From positions 1-64,000 of the forward strand of contig JALXCV010000055.1 in the NCBI GenBank assembly GCA_026990765.1: a stretch of 64,000 nt of DNA, in the 5' to 3' direction. The stretch is from Hyphomicrobiales bacterium (GTDB lineage Bacteria > Pseudomonadota > Alphaproteobacteria > Rhizobiales > Aestuariivirgaceae). Made by a program: the position numbers and the translations under genes. Numbering within the stretch: position 1 is the first letter of the stretch; the number at the start of each line of letters is the position of its first letter. The notes below the pieces were generated by a model. It saw nothing but the letters and a program-made list of their open reading frames with translations, searched no databases and was not told the DNA's origin. This document shows positions 1-64,000 of this stretch, piece by piece.

Positions 1-79
1 GTATTGGCAAGGGTAAACATCCAAACCCTGAAAAAATATATGTATTACAATGGGTTAAAAATTTATTGGGAAAAGCAAA

Positions 80-169
80 TGGCGGAGAGACAGGGATTCG
101 AACCCTGGGTACTCGTGAAAGTACAACGGTTTTCGAGACCGCCCCGTTCGACCACTCCGGCACCTCTCC
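80..169 (-). tRNA. tRNA-Ser (anticodon CGA), with encoded CCA
   Basis: Reverse complement GGAGAGGTGCCGGAGTGGTCGAACGGGGCGGTCTCGAAAACCGT...GGTTCGAATCCCTGTCTCTCCGCCA: acceptor pairing, long variable arm, T-loop GTTCGAATC, anticodon loop CTCGAAA. Confidence 0.95.
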
Positions 170-315
170 TCTGGTCTGTCTATAAGTGCATTTGATGTTT
201 TGCCTGAATAACAAACACAGCATTAAACGCACTATTTTCAGTTAGTTGAATTTGTATTTCCGCTCCCACAAGAAGCGAAGAGCACTTTAGCCTATTCGCA
301 ATGTCTCGACCAGAC

Positions 316-732
316 CTAAAGCGCATCCATCAGATAAGGAATTAACGGGATATCAGCTGGTGGCATGTCGTAGTTTCGCAATTCAGGCGCACGCACCCAT
401 TTAAGTGCCTGACCTTCACGCGCCACAATCTCGCCCTGCCATTTACGGGTGATGAATAATGGCATCAACAGGTGAAAATCATCATAAGCATGGCTGGCAA
501 AGCTCAAGGGCGCAAGACAGGGTTTTGGAATTTCAACCCCCAGTTCTTCGTGCAATTCGCGAATAATCGCCGCTTCAGGGATTTCCCCAAGCTCTACCTT
601 GCCGCCGGGAAACTCCCACAGACCGGCCATGGATTTGCCTGAAGGTCGCTGGGCAATCAGCACCCGGTTATCAGCATCAATCATAGCACAGGCCGCAACC
701 AGAAGCAGCGGTTTTCCGGCATGATCGCTCAC
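316..732 (-). CDS. mutT: 8-oxo-dGTP diphosphatase MutT (Nudix)
   Basis: Nudix box GGKVELGEIPEAAIIRELHEELG; overlaps argJ. Confidence 0.9.
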   Translation of the reverse strand: MSDHAGKPLLLVAACAMIDADNRVLIAQRPSGKSMAGLWEFPGGKVELGEIPEAAIIRELHEELGVEIPKPCLAPLSFASHAYDDFHLLMPLFITRKWQGEIVAREGQALKWVRAPELRNYDMPPADIPLIPYLMDAL

Positions 733-1967
733 GAGCGATAATCCGCATTGATTTCAATATAGCGATGCGTCAGGTCGCAGGTCCACACTACCGCCTGTCC
801 ATCCCCTACCCCGACATCAACCGCAATATCTATTTCGCGTGATTGCATGTGCTCAACTACATCGGATTCACGATATTGCGGATCAGCCTGGCCATGTTTG
901 GCAACACTGACCCCGCCGATTGCTATGGCCAGCCTGTCACGGTCAGCAGCTTCACCAGCCTTTCCCACCGCCATCACGATACGGCCCCAATTGGCATCTT
1001 CACCGGCAATAGCCGTCTTGACCAGTGGTGAATTGGCAATTGAAAGCCCTATTTTGCGCGCTGCCTTGTCGCTTTCAGCCCCTGTAACCTTGATGGTGAT
1101 AAATTTTTCCGCCCCCTCACCATCGCGCACCACCTGATGCGCCAGATTGCGGGTCAGATCATCAAGCGCTGTGGCAAACCCTGCAAGCCCTGGGTCATCT
1201 GCCCCGCCAAGCCCATCATCTGCCAGCCTGCCGCAATCAGACAAAAGAACCGTGTCGCTGGTTGAAGTATCACTGTCAACGGTAATGCAGTTGAAACTTT
1301 GATCAACCGACCGCTCCAGCAGGGTTTGCAAAACATCCACCGGCAGCCCGGCATCACAAAAGATAAATACCAGCATGGTTGCCATATCAGGAGCAATCAT
1401 CCCTGAACCCTTGGCAATACCGTTTATGGTTACTTTCCGGCCATTGATTTCAGTTGCAATACTGGCACCCTTGGCAAAAGTATCAGTGGTCATGATGGCT
1501 TTGGCAGCTGCGTGCCAGTTGTCTTCCTTGGCTTCCTGGACCAGTTCATCCAGCTTTGCGGTAACAAAACCCGGGTCAAGCGGTTCACCAATAACCCCGG
1601 TTGAAGCGATAAATACCTGGGCCTGATCACAATCAACAGCCTTGGCGGTTTTGGTAATTATCTCGTTGGTTGATTGTTCACCCTTGATGCCGGTAAAGGC
1701 ATTGGCATTGCCGGCATTGACCAATATGGCCCGAACACTGGCACCTGCCAGATGTCTGCGGCACACATCTACCGGTGCTGAAGCAGTTTTTGAGCGGGTA
1801 AACACCCCGGCAATCCGGCTGTGCGGCGGTAATTGTACCAGCAACAGATCGGTGCGCCCGTGATATTTCATCCCGGTCAGCGCCGTGCTTAACCGCACCC
1901 CGTCAATCACCGGCATCATCGGAAAACCCGATGGAGCCAGCGGTGATATCAAATGCTCATCAGCCAT
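729..1967 (-). CDS. argJ: bifunctional glutamate N-acetyltransferase/amino-acid acetyltransferase ArgJ
   Basis: 412 aa with the [14 protein letters not shown] autocleavage-site motif typical of ArgJ. Confidence 0.95.
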
Positions 1968-1989
1968 GGGGTCTCATCCATGAGATGTT

Positions 1990-2895
1990 CTAGTTGGAGT
2001 TATCGCTTTTGCCGCCATTCTTTTTGGCAGCTTCAAGTTCTTCACGCTTTTTCCGGGCAGCTTCCTGAAATTTTTGCAGATCCTTGTCGACATAAACAAT
2101 CTTGGAGGATTTGCGCAGTTCTTCCACTTTTTTCTGCACTGCTTTTCGCAACAGGATCATGCGTATGGTTTCTTTCACCTGCTCATATGGTTGGGGACCA
2201 CCAGGGCGACGGTCAACCAGCTGAATGATATGCCAGCCAAATTCGGTCTTGACCGGACCGGATAATTCGCCCGGTTTTTTCAGGGCGTAGGCAGCCTTGG
2301 AGAATTCAGCAACCATTTCTGATGAAGTGAAATAGCCAAGGTCACCGCCGTGATCCTTGGAACCATCCAGGGAATAGGCTTTGGCCTGTTCAGCAAATTT
2401 GGCACCCTTTTTCAGTCGCTCCAGAATGTCCATGGCTTCTTTTTTGCTGGCTACCAGAATATGACGTACCCGAACCCGGTCTTCCGGTTCAATCTGCTTG
2501 GCTTCGCGGTCATAAACTTCACGCACCTGGGCTTCGGTAACAGATGGTTTCAGGCTTTCAGCAAAATAGGCATCACGCAGCGCCTTTGACTGATAGAAGA
2601 TTATCCGGTCCTTGTAGGATGCCTTGTTTCCATAACCTTCACGAACTGCCTGTTGTGACAGAATATGGCGTTCCACCAGATATTCCACAATGAACGGAAA
2701 CCGCAATTTGGGCGGCACATCTGACAATTGTGGTAAAATATCATCTGCTGCCAGTTGAACTTCTTTTGCAGTTATCTTGTGCCCGTTGACTATCGCCAGA
2801 ACCTTGGGCTTTTCCTGCGAGATTGCCGCTATATTGCCGAATGAGAACATCATTCCCAATGCGGCCAGCATCAATAAAATCTTCCTGAATTTCAT
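1990..2895 (-). CDS. parvulin-type peptidylprolyl isomerase (PpiC/SurA-like), exported
   Basis: N-terminal signal peptide; rotamase region VRHILVASKKEA...GGDLGYFTSSEMV...FGWHIIQLVDRR. Confidence 0.9.
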   Translation of the reverse strand: MKFRKILLMLAALGMMFSFGNIAAISQEKPKVLAIVNGHKITAKEVQLAADDILPQLSDVPPKLRFPFIVEYLVERHILSQQAVREGYGNKASYKDRIIFYQSKALRDAYFAESLKPSVTEAQVREVYDREAKQIEPEDRVRVRHILVASKKEAMDILERLKKGAKFAEQAKAYSLDGSKDHGGDLGYFTSSEMVAEFSKAAYALKKPGELSGPVKTEFGWHIIQLVDRRPGGPQPYEQVKETIRMILLRKAVQKKVEELRKSSKIVYVDKDLQKFQEAARKKREELEAAKKNGGKSDNSN

Positions 2896-3302
2896 AACCA
2901 CCAAAACCTTGTCCGGTTAACCTGCTTCAATATTTTGTTGCAATAAATCTGTAAAGCACCGTATTTAACATTGAATCAGGCAAAAATAAGCCGCTTTTGT
3001 CAGCAGTCTATTAACCTGTTAAAATATGACCCTTAGGATTGTCTGGCGGCCACTTTGGTGCCAAAAACGGAAAAACTCAATAGGTTGCAGACAAAACAGA
3101 TTCAACATGTTGCTATCTTGCAACGAATTTGGACACAACTTTAACTATCAATTGCCCTTATTGCCTCAATAGATTAGAACACTCGCCATTGAACTGTCGC
3201 CATGACAGGCTATATCGTAAAGCAATCATATTCATCTGGATGATTCGATTGTGCTATTTGCGCACTCACAATAATCAAGTCATCCGTTAAGGACGTTACT
3301 AC

Positions 3303-6047
3303 ATGCTTGGGCTGAACAAACTCGCCGCCAAAATCTTTGGCACATCAAATGAACGCGTTGTCAAAACCTATCAGAAAAAGGTTGATGCCATAAATGCTCT
3401 TGAACCGGAGATGGAGCAGCTTTCAGATGAAGAACTCAAAGCCAGAACCAAAATGTTCCGTACCCAGCTTGAAGAAGGTGAAAAACTCGACAATCTGATA
3501 ATCCCGGCTTTTGCCACAGTGCGCGAAGCGGTAAAGCGCACTTTGGGCCTCAGATTGTTTGATGTGCAGTTGATTGGCGGCATGGTTCTGCACAAGGGTC
3601 AAATCGCTGAAATGAAAACCGGCGAAGGTAAAACCCTGGTTGCGGTTCTCTCTGGCTATCTCAATGCCCTGACCGGCAAGGGTGTGCATGTGGTTACCGT
3701 CAATGACTATCTGGCCTCGCGCGATGCTGAATGGATGGGGCGCATCTATTCATTTCTTGGCATGACTACCGGCTGCATCATCAATGATATGGGTGATGAA
3801 GAGCGCCGGGCTGCCTATGCCTGTGATGTCACCTATGGCACAAATAATGAATTCGGCTTTGATTATCTTCGCGACAATATGAAATATCACCTGGAAGAAA
3901 TGGTGCAGCGCGGGCATAATTTTGCAACGGTTGATGAAGTTGACTCAATTCTGGTTGATGAAGCCAGAACCCCCTTGATCATCTCAGGTGCCATCGAAGA
4001 CAAATCGGAAATGTACAACAAGGTTGATGCCCTGGTATCAGAATTGTCAGATTCCGATTTTGAAATTGATGAAAAACAACGCCAGGTCACCTTCACTGAA
4101 GAAGGCAATGAAAATATTGAGAATATCCTCAAACAGGCCGGTCTGCTGGAAAGTGAATCACTTTATGATGCAGAAAACGTAACCGCTGTTCATCATATCA
4201 ATCAGGCCCTTCGCGCCCACAAGCTTTTCCAGCGCGACAAGGATTATATTGTTAAAAACAATGAAGTAATCATCATCGATGAGTTTACTGGTCGCATGAT
4301 GCCGGGCAGACGTTATTCAGACGGGCTGCATCAGGCGCTGGAAGCCAAGGAAAAGGTTGAAATCCAGCCGGAAAACCAGACCCTTGCCTCGGTCACCTTC
4401 CAGAACTATTTCCGCCTGTATGACAAGCTCTCGGGCATGACCGGTACGGCAATGACTGAAGCTGAAGAGTTTATGGATATTTATTCACTCGAAGTTATCG
4501 ACATTCCAACCAACATGCCGGTTGCCAGGATTGATTCTGATGATGAGGTTTATCGAACCGCCCAGGAAAAATACAACGCCATAATCGAACAAATTATTGA
4601 ATGCCAGAAAAACGGCCAGCCGGTTCTGGTTGGCACTACTTCGATTGAAAAGTCTGAAGAACTGTCAGACATGCTGAAAAAGCGTAAGATCAAACATAAT
4701 GTTCTAAATGCACGCTATCACGAACAGGAAGCCCAGATCATTGCCCAGGCAGGTTTCCCCGGCACCATTACCATTGCCACCAACATGGCTGGTCGCGGCA
4801 CCGATATTCAGCTTGGCGGCAATCTGGAAATGCGGATCAAGAATGAACTGTCAGATATTGAAGATGAAGCTGAACGCAACCAGGCCATTGAAAAAATCCA
4901 GGCCGAGATTGCTGAAGGCAAAAAACAGGCAATTGCCGCAGGCGGGCTGTTTGTAATCGGCACAGAGCGTCATGAAAGCCGCCGCATTGACAACCAGTTG
5001 CGCGGGCGCTCGGGTCGCCAGGGCGATCCGGGTCATTCAAAATTCTATCTGTCATTGCAAGATGACCTGATGCGGATTTTCGGTTCCGAACGCATGGACT
5101 CAATGCTGAAAAAGCTTGGCCTTGATGAAGGTGAAGCCATTGTCCATCCATGGATCAACAAGGCACTGGAAAAAGCCCAGCAAAAGGTTGAGGCCAGAAA
5201 CTTTGATGCCCGCAAGCACATCCTGAAATATGATGATGTGATGAATGATCAGCGCAAGGTGATCTTTGAACAGCGCATCGATATCATGCGTGGTGAAGAA
5301 GTAGCCGAGACCGTTGATGATATGCGCCATGATATTATTGAAGATCTGGTTGCACTGCATATTCCTGAAAAAGCCTATGCCGAACAATGGGATGTTACCG
5401 GTCTGCGCGAAGATCTGCGCGAAAAGATCGCCATTGATTTCCCGATTGAGGAATGGGCTGCGGAAGAAGGCATAGCCGATGAAGAAATCCGTGAGCGTGT
5501 TGAAGAAGCAGCCGATCGGCTCTATGCCGAAAAGCGTGAAAAATATGGCGATGAAGTCATGGGGCTGGTTGAAAAGGAAGTTCTGCTGCGTACTCTTGAT
5601 GAATTGTGGCGCGAACATCTGGTAACACTGGAACATTTGCGCCAGGCCGTACAATTGCGCGGTTATGGCCAGCGCGACCCGCTCAATGAATACAAGACTG
5701 AAGGTTTCACCCTGTTCCAGTCAATGCTGGAAAAATTGCGCGGCAATACTATCAGCCAGTTGATGCGAGTTGAACTACAAGAAGATGCCATGGCCGAAGC
5801 TGGTCTGCCATTTGAGGGCGAATTGCCCGAAATGCACGCCTCTCACATCGATCCTTTGACTGGACTGGATGAGTTTTCAGGCGGTGATATGGAATCAGGC
5901 GGATTTACCTTTGAGCACCAGACTTTTGTTCACCCCGAAGAACGCGATCCCAATGACCCACAAAGCTGGGGCAAGGTAGGCCGCAATGAAAAATGTCCAT
6001 GTGGCTCCGGCAAAAAGTTCAAACACTGCCACGGCAAGCTGACCTGA
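3303..6047 (+). CDS. secA: preprotein translocase ATPase subunit SecA
   Basis: 914 aa; [11 protein letters not shown], Walker [22 protein letters not shown]-terminal zinc motif [14 protein letters not shown]. Confidence 0.98.
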
Positions 6048-6081
6048 CAGCCTGATCTGCAAGTAACTGATTAAAAAAGCC

Positions 6082-6225
6082 ATGGTATCTACGATAACCC
6101 AAAATCCTGATGTCATTTATATCCTTTCAGCAAAATATGGTCTGCTGGAGCTTGATGAAGTAATTGAGCCGTATGATATGACTTTGAACTTTTTGCCGAA
6201 AGCAAATCACCAGCAATCAGATTGA
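6082..6225 (+). pseudogene. truncated DUF6884/YaaA-like fragment
   Basis: 47-codon ORF MVSTITQNPDVIYILSAKYGLLELDEVIEPYDMTLNFLPKANHQQSD; the YILSAKYGLLxxDEVIEPYDxTL block is characteristic of DUF6884-type proteins (from memory), with no N- or C-terminal remainder. Confidence 0.55.
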
Positions 6226-6262
6226 CAAGCTTTGTGTAGTTGAGATAGGTTTGCAACTGGAT

Positions 6263-6460
6263 GGTTCGGTATTGCTCTGGGTGGTGCCGGATAATAGGGA
6301 ATCTGGTGCGGTAAGTTATGACCAATGCCAGGGCTGCCCCCGCAACTGTAAGCAATGAGTTGTTTGTCCTTAATAAAAAGTCACTGACAGCAAAACAGTG
6401 TTTTGCTCTTGGGAAGGCTGGACAGATGATGTTGAAATGCGAGCCAGGAGACCTGCCATC
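6263..6460 (+). ncRNA. cobalamin (B12) riboswitch
   Basis: Conserved core in order: GGTGCCGGATAATAGGGAATCTGGTGCGG, CCAGGGCTGCCCCCGCAACTGTAAGC, GTCACTG, CTTGGGAAGGCTGGACAGATGATG, then B12 box GCGAGCCAGGAGACCTGCC (about 6439-6457). Confidence 0.95.
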
Positions 6461-6582
6461 CTTGTCGCCGGCGCGATTTACCGGAACGGGGTGTTTCTGG
6501 GTGATCAGGGAATGTTTTCCTGTTTGCTGCTTCCCAATCCTTTTCGCAAGGGCATGGAACTTTGTTTTGGAAAAGGAACACC

Positions 6583-7758
6583 ATGACCATGGTAAAGAAA
6601 ATTATCAAAAAGACTGTTACAGCCGCCCTGCTTGGCGGGTTTATGGCTTCGAGTGCGATGGCGCTTGAGGCCCCGTTCAATCATTATGTATTTGTTCCCA
6701 ACCGCAATTCGGCAGATGTGGCCATTATTGATTCTGACAGTGACAGGCTGGTTGCCAGTGTTAAGGTTGGCAATGTTCCCCATCAGGTGTCGGTATCAGA
6801 CACGCTGGGCAAGATGATAACGTCCAATACCAGCGATAATACGGTTACCATTACCGACCTTGAAACCCTTAAAACCCTGGCTACGATAAGGCTGGGCAAT
6901 GAGCCGGAACATATGGAGATTGGACCGGCAGGCAATATTGCAGCAATCGGCAATATTGGAGAAGGTACTGTATCGCTGATTTCCATGGTAGAAAACAGGG
7001 AAGTCAGGCGCATTTCCGGCCTGTATGAACCACATAACATGACCTTCAGCCCGGATGGAAAATTGCTTTATGTGGGAAATCTTGGGGCTAGTTTCGTATC
7101 AGTTATTGATGTGGAAAAGGGCAAGGTAATCAACGAGATCGCAGTAGGTGAAAATCAGCCTATGGCCGCGTTGCCGGGCAGTGATGATGAACATCAAGGT
7201 ATTATCAATGTCACCCGCACGCCCGATGGGCGGCTTGGCTTTGCAGCTTTTGGCGATGGGGATGTAATGGCGGTTATCGACCTTCGGACCCAGAAAAAGC
7301 TTGCAACCTTAAAGCTGGGGGATGATCCATGGCGTGCCTATACGACAGCTGATGGCCGGTTTATGATTATCCCGAATAATGGCGATGAGACAGTTTCAGT
7401 ATTTTCAACTGTTGCACCTTTTAAGGAAGTTGCACGCCTTAAAGGTGCGGCTGACATGACCGGGGTTAATACCGGGTGGTTTGAAACCACAGCTTTTATT
7501 ATCAGCCGCGGTGATGACAAGGTGGTAATTCTTGATCTGGTGAATATGAAAAATATCGGTGAAATTGATCTGCCGGGCGGATCACCGGAAACAGCTGTTA
7601 CCTCACCTGATGGAACCAAGCTTTATGTGGCACTGTCAGGCACAAATGAAGTTGCGGTGATTGATACCCGCAAGCGCAAATTGCTGCGCAAGGTTAAAAA
7701 TGTCGGGACTGAGCCATGGGGTGCGCATATGGTTGGCTCGCTCAACTATTGTCACTAA
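6583..7758 (+). CDS. exported YVTN/YncE-type beta-propeller protein under B12 riboswitch control
   Basis: Signal peptide MTMVKKIIKKTVTAALLGGFMASSAMA; repeated YVTN-like blades (VFVPNRNSADVAIID, LLYVGNLGASFVSVIDV, KLYVALSGTNEVAVIDTRKRKL). Start moved from 6562 to the ATG at 6583 on RBS AAAAGGA. Confidence 0.9.
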   Translation: MTMVKKIIKKTVTAALLGGFMASSAMALEAPFNHYVFVPNRNSADVAIIDSDSDRLVASVKVGNVPHQVSVSDTLGKMITSNTSDNTVTITDLETLKTLATIRLGNEPEHMEIGPAGNIAAIGNIGEGTVSLISMVENREVRRISGLYEPHNMTFSPDGKLLYVGNLGASFVSVIDVEKGKVINEIAVGENQPMAALPGSDDEHQGIINVTRTPDGRLGFAAFGDGDVMAVIDLRTQKKLATLKLGDDPWRAYTTADGRFMIIPNNGDETVSVFSTVAPFKEVARLKGAADMTGVNTGWFETTAFIISRGDDKVVILDLVNMKNIGEIDLPGGSPETAVTSPDGTKLYVALSGTNEVAVIDTRKRKLLRKVKNVGTEPWGAHMVGSLNYCH

Positions 7759-7773
7759 TGCCACAGATGCCAG

Positions 7774-8622
7774 ATGAATAACCGGAATTTCAGCAGTTGC
7801 GGGCGAGTTGTGAGATTATATCGCAGATATTTACCGCAGCTGGTGATAATATTGGGGCTGTCAGTGCCACAACCGGCGCTGGCAGCCAGCGGCATTGAAC
7901 GGATGTTGGCAAGTGTGGCCATGTTTGCTGATGCAGCTAAAATGCCGTCACTTGAAACCATTAAAGCCAGGTGCCGGGATGATGTTTTATGTGCCGGGAA
8001 AATGCTGGCTGAAAGGTTCGGCCCCAAAGCCCGGCTGGAGCGGGTGGTTCATCCAGATACGGACCGGATAAGGCGGGTTAAATCAGCATTATCGGTGACA
8101 GGGGCTGAACTATTGGCATCTGGTGCGATGCGGCTGGAGCTTTCGCATTTTGGACGCAAAGCGGTCAGCGAAATCATGGCGGTTATTAAAAGGGAAGGCC
8201 GGCAGACGGGCGGGAACATACAATATCTGCAAATTGATTTACGGCATAATAGGGGTGGCAATCTGAACCGCATGTTGCGGGTAGCAGCAATGTTTCTGGG
8301 CAAGGTGCCAGATGCGGTAAGGCTGCAATCACCAAAGGCCATCCAGATGCTGTCAGTTCCTGATTACGCAAGGCCGTTAAAGTTCAGCCAGATAAAGATA
8401 CTGATCGGTCCTGATACTGCCAGTGCTGCTGAGATTTTTACCGCGTTGCTGCGGGTACATACCGGTGCAATAATTGCCGGAAGCAAAAGCTATGGCAAGG
8501 ATTACCTGTTACGCACCATTGCATTAAACCAGAACTGGCAATTACTGGTGCCAGCAGAAAAACTATTCGTTCCCGGCACCAGTCTTGAAGGCGGGATTGT
8601 GCCGGATGTTGTCTTTCCCTGA
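7774..8622 (+). CDS. exported minimal S41-family (C-terminal processing) peptidase
   Basis: Hydrophobic export signal; LDLRHNRGGNLN, DTASAAEIFTALL (Ser) and GSKSYGKDYLL (Lys) match S41 active-site motifs; 16 bp after the propeller gene. Confidence 0.75.
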   Translation: MNNRNFSSCGRVVRLYRRYLPQLVIILGLSVPQPALAASGIERMLASVAMFADAAKMPSLETIKARCRDDVLCAGKMLAERFGPKARLERVVHPDTDRIRRVKSALSVTGAELLASGAMRLELSHFGRKAVSEIMAVIKREGRQTGGNIQYLQIDLRHNRGGNLNRMLRVAAMFLGKVPDAVRLQSPKAIQMLSVPDYARPLKFSQIKILIGPDTASAAEIFTALLRVHTGAIIAGSKSYGKDYLLRTIALNQNWQLLVPAEKLFVPGTSLEGGIVPDVVFP

Positions 8623-8683
8623 TCTATAAATAAATCTGATTTCCCATGATCTTCTTTTTTAACTTATAGAGTGTTGCGGTAAT

Positions 8684-8926
8684 TTGAAATGCCCGAGATT
8701 ATTTGCTGAGCTTCAGGGGAGAAAATTCTTGAACAAGAAGAATGTGAAAATCCCGACGGGTATCTGGGCGATCGGGTTTGTCAGCCTGTTTATGGATGCG
8801 TCTGCGGTGGCAGGCAGCTTGTGGCAAATGCTGGGGGCGGCAGCAAGTTTTTATGCCGGAGCCGGTTTTGCCGGTGTGGCTCTGATGCTGCTGCTGGTAT
8901 CATTCCGCTCAAGGCACTGGGCGTGA
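8684..8926 (+). pseudogene. internally deleted MFS transporter remnant
   Basis: IPTGIWAIGFVSLFMDAS resembles the TM1 start of an MFS family (IPxGIWALGFVSLxMDxSSEMIH). It is fused directly to GSLWQMLGAAASFYAGAGFAGVALMLLL, which resembles the last TM. Total 80 aa. Confidence 0.5.
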
Positions 8927-8934
8927 GCATAATG

Positions 8935-9153
8935 TCAGGCTTGATCATCTTCACGCTGGTATTGAAGAATGTCTCCGGGCTGGCAGTCAAGACAGGTGCA
9001 TATTTTGCTCAAGGTCTCAAAGCGCACTCCCTTGACCTTGCCGGATTTCAGCAGGGATATGTTTTGTTCTGTGATGCCGACCTGTTCTGCCAGTTCTCTG
9101 GAGCGCATCTTGCGTCTGGCCAGCATCACATCGAGTGTTACAATGATTGGCAT
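8935..9153 (-). CDS. YozG-like XRE-family HTH regulator
   Basis: MLARRKMRSRELAEQVGITEQNISLLKSGKVKGVRFETLSKICTCLDCQPGDIL. Confidence 0.9.
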   Translation of the reverse strand: MPIIVTLDVMLARRKMRSRELAEQVGITEQNISLLKSGKVKGVRFETLSKICTCLDCQPGDILQYQREDDQA

Positions 9154-9162
9154 GATCTATAC

Positions 9163-9720
9163 CTATACAAAACTCTGGTTTTCTTCAGATATTGTGACAG
9201 CGGTAAGCATGACATGGCCAATGACAACGAATAGCAGGCCAAATACCAGGGCATAAATATCACCGTCAGTGAATGAGACATTGAGGTTTATCTTGCCCGG
9301 ATTGAGAATCTGGTAGAAGTAAATGGCTCCAACGGTATCATGTATCATTGATGCTGGAACCAGAGCAACCACTGCCCAGCCAATGGTTCGGATTTGCGAA
9401 GCAGCTTCTGTTGTGAAAATCTGTCCTTTCTGAAAACCGGAGAACAGTTGACTGGCTTTATAAAGACCGACAATCCCCACTATCATGTCCAGCGATATCA
9501 GGACTATGCCAATCAGCCTTTGTCCGAAATTGAGAGCTAATGTTTTGCCTGGTTCAAGGAATTCCTCGGCAATATCAATATCAAGCTGTGCTCCATTGGC
9601 CACCAGAAGATAAGTCAGATAAATCAGAACTGAAAATAATAATACCAGCCCTGCAAGCGTAACCAGCTGGGCGTTGCGGGAAATTACTGTAATCTTGTTG
9701 CTGTTTGTATTGTTTTTCAT
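9163..9720 (-). CDS. DUF2975-like membrane protein
   Basis: Four hydrophobic helices; immediately upstream of the XRE gene, the usual DUF2975/XRE pairing; start set at MKNNTNS. Confidence 0.75.
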   Translation of the reverse strand: MKNNTNSNKITVISRNAQLVTLAGLVLLFSVLIYLTYLLVANGAQLDIDIAEEFLEPGKTLALNFGQRLIGIVLISLDMIVGIVGLYKASQLFSGFQKGQIFTTEAASQIRTIGWAVVALVPASMIHDTVGAIYFYQILNPGKINLNVSFTDGDIYALVFGLLFVVIGHVMLTAVTISEENQSFV

Positions 9721-9897
9721 GGAGTTCCCTGTCTGGTGCATTGCAAATTCCTTGTTAAAGGAGTTGTCATAATGTCTCGTTACATTAAATTATTATCGTT
9801 ATACAATAAGTTTTATATAAATGGCAAGGGTTGATTGTTGCTGTGCCATGAAAGCCCGTCATATTTGGTGCAACTTTTGAAAGATCCATAACCTATC

Positions 9898-9917
9898 CAT
9901 CCCGCCTTGAGCGGGAT
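9898..9917. terminator. possible hairpin downstream of argC
   Basis: CATCCCGC-CTTGA-GCGGGATG perfect 8-bp stem, but no clear U-tract on the minus strand. Confidence 0.35.
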
Positions 9918-9948
9918 GATGTATTCAGCACTGCTTGATCAAAACCGG

Positions 9949-10998
9949 TCAGGGGAACATCGGGGCCTGCTCAAGGCCGGTGGTTTCATCAAGGGAGAAC
10001 ATCAGGTTGAAATTCTGCAAGGCCTGACCGGCAGAACCTTTTACCAGATTGTCGAGAACTGCCATCAATATTACCCGGCCTGGTATGCGGTCAGCATAAA
10101 CGCCAAGCATTACCTTGTTGGAGCCGCGTACATACTGGGTGGCAGGCAGGGTGCCTTGCGGGGCCATGAAGATGAAAGGTTCGCTCTGGTAATAAGTGGA
10201 CAGGGTATTGTGGCATACAATCGGGTTGAGGCCGGTTTTCATTTTTGCATGCACGGTGATGAATTCACCTCTGGCCATGGGGACCAGATGCGGGGTGAAA
10301 TTTACCAGCACATCATGCCGGGCCGCAATTGACAGTTCCTGTTCGATTTCGGGTGCATGGCGGTGGGCGGCCACTGCATAGGCAGACATGCCTTCACCGG
10401 CTTCTGAAAACAGGGTATTCTGTTTAAGGCCGCGACCGGCACCGCTTACCCCGGATTTGGCATCAATGATCAGCTGATCAGGGTCGATAAGGCCATATTT
10501 CACCAGTGGCAGCAACAAGGTTAGAACTGCTGTGGGGTAGCAGCCGGGGCAGGCGACCAGCGAAGCGTCCTTAATATCATCGCGGTAATGCTCACTAAGG
10601 CCATAAACGGCCCGTTGCATCAGATCATGCCGGGTGCGCTCAACACCGTACCATTGTTTATAGGTCTGTGCATCACGCAGCCGGAAATCTGCCGACATGT
10701 CAATTACCCTGATATGATCGGGCAGGGAGGCTATGACGTCTTGTGAGGTAGCATGCGGCAGTCCGCAAAAGACGGCATCAATACCCGACCAGTCAACCTC
10801 GTCATTTTTCACCAGATCGGGCAGGCCAAGATTTGCCAGATGCGGGAACACTTCGTGCATGGGTTTTCCGGCATGGGTGTTGGCGGTAAGAGCTACAATC
10901 TCAATCTTTGGATGGCGAACGGCAAGGCGGATGAGGTCGCTGCCAGTGTAACCTGATGCGCCGATAACAGCTATTTTGATCTTGTTTGCCATTGCCAT
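9949..10998 (-). CDS. argC: N-acetyl-gamma-glutamyl-phosphate reductase
   Basis: IAVIGASGYTGSDLIRL N-terminus; active-site VACPGCYPTA. Confidence 0.95.
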   Translation of the reverse strand: MAMANKIKIAVIGASGYTGSDLIRLAVRHPKIEIVALTANTHAGKPMHEVFPHLANLGLPDLVKNDEVDWSGIDAVFCGLPHATSQDVIASLPDHIRVIDMSADFRLRDAQTYKQWYGVERTRHDLMQRAVYGLSEHYRDDIKDASLVACPGCYPTAVLTLLLPLVKYGLIDPDQLIIDAKSGVSGAGRGLKQNTLFSEAGEGMSAYAVAAHRHAPEIEQELSIAARHDVLVNFTPHLVPMARGEFITVHAKMKTGLNPIVCHNTLSTYYQSEPFIFMAPQGTLPATQYVRGSNKVMLGVYADRIPGRVILMAVLDNLVKGSAGQALQNFNLMFSLDETTGLEQAPMFP

Positions 10999-11215
10999 TC
11001 TCCTTGAAATAACCGGTTTGCGGATTGATTATCATTATTGGGGCGGTTAAACAATCACTTCATTGGTGCCGGTTTGGTCTGTGCGCTTAAAAAACACGGC
11101 AGTTTAATGTTGAATTGGCTTGACGGGAGGCGGCTTAGGATTTATTAGACCGAGCTTAGGATTTATGCCGCCAATTTTGCTGGGCGGCTTTGTTTATTGA
11201 ATTTGGAGAAGTTAC

Positions 11216-11497
11216 ATGGCCCGCCGTTGCGAGTTGACCGGAAAAGGTGTTCTGACAGGTAATAATGTTTCGCACGCCAAAAACAGAAGCCGTCGTCGTT
11301 TTTTGCCCAATCTGTGCAATGTACATCTGATGAGTGAAACACTTGGTCAGTCATTTGCCATGCGGGTAAGTACCAGAGCTTTGAAATCAGTTGAGCATCG
11401 CGGCGGATTTGATGCGTTTCTGGCCAAGGCGAAAGCCAGCGAGCTTTCCGCAAAGGCTCTCAAGATCAAGCGCATGATCGAGAAAAAAGCCGCCTGA
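11216..11497 (+). CDS. rpmB: 50S ribosomal protein L28
   Basis: [33 protein letters not shown]. Confidence 0.97.
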
Positions 11498-11531
11498 AGG
11501 CTTTAACTCTGCAAAATTGCTGAAATTGGAT

Positions 11532-11558
11532 AGCGTTGTGATTTTTCACAGCGCTTTT
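11532..11558 (+). terminator. Rho-independent terminator of rpmB
   Basis: AGCGTTGTGA-TTTT-TCACAGCGCT followed by TTT. Confidence 0.7.
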
Positions 11559-11698
11559 CTCTGTTATGGCAAGCATATTTATCAAATCCTGACTTCCGGT
11601 TTTACCTGACTTTATTATTTCGCTGCTAAAGCCGGTTGAAAAAACTGTCGAACGGGGCCAAAGTCGGGCTGACATGGTTTCTAGTTCAGGAGATGCAG

Positions 11699-12694
11699 AT
11701 GGGCTTCAAGGCGCTGGTGGTAGATAAATCCGATGATGGTACAGTTTCGCAGAATATCTCGATGGTGGAGATTGACGATCTGTCAGATGGTGATGTGACG
11801 GTTGGTGTTGAATATTCAACACTGAATTACAAGGATGGCTTGTGTATTGGCGCCAAGGGCGGTCTGGTGCGCAATTTTCCGCATGTGCCGGGGATTGATT
11901 TTGCCGGTACGGTGGAAGCATCTGCTGATGAGCGTTACAAACCGGGCGACAAGGTTGTGCTGACCGGATGGCGGGTTGGCGAAGTGTGCTGGGGCGGTTA
12001 TGCACAAAAGGCAAGGGTCAAGGCTGACTGGCTGGTGCCGCTGCCTGACGGGATTGATACCAGACAGGCGATGGCGGTTGGAACTGCCGGGTTTACTGCC
12101 ATGCTGGCAATCATGGCACTGGAGAAACACGGGCTTGAACCGGGAACTGGTGAAGTGCTGGTAACAGGAGCTGCTGGCGGGGTTGGCTCGGTGGCAACAT
12201 CCATACTTGCCAATATCGGCTATCAGGTGGCTGCGGTTACCGGCAGGCCTGAAGCGGGTGAATATCTGCAAAGCCTGGGTGCGGCAACAATCATACCCCG
12301 TGATGAGCTGAATGAGGCAACACCGCGGCCTTTGGAAAAGGAACGCTGGGCAGGTTGTATTGATGCAGTAGGTGGTGCCATGCTGGGCCGGGTTCTGAAA
12401 CAGTTGCAATATGGCGCATCGCTGGCAGCTGTCGGACTTGCCGGTGGTGCTGAAGTGGACGGGTTCAGTGTGGTGCCGCTCTTGTTGCGCGGGGTTAATC
12501 TTTTGGGCATCGATTCGGTGATGTGCCCATATGCTGACCGGGTTGAAGCCTGGCAGCGTATAGCCAGTGATTTGCCGATGGCGCAACTGGAACAGATGAT
12601 AGAAATGAAAACTCTGGCTGACCTGCCAGAACTTGGTTCTGCCATTTTGAAAGGTCGGGTCAGGGGGCGTGTCGTTGTGGATGTCAACGAGTGA
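11699..12694 (+). CDS. acuI: MDR oxidoreductase, AcuI/YhdH family (acrylyl-CoA reductase)
   Basis: FKALVVDK...VEYSTLNYKDGLCI...HVPGIDFAGTVE...GAAGGVGSVATSIL; start reassigned to the ATG after AGGAG. Confidence 0.85.
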   Translation: MGFKALVVDKSDDGTVSQNISMVEIDDLSDGDVTVGVEYSTLNYKDGLCIGAKGGLVRNFPHVPGIDFAGTVEASADERYKPGDKVVLTGWRVGEVCWGGYAQKARVKADWLVPLPDGIDTRQAMAVGTAGFTAMLAIMALEKHGLEPGTGEVLVTGAAGGVGSVATSILANIGYQVAAVTGRPEAGEYLQSLGAATIIPRDELNEATPRPLEKERWAGCIDAVGGAMLGRVLKQLQYGASLAAVGLAGGAEVDGFSVVPLLLRGVNLLGIDSVMCPYADRVEAWQRIASDLPMAQLEQMIEMKTLADLPELGSAILKGRVRGRVVVDVNE

Positions 12695-12828
12695 GTTTTA
12701 TAATCTGAATTGAAATTTAGCAACAGCTACCCTATATAACGCAAGGTAAGTGATTAGATTGATACGATATTCCCGGCGCGGTTTTTCAATAAGGCGGCAC
12801 TGAACAAGTAAAAAAAGAGGCAGGAAGA

Positions 12829-13917
12829 ATGATCGAAACCAAAAAACTGGACGCGGAAATCGAAAAAACCCGCGGCATGATTTATGAGATGCGTGACAAG
12901 ATTCACAAGAGCAGTGATATCATGGAGCGGATAAAGGATGGCACCAAAGTAGGTGATCTGGATTTCGATATTGAAAATGCCCGGATTGAAGATGTTCTCA
13001 AACAGCAAAAGGTGATGGAAGCCAATATTGCCGATCTGATAATCGGACTGGAAGATGTGACCAATTCTTTCGGGGCCGAGTTCAAGGACATGCAGGAATT
13101 TTCGTTTTCGGAAAAACTGGTCGGCATTTTTTCGCGCTCCAAGGCCAAGGCAATGCGCACCGAGCGGGTGCGAACCACCTCGCTGGCTGGTAATCTGCAG
13201 GATCTGCTGGCCAAGTCTGACACTATTACAACTATTCTGAAAGACCAGAAAAAGGTGCTGGAAGAGCGCTATGAGAATTCAGAAAATTCCCTGAAAAGTG
13301 TTATCAAGCAGCGCGAGGATGTAACTGCTGAATTAAAAGCGGTACAGGCAAGGATCGAGGAACTCAATCCGCTATTGCTGGATATGGAAAACCAGATGGC
13401 GGCATCTACTGATCAGGCAACGCGCACCAAACTTGAAGCCGAGCGGTCTGAACTGGCAACGGAGTATAATCAGGCACAGGCCAAGGAACAGGAACTGCTG
13501 GCCGGGTCGCAAACACTGGAGCGTTATACATCGATGTTCCAGACCTTTGTTGACAGTCTGAATAACCAGATTGCGGCGCAAAGCACGCTGATCAACAAAT
13601 TGTCGATAGATACTGAACAGCGCATTGTCTTGTACAAGTCTTTGGAAGATTCGCTCAAAACCGCAGCCCAGCAGGATGTAGCCCACAAGATCAATACGCT
13701 TGGCACCAAGGTTGATAGTGCAGCTGAAGAAACCATGGCCGGGATCGGGGCGGCGGCGCAAAAGCACATTGCCGATCTATTGGAACTGCATGAAAGCAAT
13801 ATGGTAACCACAGCAGATATTCAGCGGCGCAAGAAACTGGCTGATGATGCCTTTGCCCGGCGATTTGCCGAGGTGATGAAAAAACATGAAGCATCAAATT
13901 ACGCTTCTGGCCGGTAA
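12829..13917 (+). CDS. coiled-coil protein of unknown function (weak TelA-like resemblance)
   Basis: 362 aa, mostly Glu/Lys/Gln-rich heptad-like helix; its stop overlaps the next ATG (taATGa). Confidence 0.8.
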   Translation: MIETKKLDAEIEKTRGMIYEMRDKIHKSSDIMERIKDGTKVGDLDFDIENARIEDVLKQQKVMEANIADLIIGLEDVTNSFGAEFKDMQEFSFSEKLVGIFSRSKAKAMRTERVRTTSLAGNLQDLLAKSDTITTILKDQKKVLEERYENSENSLKSVIKQREDVTAELKAVQARIEELNPLLLDMENQMAASTDQATRTKLEAERSELATEYNQAQAKEQELLAGSQTLERYTSMFQTFVDSLNNQIAAQSTLINKLSIDTEQRIVLYKSLEDSLKTAAQQDVAHKINTLGTKVDSAAEETMAGIGAAAQKHIADLLELHESNMVTTADIQRRKKLADDAFARRFAEVMKKHEASNYASGR

Positions 13918-15062
13918 TGACTTCACCTCAGAAAAAAGCCGAACCGTATTTTCAGGCGGTTGATCTGGCATTTGATGCGCTGGACCGGATTTTCCAGTCT
14001 GAAGGTATCTGGGTGAAGCAGCATAATCTGATCTATGATGTGGTCAATCAGCATCTGGAGGGTTTGCGGCAGGCTTTTGAGTGCTGGCGTTCTGCGGTGT
14101 GGTTTACAGACCGGTTCCGCATTGATCTGGATGATTCCGGCCTGCCGGTTTATCAGCATATATTGCAATTGCAGAATGATTTTAACCGCCGCCGGGAAAT
14201 GCTGGATGAATTGCCGGACCGCGAGCAGATCAAGAATGAAATGGCTGAGTTGCTGCTGAAATACAAGCAGTTTCCCGATAGTTTGCAAAAGACCATGGGG
14301 GAGCGTTTATATTTTGAAGCAATGGACAATCAGGAAATCTACAAACCGTTTACCCCGCCTGTTACAGTGAAACATTCATATAATCCGCGCTCCAAACGTC
14401 CTTTTTACGTTGTGCACTGGGCTTCATATGATGGCAGCGCCAATCTGCCGGTGGTTTATGTGGCGGTGATTGAAGATTCATCTGATGAAGCGCCAAAGCC
14501 GCAAAAGAAACGTACTGGCCCGTGGGGTGAAACCGGTGGTGATGAATGGCTTGGGCAGGGTCTGCCAAACCGGACCCTTTCAGATGCTTTCAGGTTTTTT
14601 GCCCAGGAAAACAGCCAGTATTCACTGACACTTACATCCATTGCCACATCCATGGACCGCGATTTTCCAACCCTGCATCCAAAACAGCTGCGCCGGTTTG
14701 TACTGGGGCCATTATATGTTGGCGGTGTTACCCGTCATAATGAAAAGGTGCAGGGATTGCTGGATTCGGTCAGGAATGATGATGATAACTGGGTATTGAC
14801 CTGGACGTTGCAGGAATTGTTCTCAAAAGAAGAAGTGTCGTCGAAAAAGGGTATCTGGGGATCGGCGGTTCCCAAGGAAATCTACCATATCAACACCGAT
14901 GATATTGATTGTGCCAGAAATGGTGTCAGTGCCCAGGAAAAGCACGCGCTTATTCCTCATGTCGCCTATCAAAAGGCCTATGCGCAAGGCCGGGTGGATG
15001 AGATTTTTGACGGCTATCAATGTTACATTGCCAGCGGCAGCCAGATTATTCGCCATGTTTGA
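13917..15062 (+). CDS. hypothetical protein, operon gene 2
   Basis: 381-aa ORF translationally coupled to the previous gene; no family recognised. Confidence 0.85.
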   Translation: MTSPQKKAEPYFQAVDLAFDALDRIFQSEGIWVKQHNLIYDVVNQHLEGLRQAFECWRSAVWFTDRFRIDLDDSGLPVYQHILQLQNDFNRRREMLDELPDREQIKNEMAELLLKYKQFPDSLQKTMGERLYFEAMDNQEIYKPFTPPVTVKHSYNPRSKRPFYVVHWASYDGSANLPVVYVAVIEDSSDEAPKPQKKRTGPWGETGGDEWLGQGLPNRTLSDAFRFFAQENSQYSLTLTSIATSMDRDFPTLHPKQLRRFVLGPLYVGGVTRHNEKVQGLLDSVRNDDDNWVLTWTLQELFSKEEVSSKKGIWGSAVPKEIYHINTDDIDCARNGVSAQEKHALIPHVAYQKAYAQGRVDEIFDGYQCYIASGSQIIRHV

Positions 15063-15088
15063 TTTTATGTAATTTATGGAACCGATAG

Positions 15089-17002
15089 ATGGATACAGGA
15101 CTGACTACTCTCAATGAAAAGGAAATAGCGGCGCATTTAAGTGTAGCGCAATCGCTGATTGAGCGGGCCAGTGTGGTGATAAAGGACAGATCGGGCAAGT
15201 CCAGTACCGAACTGGCCGGGACTCACAGGCGGTTTGTGTCAACGGTTTCAACACGCGGGTCTGAAAGCACCAGGCTGGTGAAAATCACTGAAACCGTGCA
15301 GGCACTCAATCCGCAGGACAATATGCTGTCACCGGCCCAGCACGGGCTGTTATTCCGGTTGCGACGTGGTATTCAGGTGGCGCTTGCGGTGCATGATCTG
15401 TTTGCTAGGCAATCAGAACTGGAATCGCTGGCTCTGGAGAACCGATCTGTTGCCCTGAGCGGTGACAAGGCGGCACGGTTTCACCGTTTGCTGGCGGCTG
15501 GAGCCTTTGTTACCAGTTTCACCCTTGCCAGCTTTATCAATCAGTCTTTTGAAACCAGTGATGATGTAACCGGAGACCTGCCTGAACCGGTATTCTCATT
15601 TGAATCACCGCATGAAGCTGTAAAGCATATCATTATGGGGCTGGATGAGGCGATAAGTGAAGCGCGAGATGACAGTCAGTTGATAGCACGGACCAAGGCA
15701 TTTGCCCGGCTGTGTCTTGACGGGCTGGTGCAGCGCCGGGCCAGATTTGATGAACTGGAAGGGTTTGAGCAGAACCATATCAGGCTTGATGCCGATGATT
15801 TTGAACTGAACGGCTTTGATATACGCGATCGTGGCCGTCGCAAGCCGCTGATCATGAATTTCAAAAAGCCCAATGAGGTGGTGGGCAACCATATTGCCAA
15901 ATATCAGGCGATCAAGCTGGCCAAAATGCTGATGGCCTATGATTTTGACAGGCAGCTAAATCCGTTTGTCGAACTGGGCGGCTTTATCTTTACCTTTATC
16001 GGGGATGGTTTTCCAGGTACGGGCAAGACAACCCTCATTCAGATGATTGCCGGGCTGATCAATGATTATTGCAATGTTGCCGGCTATAGTTTCCATTATG
16101 AAAATTTCGGGGTGGACCAGATTTCGTCCTATCAGGGTAAATCCGGTCAGAACTGCAAGCAGTTCATTACCAATGTGCTGGATACAAGGGTTATCGGTTT
16201 TGGCACGGTTGATGATATTGACCAGATTGCCGCCAAACGTTCTGATGAGCGGGCATCGGCTGGCCAGCAGGAAATAACTGCGGTGCTGATGGAAGGTTTT
16301 TCCGGGGCCAATACGGTTATTCGCGGTAATTGTTCATTCGGCATGTTTTCCAACTATCCTGAAAATGTTGACGATGCGCTGCGCCAGAGGGCCGGGGCGC
16401 GCTGGCTGGTTGATGGGCCGCAAACTGAAGATGATTATATTGATATTTTTGCGTTATTGCTGGGCAAGAATCACAATATTGCGCTTGGTGATCATGATCT
16501 TTATGCCGCCCAGGCGATCAAACAGGCGGTAAGGTCGGCCTATGACAGGCATTCACTGCCGCAGGAAGAAAACCTGCTCAGGGTTTATGAGAAGGTTGCC
16601 AAAGCCAATGGCGAGATGAAGACGCTGGCTGATATTGGCATGTATCTGCATGCGATCAAACAGGCTGAACCGCGATTTACCGGCCGGGCAATCAAGAATA
16701 TTACTGATGCGGTGAAAATGCGGGCTATGGATATTGATCTTCCCGATGAGTGGTTTGAAAATCCTGAAAGCTTTATGCACAAGTCCTATGATGAAAAATA
16801 TGCGATGATCAATGAAATGCGTACACCGATTACCATGGATATGATCGTGCAGGAAGTTAACCGCTATGCTGATTCAGAATTTCGTTATACTGACAAGTCT
16901 GATGCGGCGGCTGTAGATAATATAATCCGTGATCAGCGGGTGCGTGAGCGGGCGATTGAAGAAATCAGCGAGATGAAAGAAAAGGGTACATGGAACGCAT
17001 AA
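15089..17002 (+). CDS. AAA+ ATPase
   Basis: Walker A GDGFPGTGKTTLIQMI; Walker B-like RVIGFGTVDDID; conserved DDALRQRAGARW arginine region. Confidence 0.9.
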   Translation: MDTGLTTLNEKEIAAHLSVAQSLIERASVVIKDRSGKSSTELAGTHRRFVSTVSTRGSESTRLVKITETVQALNPQDNMLSPAQHGLLFRLRRGIQVALAVHDLFARQSELESLALENRSVALSGDKAARFHRLLAAGAFVTSFTLASFINQSFETSDDVTGDLPEPVFSFESPHEAVKHIIMGLDEAISEARDDSQLIARTKAFARLCLDGLVQRRARFDELEGFEQNHIRLDADDFELNGFDIRDRGRRKPLIMNFKKPNEVVGNHIAKYQAIKLAKMLMAYDFDRQLNPFVELGGFIFTFIGDGFPGTGKTTLIQMIAGLINDYCNVAGYSFHYENFGVDQISSYQGKSGQNCKQFITNVLDTRVIGFGTVDDIDQIAAKRSDERASAGQQEITAVLMEGFSGANTVIRGNCSFGMFSNYPENVDDALRQRAGARWLVDGPQTEDDYIDIFALLLGKNHNIALGDHDLYAAQAIKQAVRSAYDRHSLPQEENLLRVYEKVAKANGEMKTLADIGMYLHAIKQAEPRFTGRAIKNITDAVKMRAMDIDLPDEWFENPESFMHKSYDEKYAMINEMRTPITMDMIVQEVNRYADSEFRYTDKSDAAAVDNIIRDQRVRERAIEEISEMKEKGTWNA

Positions 17003-18297
17003 TCGATAATGCACTGATCGACAATGCGCTGATCTATGGCGCCATGTTTCGGGTTGATGAACCTCATCTGGTTGATCGCTATAACCGGGCGCTGCAGGGT
17101 TTTGGGCTGCCACCCACCAGTCTGGAAACATTCATTATTGATGCCATGGGTTATTCGCCCGATATTGCCAAGGAGTTTGGTGATAAAAACTATCTTGATC
17201 CCAATGAAATAAATCCGCGGTTCATTATCCTGTCACCTGAACAGGAGGATCTGCCGGTCATTTCGACCAGTTTTACCTCAACGGCTGATCTGATGAAGGC
17301 GTTTTTTGTCAAGAATGCTGAAAGCCTGAATACTCTTACCCTGAAAGATGTGGTGTTTGGCGAGATTGAGGATTCAACTTACCGGATTGATTCAATCGAA
17401 GATATTTTATCGATTAAAAAGGTTCATTTTAAAATCCGCACATCAGGTGAATTGTTTTCGCGGGCGCGCGAGCTGAAAAAAATGGTCAACCGGTTTTATG
17501 CCGAGGATGATTCATGGCGCAATGACAGATTGATGGATGATATTTTGCGATCAGCCAGGCTGGTTGGTGATATCAGGTTCAATAATATTATCCCGCGCTA
17601 TACCGAGTTTGAACTGCCCTCATTCTGGACCAGTCACTTTGGCGGCCTGTATGTGTTTCATGATGAAGATGGGGTGGCAACGCTAATCGGTGAAGAACAG
17701 GACCCTGAATTTATAAAGGGGTTTCAGAATGAACTGCATTATATCTGGCGCCTTGATTATGATTCTGTGTACCAGTTTTTAACCGATACTGGCCGGATCA
17801 GCGGATTTGAACCGGGATGGCTGGAAGTCTCCGGGCTGGTGGAGCGACGTATTGAGCTTTATGTGAGCCAGAAAATATCTGAAAGTAATACCGATACTGA
17901 TTTGCGCCGGTTAAGCCCGGATGCAATGCAGAACTGGATACATCGCAATTATGATGATCTGGCCAGTGACGGGGTGTTCTCGTTTTTGATGCGGGTGCGC
18001 AAGGCACTGGTGAATGGCCGGATGCCGGTGATCAGAAAGTCTGATGCTGAAATGAAATTGCTGATTGTGCGCGCTGGCCCTGAACATCCCGACAGGGCAC
18101 TGGTGGCGCGGCTATTATCGAGCTATTCCAGATTTGACTTCCTTAACCGGTTTGCTGTCAACAAGCCGGGTTTTTATGAAGATTATGCCAGGTTCCCTGA
18201 AAACCTGAAACAATTTGCAATTCAAAAAATAACCCGCAGCTATTTCTCCAATGCTGACAGATATTGGGAAAAGCTGCTGGATACAAGAAAGGACTGA
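16990..18297 (+). CDS. DUF6638-like protein
   Basis: 435 aa, overlaps the ATPase gene by 13 nt; LIYGAMFRVDEPHLVDRYNRALQGFG and INPRFIILSPEQ resemble DUF6638 proteins (from memory). Confidence 0.75.
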   Translation: MERIIDNALIDNALIYGAMFRVDEPHLVDRYNRALQGFGLPPTSLETFIIDAMGYSPDIAKEFGDKNYLDPNEINPRFIILSPEQEDLPVISTSFTSTADLMKAFFVKNAESLNTLTLKDVVFGEIEDSTYRIDSIEDILSIKKVHFKIRTSGELFSRARELKKMVNRFYAEDDSWRNDRLMDDILRSARLVGDIRFNNIIPRYTEFELPSFWTSHFGGLYVFHDEDGVATLIGEEQDPEFIKGFQNELHYIWRLDYDSVYQFLTDTGRISGFEPGWLEVSGLVERRIELYVSQKISESNTDTDLRRLSPDAMQNWIHRNYDDLASDGVFSFLMRVRKALVNGRMPVIRKSDAEMKLLIVRAGPEHPDRALVARLLSSYSRFDFLNRFAVNKPGFYEDYARFPENLKQFAIQKITRSYFSNADRYWEKLLDTRKD

Positions 18298-18300
18298 TAT

Positions 18301-19435
18301 GTTTGATCCTTTGATTGAATGGATAAAAAAGTTGTGGCACCTGTTTGTTGTATCAGTGAAACGGCTGATCAAATGGGTGCTGGCGCCTTTTGTCTATATT
18401 TACACACTGTATAAAACCTCCGGCTGGATAATCCGTATTGTGCTGCTGGTTGCGGTGATACCTTTAATTGTTTCTTATCTGTGGCTGTTCTGGAATGCGG
18501 CCTGGATCAGGGATTATGACACCAATTACCCAGACCGGTTTGATCTGACCCACAAGATGAGAACTGCAGATGAGCAGGTTTCTACTGAAGGTGGCGGTGA
18601 TACTACCAAAACCTGCGGCAAGTCAGCTATTGTTGAGATTGCAGCTGATTTGATTGATTTTAATGTCAATCGCAATATGTGGATGTCATCCAATCCGGTC
18701 TACAAGGCCGGGATTTTCTGGACCATTCCGTGGTCACATACATGGTTTCTGGACAACAAGGCAGCGTTTCAGCGCGGTGTGCATCAGGCGGTAAATCGAA
18801 CCCTTATTGAACTGGCAGATGCTCTGGGCAGGGTGCGCGGTACATCGCGGATCGACAAGAATCTTAAAATTGCCAAGGGCAATATCCAGTTTGACCAATA
18901 TACATGGTATATCAACCCGTTTGATGAACAGCCCTTTGGCCCGACGACCCCCAGCCCGACCTATTATCGCAAAGCCAAAAAGGCGCTTGAAGCGTTTAAT
19001 GATGCCTTGAGCAAATGCAATGCAACCTTTGATGCAAGAGCCGATAATCTGTTGCAGTTCCTTGACCGGATTGCCAAGGATACCGGTTCGACCTCGGCTG
19101 AGATCAAGGACAGGGCTGCCAATTACAATTCGGGCTGGTTCGATACCAGGGCTGATGATATTTTCTGGCATGCCAATGGTGAGCTTTATGCCTATTACGG
19201 AATTTTGAAAGCTGCCAGATCGGACTTTTCTGATGTGATTGAACAGCGTGGTCTGCAAGATTTGTGGAGCCGGATGGAAGAACATATCAAGCTGGCAATC
19301 GAGCTGGATCCAGCCATTGTATCGAACGGTCGCGAAGATGGCTGGATGATGCCGACGCATCTGACAACTATCGGGTTTTACATATTGCGGGCGCGTTCCA
19401 ATCTGGTGGAGATCAGGTCGGTGCTTGATCGTTGA
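18301..19435 (+). CDS. DUF2333 family membrane-anchored protein
   Basis: Single N-terminal TM (WIIRIVLLVAVIPLIVSYLWLFW) plus IVEIAADLIDFNVNRNMWMSSNPVYKAG...FDARADNLLQFLDRI pattern; ATG 4 nt after the upstream stop. Confidence 0.85.
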
Positions 19436-20801
19436 TCCACTCCATACCGCCAAGGGCGTCAATCAGTGGCTGCAACCATGGCTGATAGCGTTTCCAGCGC
19501 TCAAGTGATGTCTTGTAGATTGGCTGGCGGACCTGCCAGCGGCTGGCGGTCATCACCGCGCGGTCTGATTTTTGCGGTTCAAGACAGCTGTTGGACCAGT
19601 CAAGCCCGGAAAATTCGATCAGTTTGCGGGCGTTGGCTTCAGGGTTTTGAACAATGTCTTCATAGGATACTTCGAGAATTGGCAAGGAGATGGTTTGCTT
19701 CCAGTGATCCATGATGGCCGAGTAATGCCGGTAATATCTGCCAAGCCATTGCAGACGGTAGGAATATTCATGGCCGGTGCGAAAGCGCTGGAAGAAGCAG
19801 GATATGCAGGTATCCAGCGGATGGCGGCGAACATGGATTATCCGGGCATTGGGGAACAGCATGGATATTTGTGCCAGCTTATAGGCATTTTGCGGCATCT
19901 TGTCGGTAAAGCGTATAAATTTTTGCTCTTTTGCCCGCTGATTGACCATGCCCATGCAGGCTCTGGCAGCAGAGTTGAAATGCTCATCGGGCATTTGCAA
20001 AAGATAACCGTAATCAGTGCCCTTATATGCAAGATTGTGCACGGCCCATTGGCGCATCTGCTCACTGACGGAGCCAATCATTGGCAATTCACCGGCGGCA
20101 AATATATCTGGATGGCGTGATAATATGGTTTCAACCAAAGTTGTGCCGGAACGGGGCATGCCAATGATGAAAACCGGAGCTTCGCTCAGATCACCGCGTG
20201 ATGTGTTGCGGGCAAGATTGCTCCGGTTCAAACTTGCAATGGCTTCATTTACGGCATTTTGCTGAATTTCAGCTTTGAAAACACCGCTGCGCAATCTGGA
20301 TGCTTCCAGGGCAAAATGGAAAGCTTCGTGATATTTTGCCGTATCATTCATGGCCTTTGACAGGGCAAAGCACAAATATTCCTGATCAGAATTGCTGCAA
20401 TTATTGCCTGCATAAATTGTCTGCATTTCGGCAATCAGCGGATCATCTGGCCTGAATTTGTAAATGCCGCCCAGATTGAAAAATGCCTCGGCATAGGCCG
20501 GTTTCAGTTCTATGGCCCGGCGATAATGCTTTATGGCTTCATCCATCTGATCAAGTGAGCCCAGCACAGAAGCCAGATTATGGTGCATTTGCGGCTGGTC
20601 AGGAGCCAGTTGCATTGATTTTCTGATCAGTTTCAGCGGTTCTTGCGGGTCCTGGGTTATATTCCACAGGGCAAGACCCAAAAAGTGCATTGCATCAGCA
20701 TGTTCAGGATTTTGCCTTAAAACCTCGCGGTAAGCGTCAGCAGCCTGCTGGTAGCGCATGGCTCTGGTGTGCTCAAGTCCCTCTTTCAGTTTTGCTGACA
20801 T
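19413..20801 (-). CDS. TPR-repeat sulfotransferase family protein
   Basis: N-terminal TPRs (AIKHYRRAIELKPAYAEAFFNLGGIY); PAPS-binding motif APVFIIGMPRSGTTLVETILSRHP. Confidence 0.9.
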   Translation of the reverse strand: MSAKLKEGLEHTRAMRYQQAADAYREVLRQNPEHADAMHFLGLALWNITQDPQEPLKLIRKSMQLAPDQPQMHHNLASVLGSLDQMDEAIKHYRRAIELKPAYAEAFFNLGGIYKFRPDDPLIAEMQTIYAGNNCSNSDQEYLCFALSKAMNDTAKYHEAFHFALEASRLRSGVFKAEIQQNAVNEAIASLNRSNLARNTSRGDLSEAPVFIIGMPRSGTTLVETILSRHPDIFAAGELPMIGSVSEQMRQWAVHNLAYKGTDYGYLLQMPDEHFNSAARACMGMVNQRAKEQKFIRFTDKMPQNAYKLAQISMLFPNARIIHVRRHPLDTCISCFFQRFRTGHEYSYRLQWLGRYYRHYSAIMDHWKQTISLPILEVSYEDIVQNPEANARKLIEFSGLDWSNSCLEPQKSDRAVMTASRWQVRQPIYKTSLERWKRYQPWLQPLIDALGGMEWINDQAPT

Positions 20802-20882
20802 TGTTCCATAAAGTCTGATTTGCTGTCGTTTTGCAAGAGGCAGCATCTTGCACTGCATGGTGTGTGGACATATGTTGATCAT

Positions 20883-21725
20883 ATGACCAGGCCTGAGCGG
20901 ATTTCCAAAACTTCAATTGTGCTAGATGTTTATGATCGCATGAGCGAAGATGACGGGTTTCCGCTGGCTGGCAATATTGCCTTTTCCTCATTATTGGCGC
21001 TGTTCCCGTTTTTGATCTTTTTAACCTCGCTGGCCGGGTTTTTGGGGAATGAAAAACTGGCGACCACTGTGGTTGATTATCTGCTGTCAGTGGCACCTGA
21101 GAATCTGGTCAACCCGTTTATTGATGATATTCATGCTATCTTGACGGTGCCTGACAGTTCGGTGCTGTTAATTGCGGTTTTGCTTACCCTTTATGCGGCA
21201 GCCGGCGGGGTTGAATCAATCAGGGTGGGGCTGAACCGGGCCTATGGCTATCGCGAAACCCGCTGGTGGATTTTCAGATTTTTGCAAAATGTGGTGTTTG
21301 TGATTGGCGGAGCGGTGGTGCTGATTGCACTGGCATTTCTGATCGTGTTCGGGCCGTTATGGTGGGATGTGGCAGAAGGCTGGCTGCCGGTATTGCAAAA
21401 ATTTACTGCAAGGTTTTATCTGTTGCGCTATCCGGTCGGGCTTGGCCTGTTATTTGTTGCTCTGGTGCTGGGGCATTTGTTCTTGCCGGTAAAACGGCAT
21501 TCGCTTGGCCAGATAATGCCGGGAATATTGCTGACTATTGGTCTGTGGCTGGTGGCGGCATGGACCTATGCTGAATATATTGCCCGCTTCTCACGGGCTC
21601 ATCTGATGTATGCCGGACTGGGCAATGTGGTAATTGCCCTGATTTTCATCTATATTTCGGCTCTGGTGATTATTCTGGGTGGTGAGGTTAATCAGGCGCT
21701 GATTGCAAGGAGAAAGAACCGATGA
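20883..21725 (+). CDS. YihY/BrkB family membrane protein
   Basis: Multi-TM; GNIAFSSLLALFPFLIFLTSLAGF; LTLYAAAGGVESIRVGLNRAYG. Confidence 0.9.
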   Translation: MTRPERISKTSIVLDVYDRMSEDDGFPLAGNIAFSSLLALFPFLIFLTSLAGFLGNEKLATTVVDYLLSVAPENLVNPFIDDIHAILTVPDSSVLLIAVLLTLYAAAGGVESIRVGLNRAYGYRETRWWIFRFLQNVVFVIGGAVVLIALAFLIVFGPLWWDVAEGWLPVLQKFTARFYLLRYPVGLGLLFVALVLGHLFLPVKRHSLGQIMPGILLTIGLWLVAAWTYAEYIARFSRAHLMYAGLGNVVIALIFIYISALVIILGGEVNQALIARRKNR

Positions 21726-22081
21726 ACAAATTGCTGATTGTGGTCTGGGGGCTGATGATGATTTCAGCTGCTCAGGCAAGCTCTATGTCGAGTGAGTTTA
21801 CCCTGACAAATCAGCAGCCGGTGCTGATTGTTGACCTGACCCATCCGCGCCCCAATAGCGATCAGGCGGCCTATATTTACCGCATATGCCGCTCTGCAGG
21901 CACAGTGGAGGTTTACCGGACCACGGCAATGTTCAAACAAAACCCGCCAGTGCGTCCGGTGGCTATTCTCAATAATCCAAATGCTCCATGCCGTGACCTG
22001 TTGTTGCACAAGGGTGAAATGCTGATCCTTCGCAATCAGGGTGACAGGGCGGTTGCAGCCTATGATCTGGTTGGCGGGTAA
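21722..22081 (+). CDS. small exported hypothetical protein
   Basis: 119 aa with signal peptide; ATGA overlap with the yihY-like gene. Confidence 0.75.
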   Translation: MNKLLIVVWGLMMISAAQASSMSSEFTLTNQQPVLIVDLTHPRPNSDQAAYIYRICRSAGTVEVYRTTAMFKQNPPVRPVAILNNPNAPCRDLLLHKGEMLILRNQGDRAVAAYDLVGG

Positions 22082-22104
22082 CTCAATATAGCCAAGCTTA
22101 TGAG

Positions 22105-23367
22105 TTAAGCCTCACAAGCCTCTTGCACATCCTCAAAGGTGCGAAGGCCGGTTTGCGGGGCATTTACCAGAACTGCCATATTGCCGGGCAGGTGCTGGTT
22201 TTTCCACATCCGGGTATGGGCCTTGGGGATGTCGCGCCATGAAAAGACTTCTGACATGCAAGGATCAATGCGCCGGTTAAGCACCAGCTGGTTGGCCTGT
22301 GCCGCCTGTTTGAGATGGGCGAAATGTGACCCCTGAATGCGTTTCTGGTGCATCCAGACATAGCGGGCATCCATGGTCAGATTATAACCGGTTGTGCCGG
22401 CGCAAAATACCACCATGCCGCCGCGCTTGGCGACCAGACATGATACCGGGAAAGTGGCTTGCCCTGGATGTTCGAATACCGTGTCAACGCTGACACCTTT
22501 TCCGGTTATGTCCCATATGGCCTTGCCGAAATTGCGGGCTTCCTTTGCCCATTCATTATATTCATCGGTGTTGACGGTTGGCATTTCGCCCCAGCAATTG
22601 AAATCCTTGCGGTTGATAACACCCTTGGCGCCAAGGGACATGACGAAATCGCGCTTTTCCTCATCGGAAATGACACCAATGGCATTGGCCCCGGCAGTAG
22701 CACATAATTGTATGGCAAAGGAGCCAAGCCCGCCCGACGCCCCCCAGACCAGCACATTATGACCGGGGCGCAGAATATGCGGGCGGTGGCCGAACAGCAT
22801 TCTGTAGGCAGTGGCAAGGGTTAGGGTATAGCAGGCAGATTCTTCCCATGTCAGATGTTTGGGACGCGGCATTAATTGCTGGGCCTGTACCCTGGCATAT
22901 TGGGCAAAGGAACCGTCGGGGGTTTCATAACCCCAGATGCGCTGGGTGGGTGAGAACATCGGATCACCGCCATTGCACTCCTCATCATCGCCATCATCCT
23001 GATTGCAGTGGATAACCACTTCATCGCCGATTTTCCAGCGTTTGACCTTGGAGCCAACTGCCCAGACGATACCGGCAGCATCAGAACCGGCAATATGAAA
23101 ATCATGCTTGTGGACATTGAGTACCGAGATCGGAGTGCCAAGGGCCGCCCAGACACCATTATAATTGACCCCTGCAGCCATAACCAGCACCAGCACCTCA
23201 TGGCTGTCAATCTGCCATGTCGGGACGGCTTCAACCTGCATGGCTTTGGATGGCGGGCCGTGCCGGTCCTGACGGATGGCCCAGGCATACATTTTTGCCG
23301 GAACATGGCCAAGTGGTGGCAGTTCGCCGATTTCATACAGGTCTTTCAATTTGCTATCTGTGCTCAT
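22105..23367 (-). CDS. ccr: crotonyl-CoA carboxylase/reductase
   Basis: 420-aa MDR protein; LYEIGELPPLGHVPAKMYAWAIRQDRHGPP...AAGVNYNGVWAALG. Confidence 0.95.
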   Translation of the reverse strand: MSTDSKLKDLYEIGELPPLGHVPAKMYAWAIRQDRHGPPSKAMQVEAVPTWQIDSHEVLVLVMAAGVNYNGVWAALGTPISVLNVHKHDFHIAGSDAAGIVWAVGSKVKRWKIGDEVVIHCNQDDGDDEECNGGDPMFSPTQRIWGYETPDGSFAQYARVQAQQLMPRPKHLTWEESACYTLTLATAYRMLFGHRPHILRPGHNVLVWGASGGLGSFAIQLCATAGANAIGVISDEEKRDFVMSLGAKGVINRKDFNCWGEMPTVNTDEYNEWAKEARNFGKAIWDITGKGVSVDTVFEHPGQATFPVSCLVAKRGGMVVFCAGTTGYNLTMDARYVWMHQKRIQGSHFAHLKQAAQANQLVLNRRIDPCMSEVFSWRDIPKAHTRMWKNQHLPGNMAVLVNAPQTGLRTFEDVQEACEA

Positions 23368-23552
23368 GTCTTATCAATCTGACTGGTTGTTGTTTGTTGT
23401 CATTATACTAAAGATTTTTTTGTTTTGCAGTGCAACATAAGTAGGTGGTGCCAGCTGATTAACCAGAAGTTGCAAAAGCTGAATAGTTAACGTTTTATTA
23501 TGATATAATTTATTTATGATTCAAATTGAAACAGTTTTGTGAGGCGTTTGTC

Positions 23553-23897
23553 ATGGAAGACATGGTTGGATTTCTGGAAACAATTGACGGTTTGCCGGGA
23601 AAAATTCTGGGACTTGATGGATTGCCGCTGGCTATAGTGCTGATGATAGTTTCATTGAGTGTCTTTGGGGCCGTGCTGGTTAATAATCTGGCTGATCGTC
23701 GCTATGTTTTTGAATATGCGTTCAGTTTTGCAATGATGCTGCTGGGGGCGGTTATCGCCAATCTGGTGCTGTTCGACAAGGTTTTGCTGATTGACAATGC
23801 CATCGCCATGGCAGCGATTTTCTCCAATATTGGCATGGTGTTTTCAGGGCTGACACTGATGGTTATCTATCGTCTGGCATCACCTGCCGGGGTTTAG
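23553..23897 (+). CDS. small integral membrane protein in the ccr-ecm intergenic region
   Basis: Approximately 115 aa with 3-4 hydrophobic helices; no family recognised. Confidence 0.7.
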   Translation: MEDMVGFLETIDGLPGKILGLDGLPLAIVLMIVSLSVFGAVLVNNLADRRYVFEYAFSFAMMLLGAVIANLVLFDKVLLIDNAIAMAAIFSNIGMVFSGLTLMVIYRLASPAGV

Positions 23898-23972
23898 TCC
23901 AAAGTTTGGTTGCGTTGCAGCATTTTAATGTGCTTTGGTGCGGTGGAGTAAAAATAACCGGATCAAAGCCCA

Positions 23973-25964
23973 ATGGAAAAATCCAATGCCACACCGGCTA
24001 GAAAGGATCGTCCCTGGATATTCAGGACCTATGCCGGTCACTCGACTGCTGCTGCTTCCAATGCACTATATAAAAGCAATCTGAAAAAGGGCCAGACCGG
24101 CCTGTCAGTGGCATTCGATCTGCCGACCCAGACCGGCTATGACAGTGACCATATTCTGGCGCGCGGCGAGGTTGGCAAGGTTGGTGTACCGGTCAGCCAT
24201 ATTGGTGATATGCGCCAGCTGTTTGACGGTATTCCGCTTGATAAAATGAATACCTCGATGACGATTAATGCCACAGCGGCATGGTTGCTGGCCCTGTATG
24301 TGGCGGTGGGCGATGAACAGGGGGCGGATCGGCGTTCGCTGTCCGGTACTACGCAAAATGATATTATCAAGGAATATCTGTCACGCGGCACCTATGTGTT
24401 TCCACCTGATCATTCATTGCGGCTGACCAATGATACAATAAGCTGGGGGTATAGGGAGATTCCGCGCTGGAATCCGATGAATGTATGCTCGTATCATTTG
24501 CAGGAAGCAGGGGCAACGCCGGTTGAGGAACTGTCATTTGCGCTGGCTAATGCAATTGCGGTACTGGATGCGGTGAAGGCTTCGGGTGCGGTTGAAACAG
24601 CTGATTTTCCCAAAGTGGTCGGGCGTATCTCGTTTTTTGTCAATGCCGGGATTCGCTTTGTTACCGAATTGTGCAAGATGCGGGCATTTACCGAGCTTTG
24701 GGACGAAATATGCCTTGAGCGCTATGGGGTTGAAGACCCGAAACTGCGGCGGTTTCGCTATGGGGTGCAGGTGAATTCGCTGGGGCTGACTGAACAGCAG
24801 CCGGAAAATAATGTCTACCGGATATTGCTGGAAATGCTGGCAGTGGTTCTGTCGAAGAATGCGCGGGCAAGGGCAGTGCAACTTCCGGCATGGAACGAGG
24901 CGCTGGGACTGCCGCGGCCATGGGACCAGCAATGGTCCTTGCGGATGCAGCAGATTGTGGCGCTGGAAACCGATTTGCTGGAATATGGTGATATTTTTGC
25001 CGGGTCCAGTGAAATTGAGCGCAAAGTTGAAGAGCTGAAAGAAATGGCGCGCAGTGAACTGGCAAATCTGGAGGCAATGGGGGGAATCGTTGCTGGAATT
25101 GACAGCGGCTATATGAAAGAAAAGCTGGTTGCATCCAACACTGCCCGGATCAAGGCGATTGAATCGGGCGAGATGAAAATTATCGGGGTGAATGTCTATA
25201 CAGATGGTGAGGCATCGCCGCTTTCCACCGGGGATGGTGAGGCGATATTGACAGTGCCTGATCATGTTGAGTTTGACCAGATTGCGGCTTTGAAGAAGTG
25301 GCGGGCTGAACGCGATGGCAGCCGGGTCGAGGCAGCTATTGCCGGGTTGAAACAGGCCGCTGGTGATGGCTCAAATATTATGGAACCTTCAATTGAATGC
25401 GCCAAAGCCGGGGTGACAACCGGGGAATGGGGGGCTGTGCTGCGTGAAGTATTTGGTGAATATCGCCCGCCTACCGGGGTTGGCAGGGCTGTTGGCAAGG
25501 ATGATGGCAAGGCTGATGAATTGCGGGTTCAGGTTTCAGAACTGGCGGTAAAACTTGGCACGCCGCCGCGTATGCTGGTTGGCAAACCGGGACTTGACGG
25601 GCATTCCAACGGGGCCGAACAGATAGCAGTGCGTGCCGGTGAAGTCGGGTTTGAAGTGTTTTATGATGGTATCAGGCTGACCCCGGATGAGATTGTGGCC
25701 TCAGCCAGTGAAAACCGGGTGCATGTGATCGGGTTGTCAATATTATCGGGCAGTCATGTCTCGCTGGTGCGCGATGTAATCAACAAATTGCGCGAGAAAC
25801 ATCTGGATCATATTCCGGTTATTGTTGGGGGTATTGTGCCTGAAGGGGATGTGATGGTGCTGCGGCAAATGGGAGTGAAGAAGGTTTATACACCCAAGGA
25901 CTTCCGGTTAAATGCGATGATGACGGAAATTGTCGAACTGGTCGGAGCGCAACAGGGGGCATGA
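23973..25964 (+). CDS. ecm: ethylmalonyl-CoA mutase (MeaA-type, B12-dependent)
   Basis: Mutase domain RTYAGHSTAAASNALYKSNLKKGQTGLSVAFDLPTQTGYDSD and C-terminal B12 domain KPGLDGHSNGAEQIAVRAGEVGFEVFYDGIRLTP. Confidence 0.95.
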   Translation: MEKSNATPARKDRPWIFRTYAGHSTAAASNALYKSNLKKGQTGLSVAFDLPTQTGYDSDHILARGEVGKVGVPVSHIGDMRQLFDGIPLDKMNTSMTINATAAWLLALYVAVGDEQGADRRSLSGTTQNDIIKEYLSRGTYVFPPDHSLRLTNDTISWGYREIPRWNPMNVCSYHLQEAGATPVEELSFALANAIAVLDAVKASGAVETADFPKVVGRISFFVNAGIRFVTELCKMRAFTELWDEICLERYGVEDPKLRRFRYGVQVNSLGLTEQQPENNVYRILLEMLAVVLSKNARARAVQLPAWNEALGLPRPWDQQWSLRMQQIVALETDLLEYGDIFAGSSEIERKVEELKEMARSELANLEAMGGIVAGIDSGYMKEKLVASNTARIKAIESGEMKIIGVNVYTDGEASPLSTGDGEAILTVPDHVEFDQIAALKKWRAERDGSRVEAAIAGLKQAAGDGSNIMEPSIECAKAGVTTGEWGAVLREVFGEYRPPTGVGRAVGKDDGKADELRVQVSELAVKLGTPPRMLVGKPGLDGHSNGAEQIAVRAGEVGFEVFYDGIRLTPDEIVASASENRVHVIGLSILSGSHVSLVRDVINKLREKHLDHIPVIVGGIVPEGDVMVLRQMGVKKVYTPKDFRLNAMMTEIVELVGAQQGA

Positions 25965-26017
25965 AATGCTCCCTGAAGCTCAAAAAAACTCAAGTTTGAT
26001 TTTGCATTGGTATGCAA

Positions 26018-26563
26018 TCAGTCGCCTTCAAACTCTACCAGAGTGTGGACCTTTACGCCCTTGTCGCGCAGTTTTTTGGCGCCGCCCAGGTCTGGCAGGT
26101 CGACTACAAAGGCGGCGGCAACGATTTCGCCGCCTGAATCCTTGATAAGATCAGTTGCGGCATCTGCGGTGCCGCCAGTGGCTATCAGATCATCGATCAT
26201 CAGGATTTTATCGCCTTTCTTGATGGCATCGGAGTGAACCTCGATCCGGTCGACGCCATATTCCAGCGAATATTCCCGGCCAATGGTTTTCCATGGCAGC
26301 TTGCCCTTTTTGCGTATCGGGATGAAGCCCTTGCCAAGTTCGTGGGCGATGGCCCCGCCCAGAATAAAGCCGCGTGCTTCAATACCAACAACATAGTCGA
26401 CATCCATAGTCAAAAACGGCCACATCAGTTCATCAACCGAAGCACGAAAGCCATGCGGGTCTGACAAAAGGGTGGTGATGTCGCGGAACATTACGCCTTT
26501 CTTGGGATAGTCGGGGATGGTACGGATAAATTGCTTGATGTTGAAACCATTGCGCAGGTCCAT
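26018..26563 (-). CDS. apt: adenine phosphoribosyltransferase
   Basis: [42 protein letters not shown]. Confidence 0.95.
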
Positions 26564-26573
26564 GATTTGTCCT

Positions 26574-27587
26574 TTAGAGTTTTGCGACTATATTGTCGAA
26601 ATTTTCAAGAGCAGCAGTCTTTTCATGATCATCCAGAAAAGAGCCGATAAATGAGTTGCGGCCAAGTTGTATGATTTCCGCCATGGTTAAATCAAGTGCT
26701 TGTTGAACGGCAATGTAGTTTTCGTTGATATATCCGCCAAAATAGGACGGATCATCTGAATTTACAGTTGCCAAGAGACCCTTTTGCAGCATCTGGCGCA
26801 AAGGATGCTGGCGCATGTCGGTAATGACAGCAAGTTTCAGATTGGATAGCGGACAGACGGTAAGGGCGATTTGCTGTCTGGCTATTCTGGATGTCAGGGC
26901 TGCATCTTCAAGGGCGCGGTTGCCGTGATCGATACGCTGGATGCAAAGCTGATCGAGTGCTTCATATACATATTGTGGCGGGCCTTCTTCACCGGCATGG
27001 GCAACCAGGGCAAATCCAAGCTTGCGGGCCCTGGCAAAAACCCGTTCAAATTTTGAAGGTGGATTGCTGTTTTCAGAAGAATCAAGCCCGATGCCGTATA
27101 TCTGGTCCTTATATTTTTCGGCAGTTTCAAGAGTTTCAAAGGCTGCCTCCTCGCTTAAATGGCGCAGAAAACACATGATCAGTCTTGAGGTTATCTTGAA
27201 CTCGGTTCTGGCCTTTTCAAGCGCATCGCTTATGCCTGACAATACGATATCAAAGGGAATGCTGCGTTCGGTATGTCCTTGCGGGTCAAAGAAAATTTCA
27301 ACATGGGTTACATTCTGGGAATGAACCTTTTGCAGATAGGCAAAGGCAAGTTCAAAAAAATCTTCACGGGTTTGCAGAACCGACATGCCAAGATAATAAA
27401 CATCCAGAAAATCCTGCAGGCAGGTGAAATTATAGGCATCGCAGATTTCTGCAATATTGGCATATGGCAGTTTGACATTATTGCGCCTTGCCAGTTGCAG
27501 CATCATTTCCGGTTCCAGTGTGCCTTCTATATGCAGGTGCAGTTCTGCCTTGGGCATGTTCTTGACAAGATTTGTGATTGTGCTCAT
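26574..27587 (-). CDS. adenosine/adenine deaminase family protein
   Basis: [51 protein letters not shown]. Confidence 0.9.
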
Positions 27588-27634
27588 GGGTGTTTATTGT
27601 CTCTTGGCTTTATTTATTGCAAGCACAGTAACAG

Positions 27635-27672
27635 AAAAAAGGCCGCATGGCTGATAAACCATTGCGGCCTTT
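27635..27672 (-). terminator. Rho-independent terminator of the ABC transporter operon
   Basis: Minus strand AGGCCGCAATGGTTTATCAGCCATGCGGCCTTTTTT: strong stem plus T6. Confidence 0.8.
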
Positions 27673-27692
27673 CTCAAATTGTTGCCAGAATG

Positions 27693-28748
27693 CTATTTGC
27701 GCGGGGGCAGTGGCATCCAGGAAGGTACGGCAACATCTGCATGTGCAAATTGTGGCATCTTGGCAGAGAGGTCGGCCATATTCTTGATGTCACTGTCGTT
27801 CAGAATTTTCTGGGTGATCAGGGTGGGAGGAATGATCACATTGTGACCGGGATCCTGACCTGCCAGCAACATTGCCAGTGCGCGAACTGATACTTCACCA
27901 ACCACGGCAGGGTTGGTGGCGGCAGTTGCGGCCCAGGCGCTGTTTTCTTCACGCATTGCAGAAATATCAGCGGTTGAAACGTCGGCTGAATAGATTTTGA
28001 TCTGCTTGTTGAGACCTGCTTCATCAACAGCAATTTTCACACCCTTGGCAAATTCGTCATAAGGGGCAAACATTACAGTTATATCGCTGTGAGCCTGCAG
28101 AACCGAGCGGGCCTGATTGGCAACAGAATTGGCAATCGGGTTATCAAGAGTGCCGAACATGGCTTTTTCCTTGATGCCCGGATATTTCTTTTTGAAAATT
28201 TTCCAGGTTTCATCGCGGCGGTCAAGCGGGGCGATACCAGCAACATAAACATAACCGGCATTAAAGCTTTCGCCATTATCCTTGACTGCCTGTTCAAGTG
28301 CCAGACGGGCAAGGTCGCGGTCAGACTGTTCAATTTGTGGGACTTTTGGATTTTTTACGTTCACGTCAAAAGCAACCACCTTGATGCCGGCATCAAGAGC
28401 GCGCTGGACGGCGGCCTGCATTGATTCAGTCAGACCGTGCTGAACAACGATACCTTGTACTCCAAGCGCAATGGCCTGATCGACCATATCGGCCTGCAGG
28501 GCGGCATCCTGGCGAGAATCGAACACCCGAAGGTCAACGCCAAGGGCTTTTGCCTGTTTTTCCACGCCTGACAGATAGGCCTGGAAGAAGTCACCGGTTG
28601 ACAGATAGCGCACCAGAGCGATTTTCACCTTTGATGGATTGTCAAATGGTGCCGGCATGTCGCCAGCCATTGCCGGGGCGGCAAATCCACTGGCAAGGAC
28701 TGCAAGGCCCCCTGCCAGTGACATGAATAGACGTCGTGTGAGTTTCAT
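27693..28748 (-). CDS. sugar ABC transporter periplasmic substrate-binding protein
   Basis: Signal peptide; type-1 periplasmic binding protein pattern. Confidence 0.9.
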   Translation of the reverse strand: MKLTRRLFMSLAGGLAVLASGFAAPAMAGDMPAPFDNPSKVKIALVRYLSTGDFFQAYLSGVEKQAKALGVDLRVFDSRQDAALQADMVDQAIALGVQGIVVQHGLTESMQAAVQRALDAGIKVVAFDVNVKNPKVPQIEQSDRDLARLALEQAVKDNGESFNAGYVYVAGIAPLDRRDETWKIFKKKYPGIKEKAMFGTLDNPIANSVANQARSVLQAHSDITVMFAPYDEFAKGVKIAVDEAGLNKQIKIYSADVSTADISAMREENSAWAATAATNPAVVGEVSVRALAMLLAGQDPGHNVIIPPTLITQKILNDSDIKNMADLSAKMPQFAHADVAVPSWMPLPPRK

Positions 28749-28784
28749 TTGTATTCTCCCTTATGGTTGGTTTAGCGTTGAGTT

Positions 28785-29882
28785 TTATGTGTGGCCGCCC
28801 GATCTGTGATGTGACAGGGCGAAAGTAAAGACCAGTGCCACTACCAGCACTGCGCCCTTGACGAAATCCTGAGTGTAATAGGGGGCGTTCATCATGGTCA
28901 GACCCTGCAGCAGGATACCGACAAACAGGGCACCGATTATGGTGCCAAAGGCGTTGGCCTTGGCAGCACCAAGCACTGCAAAGCCGATAAGGGCGGCTGC
29001 AATGGAATCCAGCAACAGATTGTTACCCGATGCCAGATCGCCACGCCCCAGCCTTGCGGCCAACAGTATACCGCCAATTGATGCGGTTATGCCGGAAATG
29101 ACATAGGCCAGAACCTTGTAGCGGTTGACATTGGCGCCAGCCAGCGCTGCAGCGCGTTCATTGGAGCCGATGGCATACATGATGCGGCCATGACGGGTGA
29201 GTTCGAGAAATACCCAGATCAGCAAACCTATTACCAGCAGGAATATGACGGAAAACGGAATCAGATTATCGATAAAAAAGTCAAACCGGTGGCGTCCTAG
29301 CGCCAGAAATGCCTTGGAGAAAGTGCCATTGGCGACCGAACCATCGGGCATGGTCATGCCGGTGGCAATGGAGCGGCCCTGTGTCGGGATGCGTTGCAGG
29401 CCGATCAGCAGGAACATCATGCCAAGGGTTGCCAGAAGGTCTGGCACCCGCATTTTAACGATCAAAAACCCATTGATAAGACCGACAACCGCTCCCATGA
29501 CCAGACAGGCAATAACGGCCACAAAGGCATTCATTTCCCAGACCACCATTACATAGGCTGACAGCATCAAGGCTGTGGTGGCAACCGAGCCGATTGAAAG
29601 GTCAAAACCGTCAACCACCAGGGTACAGGTAACCCCCAGTGCCAGAATGCCGGTTATGGCAACTGACTGGAAGATGAATACGGCTGAATGCGGCCCGGCA
29701 AAGCCTTCGGCGGCCAGTGAAAAGAAAATCACCAGAGCAACCAGCAGGGCTAAAAACCCATAGCGGATGGCAAAATCAATCGGGGTTGATTTTGTCTTGA
29801 CGCTGGTCGCCTCATTTGAGGAGTTTTGGTTTTTATCAGTCAATTCAAATACTCTGTTGTTGTGTGGTTTGCTGTCCGGCAA
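28785..29882 (-). CDS. sugar ABC transporter permease (RbsC-like)
   Basis: Multi-TM; GFDLSIGSVATTALMLSAYVMV and RVLxxIPTxGRSIATGM-like region. Confidence 0.9.
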   Translation of the reverse strand: MPDSKPHNNRVFELTDKNQNSSNEATSVKTKSTPIDFAIRYGFLALLVALVIFFSLAAEGFAGPHSAVFIFQSVAITGILALGVTCTLVVDGFDLSIGSVATTALMLSAYVMVVWEMNAFVAVIACLVMGAVVGLINGFLIVKMRVPDLLATLGMMFLLIGLQRIPTQGRSIATGMTMPDGSVANGTFSKAFLALGRHRFDFFIDNLIPFSVIFLLVIGLLIWVFLELTRHGRIMYAIGSNERAAALAGANVNRYKVLAYVISGITASIGGILLAARLGRGDLASGNNLLLDSIAAALIGFAVLGAAKANAFGTIIGALFVGILLQGLTMMNAPYYTQDFVKGAVLVVALVFTFALSHHRSGGHT

Positions 29883-31359
29883 CCTGTGCCATGACTGCGT
29901 TCATATCGATGTTCTTGTTCAAGTGATTACCGACGATCGTGTGATCGTTCATCACCACAATGCGGTCGGCGATTTCCAGTGCTTCATCCATTTCAGAAGC
30001 AAAAACGATGGTGGCGCGGCCATTAGCGGTCTGGCGGATTTTGCTGCCAATATCGCGGCGGGCCTTGATATCAACGCCCTGGAATGGTTCGTCCAGCACC
30101 AAAAGTCTTGAGGTTTCAGCCAGCCAGCGGCCTACCATTACCTTTTGCTGATTTCCGCCGGAAAGCGTTCCAATATCATCGCTATTGGACTGGCAGACAA
30201 TACCCAGGCTGGAAATTGTTGCCGAGGCAGTTGTCTGCTCGCTGCGGTCTTTTATGAAAGAAGCAGTGGAGTGGCGGGCAAGGAATGGCAGGGTGATATT
30301 GCCGGTTATGTCAAAGCCGGGAATAACCGCATTGCTGGCCCGGTCCTTGGGGCACAGGAAAACGCCGGAATTGATGGCATCACCAGCGCTATGGGGATCA
30401 TAAGGCTTGCCATTGAGCATCATTGACCCTGAGTAAAGAGGTGTCAGGCCAAACAGGACAGAAGCAAAATCGGTTTTGCCTGAACCCACCAGTCCGGTTA
30501 TGGCAATGACTTCATCTTCACATAAATCAATTGAAAATGGTTCGGCGCCAGCTTTCAGGCATATGTCTTTCAAAACCAATACCGGTTTTCCCGCCGGTTT
30601 GGTGTCAAGCTGCAAGCCTGCCATTTGCTGACCAAGCATGGAATTTACCGCGCCTTCATAATCCAGAGGCTCGGTTTCAAAGGTGCCGGCAATTTCGCCA
30701 TCACGCATTGAGACTATCCGGTCAGCCAGACGGCGAATATCTGACATGCGGTGTGAGATATACAAGATTGCCACGCCTTTATTGCGCAGGCGATCAAGCA
30801 ATGTGAACAGGCGGGTGGCTTCAGATGCTGAAAGTGATGATGTTGGTTCATCAAGAACCAGTATCTTTGGATGATGTGCCATGGCCCTTGCTATGGCGAT
30901 CAACTGCCGGTCGGCCAGGCCCAGATCGCTGACAGTACGGGTAACATCTACTTCCAGACCTATGGCTGCGGCAATTTTGCGGGCCTGATTGCGGGTCTTG
31001 CGGGCATTGATGAAAAAGCTGCTTGCCGGTTTTGCCAGTTGGTCCAGCATCAGGTTTGAAGCAATATCAAGATCGGGGATAACGCCGTCATTGATGCTCT
31101 GGTGAACAGTTACCACCCCTGAAGCTATGGCATGTGAGGGAGAAGAAGGGGTAAATGGCACATCTTCAAGGGTGATTGTTCCTGAGTTTGCGGAGTAAAC
31201 GCCGCAAATAATCTTTACGAGTGTCGACTTGCCGGCACCATTTGCCCCCATCAGGGCCGTTATCTTGCCGGCAGGCAGGTCAAGATTAATGCCACGCAGC
31301 ACCTTGTTGGTGCCAAATGACTTGGTTATTCCGGTCAGCTTTACAGTGACTTTCGACAA
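29845..31359 (-). CDS. sugar ABC transporter ATP-binding protein (two ATPase domains)
   Basis: GANGAGKSTLVKIICG; second domain LSGGNQQKVMVGRWL. Start moved to a TTG at 31359, 6 nt after GGGAGG, because the ORF-track start falls inside the inverted repeat. Confidence 0.88.
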   Translation of the reverse strand: MSKVTVKLTGITKSFGTNKVLRGINLDLPAGKITALMGANGAGKSTLVKIICGVYSANSGTITLEDVPFTPSSPSHAIASGVVTVHQSINDGVIPDLDIASNLMLDQLAKPASSFFINARKTRNQARKIAAAIGLEVDVTRTVSDLGLADRQLIAIARAMAHHPKILVLDEPTSSLSASEATRLFTLLDRLRNKGVAILYISHRMSDIRRLADRIVSMRDGEIAGTFETEPLDYEGAVNSMLGQQMAGLQLDTKPAGKPVLVLKDICLKAGAEPFSIDLCEDEVIAITGLVGSGKTDFASVLFGLTPLYSGSMMLNGKPYDPHSAGDAINSGVFLCPKDRASNAVIPGFDITGNITLPFLARHSTASFIKDRSEQTTASATISSLGIVCQSNSDDIGTLSGGNQQKVMVGRWLAETSRLLVLDEPFQGVDIKARRDIGSKIRQTANGRATIVFASEMDEALEIADRIVVMNDHTIVGNHLNKNIDMNAVMAQVAGQQTTQQQSI

Positions 31360-31403
31360 TAGTTTACCTCCCTTGACATCTGAAATGTAACCGGCCTTTC
31401 TGT

Positions 31404-31429
31404 CAATTGTCAACTCCTATTGACAATTG
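31404..31429. promoter_or_regulatory. perfect inverted repeat, putative operator
   Basis: CAATTGTCAA-CTCCTA-TTGACAATTG: 10-bp arms, 6-bp spacer, between divergent ABC operon and mtnKA. Confidence 0.7.
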
Positions 31430-31526
31430 CCCGTTTTATTAGGATGATCAGGCTCGGCAAAATGGCAAGAGATGCTATAGTAATTTGTGTTGTTAAACAT
31501 ACTGCTGGAACTCAACCGGGAGGAAT

Positions 31527-32807
31527 ATGATGGGAAAATCAGGCAGCAATTACGAACCCCTTACTGTTGAGACTATTTCGAAAAGACTGGGAGATATAAA
31601 GGCGGTAACTGACAGGCTTGGAACCGATACCGGCAGCTGGAAGGCCAAAGAGGTCGGGGATGGCAATCTCAATCTGGTTTTCATCGTTGAGAGTGACAAA
31701 TCAAGTGTTATTGTCAAACAGGCACTGCCATATGTGCGACTGGTGGGTGACAGCTGGCCATTGCCGCTGACACGGGCGTTTTTTGAAAATCATGCCCTGA
31801 CCCGACAGGCAAAGCGTGATCCGGGCAGTGTGCCTGAAGTTTATTATTTTGATGAGGAGCAGGCGCTGATCGTGATGGAGTTTTTAACTCCGCATGTGAT
31901 TTTGCGTCACTTGCTCATGGCAGGCAAGAAACATCCCACTCTGGCAAAAACCATGGGTGAATTTTGCGCCCGTACCCTGTTTCGCGGTTCAGACCTGTCA
32001 ATGAAAACCGCAGATAAAAAGGCTGATGTGGCTTTGTTTGCCGGTAATGTCGAATTGTGTGACATTACTGAAAATCTGGTATTTTCCGATCCGTATTTCG
32101 ATGCGGAAATGAACAGGCATACTTCACCCCAGCTGGATGATATTGTGGCGCGCCTTAGAGCCGATATTGATCTGAAAGTTGAAGTCCAGCATCTTAAATC
32201 AGCATTTTGCAGCAATACAGAAACCATGCTGCATGGTGATTTGCATACCGGTTCGATCATGGTCAGTGATGATGAAGCAAAGGTGATTGATCCTGAATTT
32301 GTGCTTTATGGTCCAATGGGGCTGGATATCGGCATGTTGCTTGCCAATTTCTGGATGGCATATTTTGCCCAGCCAGGTCATATTGATGATGCAGAAAGAC
32401 GTGATGATTATCAAGAATGGATTTTGAGTGTTGTTGAAGAAATCTGGTCGGTGTTCTGCGATGAGTTTTCCCGGCTGTGGCGCACTGAGCGCACCGGCAT
32501 CCTGTATGAAAAAACTCTTTATGAGGATCAGGGACATATGCTGGCCAGTGAGCAGGCGCTTGGTCACAGGCTGAATGCCATATGGCAGGACAGTCTGGGC
32601 TTTGCTGGTATCGAGATGCACCGGCGGATTTTGGGACTGGCCCATATTGCCGAGAATGAAACCATAAAAGATGAAGACTTGAGAGCAGATTGCGAGGCAC
32701 GCAGTCTTGAAATGGGTCGCCAGCTGGTAGTCAACCGGACCCGGTTCACCGGCATGGAGGCCGTTCATGAGCTTGCACGCATTATTTCCAGGGAGAAAAC
32801 AAGATGA
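31527..32807 (+). CDS. mtnK: S-methyl-5-thioribose kinase
   Basis: [13 protein letters not shown]...[23 protein letters not shown]; coupled to mtnA. Confidence 0.95.
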
Positions 32808-33901
32808 AAGTTGATGGCAAACACTACAGGTCAATCTGGTTCAATGATGCTGAAAAAAAGGTTGAGATAATTGATCAGCGCTGGCTGCCGCATGAATTCA
32901 GGGTAGTTGCACTTGATAATCGTGATGATTTTGCTGCTGCCATACGTGACATGTGGGTGCGCGGGGCGCCACTGATCGGGGCAACGGCTGCCTATGGGGT
33001 GGCAGTTGAGATGCGCGATGACCCTTCAGATGAAGGTCTGGACAATATCTGGGAATTCTTGCATGCCACCCGGCCAACTGCGATAAATCTGCGCTGGGCG
33101 CTGAATGTGATGCGCGATTTGCTGAAACCACTGCCGCCGGAAAAACGGGCTGAGGCAGCTTACAAGAGAGCGGCTGAAATCTGTGATGAAGATGTTGAAT
33201 GCAACCGGATGATCGGGGTGAACGGGCTGGAAATCATCAAGCAGATTGCGGCAAAGAAAAAGCCGGGTGAAGTTGTCAATATCCTGACCCACTGCAATGC
33301 TGGCTGGCTGGCTACGGTTGACTGGGGAACAGCCACTTCGCCGATGTATCATGCGATGGAAGCGGGAATTCCAGTACATATCTGGGTTGATGAAACCCGC
33401 CCGCGCAATCAGGGGGCACATCTGACTGCATGGGAAATGGTGCATCACGGGGTGCCGCATCATCTGATTGTTGATAATGCCGGTGGACATCTGATGCAGC
33501 ATGGCAAGGTTGATATGGTGATTGTTGGTACTGACCGCACCACCGCGCATGGCGATGTCTGCAACAAGATTGGAACTTATCTCAAAGCCCTTGCGGCCAA
33601 AGATAATGGTGTGCCGTTCTATGTAGCGCTGCCATCACCGACCATCGACTGGACGGTATTTGACGGGGTCAAGGAAATTCCGATTGAAGAGCGCGATGAT
33701 GATGAAGTCACCAAGGTTCAGGGCAAGCTGGAAGACGGGACCGTAACAAGGGTGCAAATCTCACCTGATGGCACACCGGGCGGCAATCCGGCATTTGATG
33801 TAACTCCATCGCGGCTGGTGACCGGTCTGATTACCGAACGCGGTGTGTGCGAAGCATCAAAGGAAGGTCTGGCCGGACTGTTCCCGGAAAAAGCGTCTTA
33901 A
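32804..33901 (+). CDS. mtnA: S-methyl-5-thioribose-1-phosphate isomerase
   Basis: [54 protein letters not shown]. Confidence 0.95.
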
Positions 33902-34638
33902 CCACGCCCGATAAATGGCATTTTGGTTGCCATTATGGTCATGAACTGGACATTGGCTGATAGTGGCAATTCGGCCATGTAGCGTACTGCTTCGGCAATA
34001 TGTTCAAGGTCCATCAGTGGCTCGGGAGTGATTGAACCGTCTGCCTGTTTTGCTCCTGCACCAATCGCAGCGGTAATGTCAGAGGCAGCATTGCCGATAT
34101 CGATCTGTGAACAGGCGATATCAAACTCACGGCCATCAAGCGACAGGCATTTGGTCAGGCCGGTTATGGCGTGTTTGGTAGTGGTATAAGCGACCGAGCC
34201 GGGGCGCGGTGAATGTGATGAAATTGAGCCATTATTGATAATTCGGCCCCCCATTGGCTGCTGGCGACGCATCAGGGAAAAGGCAGCGCGGGCGCAAAGG
34301 AATGATCCGGTCAGATTTACATCAATCATGGTTTGCCATTCTTTTACTGACATTTCGTCAATCAGTTTGCCGGCAATAAAACTTCCGGCATTGTTGAACA
34401 GCAGATCGAGACGTTGATGCTTTTCTTCAATCTTCTGAAAAAGCCGGTCAACAGCAGCTTCATTGCCAACATCACAGGTAATGGCTTCCGCGCTGCCTTC
34501 AGCTTCTGCAATTGCTGCCTTGAGCACATCAATATGGCGTCCGGTGAAGATCACATGATAGTCAGCGTGCATCAACTCATGAGCGCAGGCTTTGCCGATG
34601 CCGGTTCCAGCTCCGGTTATGAGGGCAATTTTGGCCAT
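33898..34638 (-). CDS. short-chain dehydrogenase/reductase
   Basis: Rossmann [11 protein letters not shown]; catalytic S...YTTTKHA. Confidence 0.9.
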
Positions 34639-34644
34639 CAGAGA

Positions 34645-34947
34645 TTATTCTTCACCTGATTGCTGATATCGCCTTAGCTGATTCTTTAATTCATCAATCT
34701 GGGCCATCAGTTCGAGCACCAGAACCGAGCCGGCAGGATTCAGCCTCAGGTCACGTTCAAGCCGGTGGGCTTTTTGAATGGTCACTATATGGGTTTGGGT
34801 GAACTGCCAGCGTGAAGTATCATCGCCGCCAACATCAACCAGTCCTTCTTCAACATAGCTGATAATGGTTTTTGTCCCCAGTCCGCAGCTCTGGCACAGC
34901 TCGTTGAGGCTTATGACTGACTTGTCGGTAATTAAATTATTGCTCAT
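34645..34947 (-). CDS. cbpM: CbpM-like chaperone modulator (MerR-like fold)
   Basis: 100-aa MerR-type protein immediately downstream of cbpA. Confidence 0.75.
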   Translation of the reverse strand: MSNNLITDKSVISLNELCQSCGLGTKTIISYVEEGLVDVGGDDTSRWQFTQTHIVTIQKAHRLERDLRLNPAGSVLVLELMAQIDELKNQLRRYQQSGEE

Positions 34948-34959
34948 TGCTATTGTCCT

Positions 34960-35919
34960 TTAACTCCCTGTCGCCAGATGGCTGCGCGGATTGAAATCCA
35001 GCTCCTTGGCCATATTCTGATATATTTGTCTTGCCTTGTCACTATTGGCCGGTGGCAGGGCAATCTGCAGAACCACATACAGGTCGCCTGGCGGTTTTGA
35101 TGGAATGCCGCGCCCCTTTAGGCGCATTTTCCTGCCCTGTCTGGAGTTGGCGGGAATATTAAGATCAACCATGCCGCCTGGAGTTGGCACCTTGACCTTG
35201 CCTCCCAATGCTGCCTCCCATGGGGTTACAGGCAGATCAAGATAGAGATCTGAGCCTTCAGGGTGGTAGAATTTGTGGGGTTTGAAACTGATTTCAAGAT
35301 AAAGGTCACCAGCTTCACCATTGCCATGTCCGGGGTTACCCTGTTTTTTCAGGCGAATATGCTGGCCTTCGCGCACGCCTTTTGGGATGGAGACATCAAG
35401 GGTGCGGTGTTTTAGTACCAGATGACCATCAGGTGACAATTCAGGAACCTTCAGGGTAATCTGGCGCTTTGCTCCTTTAAAGCTGTCTTCAAGGTCGATA
35501 ATTATACGGGCATGGTGATCCTGACCCCTGGAGTTGAAGTCAGCCTGCTGCCAGCTGGATTGGCGCTGCTGGCGGGCCTGGCCGAACAGATCCTTGAAGA
35601 AATCGGAAAAATCTTCAGCCCCGGCACCGCCATTGCCCGGTCTGCCGGTAAATTCAAATCCCTGATCCCAGCCGGGCGGCGGATTGAAATCTTCACCGGG
35701 GCGATAGCCCTGACCCAACTGGTCATAGGCGGCGCGTTTTTCCGGGTCGCTTAGCACATCATTGGCTTCACCGATTTCCTTGAATTTGGTTTCTGATCCT
35801 GCTTCCTTGTTAAGGTCAGGATGGTATTTGCGCGCCAATTTGCGGTAGGCGCGCTTTATCTCATCCTCGCTGGCGGTTTTTTCAACACCGAGAATGGCAT
35901 AATAATCTTTATACTCCAT
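34960..35919 (-). CDS. cbpA: DnaJ-like curved DNA-binding protein CbpA
   Basis: J domain with HPD ([17 protein letters not shown]); no zinc finger; DnaJ C-terminal domain. Confidence 0.92.
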
Positions 35920-35975
35920 GGGTTACAAACCACCTCCTGATTTTAGTGTGACCCTTGTTGATAATGGCGGATCAA

Positions 35976-36560
35976 TTATTTCTGGTTGCTGATTTTTTTG
36001 GAAACAAGGCCCAGAACCAATAATGCCAGACCATCAAAGAACAGGCTTATGCCAACAAGTAATCCTATCATCAATGGTGATGTCAACGGCCAGCCAAGAA
36101 ATAATACGATTGCCAGTATGAGTGATGTTACACCATTAAAGGCCATCCAGCCCCAGCCGCGCATCGGATAGATATCATAGGCCAGACCAAAGCCGCCAAA
36201 AGCATCCATCAGCAGATATACTGTCAGCAAAAGCGCAAGGGCTGCCAGTCCTGCCAGCGGGAAGAACAGGAACATTGCCCCGGTAATGAACAGTAATACC
36301 GGTTTCAGGAAGGCTATCATGGAACGACCCTTGCCAAGGAAGGCCGTATATCCGGTAAGTACACCGCCCAGCAGCAGCAGCCAGCCGACAAATGCACTCA
36401 CCACAAGTGACATTATCTGAGGTGCGATTGCTCCGGTAAAACCTATCAGCATCAGTAATATGCCGGTAATCAGGCTGAATTTGCGGAATTTTCCGGCAAA
36501 CTCATGGTCGAACTTAAAGTTTATTTGTGTAATTTCGGGTGTGATTTTTTCTGTCATCAT
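35976..36560 (-). CDS. HdeD/DUF308 family membrane protein
   Basis: Six hydrophobic helices with LMLIGFTGAIAPQIMSLVVSAFVGWLLLLGG. Confidence 0.85.
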   Translation of the reverse strand: MMTEKITPEITQINFKFDHEFAGKFRKFSLITGILLMLIGFTGAIAPQIMSLVVSAFVGWLLLLGGVLTGYTAFLGKGRSMIAFLKPVLLFITGAMFLFFPLAGLAALALLLTVYLLMDAFGGFGLAYDIYPMRGWGWMAFNGVTSLILAIVLFLGWPLTSPLMIGLLVGISLFFDGLALLVLGLVSKKISNQK

Positions 36561-36740
36561 TGTCCTGAACTCTTTGCTGGTGATTGCAGTTGATAACAAA
36601 TTGAATTTGTAAAACTGATATGGTGCTGACAGGTAAAACTATCAAGCTGGCAGGACAGGAAACTGATTAAAAAACATTCATAAAATGGTAGGTATTATTG
36701 CGAGGCCAGCAGAAACCGGCCCCGCATTATGATGGCCAGT

Positions 36741-38108
36741 CTAAAATGCAAAATCGCGGAAAATACGCGAGGCGTCATGGTTCCACATGCCATTATACAG
36801 ATCAAGGAACTGTCCGGCCTGGGTTTTGCGTTTTTCTACGATTTCATCAAGTACAGTCAGGAACTGGGTTTCGGCAAAGCCCTTGCATCCTGGAATATTG
36901 CGGCGTTCCAGCCCCTGCCATGACAATTTGATCATGTCACGGGCAACTTCACAGCTGTTGCGCCCGGCAATTTTGGCATCAAAACCGAGGACAGTTACAT
37001 CTTCGCGCAGCTTTTTGATTTCTTCAACCGACCAGTGTTTGGCCAGTTGCCAGGCGGCATCAAGTACGCCTTCATCATACATCAGGCCGGTCCACAGGGC
37101 AGGCAGGGCGCAAAGGGTGCGCCATGGTCCAGAATCGGCCCCGCGCATTTCGATGAAATGTTTGAGCCTGACTTCCGGGAAAATGGTGGTCAAGTGGTTT
37201 TCCCAATCGCCCCTGGTTGGTTTTTCACCGGGAAATTGCGGCAGTTTGCCTTCCAGAAAATCCCGGAAGCTTTCACCAGCTACATCATGATAGAAGCCGT
37301 CTCGATACAGGAAATACATTGGTACATCCAGCGCATAATCAACCCATTGTTCAAACCCGAAACCTTCATCGAACACGAAGGGTAAAATGCCGGTGCGATC
37401 GGGATCAGTGTCGGTCCAGATGTGGGAGCGATAGGTGAGGTAACCATTGGGTTTGCCTTCTGTAAACGGGGAGTTGGCAAACAGGGCGGTCACAATCGGT
37501 TGCAGTGCCATTGAGGTGCGCAGTTTTTTCACCATGTCGGCTTCAGATGAAAAATCCAGATTTACCTGTACGGTGCAGGAGCGGAACATCATGTCACGGC
37601 CAAGATTGCCTTTTTTCTGCATATATTTGCGCATGATATTGTAACGCCCCTTGGGCATTATCGGGGTGTCTTCAAGCTTCCAGATGGGTGAAAAACCTGT
37701 GCCCAGGAACCCGATGCCAAGCGGGTCGGCAATTTCGCGCAATTGTATCAGGTGATCATTCATTTCCTCTGCTGTCTGGTGCAGGTTTTCCAGTGGAGCG
37801 CCAGACAGTTCAAACTGGCCACCCGGTTCCAGTGTAATCGAGCCGCCACCCTTTGGGGCGGTCAGACCGATTATCAGACCGTTTTCCATTATGGGTGCCC
37901 AGTGGAAACGGTCCCTGAAACCTTTCAGCAGTGCTTCTATTGAACGATCGCCAAAATATGGCACCGGCTCCAGCGTGTCGGTAAGAAATGGAAATTTTTC
38001 GTGTTCAGTGCCAATGCGCCATTCACTGGCTGGCTTGCAGCCGCGTTCCAGCTCATAGATCAGGTCGTCTTTTGATTCGATAGGGGTTTCAAATTTTTCG
38101 CTGGCCAC
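36741..38108 (-). CDS. gshA: glutamate-cysteine ligase (plant/alphaproteobacterial type)
   Basis: WRIGTEHEKFPF; SITLEPGGQFELSGAPLENLHQT; MRGADSGPWRTLCALPALWTGL. Confidence 0.95.
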   Translation of the reverse strand: MASEKFETPIESKDDLIYELERGCKPASEWRIGTEHEKFPFLTDTLEPVPYFGDRSIEALLKGFRDRFHWAPIMENGLIIGLTAPKGGGSITLEPGGQFELSGAPLENLHQTAEEMNDHLIQLREIADPLGIGFLGTGFSPIWKLEDTPIMPKGRYNIMRKYMQKKGNLGRDMMFRSCTVQVNLDFSSEADMVKKLRTSMALQPIVTALFANSPFTEGKPNGYLTYRSHIWTDTDPDRTGILPFVFDEGFGFEQWVDYALDVPMYFLYRDGFYHDVAGESFRDFLEGKLPQFPGEKPTRGDWENHLTTIFPEVRLKHFIEMRGADSGPWRTLCALPALWTGLMYDEGVLDAAWQLAKHWSVEEIKKLREDVTVLGFDAKIAGRNSCEVARDMIKLSWQGLERRNIPGCKGFAETQFLTVLDEIVEKRKTQAGQFLDLYNGMWNHDASRIFRDFAF

Positions 38109-38177
38109 GGGGTTTTATCCTTTTTATCTGTCTTAAATAAATTCATGTCTGTTACTTATGCAATGCTTGTTGGGTTT

Positions 38178-38915
38178 TCAATCATGTGGCCAATCACCTT
38201 TTATTGCCTGTAACAGGCATAGTGCGGCAACAGCGGCGGTGTCGGCCCGCATTATTCTGGGGCCTAAAGAGATTGCGGTAACACAAGGCTTTGCCAGCAA
38301 GGTTTCTCGCTCATAATTGCTGAACCCGCCTTCAGGGCCGATCAGCAGGGCCAAAGGTCCATCTGGCAGGTCGGGCAGAGCCTTGAGAGGTGATTTTATT
38401 GCGGCGCGCTCATCACAAAAAACCAGATGCCGGCCTTCATCCCAGTTATCAAGCATATCGGTCAGTTTGACCGGGGCCAGCATTTGCGGCAGGCAGACAA
38501 GATTGCACTGCTGGGCAGCTTCAATGATATTGGCCTCAATCCGGTCGGTCTTGATACGGTGCTGCTGGGTATATTCGGTAAAAACCGGTCTTATTCGTCT
38601 GGCACCCATCTCGGTTGCCTTTTGCACCATATAGTCAAGCCGCCCGGTTTTCAGAGGGGCAAACAGACAGTCAATATCAGGCAATATCTGGGCCGGGCGG
38701 ATTTGCTCAAGGCAGCCGGCAATACACTTGCGCTTGCCAAGCTGCTCGATCCTGCACAGCCATTCACCATCGCTGCCATTGAACAGGCGCAAATTGTCAC
38801 CGGCAGCAAGGCGCATGACGTTTCTGATATAATGGGTCTGGTTGTGTGACAGTTCGGCCAAACCATTGGCAGACAGTCTTGCTGGCAGGTAAAGGCGAGG
38901 GGTTCTTTTGCTCAT
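38178..38915 (-). CDS. rsmE: 16S rRNA (uracil1498-N3)-methyltransferase
   Basis: LLIGPEGGFSNYE; SLGPRIMRADTAAVAAL. Start trimmed to MSKRTPRLYLP. Confidence 0.93.
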   Translation of the reverse strand: MSKRTPRLYLPARLSANGLAELSHNQTHYIRNVMRLAAGDNLRLFNGSDGEWLCRIEQLGKRKCIAGCLEQIRPAQILPDIDCLFAPLKTGRLDYMVQKATEMGARRIRPVFTEYTQQHRIKTDRIEANIIEAAQQCNLVCLPQMLAPVKLTDMLDNWDEGRHLVFCDERAAIKSPLKALPDLPDGPLALLIGPEGGFSNYERETLLAKPCVTAISLGPRIMRADTAAVAALCLLQAIKGDWPHD

Positions 38916-39025
38916 ATTTGTCATATGACAAGCGATAACGTGTTCAGGCTTTATCATCAAGTATTTGCGCTTGATTGTGTTTCGCGCTAGGAGATAGCTT
39001 TGAGCAAAACAGAACAAAAGCAATA

Positions 39026-39964
39026 ATGGCAACAAATACTCAAATGCCCGATGGCCGTGTCGCAGATGCTGAAACCCGGCACTGGGTCGATACAATATTG
39101 CCCGAACCAATGCGCCCCTATGCGCGGCTGGCCCGGTTTGAACGACCTATTGGCTGGTGGCTGTTATTGTTGCCGGGCTGGTGGTCGATTGCACTGGCGC
39201 AGGTTGCAAAAGGTGGTGGAATACCAGATATCAGGGCAATAACCCTGTTTCTTATCGGGGCGATTGTCATGCGCGGGGCCGGGTGCACATTTAATGATAT
39301 TGTTGACCGCAATTTTGACGGCAAGGTTGAGCGTACCAGATCAAGGCCCATACCATCTGGGCAGGTGTCGATTGTAAAGGCGGTTGTTTTTCTGATCGTG
39401 CTGTGCCTGATCGGGCTGGCAGTGCTGTTGCAGTTTAATCAGATGGCCATCTGGCTTGGCGTTGCTTCGCTGGTTCTGGTAATAATCTATCCGTTCATGA
39501 AGCGCTTTACCTATTGGCCGCAGGTTTTTCTGGGGCTGGCGTTCAACTGGTCGGTGATTGTTGGCTGGGAGGCTGTTTATGGTGAAATATCGCCTGCCGC
39601 GATAGCACTGTATCTGGGCGGTATTTTATGGACACTTGGCTATGATACGATTTACGCTCATCAGGACAAGGAAGATGATATTCTGATCGGGGTGAAATCA
39701 ACGGCGCTGAAATTCGGCGATGCTACCCGCAAATGGCTGATCTGGTTTTATGCCGGTGCTCTGGTTCTGATAGCGCTTGGAGGGTATCTGGCAGGGGCAG
39801 GGGTGTTGTTCTTGCTGGGGGTGGCCGGTGCCGCCATACATGCAAGCTGGCAGTTATCCAGACTTGATATTAATGATGCAGAAAATTGTCTGGCGCTGTT
39901 TCGTGCCAATCGTGATTTTGGACTTATTATATTTGCCGGTGCTGTGCTTGACGGGCTGGTTTGA
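39026..39964 (+). CDS. ubiA: 4-hydroxybenzoate octaprenyltransferase
   Basis: RGAGCTFNDIVDRNFDGKVERTRSRPIPSG; YAHQDKEDD. Confidence 0.95.
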   Translation: MATNTQMPDGRVADAETRHWVDTILPEPMRPYARLARFERPIGWWLLLLPGWWSIALAQVAKGGGIPDIRAITLFLIGAIVMRGAGCTFNDIVDRNFDGKVERTRSRPIPSGQVSIVKAVVFLIVLCLIGLAVLLQFNQMAIWLGVASLVLVIIYPFMKRFTYWPQVFLGLAFNWSVIVGWEAVYGEISPAAIALYLGGILWTLGYDTIYAHQDKEDDILIGVKSTALKFGDATRKWLIWFYAGALVLIALGGYLAGAGVLFLLGVAGAAIHASWQLSRLDINDAENCLALFRANRDFGLIIFAGAVLDGLV

Positions 39965-39971
39965 GGGAAAA

Positions 39972-41321
39972 ATGAATAGTATGCAAAACCTGTCTTTGGA
40001 CAGTCTGGCACAAATGCTGGTTGAACGCGCCATTAAAAGCGGAGCAAGCAGTGCTGATGTGGTGGTAGTCAGTTCAAGGTCAACCTCAGTTGAGGTTCGC
40101 AATGGCGAGATGGAATCAACCGACAGTGCAGACGGCTTTGATATTGGTCTTAGAGTTTTTCACGATCAGTCACAGGCTATAGTTTCTACCACAAGGTCGA
40201 GTGACAATGATCTTTATGAACTGGCAGCAAGAGCAGTGGAGATGGCAAGGATTGCACCACCAGATCCATTTGCCGGTCTGGCAGATAGTGAGCAACTGGC
40301 CAGTGATATTCCTGACCTTGATATATGTGACAAGGCTGATCCATCTGCCAGGGATTTGCTGGATATGGCGCTTGCGGTTGAAGCTGCCGGACTCTCGGTT
40401 AAAGGGGTCAGCCAGTCAACCGGGGGATCGGCCAGCGCCAGTCGCTATGAGATTGTGCTTGCCACATCCACAGGGTTCTGCAATCGCTATGCACGCAGCG
40501 GTTTTGGCATATCTGCGGCAATGATTGCCGGTGAGACTACCGGGATGGAGCGCGATTATGATTATAGCAGCGCAGTACATCTCAAAGACCTTGAAGATGC
40601 TGAAACTGTCGGGCGAAGCGCAGGGGAGCGGGCGGTTGCAAGGTTGAACCCGCAAAAAGTATCATCGCAGAAACTGCCGGTAATTTTTGACAGGCGTGTT
40701 GCATCCAGTCTGCTGGGACATTTGTCAGGCGCTGTCATTGGCTCGGCCATTGCCAGGGGGACCAGTTTCCTCAAGGATGCGATGGGAAGTGTGGTGTTTG
40801 CCAAAGGTGTAAATATTATTGATGATGCCCGCATGCTGCGCGGCGTCGCCTCAAAGCCGTTTGATGGTGAGGGACTGGCGACCGGCAGGCTTGATATTGT
40901 TGAAGATGGTGTATTGAATAGCTGGCTGCTGGATTGCCGTTCGGCCCGCCAGCTTGGTCTGCAATCAAACGGACATGCTTCAAGGGGCACATCATCGCCG
41001 CCATCAGCATCACCGACCAATCTTTATCTTGAAGCTGGCAAGCGCTCGCTTGAAGAATTGCTGGGTGATATTGGAACCGGGCTGCTTGTCACCGAGCTGA
41101 TTGGCATGGGGGTTAATCCGGTTACTGGTGATTACAGCCGAGGTGCCAGCGGTTTCTGGGTGGAAAAGGGCGAGCTGTCATATCCGGTCAGCGAGATAAC
41201 CATTGCCGGTAATCTGAAAGACATGTTTGCTGAACTGGTGCCAGCCAGTGATCTTGAATTTCGCGGTAGCGTCAATGCACCAGGCTGTCTGGTCGGGGAG
41301 ATGATGATTGCTGGAACGTGA
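39972..41321 (+). CDS. pmbA: TldD/PmbA family protein (PmbA)
   Basis: TldD/PmbA fold; NGHASRGTSSPPSASPTNLYLEAG; VNPVTGDYSRGASGFWVEKGE. Confidence 0.92.
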   Translation: MNSMQNLSLDSLAQMLVERAIKSGASSADVVVVSSRSTSVEVRNGEMESTDSADGFDIGLRVFHDQSQAIVSTTRSSDNDLYELAARAVEMARIAPPDPFAGLADSEQLASDIPDLDICDKADPSARDLLDMALAVEAAGLSVKGVSQSTGGSASASRYEIVLATSTGFCNRYARSGFGISAAMIAGETTGMERDYDYSSAVHLKDLEDAETVGRSAGERAVARLNPQKVSSQKLPVIFDRRVASSLLGHLSGAVIGSAIARGTSFLKDAMGSVVFAKGVNIIDDARMLRGVASKPFDGEGLATGRLDIVEDGVLNSWLLDCRSARQLGLQSNGHASRGTSSPPSASPTNLYLEAGKRSLEELLGDIGTGLLVTELIGMGVNPVTGDYSRGASGFWVEKGELSYPVSEITIAGNLKDMFAELVPASDLEFRGSVNAPGCLVGEMMIAGT

Positions 41322-42093
41322 TGCGCAATTGCTGGATGAAACGGTCCGCAAGGCCGGGGAAATTGCTGCTGATTATTATAATGCGGCAACCAGAGCCTGG
41401 GACAAGAAGGACGGTACGCCGGTAACTGATGCCGATATAGCTGTTGATACATTTCTCAAACGCGAGTTGATGAAGGCGCGGCCTGATTATGGCTGGATGT
41501 CTGAGGAAACCGCAGATGATCTTTCACGCATGCAGCACAAGCGTATCTGGATAGTTGACCCGATTGATGGCACCAGATCATTTATTGAACGTACCAGCGA
41601 ATGGTGTATTGCTGCTGCCCTGATTGAAGATGGTCGCCCGGTTGTAGCCAGAGTCTACCGGCCTTTGGAAAAGGCAATGTATGCTGCAGTTGTCGGTAAA
41701 GGGGCAACGCTTGATGGTGAAAAAATATCAGTCAGCAACCGGAAGCATCTGGAGCGAGCACGAATAATAGCCAAACAGGCTGCCTTGCGTTCTGACAGGT
41801 GGGCAACAAAATGGCCCTATGTGGAGACCGGCATAGCAACATCTCTGGCCTTGCGTTTGTGTTTTATTGCTGATGGCACCTATGATGGCACTATTGCCAT
41901 TGGGGAGAAATGTGACTGGGATCTGTCGGCTGGCGATCTGATCGTGCATGAGGCCGGTGGCATAGCCAGTGGGTTGCGCGGAGATAAATTTATCTATAAT
42001 CGTGAGAAAACCCGGCAACCAAACGGCATGGTGGCTGCGGGCAAAGATATTTATAAGCAGATTTTGAAACTGGCAGAAGATTTCAAGGGATAA
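41308..42093 (+). CDS. inositol-monophosphatase/3'(2'),5'-bisphosphate nucleotidase family (CysQ-like)
   Basis: WIVDPIDGTRSFIERTSEWCI; WDLSAGDLIVHEAGG. Confidence 0.9.
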   Translation: MLERDAQLLDETVRKAGEIAADYYNAATRAWDKKDGTPVTDADIAVDTFLKRELMKARPDYGWMSEETADDLSRMQHKRIWIVDPIDGTRSFIERTSEWCIAAALIEDGRPVVARVYRPLEKAMYAAVVGKGATLDGEKISVSNRKHLERARIIAKQAALRSDRWATKWPYVETGIATSLALRLCFIADGTYDGTIAIGEKCDWDLSAGDLIVHEAGGIASGLRGDKFIYNREKTRQPNGMVAAGKDIYKQILKLAEDFKG

Positions 42094-42095
42094 TA

Positions 42096-42329
42096 ATGAC
42101 AGAATATGCACCAAAACAACTCCTGCATCTGGTTTTTGGCGGGGAGCTGGAAAATCTGGACGATGTTACATTCAAGGATATGGGTAATCTTGATATTGTT
42201 GGTATATTTCCTGATTACAACTCGGCTCATAAAGCCTGGGAGGAAAAGGCTCGCGAGACCATGGATTTTGCGCAAATACGCTATTTTATTGTGCATATGC
42301 ACAAGCTGCTTGATCCTGAAGATGCCTGA
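42096..42329 (+). CDS. DUF4170-like small protein
   Basis: 77 aa; LVFGGELENLDDVTFKDMGNLDIVGIFPDY...YFIVHMHKLLDPE. Confidence 0.8.
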   Translation: MTEYAPKQLLHLVFGGELENLDDVTFKDMGNLDIVGIFPDYNSAHKAWEEKARETMDFAQIRYFIVHMHKLLDPEDA

Positions 42330-42454
42330 TTTCAGCCATTTAAAATGCTAATAATTACTAAACTTGTAATTGAAATTCAACGGGTTTGATTAACTGCTTG
42401 TGAAAACAATTCTGGTATTAAAAAATGACCGGAATCCTAGTGAGCAGGCACAAG

Positions 42455-43717
42455 ATGAGATTTTTAGATAAATTCATAAAGAATCAAAGTGGGAATGTTG
42501 CCTTGGTTTTTGCATTGGCAGCGGTTTCACTGGCGGCTCTGGCTGGTGGTGCAGTTGATTATACCAAATCAGTTTCAGCGCATGCGTCGCTTCAGTCGGT
42601 TGCAGATGCGGCAGCACTGGCCACAGCCAGGGAGTTGCAGTTATCAGGTGCCAAAAGAGGCGGTATTGATGAGGTTGCAAGGCAATATATCAAGGCCAAT
42701 GCTGATAAAAACCTGCAGCACCTGAATTCCAGGATAAATGTTTCAGAAAAGAAAGCCACGGTTGATATTATCCTGACAGCAGAAGTGCCTACAAGTTTCA
42801 TGTCGCTTGTCGGGCTTGGCAGCAAACAGAGTATCAAAGCCAGAGCTCAAGCGCGAATACTTGGCGGCTTGCCATTATGTGTTCTGGCACTGGATACGGG
42901 GGTCTCTGGGGCAATCAGTTCTGCTGATCAGGCAAAACTTACTGCAACGGGGTGTTCACTTTATTCAAATTCAACGAGTGCTAAAGGTATAACCAGTTGG
43001 GGTACTTCAGAGCTTAATACCGGTCTTACCTGTTCAGCTGGCGGGGCTGCTGGTGGCGGTGGTAATTACAAGCCATTGCCGCTGACAGATTGTCCAGCTG
43101 TTGCTGACCCTCTAAAAGACCGGCCTGAACCTGTTGTCAACTCGTGCCGGAAAACCGGAAAGGTTTATTCAAGCGGTTATCATTTGCTGTTGCCTGGAAC
43201 CTATTGCAAAGGGCTTACGATAACAGGTACTGCCAAGGTGCTTTTCCTGCCTGGTGAATATGTTATCAAGGATGGCAGGTTAGAAATATCAGGTAATGCC
43301 ATTGCGGCTGGTATTGATGTAGGATTCTTTTTTCAGGGTCCAAATGCGCATGTCAAATTTAATGATAAAGCTCATATTGGACTGATTGGCCGCAACTCGG
43401 GAACCATGGCAGGCTTCCTGTTCTATGAAGACCGCAATACCACTTACAATCACATTCATGAAATCACCAGTCCCAATGTTCTAAAACTTGAGGGAACTAT
43501 TTACCTGCCACAAGGTGAATTTAAGGTGGCGGTTGCTTCTAGCGGAACCGGTCTTGGGAAAATTGCCGGTGAATCTGCCTATACGGTGATCATTGCCAAG
43601 AAACTGACCTTGTCAGGTATTTCAAACCTGGTGCTGAATACTGATTATGCAGCCTCCAATGTGCCCTTGCCTGATAGCATATCAAGCATGTCGGGAACGA
43701 TTGCCCTTAACAGGTAG
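42455..43717 (+). CDS. TadE/G-like (Tad domain) protein, copy 1
   Basis: N-terminal NQSGNVALVFALAAVSLAALAGGAVDYTKSVSAHASLQSVADAAALATARELQLSG; C-terminal beta-rich region. Confidence 0.85.
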   Translation: MRFLDKFIKNQSGNVALVFALAAVSLAALAGGAVDYTKSVSAHASLQSVADAAALATARELQLSGAKRGGIDEVARQYIKANADKNLQHLNSRINVSEKKATVDIILTAEVPTSFMSLVGLGSKQSIKARAQARILGGLPLCVLALDTGVSGAISSADQAKLTATGCSLYSNSTSAKGITSWGTSELNTGLTCSAGGAAGGGGNYKPLPLTDCPAVADPLKDRPEPVVNSCRKTGKVYSSGYHLLLPGTYCKGLTITGTAKVLFLPGEYVIKDGRLEISGNAIAAGIDVGFFFQGPNAHVKFNDKAHIGLIGRNSGTMAGFLFYEDRNTTYNHIHEITSPNVLKLEGTIYLPQGEFKVAVASSGTGLGKIAGESAYTVIIAKKLTLSGISNLVLNTDYAASNVPLPDSISSMSGTIALNR

Positions 43718-43739
43718 CAAGCAGTTTATACAGACGATC

Positions 43740-43774
43740 AAAGCTGTCTGCCTGCAAGTCAGGCAGTAGCTTTT
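43740..43774 (+). terminator. Rho-independent terminator between the Tad-like paralogues
   Basis: AAGCTGTCTGCCTGCAAGTCAGGCAGTAGCTTTT hairpin followed by T-tract. Confidence 0.65.
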
Positions 43775-43869
43775 GTCATGCGGGCAATAATATTAATCAA
43801 TTCTGAATCAACAGCCATGTTTTATGGATGTTGTTTAACGGTATTTGATAGATTTTAATCTATATTGAG

Positions 43870-45252
43870 TTGGTAATTATGCGGGCAAGAAAAATGAAAA
43901 AACCAACACAATTCAAAAATAATCAAAATGGTAATGTCGCAATTGTCTTTGCTCTTGCGGCTGTCGTGATAACAGTTGTGGCTGGAGGTGCGGTTGACTA
44001 TATGCATTCAGCTTCAAACCGGACGTCGTTGCAGACGGTTGCTGATGCAGCCGCGCTGGCTACAGCGCGCGAGTTGCAGCTGTCAGGGGCTGCACAAGGT
44101 GGTATAGACAATGTTGCCAAGCAATATATCGAGGCCAACAAGATAGATGGTCTTGATATTACGGACGCCAAGGTCAAGGTGTCGGAAAAACAGGCAACGG
44201 TTGATATATTGCTGACTGCAAAAGTGCCTACCAGCTTTTTGTCATTTGTCGGGCTTGGAAAAGAACAAAAACTGATGGCAAGATCCCAGGCGCGTATTCT
44301 TGGTGGATTGCCGCTTTGTGTTCTGGCACTTGATCCAGATAAAAAACAGGCAATATCTGCTTCAGATGAAGCAAGGATGTCTGCTAAAAGTTGCTCGCTT
44401 TACTCCAATTCCAGCAGTGCTGAAGGGATTACCAGTTGGGATAATGCCGAAATCAAAACCGGTCTGACCTGTTCTGCCGGTGGTGCCAAGGGTGGTGGTG
44501 GAAATTATGATCCAGCTCCCCTGACCGATTGTCCTGAAGTGCCAGATCCCCTGCTTGAGCGACCAGCCCCGCTGGTTACGGCTTGTAGTGAAACCGGGCT
44601 GGTGATTAGCAAGGGAAAGCATTTTCTGTCCAAGGGAACATATTGCAATGGCCTGACCATAAGAGGCACAGCTGAAGTTACATTTGGGCCGGGTGAATAT
44701 ATCATAAAGGATGGTGAATTCAGAATTGCCGGAAATGCTGTTGTCAAAGGTGATAATGTGGCGTTTCATTTTCAGGGGGAAAAATCATTTGCGAGGTTTA
44801 CCGGTAATGCTGAAGTCAGTTTTGAAGGTATAAATTATGGCCCCATGGCTGGTCTGCTGTTTTATGGTGACCGGTCAACGGCCTATAGTCATGTATATGA
44901 AATCAGCAGTTACAGGGTGAAGAAACTGGAAGGAACCATCTATCTTCCAAATGACGAGTTGAGAGTGACCAGTAAACCAACGGGTGGAGGTAGTGGCGGT
45001 AGTTTTGGCTTTGGTAGCAGCCGTGATGATGATGACGATGATGATTTTCATATGCCATTTTGCCCATTCTGTTCGGATTCAGATTCGGATTCCGGTATTG
45101 CCAGTGAATCTGCCTATACGGTTATTATTGCCAAAAAACTGACATTGTCAGGTGAAACGGCCCTGGTATTGAACACCGATTATGCTTCTTCAGATGTGCC
45201 ATTGCCAAAAACCATATCCAACATATCAGGGCGGATTGTGCTGGACAGGTAA
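43870..45252 (+). CDS. TadE/G-like (Tad domain) protein, copy 2, with Asp-rich/CPFC insertion
   Basis: High similarity to copy 1 along its length, plus the insertion SGGSFGFGSSRDDDDDDDFHMPFCPFCSDSDSDSG. Confidence 0.85.
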   Translation: MVIMRARKMKKPTQFKNNQNGNVAIVFALAAVVITVVAGGAVDYMHSASNRTSLQTVADAAALATARELQLSGAAQGGIDNVAKQYIEANKIDGLDITDAKVKVSEKQATVDILLTAKVPTSFLSFVGLGKEQKLMARSQARILGGLPLCVLALDPDKKQAISASDEARMSAKSCSLYSNSSSAEGITSWDNAEIKTGLTCSAGGAKGGGGNYDPAPLTDCPEVPDPLLERPAPLVTACSETGLVISKGKHFLSKGTYCNGLTIRGTAEVTFGPGEYIIKDGEFRIAGNAVVKGDNVAFHFQGEKSFARFTGNAEVSFEGINYGPMAGLLFYGDRSTAYSHVYEISSYRVKKLEGTIYLPNDELRVTSKPTGGGSGGSFGFGSSRDDDDDDDFHMPFCPFCSDSDSDSGIASESAYTVIIAKKLTLSGETALVLNTDYASSDVPLPKTISNISGRIVLDR

Positions 45253-45259
45253 TGGCGAG

Positions 45260-47320
45260 TCAGCGCAGTGCTGCCTCGATATTGCCACCATCAACGGTGA
45301 TTAAATGGGCTGTGGTGCGCTCGCTAAGGGCAAGGGCTACAAAAGCATCTCCCACATGGCGCGCTTCCACCTCGCGTTTCAACAGGTTGCCGGCCATATA
45401 GGTCTCTTCATCAATGCCGCGGGCTTTGGAGCGCTCGGCTATGAAGGCATCATCCAAAAGGCCAGAGCGAATCCGGTCGGCATTTATGCCATTGACCCTG
45501 ATGCCGGATGAACCAAGTTCCAGGGCCAACTGGCGAAGCAGAAAGAATGTGGTTGCCTTTGGCATGCCATAGGCGCCGAAATTCTTGCCCGGATTTACTG
45601 CCTGTTTGGATACGTTAAACAATATCTGGCCACCACGCCCCTGTTTGGCAAAAACTGTAGTGGCTGCTTTTGAAAAGGCGTAATGGGAAAAGAAATTAAG
45701 CTCAAAGCTTTTGCGGAACACGGCCTCATCAAGCTCGACAACGGCTCCCCCCCATGCTGCTCCGGCATTGGAAACCAGAATATCCAGCCCGCCAAACCTT
45801 GAAATGCAGGCATTTACAGCTTCTTCGGCGGCACCTTTTCTGGTTATGTCCATGGCAATGCCGCCATGGTTCGGGCCAAGTTCTTCAAGGGCCCTGGCAA
45901 GGGCTTTTTCTTCCAGATCGACAATGAATATATTTGCACCCCTTGCCATGAATGATCTGGCGGTTGCCATGCCGATTGCGCCACCCCCGCCGGTAATCAT
46001 GACGATATTGCCGGTGAGTTTGGGCGGTTTGGCCTTGCCAAGCTTTGCCTGTTCCAGCGACCAGTATTCCATGTCGAACAGATCATGTTCGCCAACCGGC
46101 TGATATCCGCCACAGGCTTCACCCTTGATCATGACTTCAATATTCTGTTCAGCAAGGTCGGCGGTGATAGTGGCGGCTCTGGCATCGGCTCCAAAACCGA
46201 CAAGGCCGATATCTTCTATCCAGGCAAAATTTGGTGATGGTTGCAGCAGAATTTTTTCATCATCAAAACGTGGGGCATTGCGATCAAAATATGCCCTGTA
46301 ATCAGTTATATAGGCATCAACCGCCCTTTCGATTGCGGCACGGCCCTCAATCTGCATTTTACGGCTTATAAACAAGGGGTAATTCTTGGTGCGAATCACA
46401 TAATCAGGTGTGGCAAGGCCGCGACGGGCCAGGTTGGCTATATCATTTCGGGCAAGGAATTGCATGACCAGATCATTATTGCGCCAATCCATTACCGGCA
46501 TTGGCTGATCGCGATTGCCGGTGAATTCTGCATTGCGATTGCCAAGAATGCCGCGCAGCATGGGCAGGATGTTTGCAGTCGATGAATTGTCAGTGCTGAT
46601 CGCAACCGGTTTTGCCTGATCACTCATATGTTTGGCAATCCAGCTTTCAGCCATATTGGTCTGTTCTATCAATCGGTCATATGATTGTCTGGCAGTGTCA
46701 CCAAAGGCAAAATGGCCGTGATTGAGCAGTAACAGTCCTTCAACCTGCGGGTTTTTCTCATAGATTTCAGCGGCTGTCCTGGCAAGGGCAAAACCGGGTT
46801 TGGCAAAGGGGACAATGGCAATCTTGTCGCCATAGATTTCCTTCACTGCAGCTTGCGGGTCGGGCAGGTCAGCCAGAACCAGCATGGCGGTAGCATGGGT
46901 GTGGTCGATGAATTTGTGCGGCAGATAGGCATGTAGCAAAATTTCGACCGATGGATTGGGTCCGGTGGAGTCCAGCATGTTCTGGCGCATGATATTGACC
47001 ATGTCCGCATCTGACAGGCTGTCAAGCTGGCGAAGCTGTCTTAATGGCTCAAGCTTTACTGCAGGCATTGAGGCTGCATCGATCTGCTCAAGATCAATCC
47101 CTGACCCCTTGATATGGATGACTTCAACCGGTTTGCCAAAAATATCTTTCACAGTAAGTTTGCAGGAAGTATTGCCGCCGCCATGCAGTACCAGATTGTG
47201 ATCAGCGCCAATCAGCCGGGATGAATAAACCCGCAATGCCAAATCCTGATCATTGGCGCTATTGCCGGATTTTTCTACAATATCAGCGGCTTTTTTATCA
47301 TTCCAGTTGTTGGATACCAT
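45260..47320 (-). CDS. bifunctional class II aldolase/short-chain dehydrogenase (RhaD-like)
   Basis: N-terminal aldolase LVLHGGGNTSCK and HTHATAML; C-terminal SDR VMITGGGGAIGMATARSF. Start at MVSNNW after AGGA RBS. Confidence 0.9.
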   Translation of the reverse strand: MVSNNWNDKKAADIVEKSGNSANDQDLALRVYSSRLIGADHNLVLHGGGNTSCKLTVKDIFGKPVEVIHIKGSGIDLEQIDAASMPAVKLEPLRQLRQLDSLSDADMVNIMRQNMLDSTGPNPSVEILLHAYLPHKFIDHTHATAMLVLADLPDPQAAVKEIYGDKIAIVPFAKPGFALARTAAEIYEKNPQVEGLLLLNHGHFAFGDTARQSYDRLIEQTNMAESWIAKHMSDQAKPVAISTDNSSTANILPMLRGILGNRNAEFTGNRDQPMPVMDWRNNDLVMQFLARNDIANLARRGLATPDYVIRTKNYPLFISRKMQIEGRAAIERAVDAYITDYRAYFDRNAPRFDDEKILLQPSPNFAWIEDIGLVGFGADARAATITADLAEQNIEVMIKGEACGGYQPVGEHDLFDMEYWSLEQAKLGKAKPPKLTGNIVMITGGGGAIGMATARSFMARGANIFIVDLEEKALARALEELGPNHGGIAMDITRKGAAEEAVNACISRFGGLDILVSNAGAAWGGAVVELDEAVFRKSFELNFFSHYAFSKAATTVFAKQGRGGQILFNVSKQAVNPGKNFGAYGMPKATTFFLLRQLALELGSSGIRVNGINADRIRSGLLDDAFIAERSKARGIDEETYMAGNLLKREVEARHVGDAFVALALSERTTAHLITVDGGNIEAALR

Positions 47321-47423
47321 GGTATTGTTTCCTTTTAGAGGCAAATCAGCTAGGGTTTGTTGCTTGAGTTTGTGTCGCCGCTTCTACAAGAAACAGAAAC
47401 ACTCTAGTCTGGTATTGTACATA

Positions 47424-47454
47424 ATTTGACAAATGTCAGCAAGTGTTGTCAAAT
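47424..47454. promoter_or_regulatory. inverted repeat upstream of the SorC-type regulator
   Basis: ATTTGACAA-N13-TTGTCAAAT, perfect 9-bp arms, in the divergent intergenic region. Confidence 0.6.
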
Positions 47455-47472
47455 ACCTAAGTGAGGTAATAA

Positions 47473-48441
47473 ATGACACCAGTAATCAAAAGACGTACTA
47501 CCGGCCAGATCAGCGGTGAGAATATCGTTATCGAAGCGGCCTGGATGTATTATCATGATGGTATGAACCAGTCGCAGATCGCCAAGGCGCTGGAAGTATC
47601 AAGGGCAACTGTGGTGAATTATCTGCAGGAAGCCAGAGAGCGCGGATTTATTCGCATATCGCTTGATCCTGAAATCTTCACTACCCACCGGCTGGCTCAG
47701 GAAATACGTGAACGCTTTGGTTTGCAGGCAGCTTTTGTATTGCCTGATGGTATTGGCTCCAGCGAAGAAGCCCTTGTCAGGGTGGCGCGCGGGGCGGCTG
47801 ACTGGTTGCCATCATTGTTGGAACCGGGTGACAGGCTTGGGGTGTCGTGGGGGCGAACAGTATATGAAGTTGCCGAAGCGTTGCATCAAACCAAGACCCG
47901 GGACATTACAGTGGTGCAACTGGTGGGTTCAATGGCAACGCCTTACGGATTTACCACTGAAATCTGTTCAGCCCATCTGGCCCAGCGATTGGGCGCGACA
48001 TGTATAAACCTGCATGCACCGGCTATTTTGAACAGTTCTGAACTGACATCACAATTAAAGAGCGAACCGATTATCAAATCACAGATTGAGGCGCTGTCGC
48101 ATTGCAACAAATCGATTTTTGCTGCCGGGTCATGCAAACCCAACAGCCATATTGTATCAAGCGGGGTTGCCAGTGCTGATGAGCTTGAATGGTATGTTGA
48201 TCACGGGGCAACCGGGGTGTTATGCGGGCGTTTTATTGACCGCAAGGGTAAACTGGTTCCCGGTTCCCTTGATGACCGGATGATAGGGGTGGAACTGGAC
48301 AAGCTGATAGGGCTTGAAATGGGGATGCTGGTATCGCTGGGCTCTGACAAGGTAGTTGCGATGCTGTCGGCCATTGCCGGTGGTTATGTAACCCATCTGG
48401 TTACCAGTCAGGAAACGGCAAAGGCCATGCTGGAGCAGTAA
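47473..48441 (+). CDS. SorC/DeoR-type sugar-binding transcriptional regulator
   Basis: HTH MYYHDGMNQSQIAKALEVSRATVVNYLQEARERGFI; effector domain LGVSWGRTVYEVAEAL. Confidence 0.92.
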   Translation: MTPVIKRRTTGQISGENIVIEAAWMYYHDGMNQSQIAKALEVSRATVVNYLQEARERGFIRISLDPEIFTTHRLAQEIRERFGLQAAFVLPDGIGSSEEALVRVARGAADWLPSLLEPGDRLGVSWGRTVYEVAEALHQTKTRDITVVQLVGSMATPYGFTTEICSAHLAQRLGATCINLHAPAILNSSELTSQLKSEPIIKSQIEALSHCNKSIFAAGSCKPNSHIVSSGVASADELEWYVDHGATGVLCGRFIDRKGKLVPGSLDDRMIGVELDKLIGLEMGMLVSLGSDKVVAMLSAIAGGYVTHLVTSQETAKAMLEQ

Positions 48442-48445
48442 TGAG

Positions 48446-49327
48446 CTATTCAGCAGCCAGTAAAGGCTGGTTGATCTGGCAATAGCTGTCAGCAATGTGG
48501 TGGGCCAGAGCATCAATGGCGCTGTTTGAGGTGTTTTGAGCGCGAAGCAGGCCTATATTGAATTCACCAATAGTCGGGAACCCGTCCGCTTCGGTCAGAA
48601 CCCGCATTCCGGGGCGGATTACCAGACGGGGCATGGCTGCGATTGCCAGCCCGGACAAAACGGCTGCGGCAATTGCATTGGAATTATCACTTGAATAGGC
48701 AATGCGGTAATTATGGTTGCCCTGTTCAAGCGAATCTATGGCCTTTTGCCGCCATGTGCATCCATGATTGGTCAGGGCAACGGGTATTACTTTCTGCTCA
48801 TGGGGATAATGGCGGATTGAAGTCATCCACACCAGTGCTTCGCGGCGCACTATGGTGTCGGCGTAAATCTTCCTGCCTGTGGTCACAATTGCCAGATCAA
48901 GCCTGCCAGCTTCAATGGCATCGGCCAGATCAAAGCTTGAATTACATTCAACCGAAACCTGAATATGAGGGTGTGAGCGGGCAAAACGGGCGAGAATTTC
49001 CGGCAGCATCTGGTCAGCATAATCATCGGGCGTGCCCATGGTGATGCTGCCTGCCAGTTCCGGCTGGTGAAAGCTGGAGACGGCTTCATCATTCAGGCGG
49101 ATTATCCGGTGGGCATATTCAAGCAGTTTTTCACCATCATCGCTCAGCCGGTTCAGCCGCCCGTGTTTCGTGAACAGGCTGCGGCCAATAATTTCTTCCA
49201 GTCGTTTCATCTGCATGGAGACAGCGCTCTGGGTCTTGTTGACCTCAATTGCAGCCCTGGTGAAATTGCCATGTCTGGCAATGGCGGTGAATGTCTTGAG
49301 CAGGTCAATGTCGAGATTATGCGGCAT
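48446..49327 (-). CDS. LysR-family transcriptional regulator
   Basis: LDIDLLKTFTAIARHGNFTRAAIEVNKTQSAVSMQMKRLEEIIG. Confidence 0.95.
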   Translation of the reverse strand: MPHNLDIDLLKTFTAIARHGNFTRAAIEVNKTQSAVSMQMKRLEEIIGRSLFTKHGRLNRLSDDGEKLLEYAHRIIRLNDEAVSSFHQPELAGSITMGTPDDYADQMLPEILARFARSHPHIQVSVECNSSFDLADAIEAGRLDLAIVTTGRKIYADTIVRREALVWMTSIRHYPHEQKVIPVALTNHGCTWRQKAIDSLEQGNHNYRIAYSSDNSNAIAAAVLSGLAIAAMPRLVIRPGMRVLTEADGFPTIGEFNIGLLRAQNTSNSAIDALAHHIADSYCQINQPLLAAE

Positions 49328-49437
49328 GATATATTCCATCATAATAATTGATGAAACACATTAAAACAATTCGTTGGACTGATCAATGCCGTTGATTCAT
49401 ATTGTGATCACAGACGATGAAGAAAAGGAGACAGCAA

Positions 49438-49695
49438 ATGACACATCAATCAATTGCACGGCGCGAATTATTCTTACAAGGCTACACTACTGGTGCCGTA
49501 AAGTTCCTTTTCAAGAACTGGATGATACGCCGCCGCATAAGGGCATTGGCTGGTTATGAGACATCTGTGCTTGATGATATCGGGGTCACCCGTGAAGAAG
49601 TCATCTGGGCATCTCGCCTGCCACTATCGGTGAATTCTGCCATTGCCTTGCAGGATCGCTCATGGCGTCGCCGCAATAACCGGTTTGATTTGTAG
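49438..49695 (+). CDS. DUF1127 protein
   Basis: RRRIRALAGYETSVLDDIGVTREEVIWA; divergent from LysR. Confidence 0.85.
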   Translation: MTHQSIARRELFLQGYTTGAVKFLFKNWMIRRRIRALAGYETSVLDDIGVTREEVIWASRLPLSVNSAIALQDRSWRRRNNRFDL

Positions 49696-49773
49696 GGTTT
49701 TCAGGTTTCACGATGACAGCTTGACAACAGTTTTCATGGTTCACTCCCGGAGCCGCCACCCAGGCTCCGTAAC

Positions 49774-49812
49774 TTGGCCGGTTGCTTTTAATGCAATCGG
49801 CCAATTCTTTTT
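49774..49812 (+). terminator. Rho-independent terminator of the DUF1127 gene
   Basis: TTGGCCGGTTGC-TTTTAAT-GCAATCGGCCAA-TTCTTTTT. Confidence 0.85.
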
Positions 49813-49836
49813 GTCAGTTTGCTCACCCGGTAATGC

Positions 49837-50631
49837 TTACCGGCGCAAATGACGCTCGACTGAATTGAGCAGGTCATCAGCAGCATTGCCGGTTGAGGAA
49901 CTGCCACCGAGAAAATCATCCAGCACTGACCGGCTGCGGCCTATCACGTCTTCATTATAGCCGCCAGACCCGGTTGCTGTTTCATCATCACCACCCAGCA
50001 TGTCTGACAAAAGATCATCAAGGCCGCCTGAATGTGGTTGCGGGGCCCGTGTTCGTGAACGCCTTGAACTACCACCACCCAGAACCTGGCCGAGAATGTC
50101 ACCCAGTCCGCCGCCGCCGCGCGATGATCCACCGCCCAGTACCTGGCCCAGAATATCGCCAAGGCCGCCACCAGTTTGCTGTCTGGGGGCCGGGGCGGCA
50201 GTTGCACCACCACCCATCATCTTTTTGGCTACAGAGCCAAGCACCATGGTGGCAACGACCGGCAGCAGTTTTTTCAAGACGGATGATCCTATGCCAGATG
50301 AGCTTGCCGCCTGCATGGCAACGGCGCGGCTGACATCCTTGGAGCCAAAGACATGGCCTAAAATGGCATTGCCATCGCTGGCAGCATCAGAAAGGCGCAA
50401 ATTTTCAGGTTCATCAAGATACTGGCTGTGATTGCCCTTTTGCAGGGCCTGAACCAGATTGACCACCCCGTCTGGAGAGGAAGCCATATTGCGGCGCAGG
50501 CCTGCTGCAACAATCGGGGCCAGTTGCTGCATGGCAGTGGCTGTCTGTTGCTCATCAAGTCCCAACTGGGCACCAATGGCACCAAGATTGTTGCCGGTTT
50601 GTGACTGGGTTAAAAGATCAAGTAGTTCCAT
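49837..50631 (-). CDS. DUF937-like glycine-rich protein with internal repeats
   Basis: N-terminal DUF937-like helical region; tandem GGGLGDILGQVLGGGSSR x2. Confidence 0.8.
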   Translation of the reverse strand: MELLDLLTQSQTGNNLGAIGAQLGLDEQQTATAMQQLAPIVAAGLRRNMASSPDGVVNLVQALQKGNHSQYLDEPENLRLSDAASDGNAILGHVFGSKDVSRAVAMQAASSSGIGSSVLKKLLPVVATMVLGSVAKKMMGGGATAAPAPRQQTGGGLGDILGQVLGGGSSRGGGGLGDILGQVLGGGSSRRSRTRAPQPHSGGLDDLLSDMLGGDDETATGSGGYNEDVIGRSRSVLDDFLGGSSSTGNAADDLLNSVERHLRR

Positions 50632-50664
50632 GGGTTGTTGCCTCCGTAAAATTTCAGTTTTGAC

Positions 50665-51312
50665 TTAATCACGAAACAGGTCGCCGATCAAATCCTCAAG
50701 GTCAGGTTTTTTGCGCCTTCTGGTCCGCCGTTTCCTCCTGCGGGTGGTAGTGCGACGCCTGTAGCTTCGCCTGCGGCCATAGGTTCGCCTTGTGCGGTAA
50801 CGGCGGCGACGGCGCGGGCGGGTTGCGTCTTTTATGGCCCTGATTATACCCTTGATTATGGCATCAATAAGCATGGACCAGATTGAAGGACCGCCATCAT
50901 CAGCCAAAGCAGCACTCATCATTGACTGGTTGCGGTTGGCCATGGCAGCTATGGTGTAGGTGGCAGCAAAGGCGCTCAGCTGTTTCCAGCTTTCAGGATC
51001 GACATCATCTGGTGCGGGCGGCAGGTCATTTCCATATAGATGGGTGAGAATATCCTCACCATCTTCCAAAGCACCTTCTGAAAATGACCAGTCAGGGTTT
51101 TCAAGGTAGTTTTGCTGTTCTTCATCATCGAGTACTTCAAACAGAAGTTGATAGTCTTGCGGGTCGTTTTCAGCTTTTTGTCGAACCTTTTCAGCTATTT
51201 GCGGTATCAGCTGCCCTAGCAACTCACCTGCATCGTCAATATTGGTATTATTGCCCAGATCATCGATCAGGGTGCCATTATTGGCGTTGCGTATAGTTTC
51301 AAGAATGCTCAT
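50665..51312 (-). CDS. hypothetical protein with protamine-like arginine-rich C-terminus
   Basis: Start at MSILETIRN overlapping the MATE stop (ATGA); tail RPRRRRRYRTRRTYGRRRSYRRRTTTRRRKRRTRRRKK. Confidence 0.8.
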   Translation of the reverse strand: MSILETIRNANNGTLIDDLGNNTNIDDAGELLGQLIPQIAEKVRQKAENDPQDYQLLFEVLDDEEQQNYLENPDWSFSEGALEDGEDILTHLYGNDLPPAPDDVDPESWKQLSAFAATYTIAAMANRNQSMMSAALADDGGPSIWSMLIDAIIKGIIRAIKDATRPRRRRRYRTRRTYGRRRSYRRRTTTRRRKRRTRRRKKPDLEDLIGDLFRD

Positions 51313-52664
51313 TTGCCGGTTTTCTCCAACCTTGATATCAAAACATAGGCGGCGATGACTGCCAGAATGCCGAATATGGCTATTCCGGCTGCATATCCGG
51401 CCATAATGCCTTTTGGTCCCCAATAATAGGCACCGATATGGACAAAGGGAATAGTTCCGATTGTCGCCTTGCCCCAGTTGAACATGGTGGACCATACCGG
51501 TTTGCCAAGATTGTTGAAGCTGGCCTGGGCCACATATTGCGATCCGGCAAATATCCAAACCCATGCAACCCACAGGCAAAAGAAAGATACAAGTTCGCCA
51601 GCTTCTCCCCTGGCGTGGAACCATACCGGAATTTTGGCTGACAGTAATATCAGGATGGTGGCCACACCAAGAGTGTAGGCAGCGTTCAGCATCAAGGATT
51701 TTGATATGGTCTCGCGCAGCCGGTGCATCTGTCCGGCCCCAAAATTTTGACCGATTATCGGGCCAACAGCTCCTGAAAGTGAAAAGATCAGACCGAATGA
51801 CAGGGGCACCAGCCGGTTAATGATGGCAGTTCCGGCAACAGCTTCATCGCCAAACGGGGCGGTGATGCGGGTTATGTAGGCCATGGCAAAGGGAGTTGCC
51901 AGCTGGGTGGCAATAACCGGAAAGGCTATGGCGGATATGGCTTTGGCATCGCTGGTGAATTTTTTGAAGTTGAATGGTGCCAGAAATTTATGGGTTTTCT
52001 GCAAACCGTAAAGACCGGCCAGAAATGAAATCAGGTTGGCTGATACTGTGGCAATGGCAGCGCCCCTGATTGACAGATCAAACCCGAAAATAAATATCGG
52101 ATCAAGAATGGCATTGCCTATGGCGCTTAGCAGGGTAACATACATGGCCCGGCGGGCATCGCCCAGGGCGCGCAGGATGAAACTGAAACTGAGCGCTCCA
52201 CCCATTAGCGGAAATCCCAGGGCTACGGTGTTGAGATATGTCTGGCCATATTGCGTAGTTGTGCCGCGCGCGCCCAGAAATGTCAGTACATCACCGGCAA
52301 ATAACCAGACGCTTATTGTAACCAGCATTGGTACAATAATTGAAACCGTCATGGTGCTGGTTGCATATTGCCTTGCCCGCTCAATGTTTCCTGCTCCAAG
52401 ATTGCGGGCGACAAGAGCAGATGCGGCAATGCCTATGCCCAGTGAAAGGGACAGGGCAGAAAAGGCAATCATCCCGGAAAAGCCGATGGCAGCGGTGATT
52501 TCGGTTATGCCGAGCAGTGACAGAAAATACAGATCGGCAAAATCCACCAGAAAAAACGCCATCAGTCCGATGGCGCTGGTCAAGGTCATGATCACTACAT
52601 GGTTGAGGATTGAACCGGTTAGGAAGCGGGCCTGTCCTGATTTTGGTTGCTGATCAGAACTCAC
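51309..52664 (-). CDS. MATE family efflux transporter
   Basis: 12-TM pattern; GAVGPIIGQNFGAGQ. Start trimmed to a GTG at 52664, next to the tldD stop. Confidence 0.9.
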   Translation of the reverse strand: MSSDQQPKSGQARFLTGSILNHVVIMTLTSAIGLMAFFLVDFADLYFLSLLGITEITAAIGFSGMIAFSALSLSLGIGIAASALVARNLGAGNIERARQYATSTMTVSIIVPMLVTISVWLFAGDVLTFLGARGTTTQYGQTYLNTVALGFPLMGGALSFSFILRALGDARRAMYVTLLSAIGNAILDPIFIFGFDLSIRGAAIATVSANLISFLAGLYGLQKTHKFLAPFNFKKFTSDAKAISAIAFPVIATQLATPFAMAYITRITAPFGDEAVAGTAIINRLVPLSFGLIFSLSGAVGPIIGQNFGAGQMHRLRETISKSLMLNAAYTLGVATILILLSAKIPVWFHARGEAGELVSFFCLWVAWVWIFAGSQYVAQASFNNLGKPVWSTMFNWGKATIGTIPFVHIGAYYWGPKGIMAGYAAGIAIFGILAVIAAYVLISRLEKTGK

Positions 52665-52669
52665 CGCGT

Positions 52670-54094
52670 TCAGCCCGCAGTGCCGCCAACAGTAATCTGG
52701 TCGAGCCGCAAGGTTGGCTGGCCAACGCCGACTGGTACTCCCTGACCATCCTTGCCGCAAGTGCCAATGCCGGGGTCCAGCTGCATGTTGTTGCCAATCA
52801 TCGAAATTCTGGTCAGAGCATCAGCGCCTGAACCGATAATGGTTGCACCCTTTACCGGAGAAGTGATCTTGCCATCTTCGATCATGTAGCTTTCCGTGCA
52901 TGAGAACACGAAATTGCCATTGGTGATGTCAACCTGACCACCGCCGAATGAAACGGCATAAAGCCCATGTTTGACCGAGGCGATTATTTCATCATGCTCC
53001 TTGTCACCAGCGAGCATGAAAGTGTTGGTCATGCGCGGTATCGGGGCATGGGCATGAGACTGGCGACGGCCATTGCCGGTTGGTTTTTGGCCCATCAGGC
53101 GGGCATTGAGCCGGTCCTGCATATAGCCGGTCAATATGCCGTCTTCAATCAGGGTGGTGCATGATGAGGGAGTGCCTTCATCATCAATTGAAATTGAACC
53201 TCGCCGGTCATTCAATGTGCCGTCATCGACCACTGTAACCCCTTTTGATGCAATCTGCTCACCCATCAATCCGGCAAAGGCGCTGGAGCCTTTACGGTTG
53301 AAATCACCTTCAAGTCCGTGACCGATGGCTTCATGCAACAAGATTCCAGGCCAGCCGGGGCCAAGTACAATATCCATTTCACCAGCTGGTGCCGGTATTG
53401 ATTCAAGAGCCACTAGGGACTGGCGCAATGCCTCGTTGACTGCGTCTTGCCAATTATCAATGGTGATAAGGTCGCGATAAATGCCTCTGCCGCCAAAGCC
53501 GTAGGTTCCGGTTTCCTGGCGGTCACCATCGCCGGTCATGATCGAGATGTTGAGCCGGGTCAGCGGACGGGTGTCTGTGGTGGCAAAACCGCCGGGCCTG
53601 AGGATTTCTATTTCCTGCAACTCACCGGCATATGAAACCGATACCTGACGGATCTTGCTGTCAAGTGAGCGGGCATAGGCATCGATTTCCTGCATCAGCG
53701 CCACTTTTTCACTGAAATCGGCTGCGGTGACCGGGCTTTCATCTGGATAGAGTGAGTGGTTGGTTCGCGGCGGGTCGTCGGCAAATGTGCCGGATTTGCC
53801 GGAACCTGCCACAGAAACATTTTCTCCGGCCCGCTTCAGGGCAGCTTCAGACAGGGTGGATGAATGGGCAAAGGCTGTGGTTTCACCTTTAACAGCGCGC
53901 AGTCCAAAGCCCTGCTGAGTATCAAAATTGGCAGATTTTAACTGGCCATCATCAAATACAAGTGATTCTGACTGCTTGAATTCCAGAAACAGTTCGCCAT
54001 CATCGCAAGCCCCCAATGCCTCATCAACAAAGCTTGTGGTACGGGTGCGGTCAAGTTCGCTATTGTCAAAGAACAGATCTTTTGTCGATGTCAT
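52670..54094 (-). CDS. tldD: metalloprotease TldD
   Basis: ILLHEAIGHGLEGDFNRKGSSAFAG; HAHAPIPRMTNTFM. Confidence 0.95.
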   Translation of the reverse strand: MTSTKDLFFDNSELDRTRTTSFVDEALGACDDGELFLEFKQSESLVFDDGQLKSANFDTQQGFGLRAVKGETTAFAHSSTLSEAALKRAGENVSVAGSGKSGTFADDPPRTNHSLYPDESPVTAADFSEKVALMQEIDAYARSLDSKIRQVSVSYAGELQEIEILRPGGFATTDTRPLTRLNISIMTGDGDRQETGTYGFGGRGIYRDLITIDNWQDAVNEALRQSLVALESIPAPAGEMDIVLGPGWPGILLHEAIGHGLEGDFNRKGSSAFAGLMGEQIASKGVTVVDDGTLNDRRGSISIDDEGTPSSCTTLIEDGILTGYMQDRLNARLMGQKPTGNGRRQSHAHAPIPRMTNTFMLAGDKEHDEIIASVKHGLYAVSFGGGQVDITNGNFVFSCTESYMIEDGKITSPVKGATIIGSGADALTRISMIGNNMQLDPGIGTCGKDGQGVPVGVGQPTLRLDQITVGGTAG

Positions 54095-54789
54095 TAATGT
54101 TTGTCCAGTTCCTGCAATGAGGCAGTGAAACCGGCCAGTGACAATTCAAGCGGAATACCGATGCCTGGTGCCTGATAGATCAGGAACTTGGCCTTGGAGC
54201 CTTTTTTCATCTTGGCTATGGTTTCCTTGCGGGCCTCGGCAAAGGCAACGCATGATGTTGGCAGGCAGCGGGTAAAGGGAACCCGGCCAACTGCTGCTCC
54301 GTCAATCTCAAGCGCGATACCGGTTGGCAGATATACCCCGATCGGGGCCAGTACGCGCATCATGTAACCGGTCTTGCCACCCTGATTGACTTTACCCATT
54401 ATCAGGGTAAGGCCAATGCGCTTGTCCTTCTTGCTGCGAACACCCTGCAGCAATGCGCAGGTTTCCTTGCCATCAGGGGCCTTTTCGCATTGCACGCTCC
54501 AGGCGCCATTTTTGGCAACCAGTTTCATTGGCGGGGCCTTGGGAGCTTTTGCAACCGGGCGACGAGTGAGTGGAACCATACCTTGTATCTGACGGTTCTT
54601 GTCGGGTCCAAACTGGCGCGGGGTCTTTTTTGTCTGCTGGGCCGCGGCGCCATTAGTTGCAAGTAAAGAAAAATCAGCAAAGGAGACACTGGTCAGTGTC
54701 AAAGCGGCAAGGGTGATAATCTTCAAGGCTTTGGTCAAGGTTTTTTCCTCTTGTTGATGCTGAGGGTTATTAGCAAAAGAAACGGTCAA
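54094..54789 (-). CDS. invasion-associated locus B (IalB) family protein
   Basis: Export signal; WSVQCEKAPDGKETCALLQG; PLGVYLP-like IGVYLPTGIALEIDG. Confidence 0.88.
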   Translation of the reverse strand: MTVSFANNPQHQQEEKTLTKALKIITLAALTLTSVSFADFSLLATNGAAAQQTKKTPRQFGPDKNRQIQGMVPLTRRPVAKAPKAPPMKLVAKNGAWSVQCEKAPDGKETCALLQGVRSKKDKRIGLTLIMGKVNQGGKTGYMMRVLAPIGVYLPTGIALEIDGAAVGRVPFTRCLPTSCVAFAEARKETIAKMKKGSKAKFLIYQAPGIGIPLELSLAGFTASLQELDKH

Positions 54790-54996
54790 ATCGTTAATTA
54801 GTACGTTTCGGCAACTATCTACAAGTCTTAATGAGGAATTTGTTTGAACAGCGCAAAATGTTGAAAAAACGGCAGAACGGTAAAATCATTGCTGAAAAGC
54901 TGGCAGAGAACAGTTGCGGCGGCCTGAGTGCTTGATGCTTTGGGTGTTTGCCTTTATAGCAAAGCCGGTTTTGTCATTTGAAAGGTTGGCTTGGCA

Positions 54997-56388
54997 ATGC
55001 AATATGTATCAACGCGTGGAACTGCACCCGGTTTGGGATTTGAAGATGTGATTCTTACCGGTCTTGCGGCAGATGGCGGTCTGTATGTGCCTGAGCAATG
55101 GCCGGTATTGTCAGATGATGAATGGCGGTCTTTGCGCGGCAAGTCCTATGCTGACATAGCCCTTGCGGTAATGTCGCCATTTGTTGCCGGGGCGATAGAA
55201 CCGGGTGAATTCAGGCAGATGATCAATGATGCTTATGCAGGTTTTGACCATCCGGCAGTAACCCCGCTTACCCAGCTGGATGCAAATCACTGGCTTTTGG
55301 AGCTTTATCACGGGCCAACGCTGGCCTTTAAGGATGTGGCTTTGCAATTGCTGGTCAGGCTTATGAACTGGGCATTGGAAAAGCGCGATGAATATGCAAA
55401 TGTTGTGGTGGCAACATCGGGTGATACTGGCGGGGCAGCTATTGAGGCATTCAGACATTCAAAGCGGGCCAGGGTGTTTTGCCTGCATCCAGATGAAAGA
55501 GTGTCACCGGTGCAGCGGCGCCAGATGACGACGGTTGATTCACCTTCGATTTTCAATATTGCCATCAAGGGTACATTTGATGATTGTCAGGATCTGGTGA
55601 AAGCCATGTTCAACCACAAGGAGTTTCGCGACAAGTACAAGATTGCCGGGGTGAATTCGATCAACTGGGCCAGAATCATGGCGCAGGTTGTATATTATGC
55701 CACCACTGCTCTGGCGCTTGGCGGACCGGACCGAAAGGTGAGCTTTACGGTGCCAACCGGTAATTTTGGTGATATTTTTGCCGGGTATGTGGCCAAAAAG
55801 ATGGGATTGCCGATTGACCGGCTGGTAATTGCCACCAATTCAAATGATATTCTGGACCGCACTGTCAGGACCGGGCGCTATGAGGTGACAGGGGTGCATG
55901 AAACGGCCAGCCCGTCAATGGATATTCAGGTGTCATCAAATTTTGAGCGGGTTTTGTTTGATCTGTATGATCGTGATGCCGACAAGATCAATTCTGCAAT
56001 GTCAGGTCTTAAACAGTCAGGTGCGTTCAGCATTGATGAACCCCAACTGGTGAAGTTGCGGCAGTTATTTGCATCCGGGAGAACTGATGAAGAGGCAACG
56101 GCGGAATGTATTCGCCAGACACTTGAGACTACCGGCAAGCTGATCGATCCGCATACCGCAGTTGCCTATAATGTGGCCCGCAATATTGACAGTGTTTCGC
56201 CCATGGTAACCCTGTCAACAGCGCATCCGGCAAAATTTCCGGCAGCAGTTAAAAAGGCCTGCGGTATTGATCCGGCCTTGCCGCCACATATGGCGGACCT
56301 GTTTGAAAGGCAAGAAAAATATGAAATTCTGGCCAATGATATTGATGTGGTTGAAGATTTCATCAGGTCAGCCGGCAGGGATGTTTGA
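54997..56388 (+). CDS. thrC: threonine synthase
   Basis: MQYVSTRGTAPGLGFEDVILTGLAADGGLYVPE; LYHGPTLAFKDVALQLL. Confidence 0.96.
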   Translation: MQYVSTRGTAPGLGFEDVILTGLAADGGLYVPEQWPVLSDDEWRSLRGKSYADIALAVMSPFVAGAIEPGEFRQMINDAYAGFDHPAVTPLTQLDANHWLLELYHGPTLAFKDVALQLLVRLMNWALEKRDEYANVVVATSGDTGGAAIEAFRHSKRARVFCLHPDERVSPVQRRQMTTVDSPSIFNIAIKGTFDDCQDLVKAMFNHKEFRDKYKIAGVNSINWARIMAQVVYYATTALALGGPDRKVSFTVPTGNFGDIFAGYVAKKMGLPIDRLVIATNSNDILDRTVRTGRYEVTGVHETASPSMDIQVSSNFERVLFDLYDRDADKINSAMSGLKQSGAFSIDEPQLVKLRQLFASGRTDEEATAECIRQTLETTGKLIDPHTAVAYNVARNIDSVSPMVTLSTAHPAKFPAAVKKACGIDPALPPHMADLFERQEKYEILANDIDVVEDFIRSAGRDV

Positions 56389-57657
56389 ATGACAGCCAGA
56401 ATTTCCACCATAGTTAATGGAATTGCAGTTTTAACCGAATATTTTGAACATGTGGAAAGCGTGTCGCTTGCTGTTACAGCCGGGGCAGGGGCGCGCGATG
56501 AAACAAAGGCGCAAAACGGCATTGCCCATATGCTTGAACATATGGCGTTCAAGGGAACCGGCAGGCGTACATCGCGGCAGATTGCCGAAGCGATTGAAGC
56601 TGTGGGCGGTGATCTTAATGCGGCAACCTCAATGGAGACAACCAGCTATCAGGCACGGGTGTTGAAACAGGACTGGCCGCTGGCGGTTGATGTGCTTGGC
56701 GACATTATCACTGATCCGGTATTTGCCGAAGATGAACTGGCAATGGAAAAGGATGTGATTTTACAGGAGATTGCAGCCGCCAATGATACTCCAGATGATC
56801 TGGTATATGAGCTTGGGCAGAAAAAAGCGTTTCCTGATCAGGCGATCGGTCGGGCAATTTTAGGGGAATCGGAGCAGGTGGCCGGCTATTGCGACCGTGA
56901 TCTGATAGTTTTTCGCGATCAGCATTATCATGGTGGCAAAATTGTCGTGTCGGCGGCAGGCAAGATTGATCATGATGAATTTGTTGATCAGGTGGCGGAA
57001 AAACTGGGCGGTATGAAAGCTGGTAAAAAGGACGGGCGTGAAGCTGCACGATTTGCCGGTGGCCTGTCGATTGCCGAGCGTGAGCATCTTGACCAGACCC
57101 ATATTTTGTTGAGTTTTCCGACCGTTGGTTATCGTGATGATGATATTTATGCGATACAGGTTCTGTCGGTAATTCTTGGTGGCGGCATGTCATCGCGACT
57201 GTTTCAGGATGTAAGGGAAGCGCGAGGGCTGTGCTATGCGATTTATTCACATGTGTCAGCCTATGAGGACAAGGGGATGTTTTCCATCTATGCCGGGACA
57301 GCCCCGGACAAGGTGGGTGAACTGATTGAAGTTGCCAGTGACAGCTTGTTGTCGATGACGAAAAGCTGCAAGATGCACGAACTGCAACGGGCGCGCAACC
57401 AGATCAAGGCAGCCTTGCTGATGAGTCTTGAAAGCCCGGCAGCAAGGGCCGACCAGATTGCCAGACAATATCTGGCTTTTGGCAAGGTGAGGGAGATTGC
57501 AGAGATTATTGCCAAAATTGAAGCTGTCAGCCTTGAAGACATAAAGCGGCTGGTTGTTTCACTGATGCAGCCTGGATTATTGTCGATGTCGGCAGTGGGG
57601 GATTGTCGCAGCTTGCCTGATTACAATACAGTAACCGGCAGATTCTTCTCCCGGTGA
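56389..57657 (+). CDS. M16 family zinc peptidase (processing-peptidase-like)
   Basis: HMLEHMAFKGTGRR (HxxEH) and GGGMSSRLFQDVREARGLCY. Confidence 0.95.
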   Translation: MTARISTIVNGIAVLTEYFEHVESVSLAVTAGAGARDETKAQNGIAHMLEHMAFKGTGRRTSRQIAEAIEAVGGDLNAATSMETTSYQARVLKQDWPLAVDVLGDIITDPVFAEDELAMEKDVILQEIAAANDTPDDLVYELGQKKAFPDQAIGRAILGESEQVAGYCDRDLIVFRDQHYHGGKIVVSAAGKIDHDEFVDQVAEKLGGMKAGKKDGREAARFAGGLSIAEREHLDQTHILLSFPTVGYRDDDIYAIQVLSVILGGGMSSRLFQDVREARGLCYAIYSHVSAYEDKGMFSIYAGTAPDKVGELIEVASDSLLSMTKSCKMHELQRARNQIKAALLMSLESPAARADQIARQYLAFGKVREIAEIIAKIEAVSLEDIKRLVVSLMQPGLLSMSAVGDCRSLPDYNTVTGRFFSR

Positions 57658-57669
57658 GGAAGCCATCCC

Positions 57670-58263
57670 ATGTTGTTCAGCAAGTCATCTGGTGCCTATT
57701 GTGACCTGTCGACCCGTATTGTTACAGCAAGACTGGTGCTGAAAGTGCCAAAACAGGTGCATTTTAGCGAATGGCAGCAATTGCGACAGCAAAGTTGTGA
57801 GTTTCTCACCCCCTGGGAAGCGAAATGGCCAAGGGATGACCTGACCAAAGCTGCTTTTGCGCGCCGGATAAGGCTTTATCATGATGCCATTATCAATGAT
57901 GATGCCTACCCGTTTTTTATTTTCCGTAAAGATGATGATGTGCTCCTTGGAGCGGTCAGCCTTTCCAATGTCCGGCGCGGTATTACGCAAAGTGCGGTAT
58001 TTGGTTACTGGATTGGTGAACCCTTTGCCCGGCAAGGATATATGAGCGAAGCGGTCGGGGCTGTGGCCAAATTCGGTTTTACCAGGCTGGGGCTGCACCG
58101 GCTTGAGGCTTCATGTATTCCAGATAATAAGGCATCGGCCAGAGTGCTGGAGAAAAATGGCTTTGTCAAAGAGGGATTTGCGCGTTCATATTTGCAGATC
58201 AACTCGAAATGGCGGGATCATAATCTGTACGGATTGTTGCGCGAAGATCTGGATTTAACCTGA
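57670..58263 (+). CDS. GNAT family N-acetyltransferase (RimJ-like)
   Basis: FGYWIGEPFARQGYMSEAVGAVAKFGFTRLGLHRLEASCIPDNKASARVLEKNGF. Confidence 0.9.
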   Translation: MLFSKSSGAYCDLSTRIVTARLVLKVPKQVHFSEWQQLRQQSCEFLTPWEAKWPRDDLTKAAFARRIRLYHDAIINDDAYPFFIFRKDDDVLLGAVSLSNVRRGITQSAVFGYWIGEPFARQGYMSEAVGAVAKFGFTRLGLHRLEASCIPDNKASARVLEKNGFVKEGFARSYLQINSKWRDHNLYGLLREDLDLT

Positions 58264-58338
58264 AATTGTAATGTTTCTTGCTTGTTATAATTTGACGGCT
58301 ATTATTGTCGTTAAGGGAACTTTGAGTCGGGTTGTGTA

Positions 58339-61300
58339 ATGTTTCGATTGTGGTGTTTATTACAAGTCCTGTTTGCCGCTGCATTTTTATTCGCCGGTGA
58401 GGCAAATGCAGGTGGGGCTGTAAAAGCGGCATTTGATGGGGACAATATTGATCTGGTGGACGCTCTTGATGTTGTCGAGAGTGAAAAGCCGCGTGTGGAA
58501 ATTGAAGTTCCAGGTATTGATGCAACTGGCCGAAGCCGGCTGGTGCTGGAAGCCAGAACACCACGCAGTCACTATCGCTGGGCTGTGTTTTCCCTGATTA
58601 ATCCTGACAAGACAGAACGGGTTCTGGTGCTGGATATTCCAGATCACGGATTTGTCGGTTCGGGAGTTTTGTTACCGAAACCACCATCAGGCAGGACAAT
58701 TGCGGTTAATCTGTCTAATGGCAACCACCCGATTGCCCTGAAAGTGCGCGCTCACCAATCATTCGAGTTTTCAGTAGGGCCGGGAAAACACTTGTCGGTA
58801 TCGATGGAACTGGCGCCTGGAATAATTGACGAGGTAAGGCTGTGGAACAAGGTGGCATTTGATACTCAAATTGCCAATAATGCGCTGTTTGACGGGGTGA
58901 TTATCGGGGTGTCGCTGCTGGTGGCTGTTGCGATCTTTACTCTGGCAATAGTCAAAAAGCAGATTGTATTTTTTGCGGTTGGTACTTTTGCCTTATCTGC
59001 TATCGGGTTTTTGATGCTCAATGCCGGGTTTGTTCCGGTTATTGGAGAATGGATAGCAGGGGTTGAGCAATATGAAATGCTGGGGCGGGCAATTGTTGAA
59101 ACGCTGATGTTTGTTTCAATAAGTGTTTCCCTGATATTCCTGACCCAGCTTTATCGCCATATGCCGCTGGTTAACGGATTTTTGATGTTGCTGGCCATGT
59201 TGGGGACCGGCTTGCTGGCATTCAGCTTTTATCAACCGATTTTCAGCACTGGAATGTCCAGAATAGGATTTTTCATAGTTGTTGTGCTGGGTCTGTTGAT
59301 TATCGGTTTGCTGCAAAAACGTTCGGTTGTCAGGGCAAAGACAGTGTTTGCCAGCTGGTTTGTACTGGCTGTCTGGGCTTTTCTGGCCATGGCTGGATGT
59401 CTTGGGATATACAAGCTGGCATTGCTGGGTCCGCTGATTGCAGCCGGTCTGGCGCTGGTGCTGGTTACTTTCGGGTTTACCCTGGCAAAATTTGCTTTCA
59501 GCCATGGCATAAGTGCAAGTTTTTTCATGGAAGATGCCGGTCGTCGGGCGCTGGCACTTGCCGGTTCAGAACAATCAGTGTGGGACTGGCAGGCGGTTGA
59601 GGAATCATTGCATGTGGGGCCTGAACTGGAGCGGGCTTTGGGTCTGAAAACCGGATCAGTTGGCGGGGTTGACCTGCGCAACTGGCTGGAAATAATTCAC
59701 CCGGCAGATCGCAGTGTTTATGTTGGAGCGGTTGAAGCAGCCGAAAGGCGTGGCAGCGGCACATTTTCAGCTGAATTCAGATTGCGGCGCGCTGATGGTG
59801 CCTATAGGTGGTATCTGTTGAGAGCCAGAGCCATTGCCGGTGAAGGCAACCGGGCTGAAAGGCTGATTGGCACCTTGACTGATATAACGACTGTCAAGCA
59901 CTCTGAAGATCGCTTGTTGTCAGATGCGGTGCGTGACCGGGTTACCGGCTTGCCTAATCGTGCCTTGTTTATTGACCGGCTGGAGCGGGCCATGCGCCGG
60001 GCCGAGGCCCGAAATGATGACAGTTTGCATGTTCTGGTGATTGATCTGGACCGGTTCAAGGCGGTTAATGACGGGCTTGGCCATCAGACCGGAGACAGTT
60101 TGCTGAATATTATGGGCAAGCGGCTTAAACGGCTGATTGCTGAAAGTGATACGCTGGCGCGGCTTAATGGTGACCAGTTTGGCATAATATTCAATGCCAG
60201 GGCCAATGGGCTTGAAATTGTCGAATTTGCTGAAAATCTGCGCGATGTTCTGGCACAGCCGGTGAATATGCGCCCGCGTGAAATTTTCCTCACGGCCAGT
60301 GTAGGCATTGCCAAATTTGAAATCGGACGCGATCTTCCCGAAGATGTTGTCAAGAATGCGGAAATTGCGCTTTATGAATCCAAGCGCAATGGAACTGACC
60401 AGATAGCATTCTTTAATGCTGACATGCGCGATGACCGCTCGCAACTGGTTACTCTGGAAAATGAAATGCGCCGGGCGATCGAGCGTAACGAGATTGAAGT
60501 TGTTTATCAGCCGCTAATGCGACTGGCAGATGGTGAACTGGCCGGGTTTGAAGCCCTGATGCGCTGGAATCATCCAGAACGGGGACGTATTGGCCCGGAT
60601 GAATTTATCGAAATTGCAGAAGAAAGCGGCATTATTCGCGAACTTGGCCATTATGTATTGTCAGAAGCTGCCTGTCAGCTTGGTATCTGGCAGCGGGCAT
60701 TCAGGCCATCTGATCCGCTGTTTGTGGCGGTGAATGTATCATCGGCGCAATTATTATCGAATGAGCTGCCAAATGAATTGCAGCAGATTTTGCTGCGTGA
60801 AGCCATTATTCCTGGATCACTAAAGGTGGAACTTACCGAAACCATGGTGATGCAGAACCCGGAATTGTCGGAAAAAATCCTTAAAAAGATCGCGAGCCTG
60901 GGGATTGGCCTGTCATGTGATGATTTTGGCACCGGCTATTCTTCTCTGGCCAATCTGCGCAAACTGCCATTTGATACTTTGAAGATTGACCGGGAATTTC
61001 TGGCAGATGATGCAAATGATCAACGAGTGCACATAATATTTGATGCGATTACCAGACTTGCCCATGATCTCAATTTCAGTGTGGTTTCAGAAGGTGTGGA
61101 AAGCGAAGAACATCTGGAACGGTTAAGACAGGCCGGGTGTGATTATGCGCAAGGTTTTTATATTGGTGAACCTGTATCGGCAACCAGAGTGGTTGAGGCA
61201 CTGGGCGGGCTGCCATATACGCCGGTATCGAAAACTTCAGTAATGGCTGAATTGTGGGAAAGACTGGTTGGCAAGGATGAAAAAGCAGAAGCACCGGTTG

Positions 61301-61755
61301 CAGGGCCGGTTTCCCGCGTGGAAGTTGCTACAGACATTGAGCCGATTGAACTGGATGAGCCGGAAGAAGAGCCGCTTGTGCCGTGGAGTCCTGATGATGC
61401 ACAACAGGTTGAATATCCAGCATTTGAACCGGTGGATGAGCTACGAGAAGCAGTGGAAGAGACACAACAAGAAGTTACACCGGCAGTTGGCAGCGTACCT
61501 TTGGCCCCCAGAATTGTGGTAAAACCGCCAGTTGAGGATGAGGCGACAAACAGCGGTCAACCATCAACTGGCGATGATGAGGTTATTGCCGAGATTGCAG
61601 ACAATATTGAAAAGCTGACAGAAGACACAGCAGATGCAAAGCCGGTGGCAAGACATGTCCGTACCATGCGGATAAAGAAACAGCGAAAAAGGGCAAAAGT
61701 CAATTCGCGTAATCTGAAACTGCGCCGGGCAAGGAGCAGGCGAAAAGCCGGGTAG
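58339..61755 (+). CDS. membrane-bound PAS-GGDEF-EAL protein (degenerate GGDEF, intact EAL)
   Basis: Signal and multi-TM N-half; NGDQF in place of GGDEF; EAL core GFEALMRWNHPERG, VELTETMVMQ, CDDFGTGYSSL, LKIDREFL. Confidence 0.93.
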   Translation: MFRLWCLLQVLFAAAFLFAGEANAGGAVKAAFDGDNIDLVDALDVVESEKPRVEIEVPGIDATGRSRLVLEARTPRSHYRWAVFSLINPDKTERVLVLDIPDHGFVGSGVLLPKPPSGRTIAVNLSNGNHPIALKVRAHQSFEFSVGPGKHLSVSMELAPGIIDEVRLWNKVAFDTQIANNALFDGVIIGVSLLVAVAIFTLAIVKKQIVFFAVGTFALSAIGFLMLNAGFVPVIGEWIAGVEQYEMLGRAIVETLMFVSISVSLIFLTQLYRHMPLVNGFLMLLAMLGTGLLAFSFYQPIFSTGMSRIGFFIVVVLGLLIIGLLQKRSVVRAKTVFASWFVLAVWAFLAMAGCLGIYKLALLGPLIAAGLALVLVTFGFTLAKFAFSHGISASFFMEDAGRRALALAGSEQSVWDWQAVEESLHVGPELERALGLKTGSVGGVDLRNWLEIIHPADRSVYVGAVEAAERRGSGTFSAEFRLRRADGAYRWYLLRARAIAGEGNRAERLIGTLTDITTVKHSEDRLLSDAVRDRVTGLPNRALFIDRLERAMRRAEARNDDSLHVLVIDLDRFKAVNDGLGHQTGDSLLNIMGKRLKRLIAESDTLARLNGDQFGIIFNARANGLEIVEFAENLRDVLAQPVNMRPREIFLTASVGIAKFEIGRDLPEDVVKNAEIALYESKRNGTDQIAFFNADMRDDRSQLVTLENEMRRAIERNEIEVVYQPLMRLADGELAGFEALMRWNHPERGRIGPDEFIEIAEESGIIRELGHYVLSEAACQLGIWQRAFRPSDPLFVAVNVSSAQLLSNELPNELQQILLREAIIPGSLKVELTETMVMQNPELSEKILKKIASLGIGLSCDDFGTGYSSLANLRKLPFDTLKIDREFLADDANDQRVHIIFDAITRLAHDLNFSVVSEGVESEEHLERLRQAGCDYAQGFYIGEPVSATRVVEALGGLPYTPVSKTSVMAELWERLVGKDEKAEAPVAGPVSRVEVATDIEPIELDEPEEEPLVPWSPDDAQQVEYPAFEPVDELREAVEETQQEVTPAVGSVPLAPRIVVKPPVEDEATNSGQPSTGDDEVIAEIADNIEKLTEDTADAKPVARHVRTMRIKKQRKRAKVNSRNLKLRRARSRRKAG

Positions 61756-61757
61756 AA

Positions 61758-64000
61758 CTACCCGGCATCCTCGCTATAGGCTTCCAGAGGCGGGCAGGAG
61801 CAGACCAGATGGCGGTCCCCATAGACATTGTCAATTCGGCCAACCGGTGGCCAGTATTTGTCATTGTCTATCCAGGAAAGCGGGAAGAATGCCTGCTCGC
61901 GGCTATATTTGCGATCCCATTTGTGCATTAACAACTGGTGAGTATGGGGTGCATTGTGCAATGCGCTGTCTTCAGCTGCAATCTTGCCAGCTTCCACTTC
62001 TGCAATTTCGGCCCTGATGGCGATCATTGCATCGCAGAACCGGTCAAGCTCATCGCGTGATTCAGATTCGGTGGGTTCCACCATCATGGTTTCAGCCACC
62101 GGCCATGACATTGTGGGGGCATGGAAGCCGTAATCAACCAGACGTTTGGCGATATCTTCAACGCTGATCCCGCATTCATGTTTGAATTTGCGGCAGTCAA
62201 TTATACATTCATGGGCTACAAATCCACCCGGTCCGGTATAGACGATCGGATAGTGTTGCTTTAACCGGCTGGCAATGTAGTTGGCATTGAGAATGGCAAC
62301 CATACTGGAGCGTTTAAGACCTTCAGCTCCGCTCATGGCTATGTACATCCATGAAATCGGCAGGATTGAAGCAGAACCCCATGGGGCAGATGATACCTGA
62401 CCAACGGTTTGGCCCTTGCCTTGTGCCGGGTTTACTCCGGAAACTACAGAATGGCCGGGAAGGAATTGAGCCAGATGGGATTTTACCCCGATCGGTCCAA
62501 CACCTGGCCCGCCGCCGCCATGCGGGATGGCAAAGGTTTTATGCAGGTTCATATGGCAAACATCGGCGCCAACATCAGCCGGGCGTACCAGACCCATAAG
62601 GGCATTGAGATTGGCACCATCAAGATAGACCTGACCGCCTTCATCATGGATGATCTTGCAGATATCCTTGATGGCCTCTTCAAATACCCCATGGGTTGAC
62701 GGGTAGGTGATCATCAGTGCCGCCAGATTTTCAGAATGCTGTTTGGCCTTGGCCTTGAGATCAGTAACATCAACATTGCCATGATCATCACAATCAACAA
62801 TAACCACTTTCATTCCAGCCATTACCGAAGATGCAGGATTGGTGCCATGGGCGGATACCGGTATCAGGCAGATATTGCGATTTGACTGGCCGTTATGCTC
62901 GTGCCATGCGCGAATGGTCAGCAAGCCGGTATATTCGCCTTGCGAACCGGCATTGGGTTGCAGGGAAACCGCATCAAAGCCGGTTATGGCACATAGCATG
63001 GATTCGAGGTCTTCAAATAATTGCTGATAGCCCTGTGTCTGCTCCAGCGGGGCGAATGGGTGCATCATGGCAAACTGGTTCCACGAGATCGGAATCATCT
63101 CGGTGCTCGAGTTCAGTTTCATGGTGCATGAGCCAAGCGGGATCATTGAGCGGTTAAGGGCAATATCCTTGACCTGCAAGCGGCGCAGATAACGCATCAT
63201 TTCGGTTTCTGAATGGTATTTTGAAAATACCGGATGAGTGAGATAGGCCGATGTGCGTTGCAATTCGGGCTGAATGCGTTCTGTGGTTTCAGAATCAATC
63301 TTGTCGATTGAGGTGTCATCCATGATTTTGGTCTTGAAGCAGCTTAGCAGCTTGCGCACTTCAGAGCGCCGGGTGGTTTCATCGGTTGATATGGAAAGAT
63401 GATCAGCATCGACAAAGCGAATATTGATTCTTTGTTCTCTTGCCTTGGCTACAATAGCGTGGGCACGGCCTGGAACATAGACGGTGAAAGTATCAAAGAA
63501 GTGATCAGTGACAACTTCAAAACCGGCTTTGGCAATGGCATGGGCGCAGATTTCGGCAAAGCGATGGATGCGACCTGAAATGCGTTTGATATTATCAGGG
63601 CCGTGATAGGTGGCAAACAGACCGGCCAGAACGGCCAGCAGTACCTGAGCGGTGCAGATATTGCTGGTGGCTTTTTCGCGCCTGATATGCTGTTCACGGG
63701 TCTGCAGGGCCATGCGCAAGGCCCGGTTGCCATGTGAATCGATGGATACACCGATTATTCTGCCCGGAGTCGAACGCTTGAATTTGTCCAGCGTGGCAAA
63801 GAATGCGGCATGCGGGCCGCCATATCCCATTGGTACTCCAAAACGCTGCGAGTTGCCGACAACAATATCAGCGCCCAGTTCGCCCGGTGGAGTGATAAGG
63901 GCAAGGGCCATCAGGTCGGTTGCCATGACGGCCAGAGCCTTTGCTGCATGCAGCTTTTCAATTACCGGCCTGAAATCCCTGATTTCGCCACTGGAGCCGG
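61758..64000 (-). CDS. gcvP: glycine dehydrogenase (aminomethyl-transferring) P-protein, partial at window edge
   Basis: [75 protein letters not shown]. Frame stays open to the window edge. Confidence 0.95.

Follow-up and report, generated by a model that had tools for sequence, protein, structure and literature searches.

In the stretch of Hyphomicrobiales DNA analysed here (64,000 nucleotides, referred to as the window), a cobalamin riboswitch precedes two adjacent genes, which encode an exported eight-bladed YVTN propeller and a protease of the S41 family. We give an even chance to the reading that this propeller-S41 unit is a B12-repressed periplasmic cobalt-supply module; its contribution is most likely to the acquisition of cobalt for B12 synthesis, and not to the capture of B12 as in the case of BtuG. 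Periplasmic capture of scarce cobalt in Gram-negative bacteria is poorly known, and a review lists no outer-membrane receptor as confirmed to be specific for cobalt (PMC7689651). The conserved, B12-switched two-gene unit is a concrete and testable candidate for cobalt capture, and its protease partner suggests a mechanism that is undescribed for cobalt uptake in the literature searched.

The first-pass annotation had recognized a cobalamin riboswitch core and a B12 box ahead of the propeller gene and had named a search with Rfam RF00174 as the appropriate check. Both the assignment and the check hold: the aptamer (6246-6474, plus strand) is matched over its full length by cmscan with an E-value of 2.2e-24, and its core and B12 box score 102 bits, compared to the Infernal gathering score of 31.5 bits. 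The B12 box, GCCAGGAGACCTGCC (6443-6457, plus strand), was read in the sequence and in the RF00174 alignment. It is directly followed by an L13-type kissing-loop hairpin (6481-6500, plus strand), CCGGAA-CGGGGTGT-TTCTGG, the loop of which is CGGGGTGT. Pairing of the loops L5 and L13 is the kissing-loop element of the cobalamin riboswitch class; the GGGG of the window hairpin is complementary to the CCCC of L5, and we infer that the two loops pair here, too. This L13-type hairpin occupies the same position 3' of the B12 box in seven of the ten other propeller-operon riboswitches and in the riboswitch of this genome's own CbiM gene. The aptamer ends 108 nt before the propeller start codon (ATG 6583), which is preceded by AAGGA. 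Within this spacer, a possible hairpin sequestering the ribosome-binding site (RBS) was seen in the predicted fold (6538-6577, plus strand; TCCTTTTC would pair with GAAAAGGA); it was dropped because the stability of the region is no better than that of shuffled sequences (z -0.95). For intrinsic terminators and promoters, the surroundings of the operon gave no more than consensus matches, and the promoters were not above chance. At high B12, the riboswitch presumably represses the propeller-S41 mRNA. Between secA and the riboswitch lies a 47-codon remnant (6082-6225) with a partial-profile match to DUF6884 (PF21818, 43.6 bits), which looks like a truncated gene.

The propeller (6583-7758, plus strand; 391 residues ending in LNYCH) was delineated from its open reading frame, family profiles, an AlphaFold2 model and its orthologues. 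Its prediction as a secreted YVTN-like protein is borne out by an N terminus that is Sec-type by inspection (..AMALEAP) and by YVTN repeats scoring 131 bits with TIGR02276 (cut-off 27.85). The blade count of roughly seven has to be revised: in the AlphaFold2 model, computed from 13 sequences (pLDDT 86.6, pTM 0.85), seven full four-stranded blades are joined by an eighth, which is composed of the first three strands at the N terminus and the C terminus. The protein carries no lipobox, its sole cysteine being residue 390. In the Thermopetrobacter orthologue, the N terminus is twin-arginine-like (MSKINRRRFL), which, from what is established about Tat export, suggests that this orthologue is folded before it leaves the cytoplasm. 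Closest in sequence are the archaeal surface-layer YVTN propeller 1L0Q and hydrazine synthase beta (142 and 80 bits, respectively, in a PDB profile search), and lactonase-type NosZ is close as well; however, the window propeller stays well below the curated cut-offs for named enzymes, none of which was passed (TIGR03866, 135 bits versus a cut-off of 287; hydrazine synthase beta, 99 versus 560; L-NosZ, 66 versus 700; YncE, 45 versus 400).

Across the propellers that are linked to a riboswitch or an S41 gene, His67, Glu109, His110 and His151 are invariant, and they are predicted to lie at the starts of the first strands of three consecutive blades. Trp250 and Trp379 are invariant, too, and are placed, together with Arg251, near the predicted top face; likewise invariant is the Asn-Tyr-Cys-His tail. 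A distant homologue, L084 (6449-7642), is an unlinked paralogue without riboswitch or S41 protease that possibly represents a separate subfamily: it retains the NYCH tail, Trp250, Arg251, Glu336 and Trp379, but has Leu, Ser, Phe and Gly at the positions of His67, Glu109, His110 and His151. Such a pattern would be expected of a ligand site peculiar to the linked family, and the conserved site may be a metal site.

The second gene (7774-8622, plus strand), which the first-pass annotation had passed over, starts 15 nt downstream of the propeller gene and encodes an S41 protease of 282 residues (PF03572, 71 bits) with a C-terminal-processing (CTP) fold and no recognized PDZ domain; an alternative start at GTG 7810 yields a clean signal peptide. 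Its AlphaFold2 model (pLDDT 87.8) retrieved CtpA and Prc structures at the top of a fold search. Ser217 and Lys242, the predicted catalytic serine and lysine, are spaced by 25 residues, as are Ser300 and Lys325 of Helicobacter pylori CtpA. Fold and spacing of the Ser-Lys pair are thus shared with the CtpA, Prc and D1-processing proteases, from which the window protease differs by its length, by the absence of a recognized PDZ domain, by the conserved N-terminal Cys67 and Cys73 and by its invariable location beside a propeller. In all 17 loci that were long enough (the window, L034, L039-L044, L046, L048-L050 and L079-L083), an S41 gene adjoins the propeller gene on its downstream side, and the unit is therefore taken to consist of propeller and protease.

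The propeller family comprises 19 orthologues, one of them partial. Few genomes carry it: within the order 4 of 298 and within the class, with the distant L084 counted in, 8 of 387. Of the 18 members that could be assessed, 11 stand behind a B12 riboswitch; L044 and L082 were left out because their contigs begin too near. In ten of these loci the riboswitch stands directly ahead of the propeller (the window, L034, L039, L040, L042, L043, L045, L046, L048 and L083), and in L041 it stands ahead of a cbiM-propeller-S41 array; no RF00174 match was found upstream in L047, L049, L050, L079, L080, L081 and the partial L085. The trait is scattered over deep branches of the tree, including that of L083, and requires approximately four changes, which fits an old association of riboswitch and propeller with later losses; gains would be compatible as well. 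Literature searches returned nothing relevant on YVTN propellers linked to cobalt or to cobalamin riboswitches.

The link to cobalt comes from CbiM. In L041, the riboswitch (5183-5394) is followed by cbiM (5596-6276), the propeller gene and the S41 gene, and the propeller-S41 pair of L044 comes immediately after a cut cbiM; since the two propellers are 88.8% identical, these loci count as one lineage. The genome of the window has three B12 riboswitches: one for a cobW cluster, one for a solitary CbiM (L038 8849-9529, genome C147; PF01891, 64 bits) and one for the propeller operon. The propeller operon thus shares an operon with CbiM in L041/L044 and a riboswitch regulon with it in this genome. 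Cobalt transporters have previously been recognized through their B12 riboswitches (PMC7689651). CbiQ was not found in this genome and was detected in only 1 of 14 propeller genomes, so that the usual partner is missing for the CbiM proteins in these genomes. As a control, 20 loci from the order that carry the same divergent CbiM subfamily were retrieved (L086-L105): RF00174 stands directly upstream in 19 of them, and neither a propeller nor an S41 gene was a neighbour in any, indicating that this CbiM is a genuine cobalt gene of the B12 regulon, which the pair joined in one lineage. Mere co-occurrence was discarded as evidence for both cobalt-related genes. CbiM is present in 5 of 14 propeller genomes and undetectable in the other 9, against a background of 105 of 298 (35%) in the order, and only shared operon and regulon were counted. 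Similarly, cobN is found in this genome and in 14 of 14 propeller genomes, and it does not discriminate because 36 of 40 relatives possess it. Judged by CobN, B12 is synthesized in this organism and not merely taken up. The unit thus follows the regulon logic of CbiMNQO and solitary CbiM under B12 riboswitches in B12-making hosts, and in one lineage it is in an operon with CbiM. In the literature covered, no cobalt importer is known to include such a propeller or S41 protease.

The unit could supply cobalt in the following manner: When adenosylcobalamin is plentiful, the riboswitch would repress the mRNA; upon B12 shortage, propeller and protease would be made and exported. The top face of the propeller (His67, Glu109, His110, His151 and Glu336) and the Asn-Tyr-Cys-His tail may then bind periplasmic Co2+, and the metal may be handed towards an inner-membrane importer, presumably the solitary CbiM with its own B12 riboswitch. 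The S41 protease would have the propeller as its substrate, in the simplest case at the C-terminal tail, resulting in turnover or release. A full periplasmic delivery cycle of a novel type, switched on at B12 shortage, in which Co2+ is loaded at the top face and the Cys-His tail and set free or passed on when the dedicated protease cuts the tail, is conceivable, and in this specific form we regard it as a long shot.

The first-pass annotation had proposed two functions for the exported propeller: a proteobacterial analogue of BtuG, or a binder of corrinoid or cobalt. The underlying link between B12 switch and propeller is real and conserved, while an analogue of BtuG that captures corrinoids is unsupported; among these readings, the cobalt binder is better supported because CbiM shares the operon. 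BtuG is a seven-bladed surface lipoprotein, which acts on the TonB-dependent receptor BtuB and is encoded beside btuB (PMC6143338, PMC10404256). Both are exported propellers of the YVTN/YncE type under a B12 riboswitch, but the window protein has eight blades, no lipobox and a protease as partner, and no TonB-dependent receptor was found in its genome. In a profile search, the BtuG chains (8blw, 8okv and 8p97) matched with E-values of ~1e-6 to 4e-4, the same range as E. coli YncE. The proposed structural comparison also turned out against BtuG, which is not among the top 50 structural matches of the propeller model. Membership in the BtuG family was rejected on these grounds. That the propeller nevertheless resembles BtuG in function, trapping periplasmic cobalamin or cobinamide for salvage, is in our estimate quite unlikely: B12 control and the exported propeller fold would suit such a role, and Trp250, Trp379 and Arg251, close to the predicted top face, might touch a corrin, but CobN indicates de novo synthesis and the kinship to BtuG is no closer than that to YncE. 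Moreover, this genome (97% complete) has no PF00593 match, and a TonB-dependent receptor was likewise not found in 7 of 13 other propeller genomes, which are drafts (G005, G021, G044, G045, G047, G048 and G049), so that in these genomes there is no obvious outer-membrane route for B12. The 14 propeller genomes have 17 B12 riboswitches between them, and not one stands ahead of a TonB-dependent receptor gene. The annotation had seen no btuB, cob or cbi gene nearby, and none was recognized among the window's open reading frames, of which some were searched with profiles.

The eight-bladed fold itself raises the possibility that the propeller handles tetrapyrroles, as a relative by fold of NirF, NirN and cytochrome cd1 with a corrin or heme d1 precursor as its substrate. 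Over the full length, the model is indeed matched best by the eight-bladed NirN, the d1 domain of cytochrome cd1 (NirS) and NirF (TM mostly 0.72-0.76), and this genome carries an apparent heme d1 cluster. However, sequence identity to these proteins is only 14-17%, the window propeller has no c-heme and is regulated separately, the genome appears by eye to possess a separate NirF, and eight blades alone are no proof of tetrapyrrole binding. Corrin synthesis, furthermore, is cytoplasmic. We hold this reading to be the least probable of those considered. The cluster in question (L038 15289-20000), assigned by eye, contains genes for a uroporphyrinogen methyltransferase-like protein, a NirF-like propeller, four NirD/L/G/H-like regulators and the start of a radical SAM protein.

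More weight, on balance still that of an unlikely alternative, is given to a periplasmic function in B12 shortage other than cobalt supply, such as a B12-independent substitute or a stress response, or to the handling of another metal, for example copper, with the pair serving metalloprotein maturation. B12 control is not indispensable to the pair, as the seven riboswitch-less family loci demonstrate, and in two of them (L049 and L050) the pair is followed by a gene for a PCu(A)C copper chaperone; in L039, an HMA-domain gene and a multicopper oxidase gene lie upstream. These riboswitch-less and PCu(A)C-linked members would also be compatible with a different metal or role. On the other hand, CbiM is in the same operon in L041 and L044, and the riboswitch recurs over deep branches; cobalt supply remains our preferred reading. 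The chaperone is the third gene after the propeller-S41 pair in both loci (L049 9869-10411, profile-tested, and L050 9873-10382), and in L039 the HMA-domain gene is located just upstream and the multicopper oxidase ~6 kb upstream.

Elsewhere in the window, the annotated B12-dependent ethylmalonyl-CoA mutase fits the gene at 23973-25964, an acyl-CoA mutase with a B12-binding domain. In the segment 22105-25964, this ethylmalonyl-CoA-type mutase adjoins a gene of the zinc-dehydrogenase family, which is probably crotonyl-CoA carboxylase/reductase.

Follow-up and report, generated by a model that had tools for sequence, protein, structure and literature searches.

A conserved alphaproteobacterial AAA ATPase gene cluster with an exchangeable membrane-protein gene

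Five genes, here called A to E, lie in tandem on the forward (+) strand at positions 12829-19435 of the window (the whole stretch of 64,000 nucleotides that was analysed), and the coordinates of the five open reading frames were confirmed; all features given below are on the same strand. Gene A (12829..13917) encodes a predicted all-helical protein of 362 residues, gene B (13917..15062) a soluble protein of 381 residues, gene C (15089..17002) a classical AAA ATPase of 637 residues, gene D (16990..18297) a soluble DUF6638 protein of 435 residues, and gene E (18299..19435, from the conserved start) a DUF2333 protein of 378 residues. The first-pass annotation had described this order of a coiled-coil protein, an unknown protein, an AAA+ ATPase, a DUF6638-like protein and a DUF2333 protein, and the layout was borne out. 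It had also taken the close junctions as a sign of a stoichiometric complex. As annotated, genes A and B share one base, 26 nt separate B from C, and C and D overlap by 13 nt; the gap between D and E, however, is 1 nt and not 4, because the conserved start of E lies at 18299, one base past the stop of D (tgaTATG), and the start at 18251, which gives the longer E reading frame, is not conserved. Tight coupling is not general across relatives: C and D overlap in just 33 of 106 loci and lie at least 350 nt apart in about 40 of them, often with inserted genes. Because the C-D junction tolerates insertions, gene coupling is a weak argument for a stoichiometric complex.

The C protein matched PF00004 above cut-off (2.8e-10), and its closest solved relatives are Rpt2 and i-AAA. 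At the fixed positions checked (307 and 309-314), Walker A (GDGxPGTGKT, residues 305-314; 16001..16030) was kept by all 112 proteins compared. Pore loop 1 (Y348-Q349-G350; 16130..16138) and residues N422, R434 and R438 of sensor 1 and the second region of homology (16349..16402) were invariant in the same number, as were D375 and D376 of Walker B (FGT[IV]DD[IVL]D, residues 371-378; 16199..16222). When the register was set by alignment of C with Rpt2 (DEID), Asp376 was found to take the place of the catalytic Glu in all 112 proteins. Thus, of the classical AAA traits, Walker A, sensor 1, the second region of homology and pore loop 1 are present and the Walker B Glu is absent; because the other motifs are there, we regard the Asp as a deviation within the classical AAA clade and not as a ground for exclusion. 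These motifs confirm the annotation of C as an AAA ATPase and indicate a classical AAA motor with arginine fingers and an aromatic pore loop 1. In the N-terminal region of C (300 residues, 1-300) neither an MIT domain nor any other family was matched, and no membrane segment was found in C by hydropathy.

Neither A nor B gave a convincing or above-cut-off match in Pfam, NCBIfam or PADLOC. A is predicted (AF2) to form a long helical hairpin (pLDDT 80.2; helices 119-192 and 196-294), in keeping with its description as a long coiled-coil-type protein. The predicted fold of B is confident (pLDDT 88.9, pTM 0.87) and found no match in the PDB or among viral predicted structures, one hit to a viral maturation protein fold (E 7e-4, TM 0.09) being judged spurious. 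D matched DUF6638 (PF20343) at 7.7e-63, with 213.3 bits against a cut-off of 27, and E matched DUF2333 (PF10095) at 1.3e-20, with 74.1 bits against a cut-off of 22, so that both annotated families hold. E carries one or more N-terminal membrane segments (hydropathy peak 2.55) and a large conserved domain, as expected of the membrane protein it had been called. In some relatives its place is taken by a DUF1523 protein (PF07509), here called e, and membrane segments were found in the module in E or e only. Membership of E, D and e in DUF2333, DUF6638 and DUF1523 is by Pfam score, and these families are names only. Though at least 525 relatives of C were confirmed in a scan of genome contigs, no paper on the module or on DUF6638 was found in the literature searched, where DUF2333 had one incidental mention; papers on DUF1523, judging from their titles and abstracts, are not about this module. 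The genes match no characterised complex, as had been supposed.

The order A-B-C-D was kept in 106 of 106 complete relatives, far beyond chance, and C and D were present in an identical set of 24 of 299 Pseudomonadota genomes. The next gene encodes DUF2333 in 93 of the 106 loci and DUF1523 in 13, the latter forming one clade. Taken together, these data, which answer the question of neighbourhood conservation raised by the first-pass annotation, establish that A-B-C-D is a real, widely conserved gene set that nearly always stands beside a membrane-protein gene of either the DUF2333 or the DUF1523 kind. The membrane partner was exchanged once on the C tree, after which the whole unit travelled with its new partner; in Vibrio copies, neither DUF2333 nor DUF1523 adjoins A-B-C-D. 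The C relatives examined come mainly from Rhizobiales, and a further clade belongs to a Rhodobacteraceae-type family. Presence is patchy between genera (16 of 90 in the order), and within Rhizobiaceae C was found in 66 of 121 genomes. DUF2333 itself occurs in 80 of the 299 Pseudomonadota genomes, mostly without C, and no flanking gene beyond the module was conserved in 20 loci compared.

Loss of B, C and D in place points to the partner of the motor. Three Rhizobiaceae carry A and E without B, C and D at choV-choW-choX-tdk-[A..E]..fhs loci, and these A-only loci show no remnants of the three missing genes. Compared with the S. meliloti protein, A is 22-32% identical in these loci vs 82-83% in full-cluster Mesorhizobium-type loci; for E, the corresponding values are 58-60% and 52%. 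Across the 121 Rhizobiaceae genomes, all 66 with C have an A of at least 500 bits, and the four with A and without C have A scores of 51-163 bits. One segment of A, residues 275-300 (S..T..QQ..H.I...G..D..A; 13651..13728), is conserved in 44 relatives and keeps 13 of 15 columns in the distant, AAA-linked Vibrio A; it is lost (0-1 of 15 columns) in three A proteins from loci without B-C-D, and we propose it as the contact with the B-C-D module. Since A diverged and E did not after the loss, A is probably the partner or client of the motor and E probably the membrane partner. The loss probably represents one or two events. The divergence of A may stem from loss of all function, though A is open in four genomes, and the constraint on A could come from B or D instead of C; the adjacency of E to A in A-only loci may simply be a remnant of the former gene order.

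The first-pass annotation had proposed an envelope machine loosely analogous to PspA/ESCRT-III or TelA-type systems. Its envelope part gained indirect support. In one gammaproteobacterial family, 10 of 12 genomes (7 genera) have a stand-alone DUF2333 gene 0.8-2.6 kb from a PspA gene on the same strand, which supports an envelope role; this linkage is limited to stand-alone DUF2333 in that family, and the other families sampled did not show it. The swap of the membrane partner to DUF1523 also favours such a role indirectly. The suggested kinships found no support. hhalign gave a probability of 3.4% for A against PspA (with a shallow PspA profile of 4 sequences), and PspA_IM30 and Snf7 were absent among the Pfam families listed for 16 A proteins. 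The 50 best Foldseek matches of A were generic coiled coils and helical toxins, all with E above 0.001, and no ESCRT-III or PspA name was among them; the ESCRT-III/PspA fold is an alpha1-alpha2/3 hairpin with an alpha5 domain swap, and the AF2 model of A shows a long hairpin. By these tests, A shows no homology to PspA or ESCRT-III. TelA (PF05816) was found in none of 41 genomes of the order, nor among the families listed for A.

In NSF/SNAP/SNARE, an AAA protein and its adaptors act on a coiled-coil bundle at the membrane, and the D2 domain of NSF, with a D-D Walker B, hydrolyses little ATP. C shares the D-D Walker B, but unlike NSF it has one AAA domain, and the sequence relation was compared for the AAA domain only. 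As in Vps4-ESCRT-III and archaeal CdvC-CdvB, the module combines a classical AAA protein with an aromatic-x-G pore loop, a long helical protein with a C-terminal segment that tracks the presence of the AAA protein, and a membrane link; the MIM of ESCRT-III goes with Vps4 (PMC8281802). A, however, has no sequence or significant fold match to ESCRT-III; unlike Vps4, C has the 300-residue N-terminal region in which no MIT domain was matched, and the Walker B Asp in place of Glu; and the module adds two obligate proteins, B and D, as well as a membrane protein of its own. Phage-shock envelope-stress systems include bacterial PspA with AAA+ partners (PMC11237479). The module resembles them in joining a helical cytosolic protein to membrane proteins and through the DUF2333 genes beside PspA in the one gammaproteobacterial family, but PspA is missing from the cluster and the sequence profile of A does not resemble that of PspA.

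We propose, with a probability of about 0.5, that the A, B, C and D proteins make up an obligate AAA machine of four components, which acts at the inner membrane with an exchangeable membrane partner, E or e. C would probably form an AAA ring that grips a polypeptide through its YQG pore loop, and its ATP hydrolysis is probably slow or switch-like because Walker B reads D-D and not D-E. B and D would assist the ring as accessory or adaptor proteins. A would be the partner or client of the ring, engaged at least via the conserved C-terminal stretch (275-300 and beyond), and would pair with E at the membrane. The task of the machine would be to assemble, remodel or recycle an A-E layer for envelope maintenance, with the logic of Vps4 on ESCRT-III and a non-homologous helical protein. 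Only tentatively do we go further and suggest an undescribed alphaproteobacterial machine for membrane remodelling that arrived at the ESCRT-III/Vps4 logic on its own, with a slow D-D AAA ring, two new accessory proteins (one of a new fold) and a non-homologous hairpin, A, tethered to an exchangeable inner-membrane partner. If the model is true, bacteria would have, beyond the PspA/ESCRT-III family, a second way of setting an AAA motor to work on a helical protein linked to the membrane. The loss of B-C-D with the collapse of one A segment gives a precise hypothesis for the contact of the motor, and the invariant D-D Walker B of C and the fold of B, for which no match was found, invite direct biochemical and structural work.

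A less likely explanation is that the C ring with B and D is a dedicated chaperone that builds or activates one specific cell structure or enzyme, with E/e or A as the product, much as CbbX and GvpN each serve one client, and that it does not maintain the envelope in general. The single-copy cluster with fixed partners, the swappable membrane protein and the patchy presence (16/90 genera; 66/121 Rhizobiaceae genomes) suit this idea, but no conserved enzyme or structural gene adjoins the module in the 20 loci, and the frequency of DUF2333 without C (80/299 genomes with DUF2333, mostly lacking C) suggests that DUF2333 needs no such chaperone. Anti-phage or abortive defence, in which A would be the sensor or scaffold and the AAA protein the trigger, is unlikely. 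Defence systems often combine an AAA protein with a coiled coil and unknown proteins, the distribution is patchy with whole-unit transfer, and toxin-antitoxin and nuclease genes are inserted at the C-D junction in Rhizobiaceae; these insertions, however, look like cargo in repeat-rich junctions, and the choV-fhs position is stable across several Rhizobiaceae. The best PADLOC match (1e-4, TRIP13) covered the AAA domain only, the others being weak AAA or coiled-coil matches; ten neighbouring genes had no PADLOC match, no recognisable effector was found, and C relatives were absent from phage records and IMG/VR contigs.

Slightly less probable again is Msp1-like extraction or quality control, in which the ring would pull E/e or their clients from the inner membrane. 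The threading-type pore loop of C and its near-constant pairing with a membrane protein are compatible with this, but Msp1 has a membrane segment and C has none, and after the loss of B-C-D it was A that diverged while conservation of E was unchanged, suggesting A, not E, as the partner of the motor. Very improbable, finally, is a true bacterial ESCRT-III/Vps4 pair, in which A would be a PspA/ESCRT-III homologue that has diverged and C would be a Vps4. The predicted hairpin of A, its C-terminal segment that tracks the AAA protein as MIM does with Vps4 (PMC8281802), and the PspA linkage of DUF2333 elsewhere would agree with it, but the hhalign probability, the families listed for the 16 A proteins, the 50 best fold matches and the lack of an MIT match in C all speak against it.

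A phage or prophage origin of the module was also considered and rejected on the phage and IMG/VR searches, the Vibrio C matching phages over the AAA core only. No PspA was detected in the genome of the window at E <= 0.001. The idea that PspA regularly adjoins the module was likewise set aside, since PspA was seen at a single locus (L047), behind an opposite-strand TetR-like gene, and this link was treated as weak. PspA and the module do not exclude each other, as both occur together in 4 of 11 module genomes.

The five genes lie on the same strand in the ORF reading of the window: A (12829-13917, +; a putative coiled coil), B (13917-15062, +), C (15089-17002, +), D (16990-18297, +) and E (18299-19435, +). 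The placement in the first-pass annotation agreed with ours except for the start of E, which we moved to the conserved start at 18299, 1 base past the stop of D. Pfam bore out the families it had named, with C matching AAA, D matching DUF6638 and E matching DUF2333. No family was found above the Pfam cut-off for A or B, and NCBIfam and PADLOC searches of the module gained nothing specific.

Of 150 genomes from the order, 27 carry C; of 299 from the phylum, 24 do, and DUF6638 is found in the identical 24. DUF2333 was far broader (80/299) and hence does not belong to the module alone. Among 109 relatives holding C, the order was A-B-C-D-E in 93 and A-B-C-D-e in 13, e being a membrane protein of the DUF1523 family that takes E's place; the remaining three loci were interrupted by contig ends. 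The genes, taken for one operon in the first-pass annotation, are co-conserved in all 106 complete loci, with e in place of E in the 13. Beyond the module, no neighbour gene was conserved throughout 20 loci compared. This absence and the order in relatives show that the unit is A-B-C-D plus one membrane protein.

On the tree of C, a single change suffices to explain the switch from E to e. Four loci with e (L045, L046, L047 and L196) lie outside family f60, taken to be Rhodobacteraceae, yet nest within its clade on this tree, suggesting that the whole unit was probably transferred along with its membrane gene. Translated frames of 10 e-bearing loci revealed, between D and e, a small membrane protein with two helices and about 88 residues, partial in some of them; L047 lacks it. 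Across L189-L198 this protein is conserved and has no credible Pfam family. Vibrio plasmid records carry A-B-C-D without E or e. At L219 (Vibrio vulnificus) and L221 (V. parahaemolyticus), on records of about 0.9 Mb, RNase H-like and SIMPL genes border the homologues at one end and mfd and DUF3592 genes at the opposite end.

We also compared Rhizobiaceae, where C was present in 66 of 121 genomes, all 66 with A at 500-606 bits. Four of the 121 had A without C, and A scored just 51-163 bits. Three of these four loci, analysed in full, read choV-choW-choX-tdk-A-E-...-fhs-extensin, with A-E at the position that the complete cluster occupies in Mesorhizobium-type loci and in S. meliloti Ak57, and held no remnants of B, C or D. 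Identity of A to S. meliloti A was 22-32% in these loci versus 82-83% in Mesorhizobium-type full-cluster loci, whereas that of E was 58-60% versus 52%. The A core kept about one-third to one-half of its conserved columns, and segment 275-300 (window 13651..13728, +) kept 0-1 of 15; in Vibrio, which belongs to another class and has the AAA gene, A kept 13 of 15. Because A diverged and lost this segment where B-C-D is missing and E did not, the simplest reading, which has three sequences and one or two losses behind it, is that B-C-D would constrain A, most strongly at 275-300, and leave E unconstrained. The C-terminal MIM of ESCRT-III binds Vps4 (PMC8281802), and segment 275-300 may be analogous to it.

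By its motifs, C belongs to the classical AAA proteins: across 112 of 112 C proteins there was no variation in Walker A, in the pore loop Y-Q-G-K-S or at N422, R434 and R438; aromatic-x-G is the form of pore loop 1 in AAA proteins (PMC7018516). The nearest solved relatives were Rpt2 and i-AAA, with similarity limited to the AAA domain. Walker B was F-G-T-[IV]-D-D in all 112, with aspartate at the place of the catalytic glutamate. NSF D2, which shows little hydrolysis, likewise has a D-D Walker B. We infer that C may hydrolyse ATP slowly. In Msp1, replacement of the catalytic glutamate (E214Q) abolished activity (PMC7018516).

Hydropathy analysis found no membrane segments in A, B, C or D, a hydrophobic stretch at the N-terminus of E, and one or two in e. 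The charges preceding the segment of E suggest that most of this protein is on the periplasmic side. B has a confident predicted fold (AlphaFold2, pLDDT 88.9, pTM 0.87), for which neither the PDB (best E 0.18) nor viral structure models gave a credible match. A is predicted to be all-helical with a long hairpin (AlphaFold2, pLDDT 80), and its Foldseek matches were generic coiled coils and helical toxins only, all at E > 0.001.

PspA, the ESCRT-III protein of bacteria, acts in envelope stress (PMC8281802). The first-pass annotation had drawn a loose analogy to PspA/ESCRT-III-like systems. By the sequence tests made, A is not a PspA protein, and no PspA gene was found at E <= 0.001 in the genome of the window. 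In the gammaproteobacterial family f78, 10 of 12 genomes, spanning 7 genera, have a stand-alone DUF2333 gene 0.8-2.6 kb downstream of PspA and on the same strand (gene positions compared by hand, neighbourhoods inspected for six); this proximity was not seen in the remaining genomes compared. The cases are L268-L273 and genomes G155, G162, G330, G356, G366, G396, G398, G414, G418 and G426; in the loci read, genes for a small membrane protein and for a protein of outer-membrane type are close by. PspA and Snf7 homologues that have AAA+ partners are described in a 2024 survey of PSP partners (PMC11237479), whose text does not name DUF2333; among the papers searched, that name occurs only in PMC5256989. 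One e-bearing locus only has a PspA-family gene (L047:5402-6115), 0.7 kb past DUF1523, beyond a TetR-like gene on the opposite strand. An orphan DUF2333 gene of the module's subfamily (L199:8211-9488), in a genome of the window's own family without A-B-C-D, adjoins trpS, a lysyl-tRNA synthetase-like gene and a YqgE-like gene.

Taken together, these genes make up a four-protein AAA module, so far undescribed, whose membrane partner can be exchanged. What is solid is the gene set and its order, the motor motifs, and how differently A and E fared once B-C-D was lost. We give about even odds that C would drive a helical protein tethered to the membrane through assembly or recycling, and that this work would serve envelope maintenance. 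The strongest rival is that the module acts as a dedicated assembly chaperone. Membrane extraction, a role in defence and true ESCRT-III kinship are each less likely.

The tight junctions of the window had been read as a sign of a stoichiometric complex, and they proved not to be general: C and D overlap in just 33 of 106 loci, and in Rhizobiaceae their junction is often expanded. It is therefore gene order and co-occurrence, rather than coupling, that must carry the argument for a common function. The C-D junction of Rhizobiaceae is an intra-operon insertion hot spot (e.g. L058, L060, L105, L109, L111, L113, L120 and L125), with inserts of repeat-rich DNA, DUF559 nucleases and ParE/HigA-like, Phd-like and PIN toxin-antitoxin genes. 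At L061 this junction contains a phospholipase-D-like gene on the opposite strand, and on S. meliloti Ak57 pSymB (L220:10100-11845) C and D are separated by an endonuclease-domain gene and an ISRm16 transposase.
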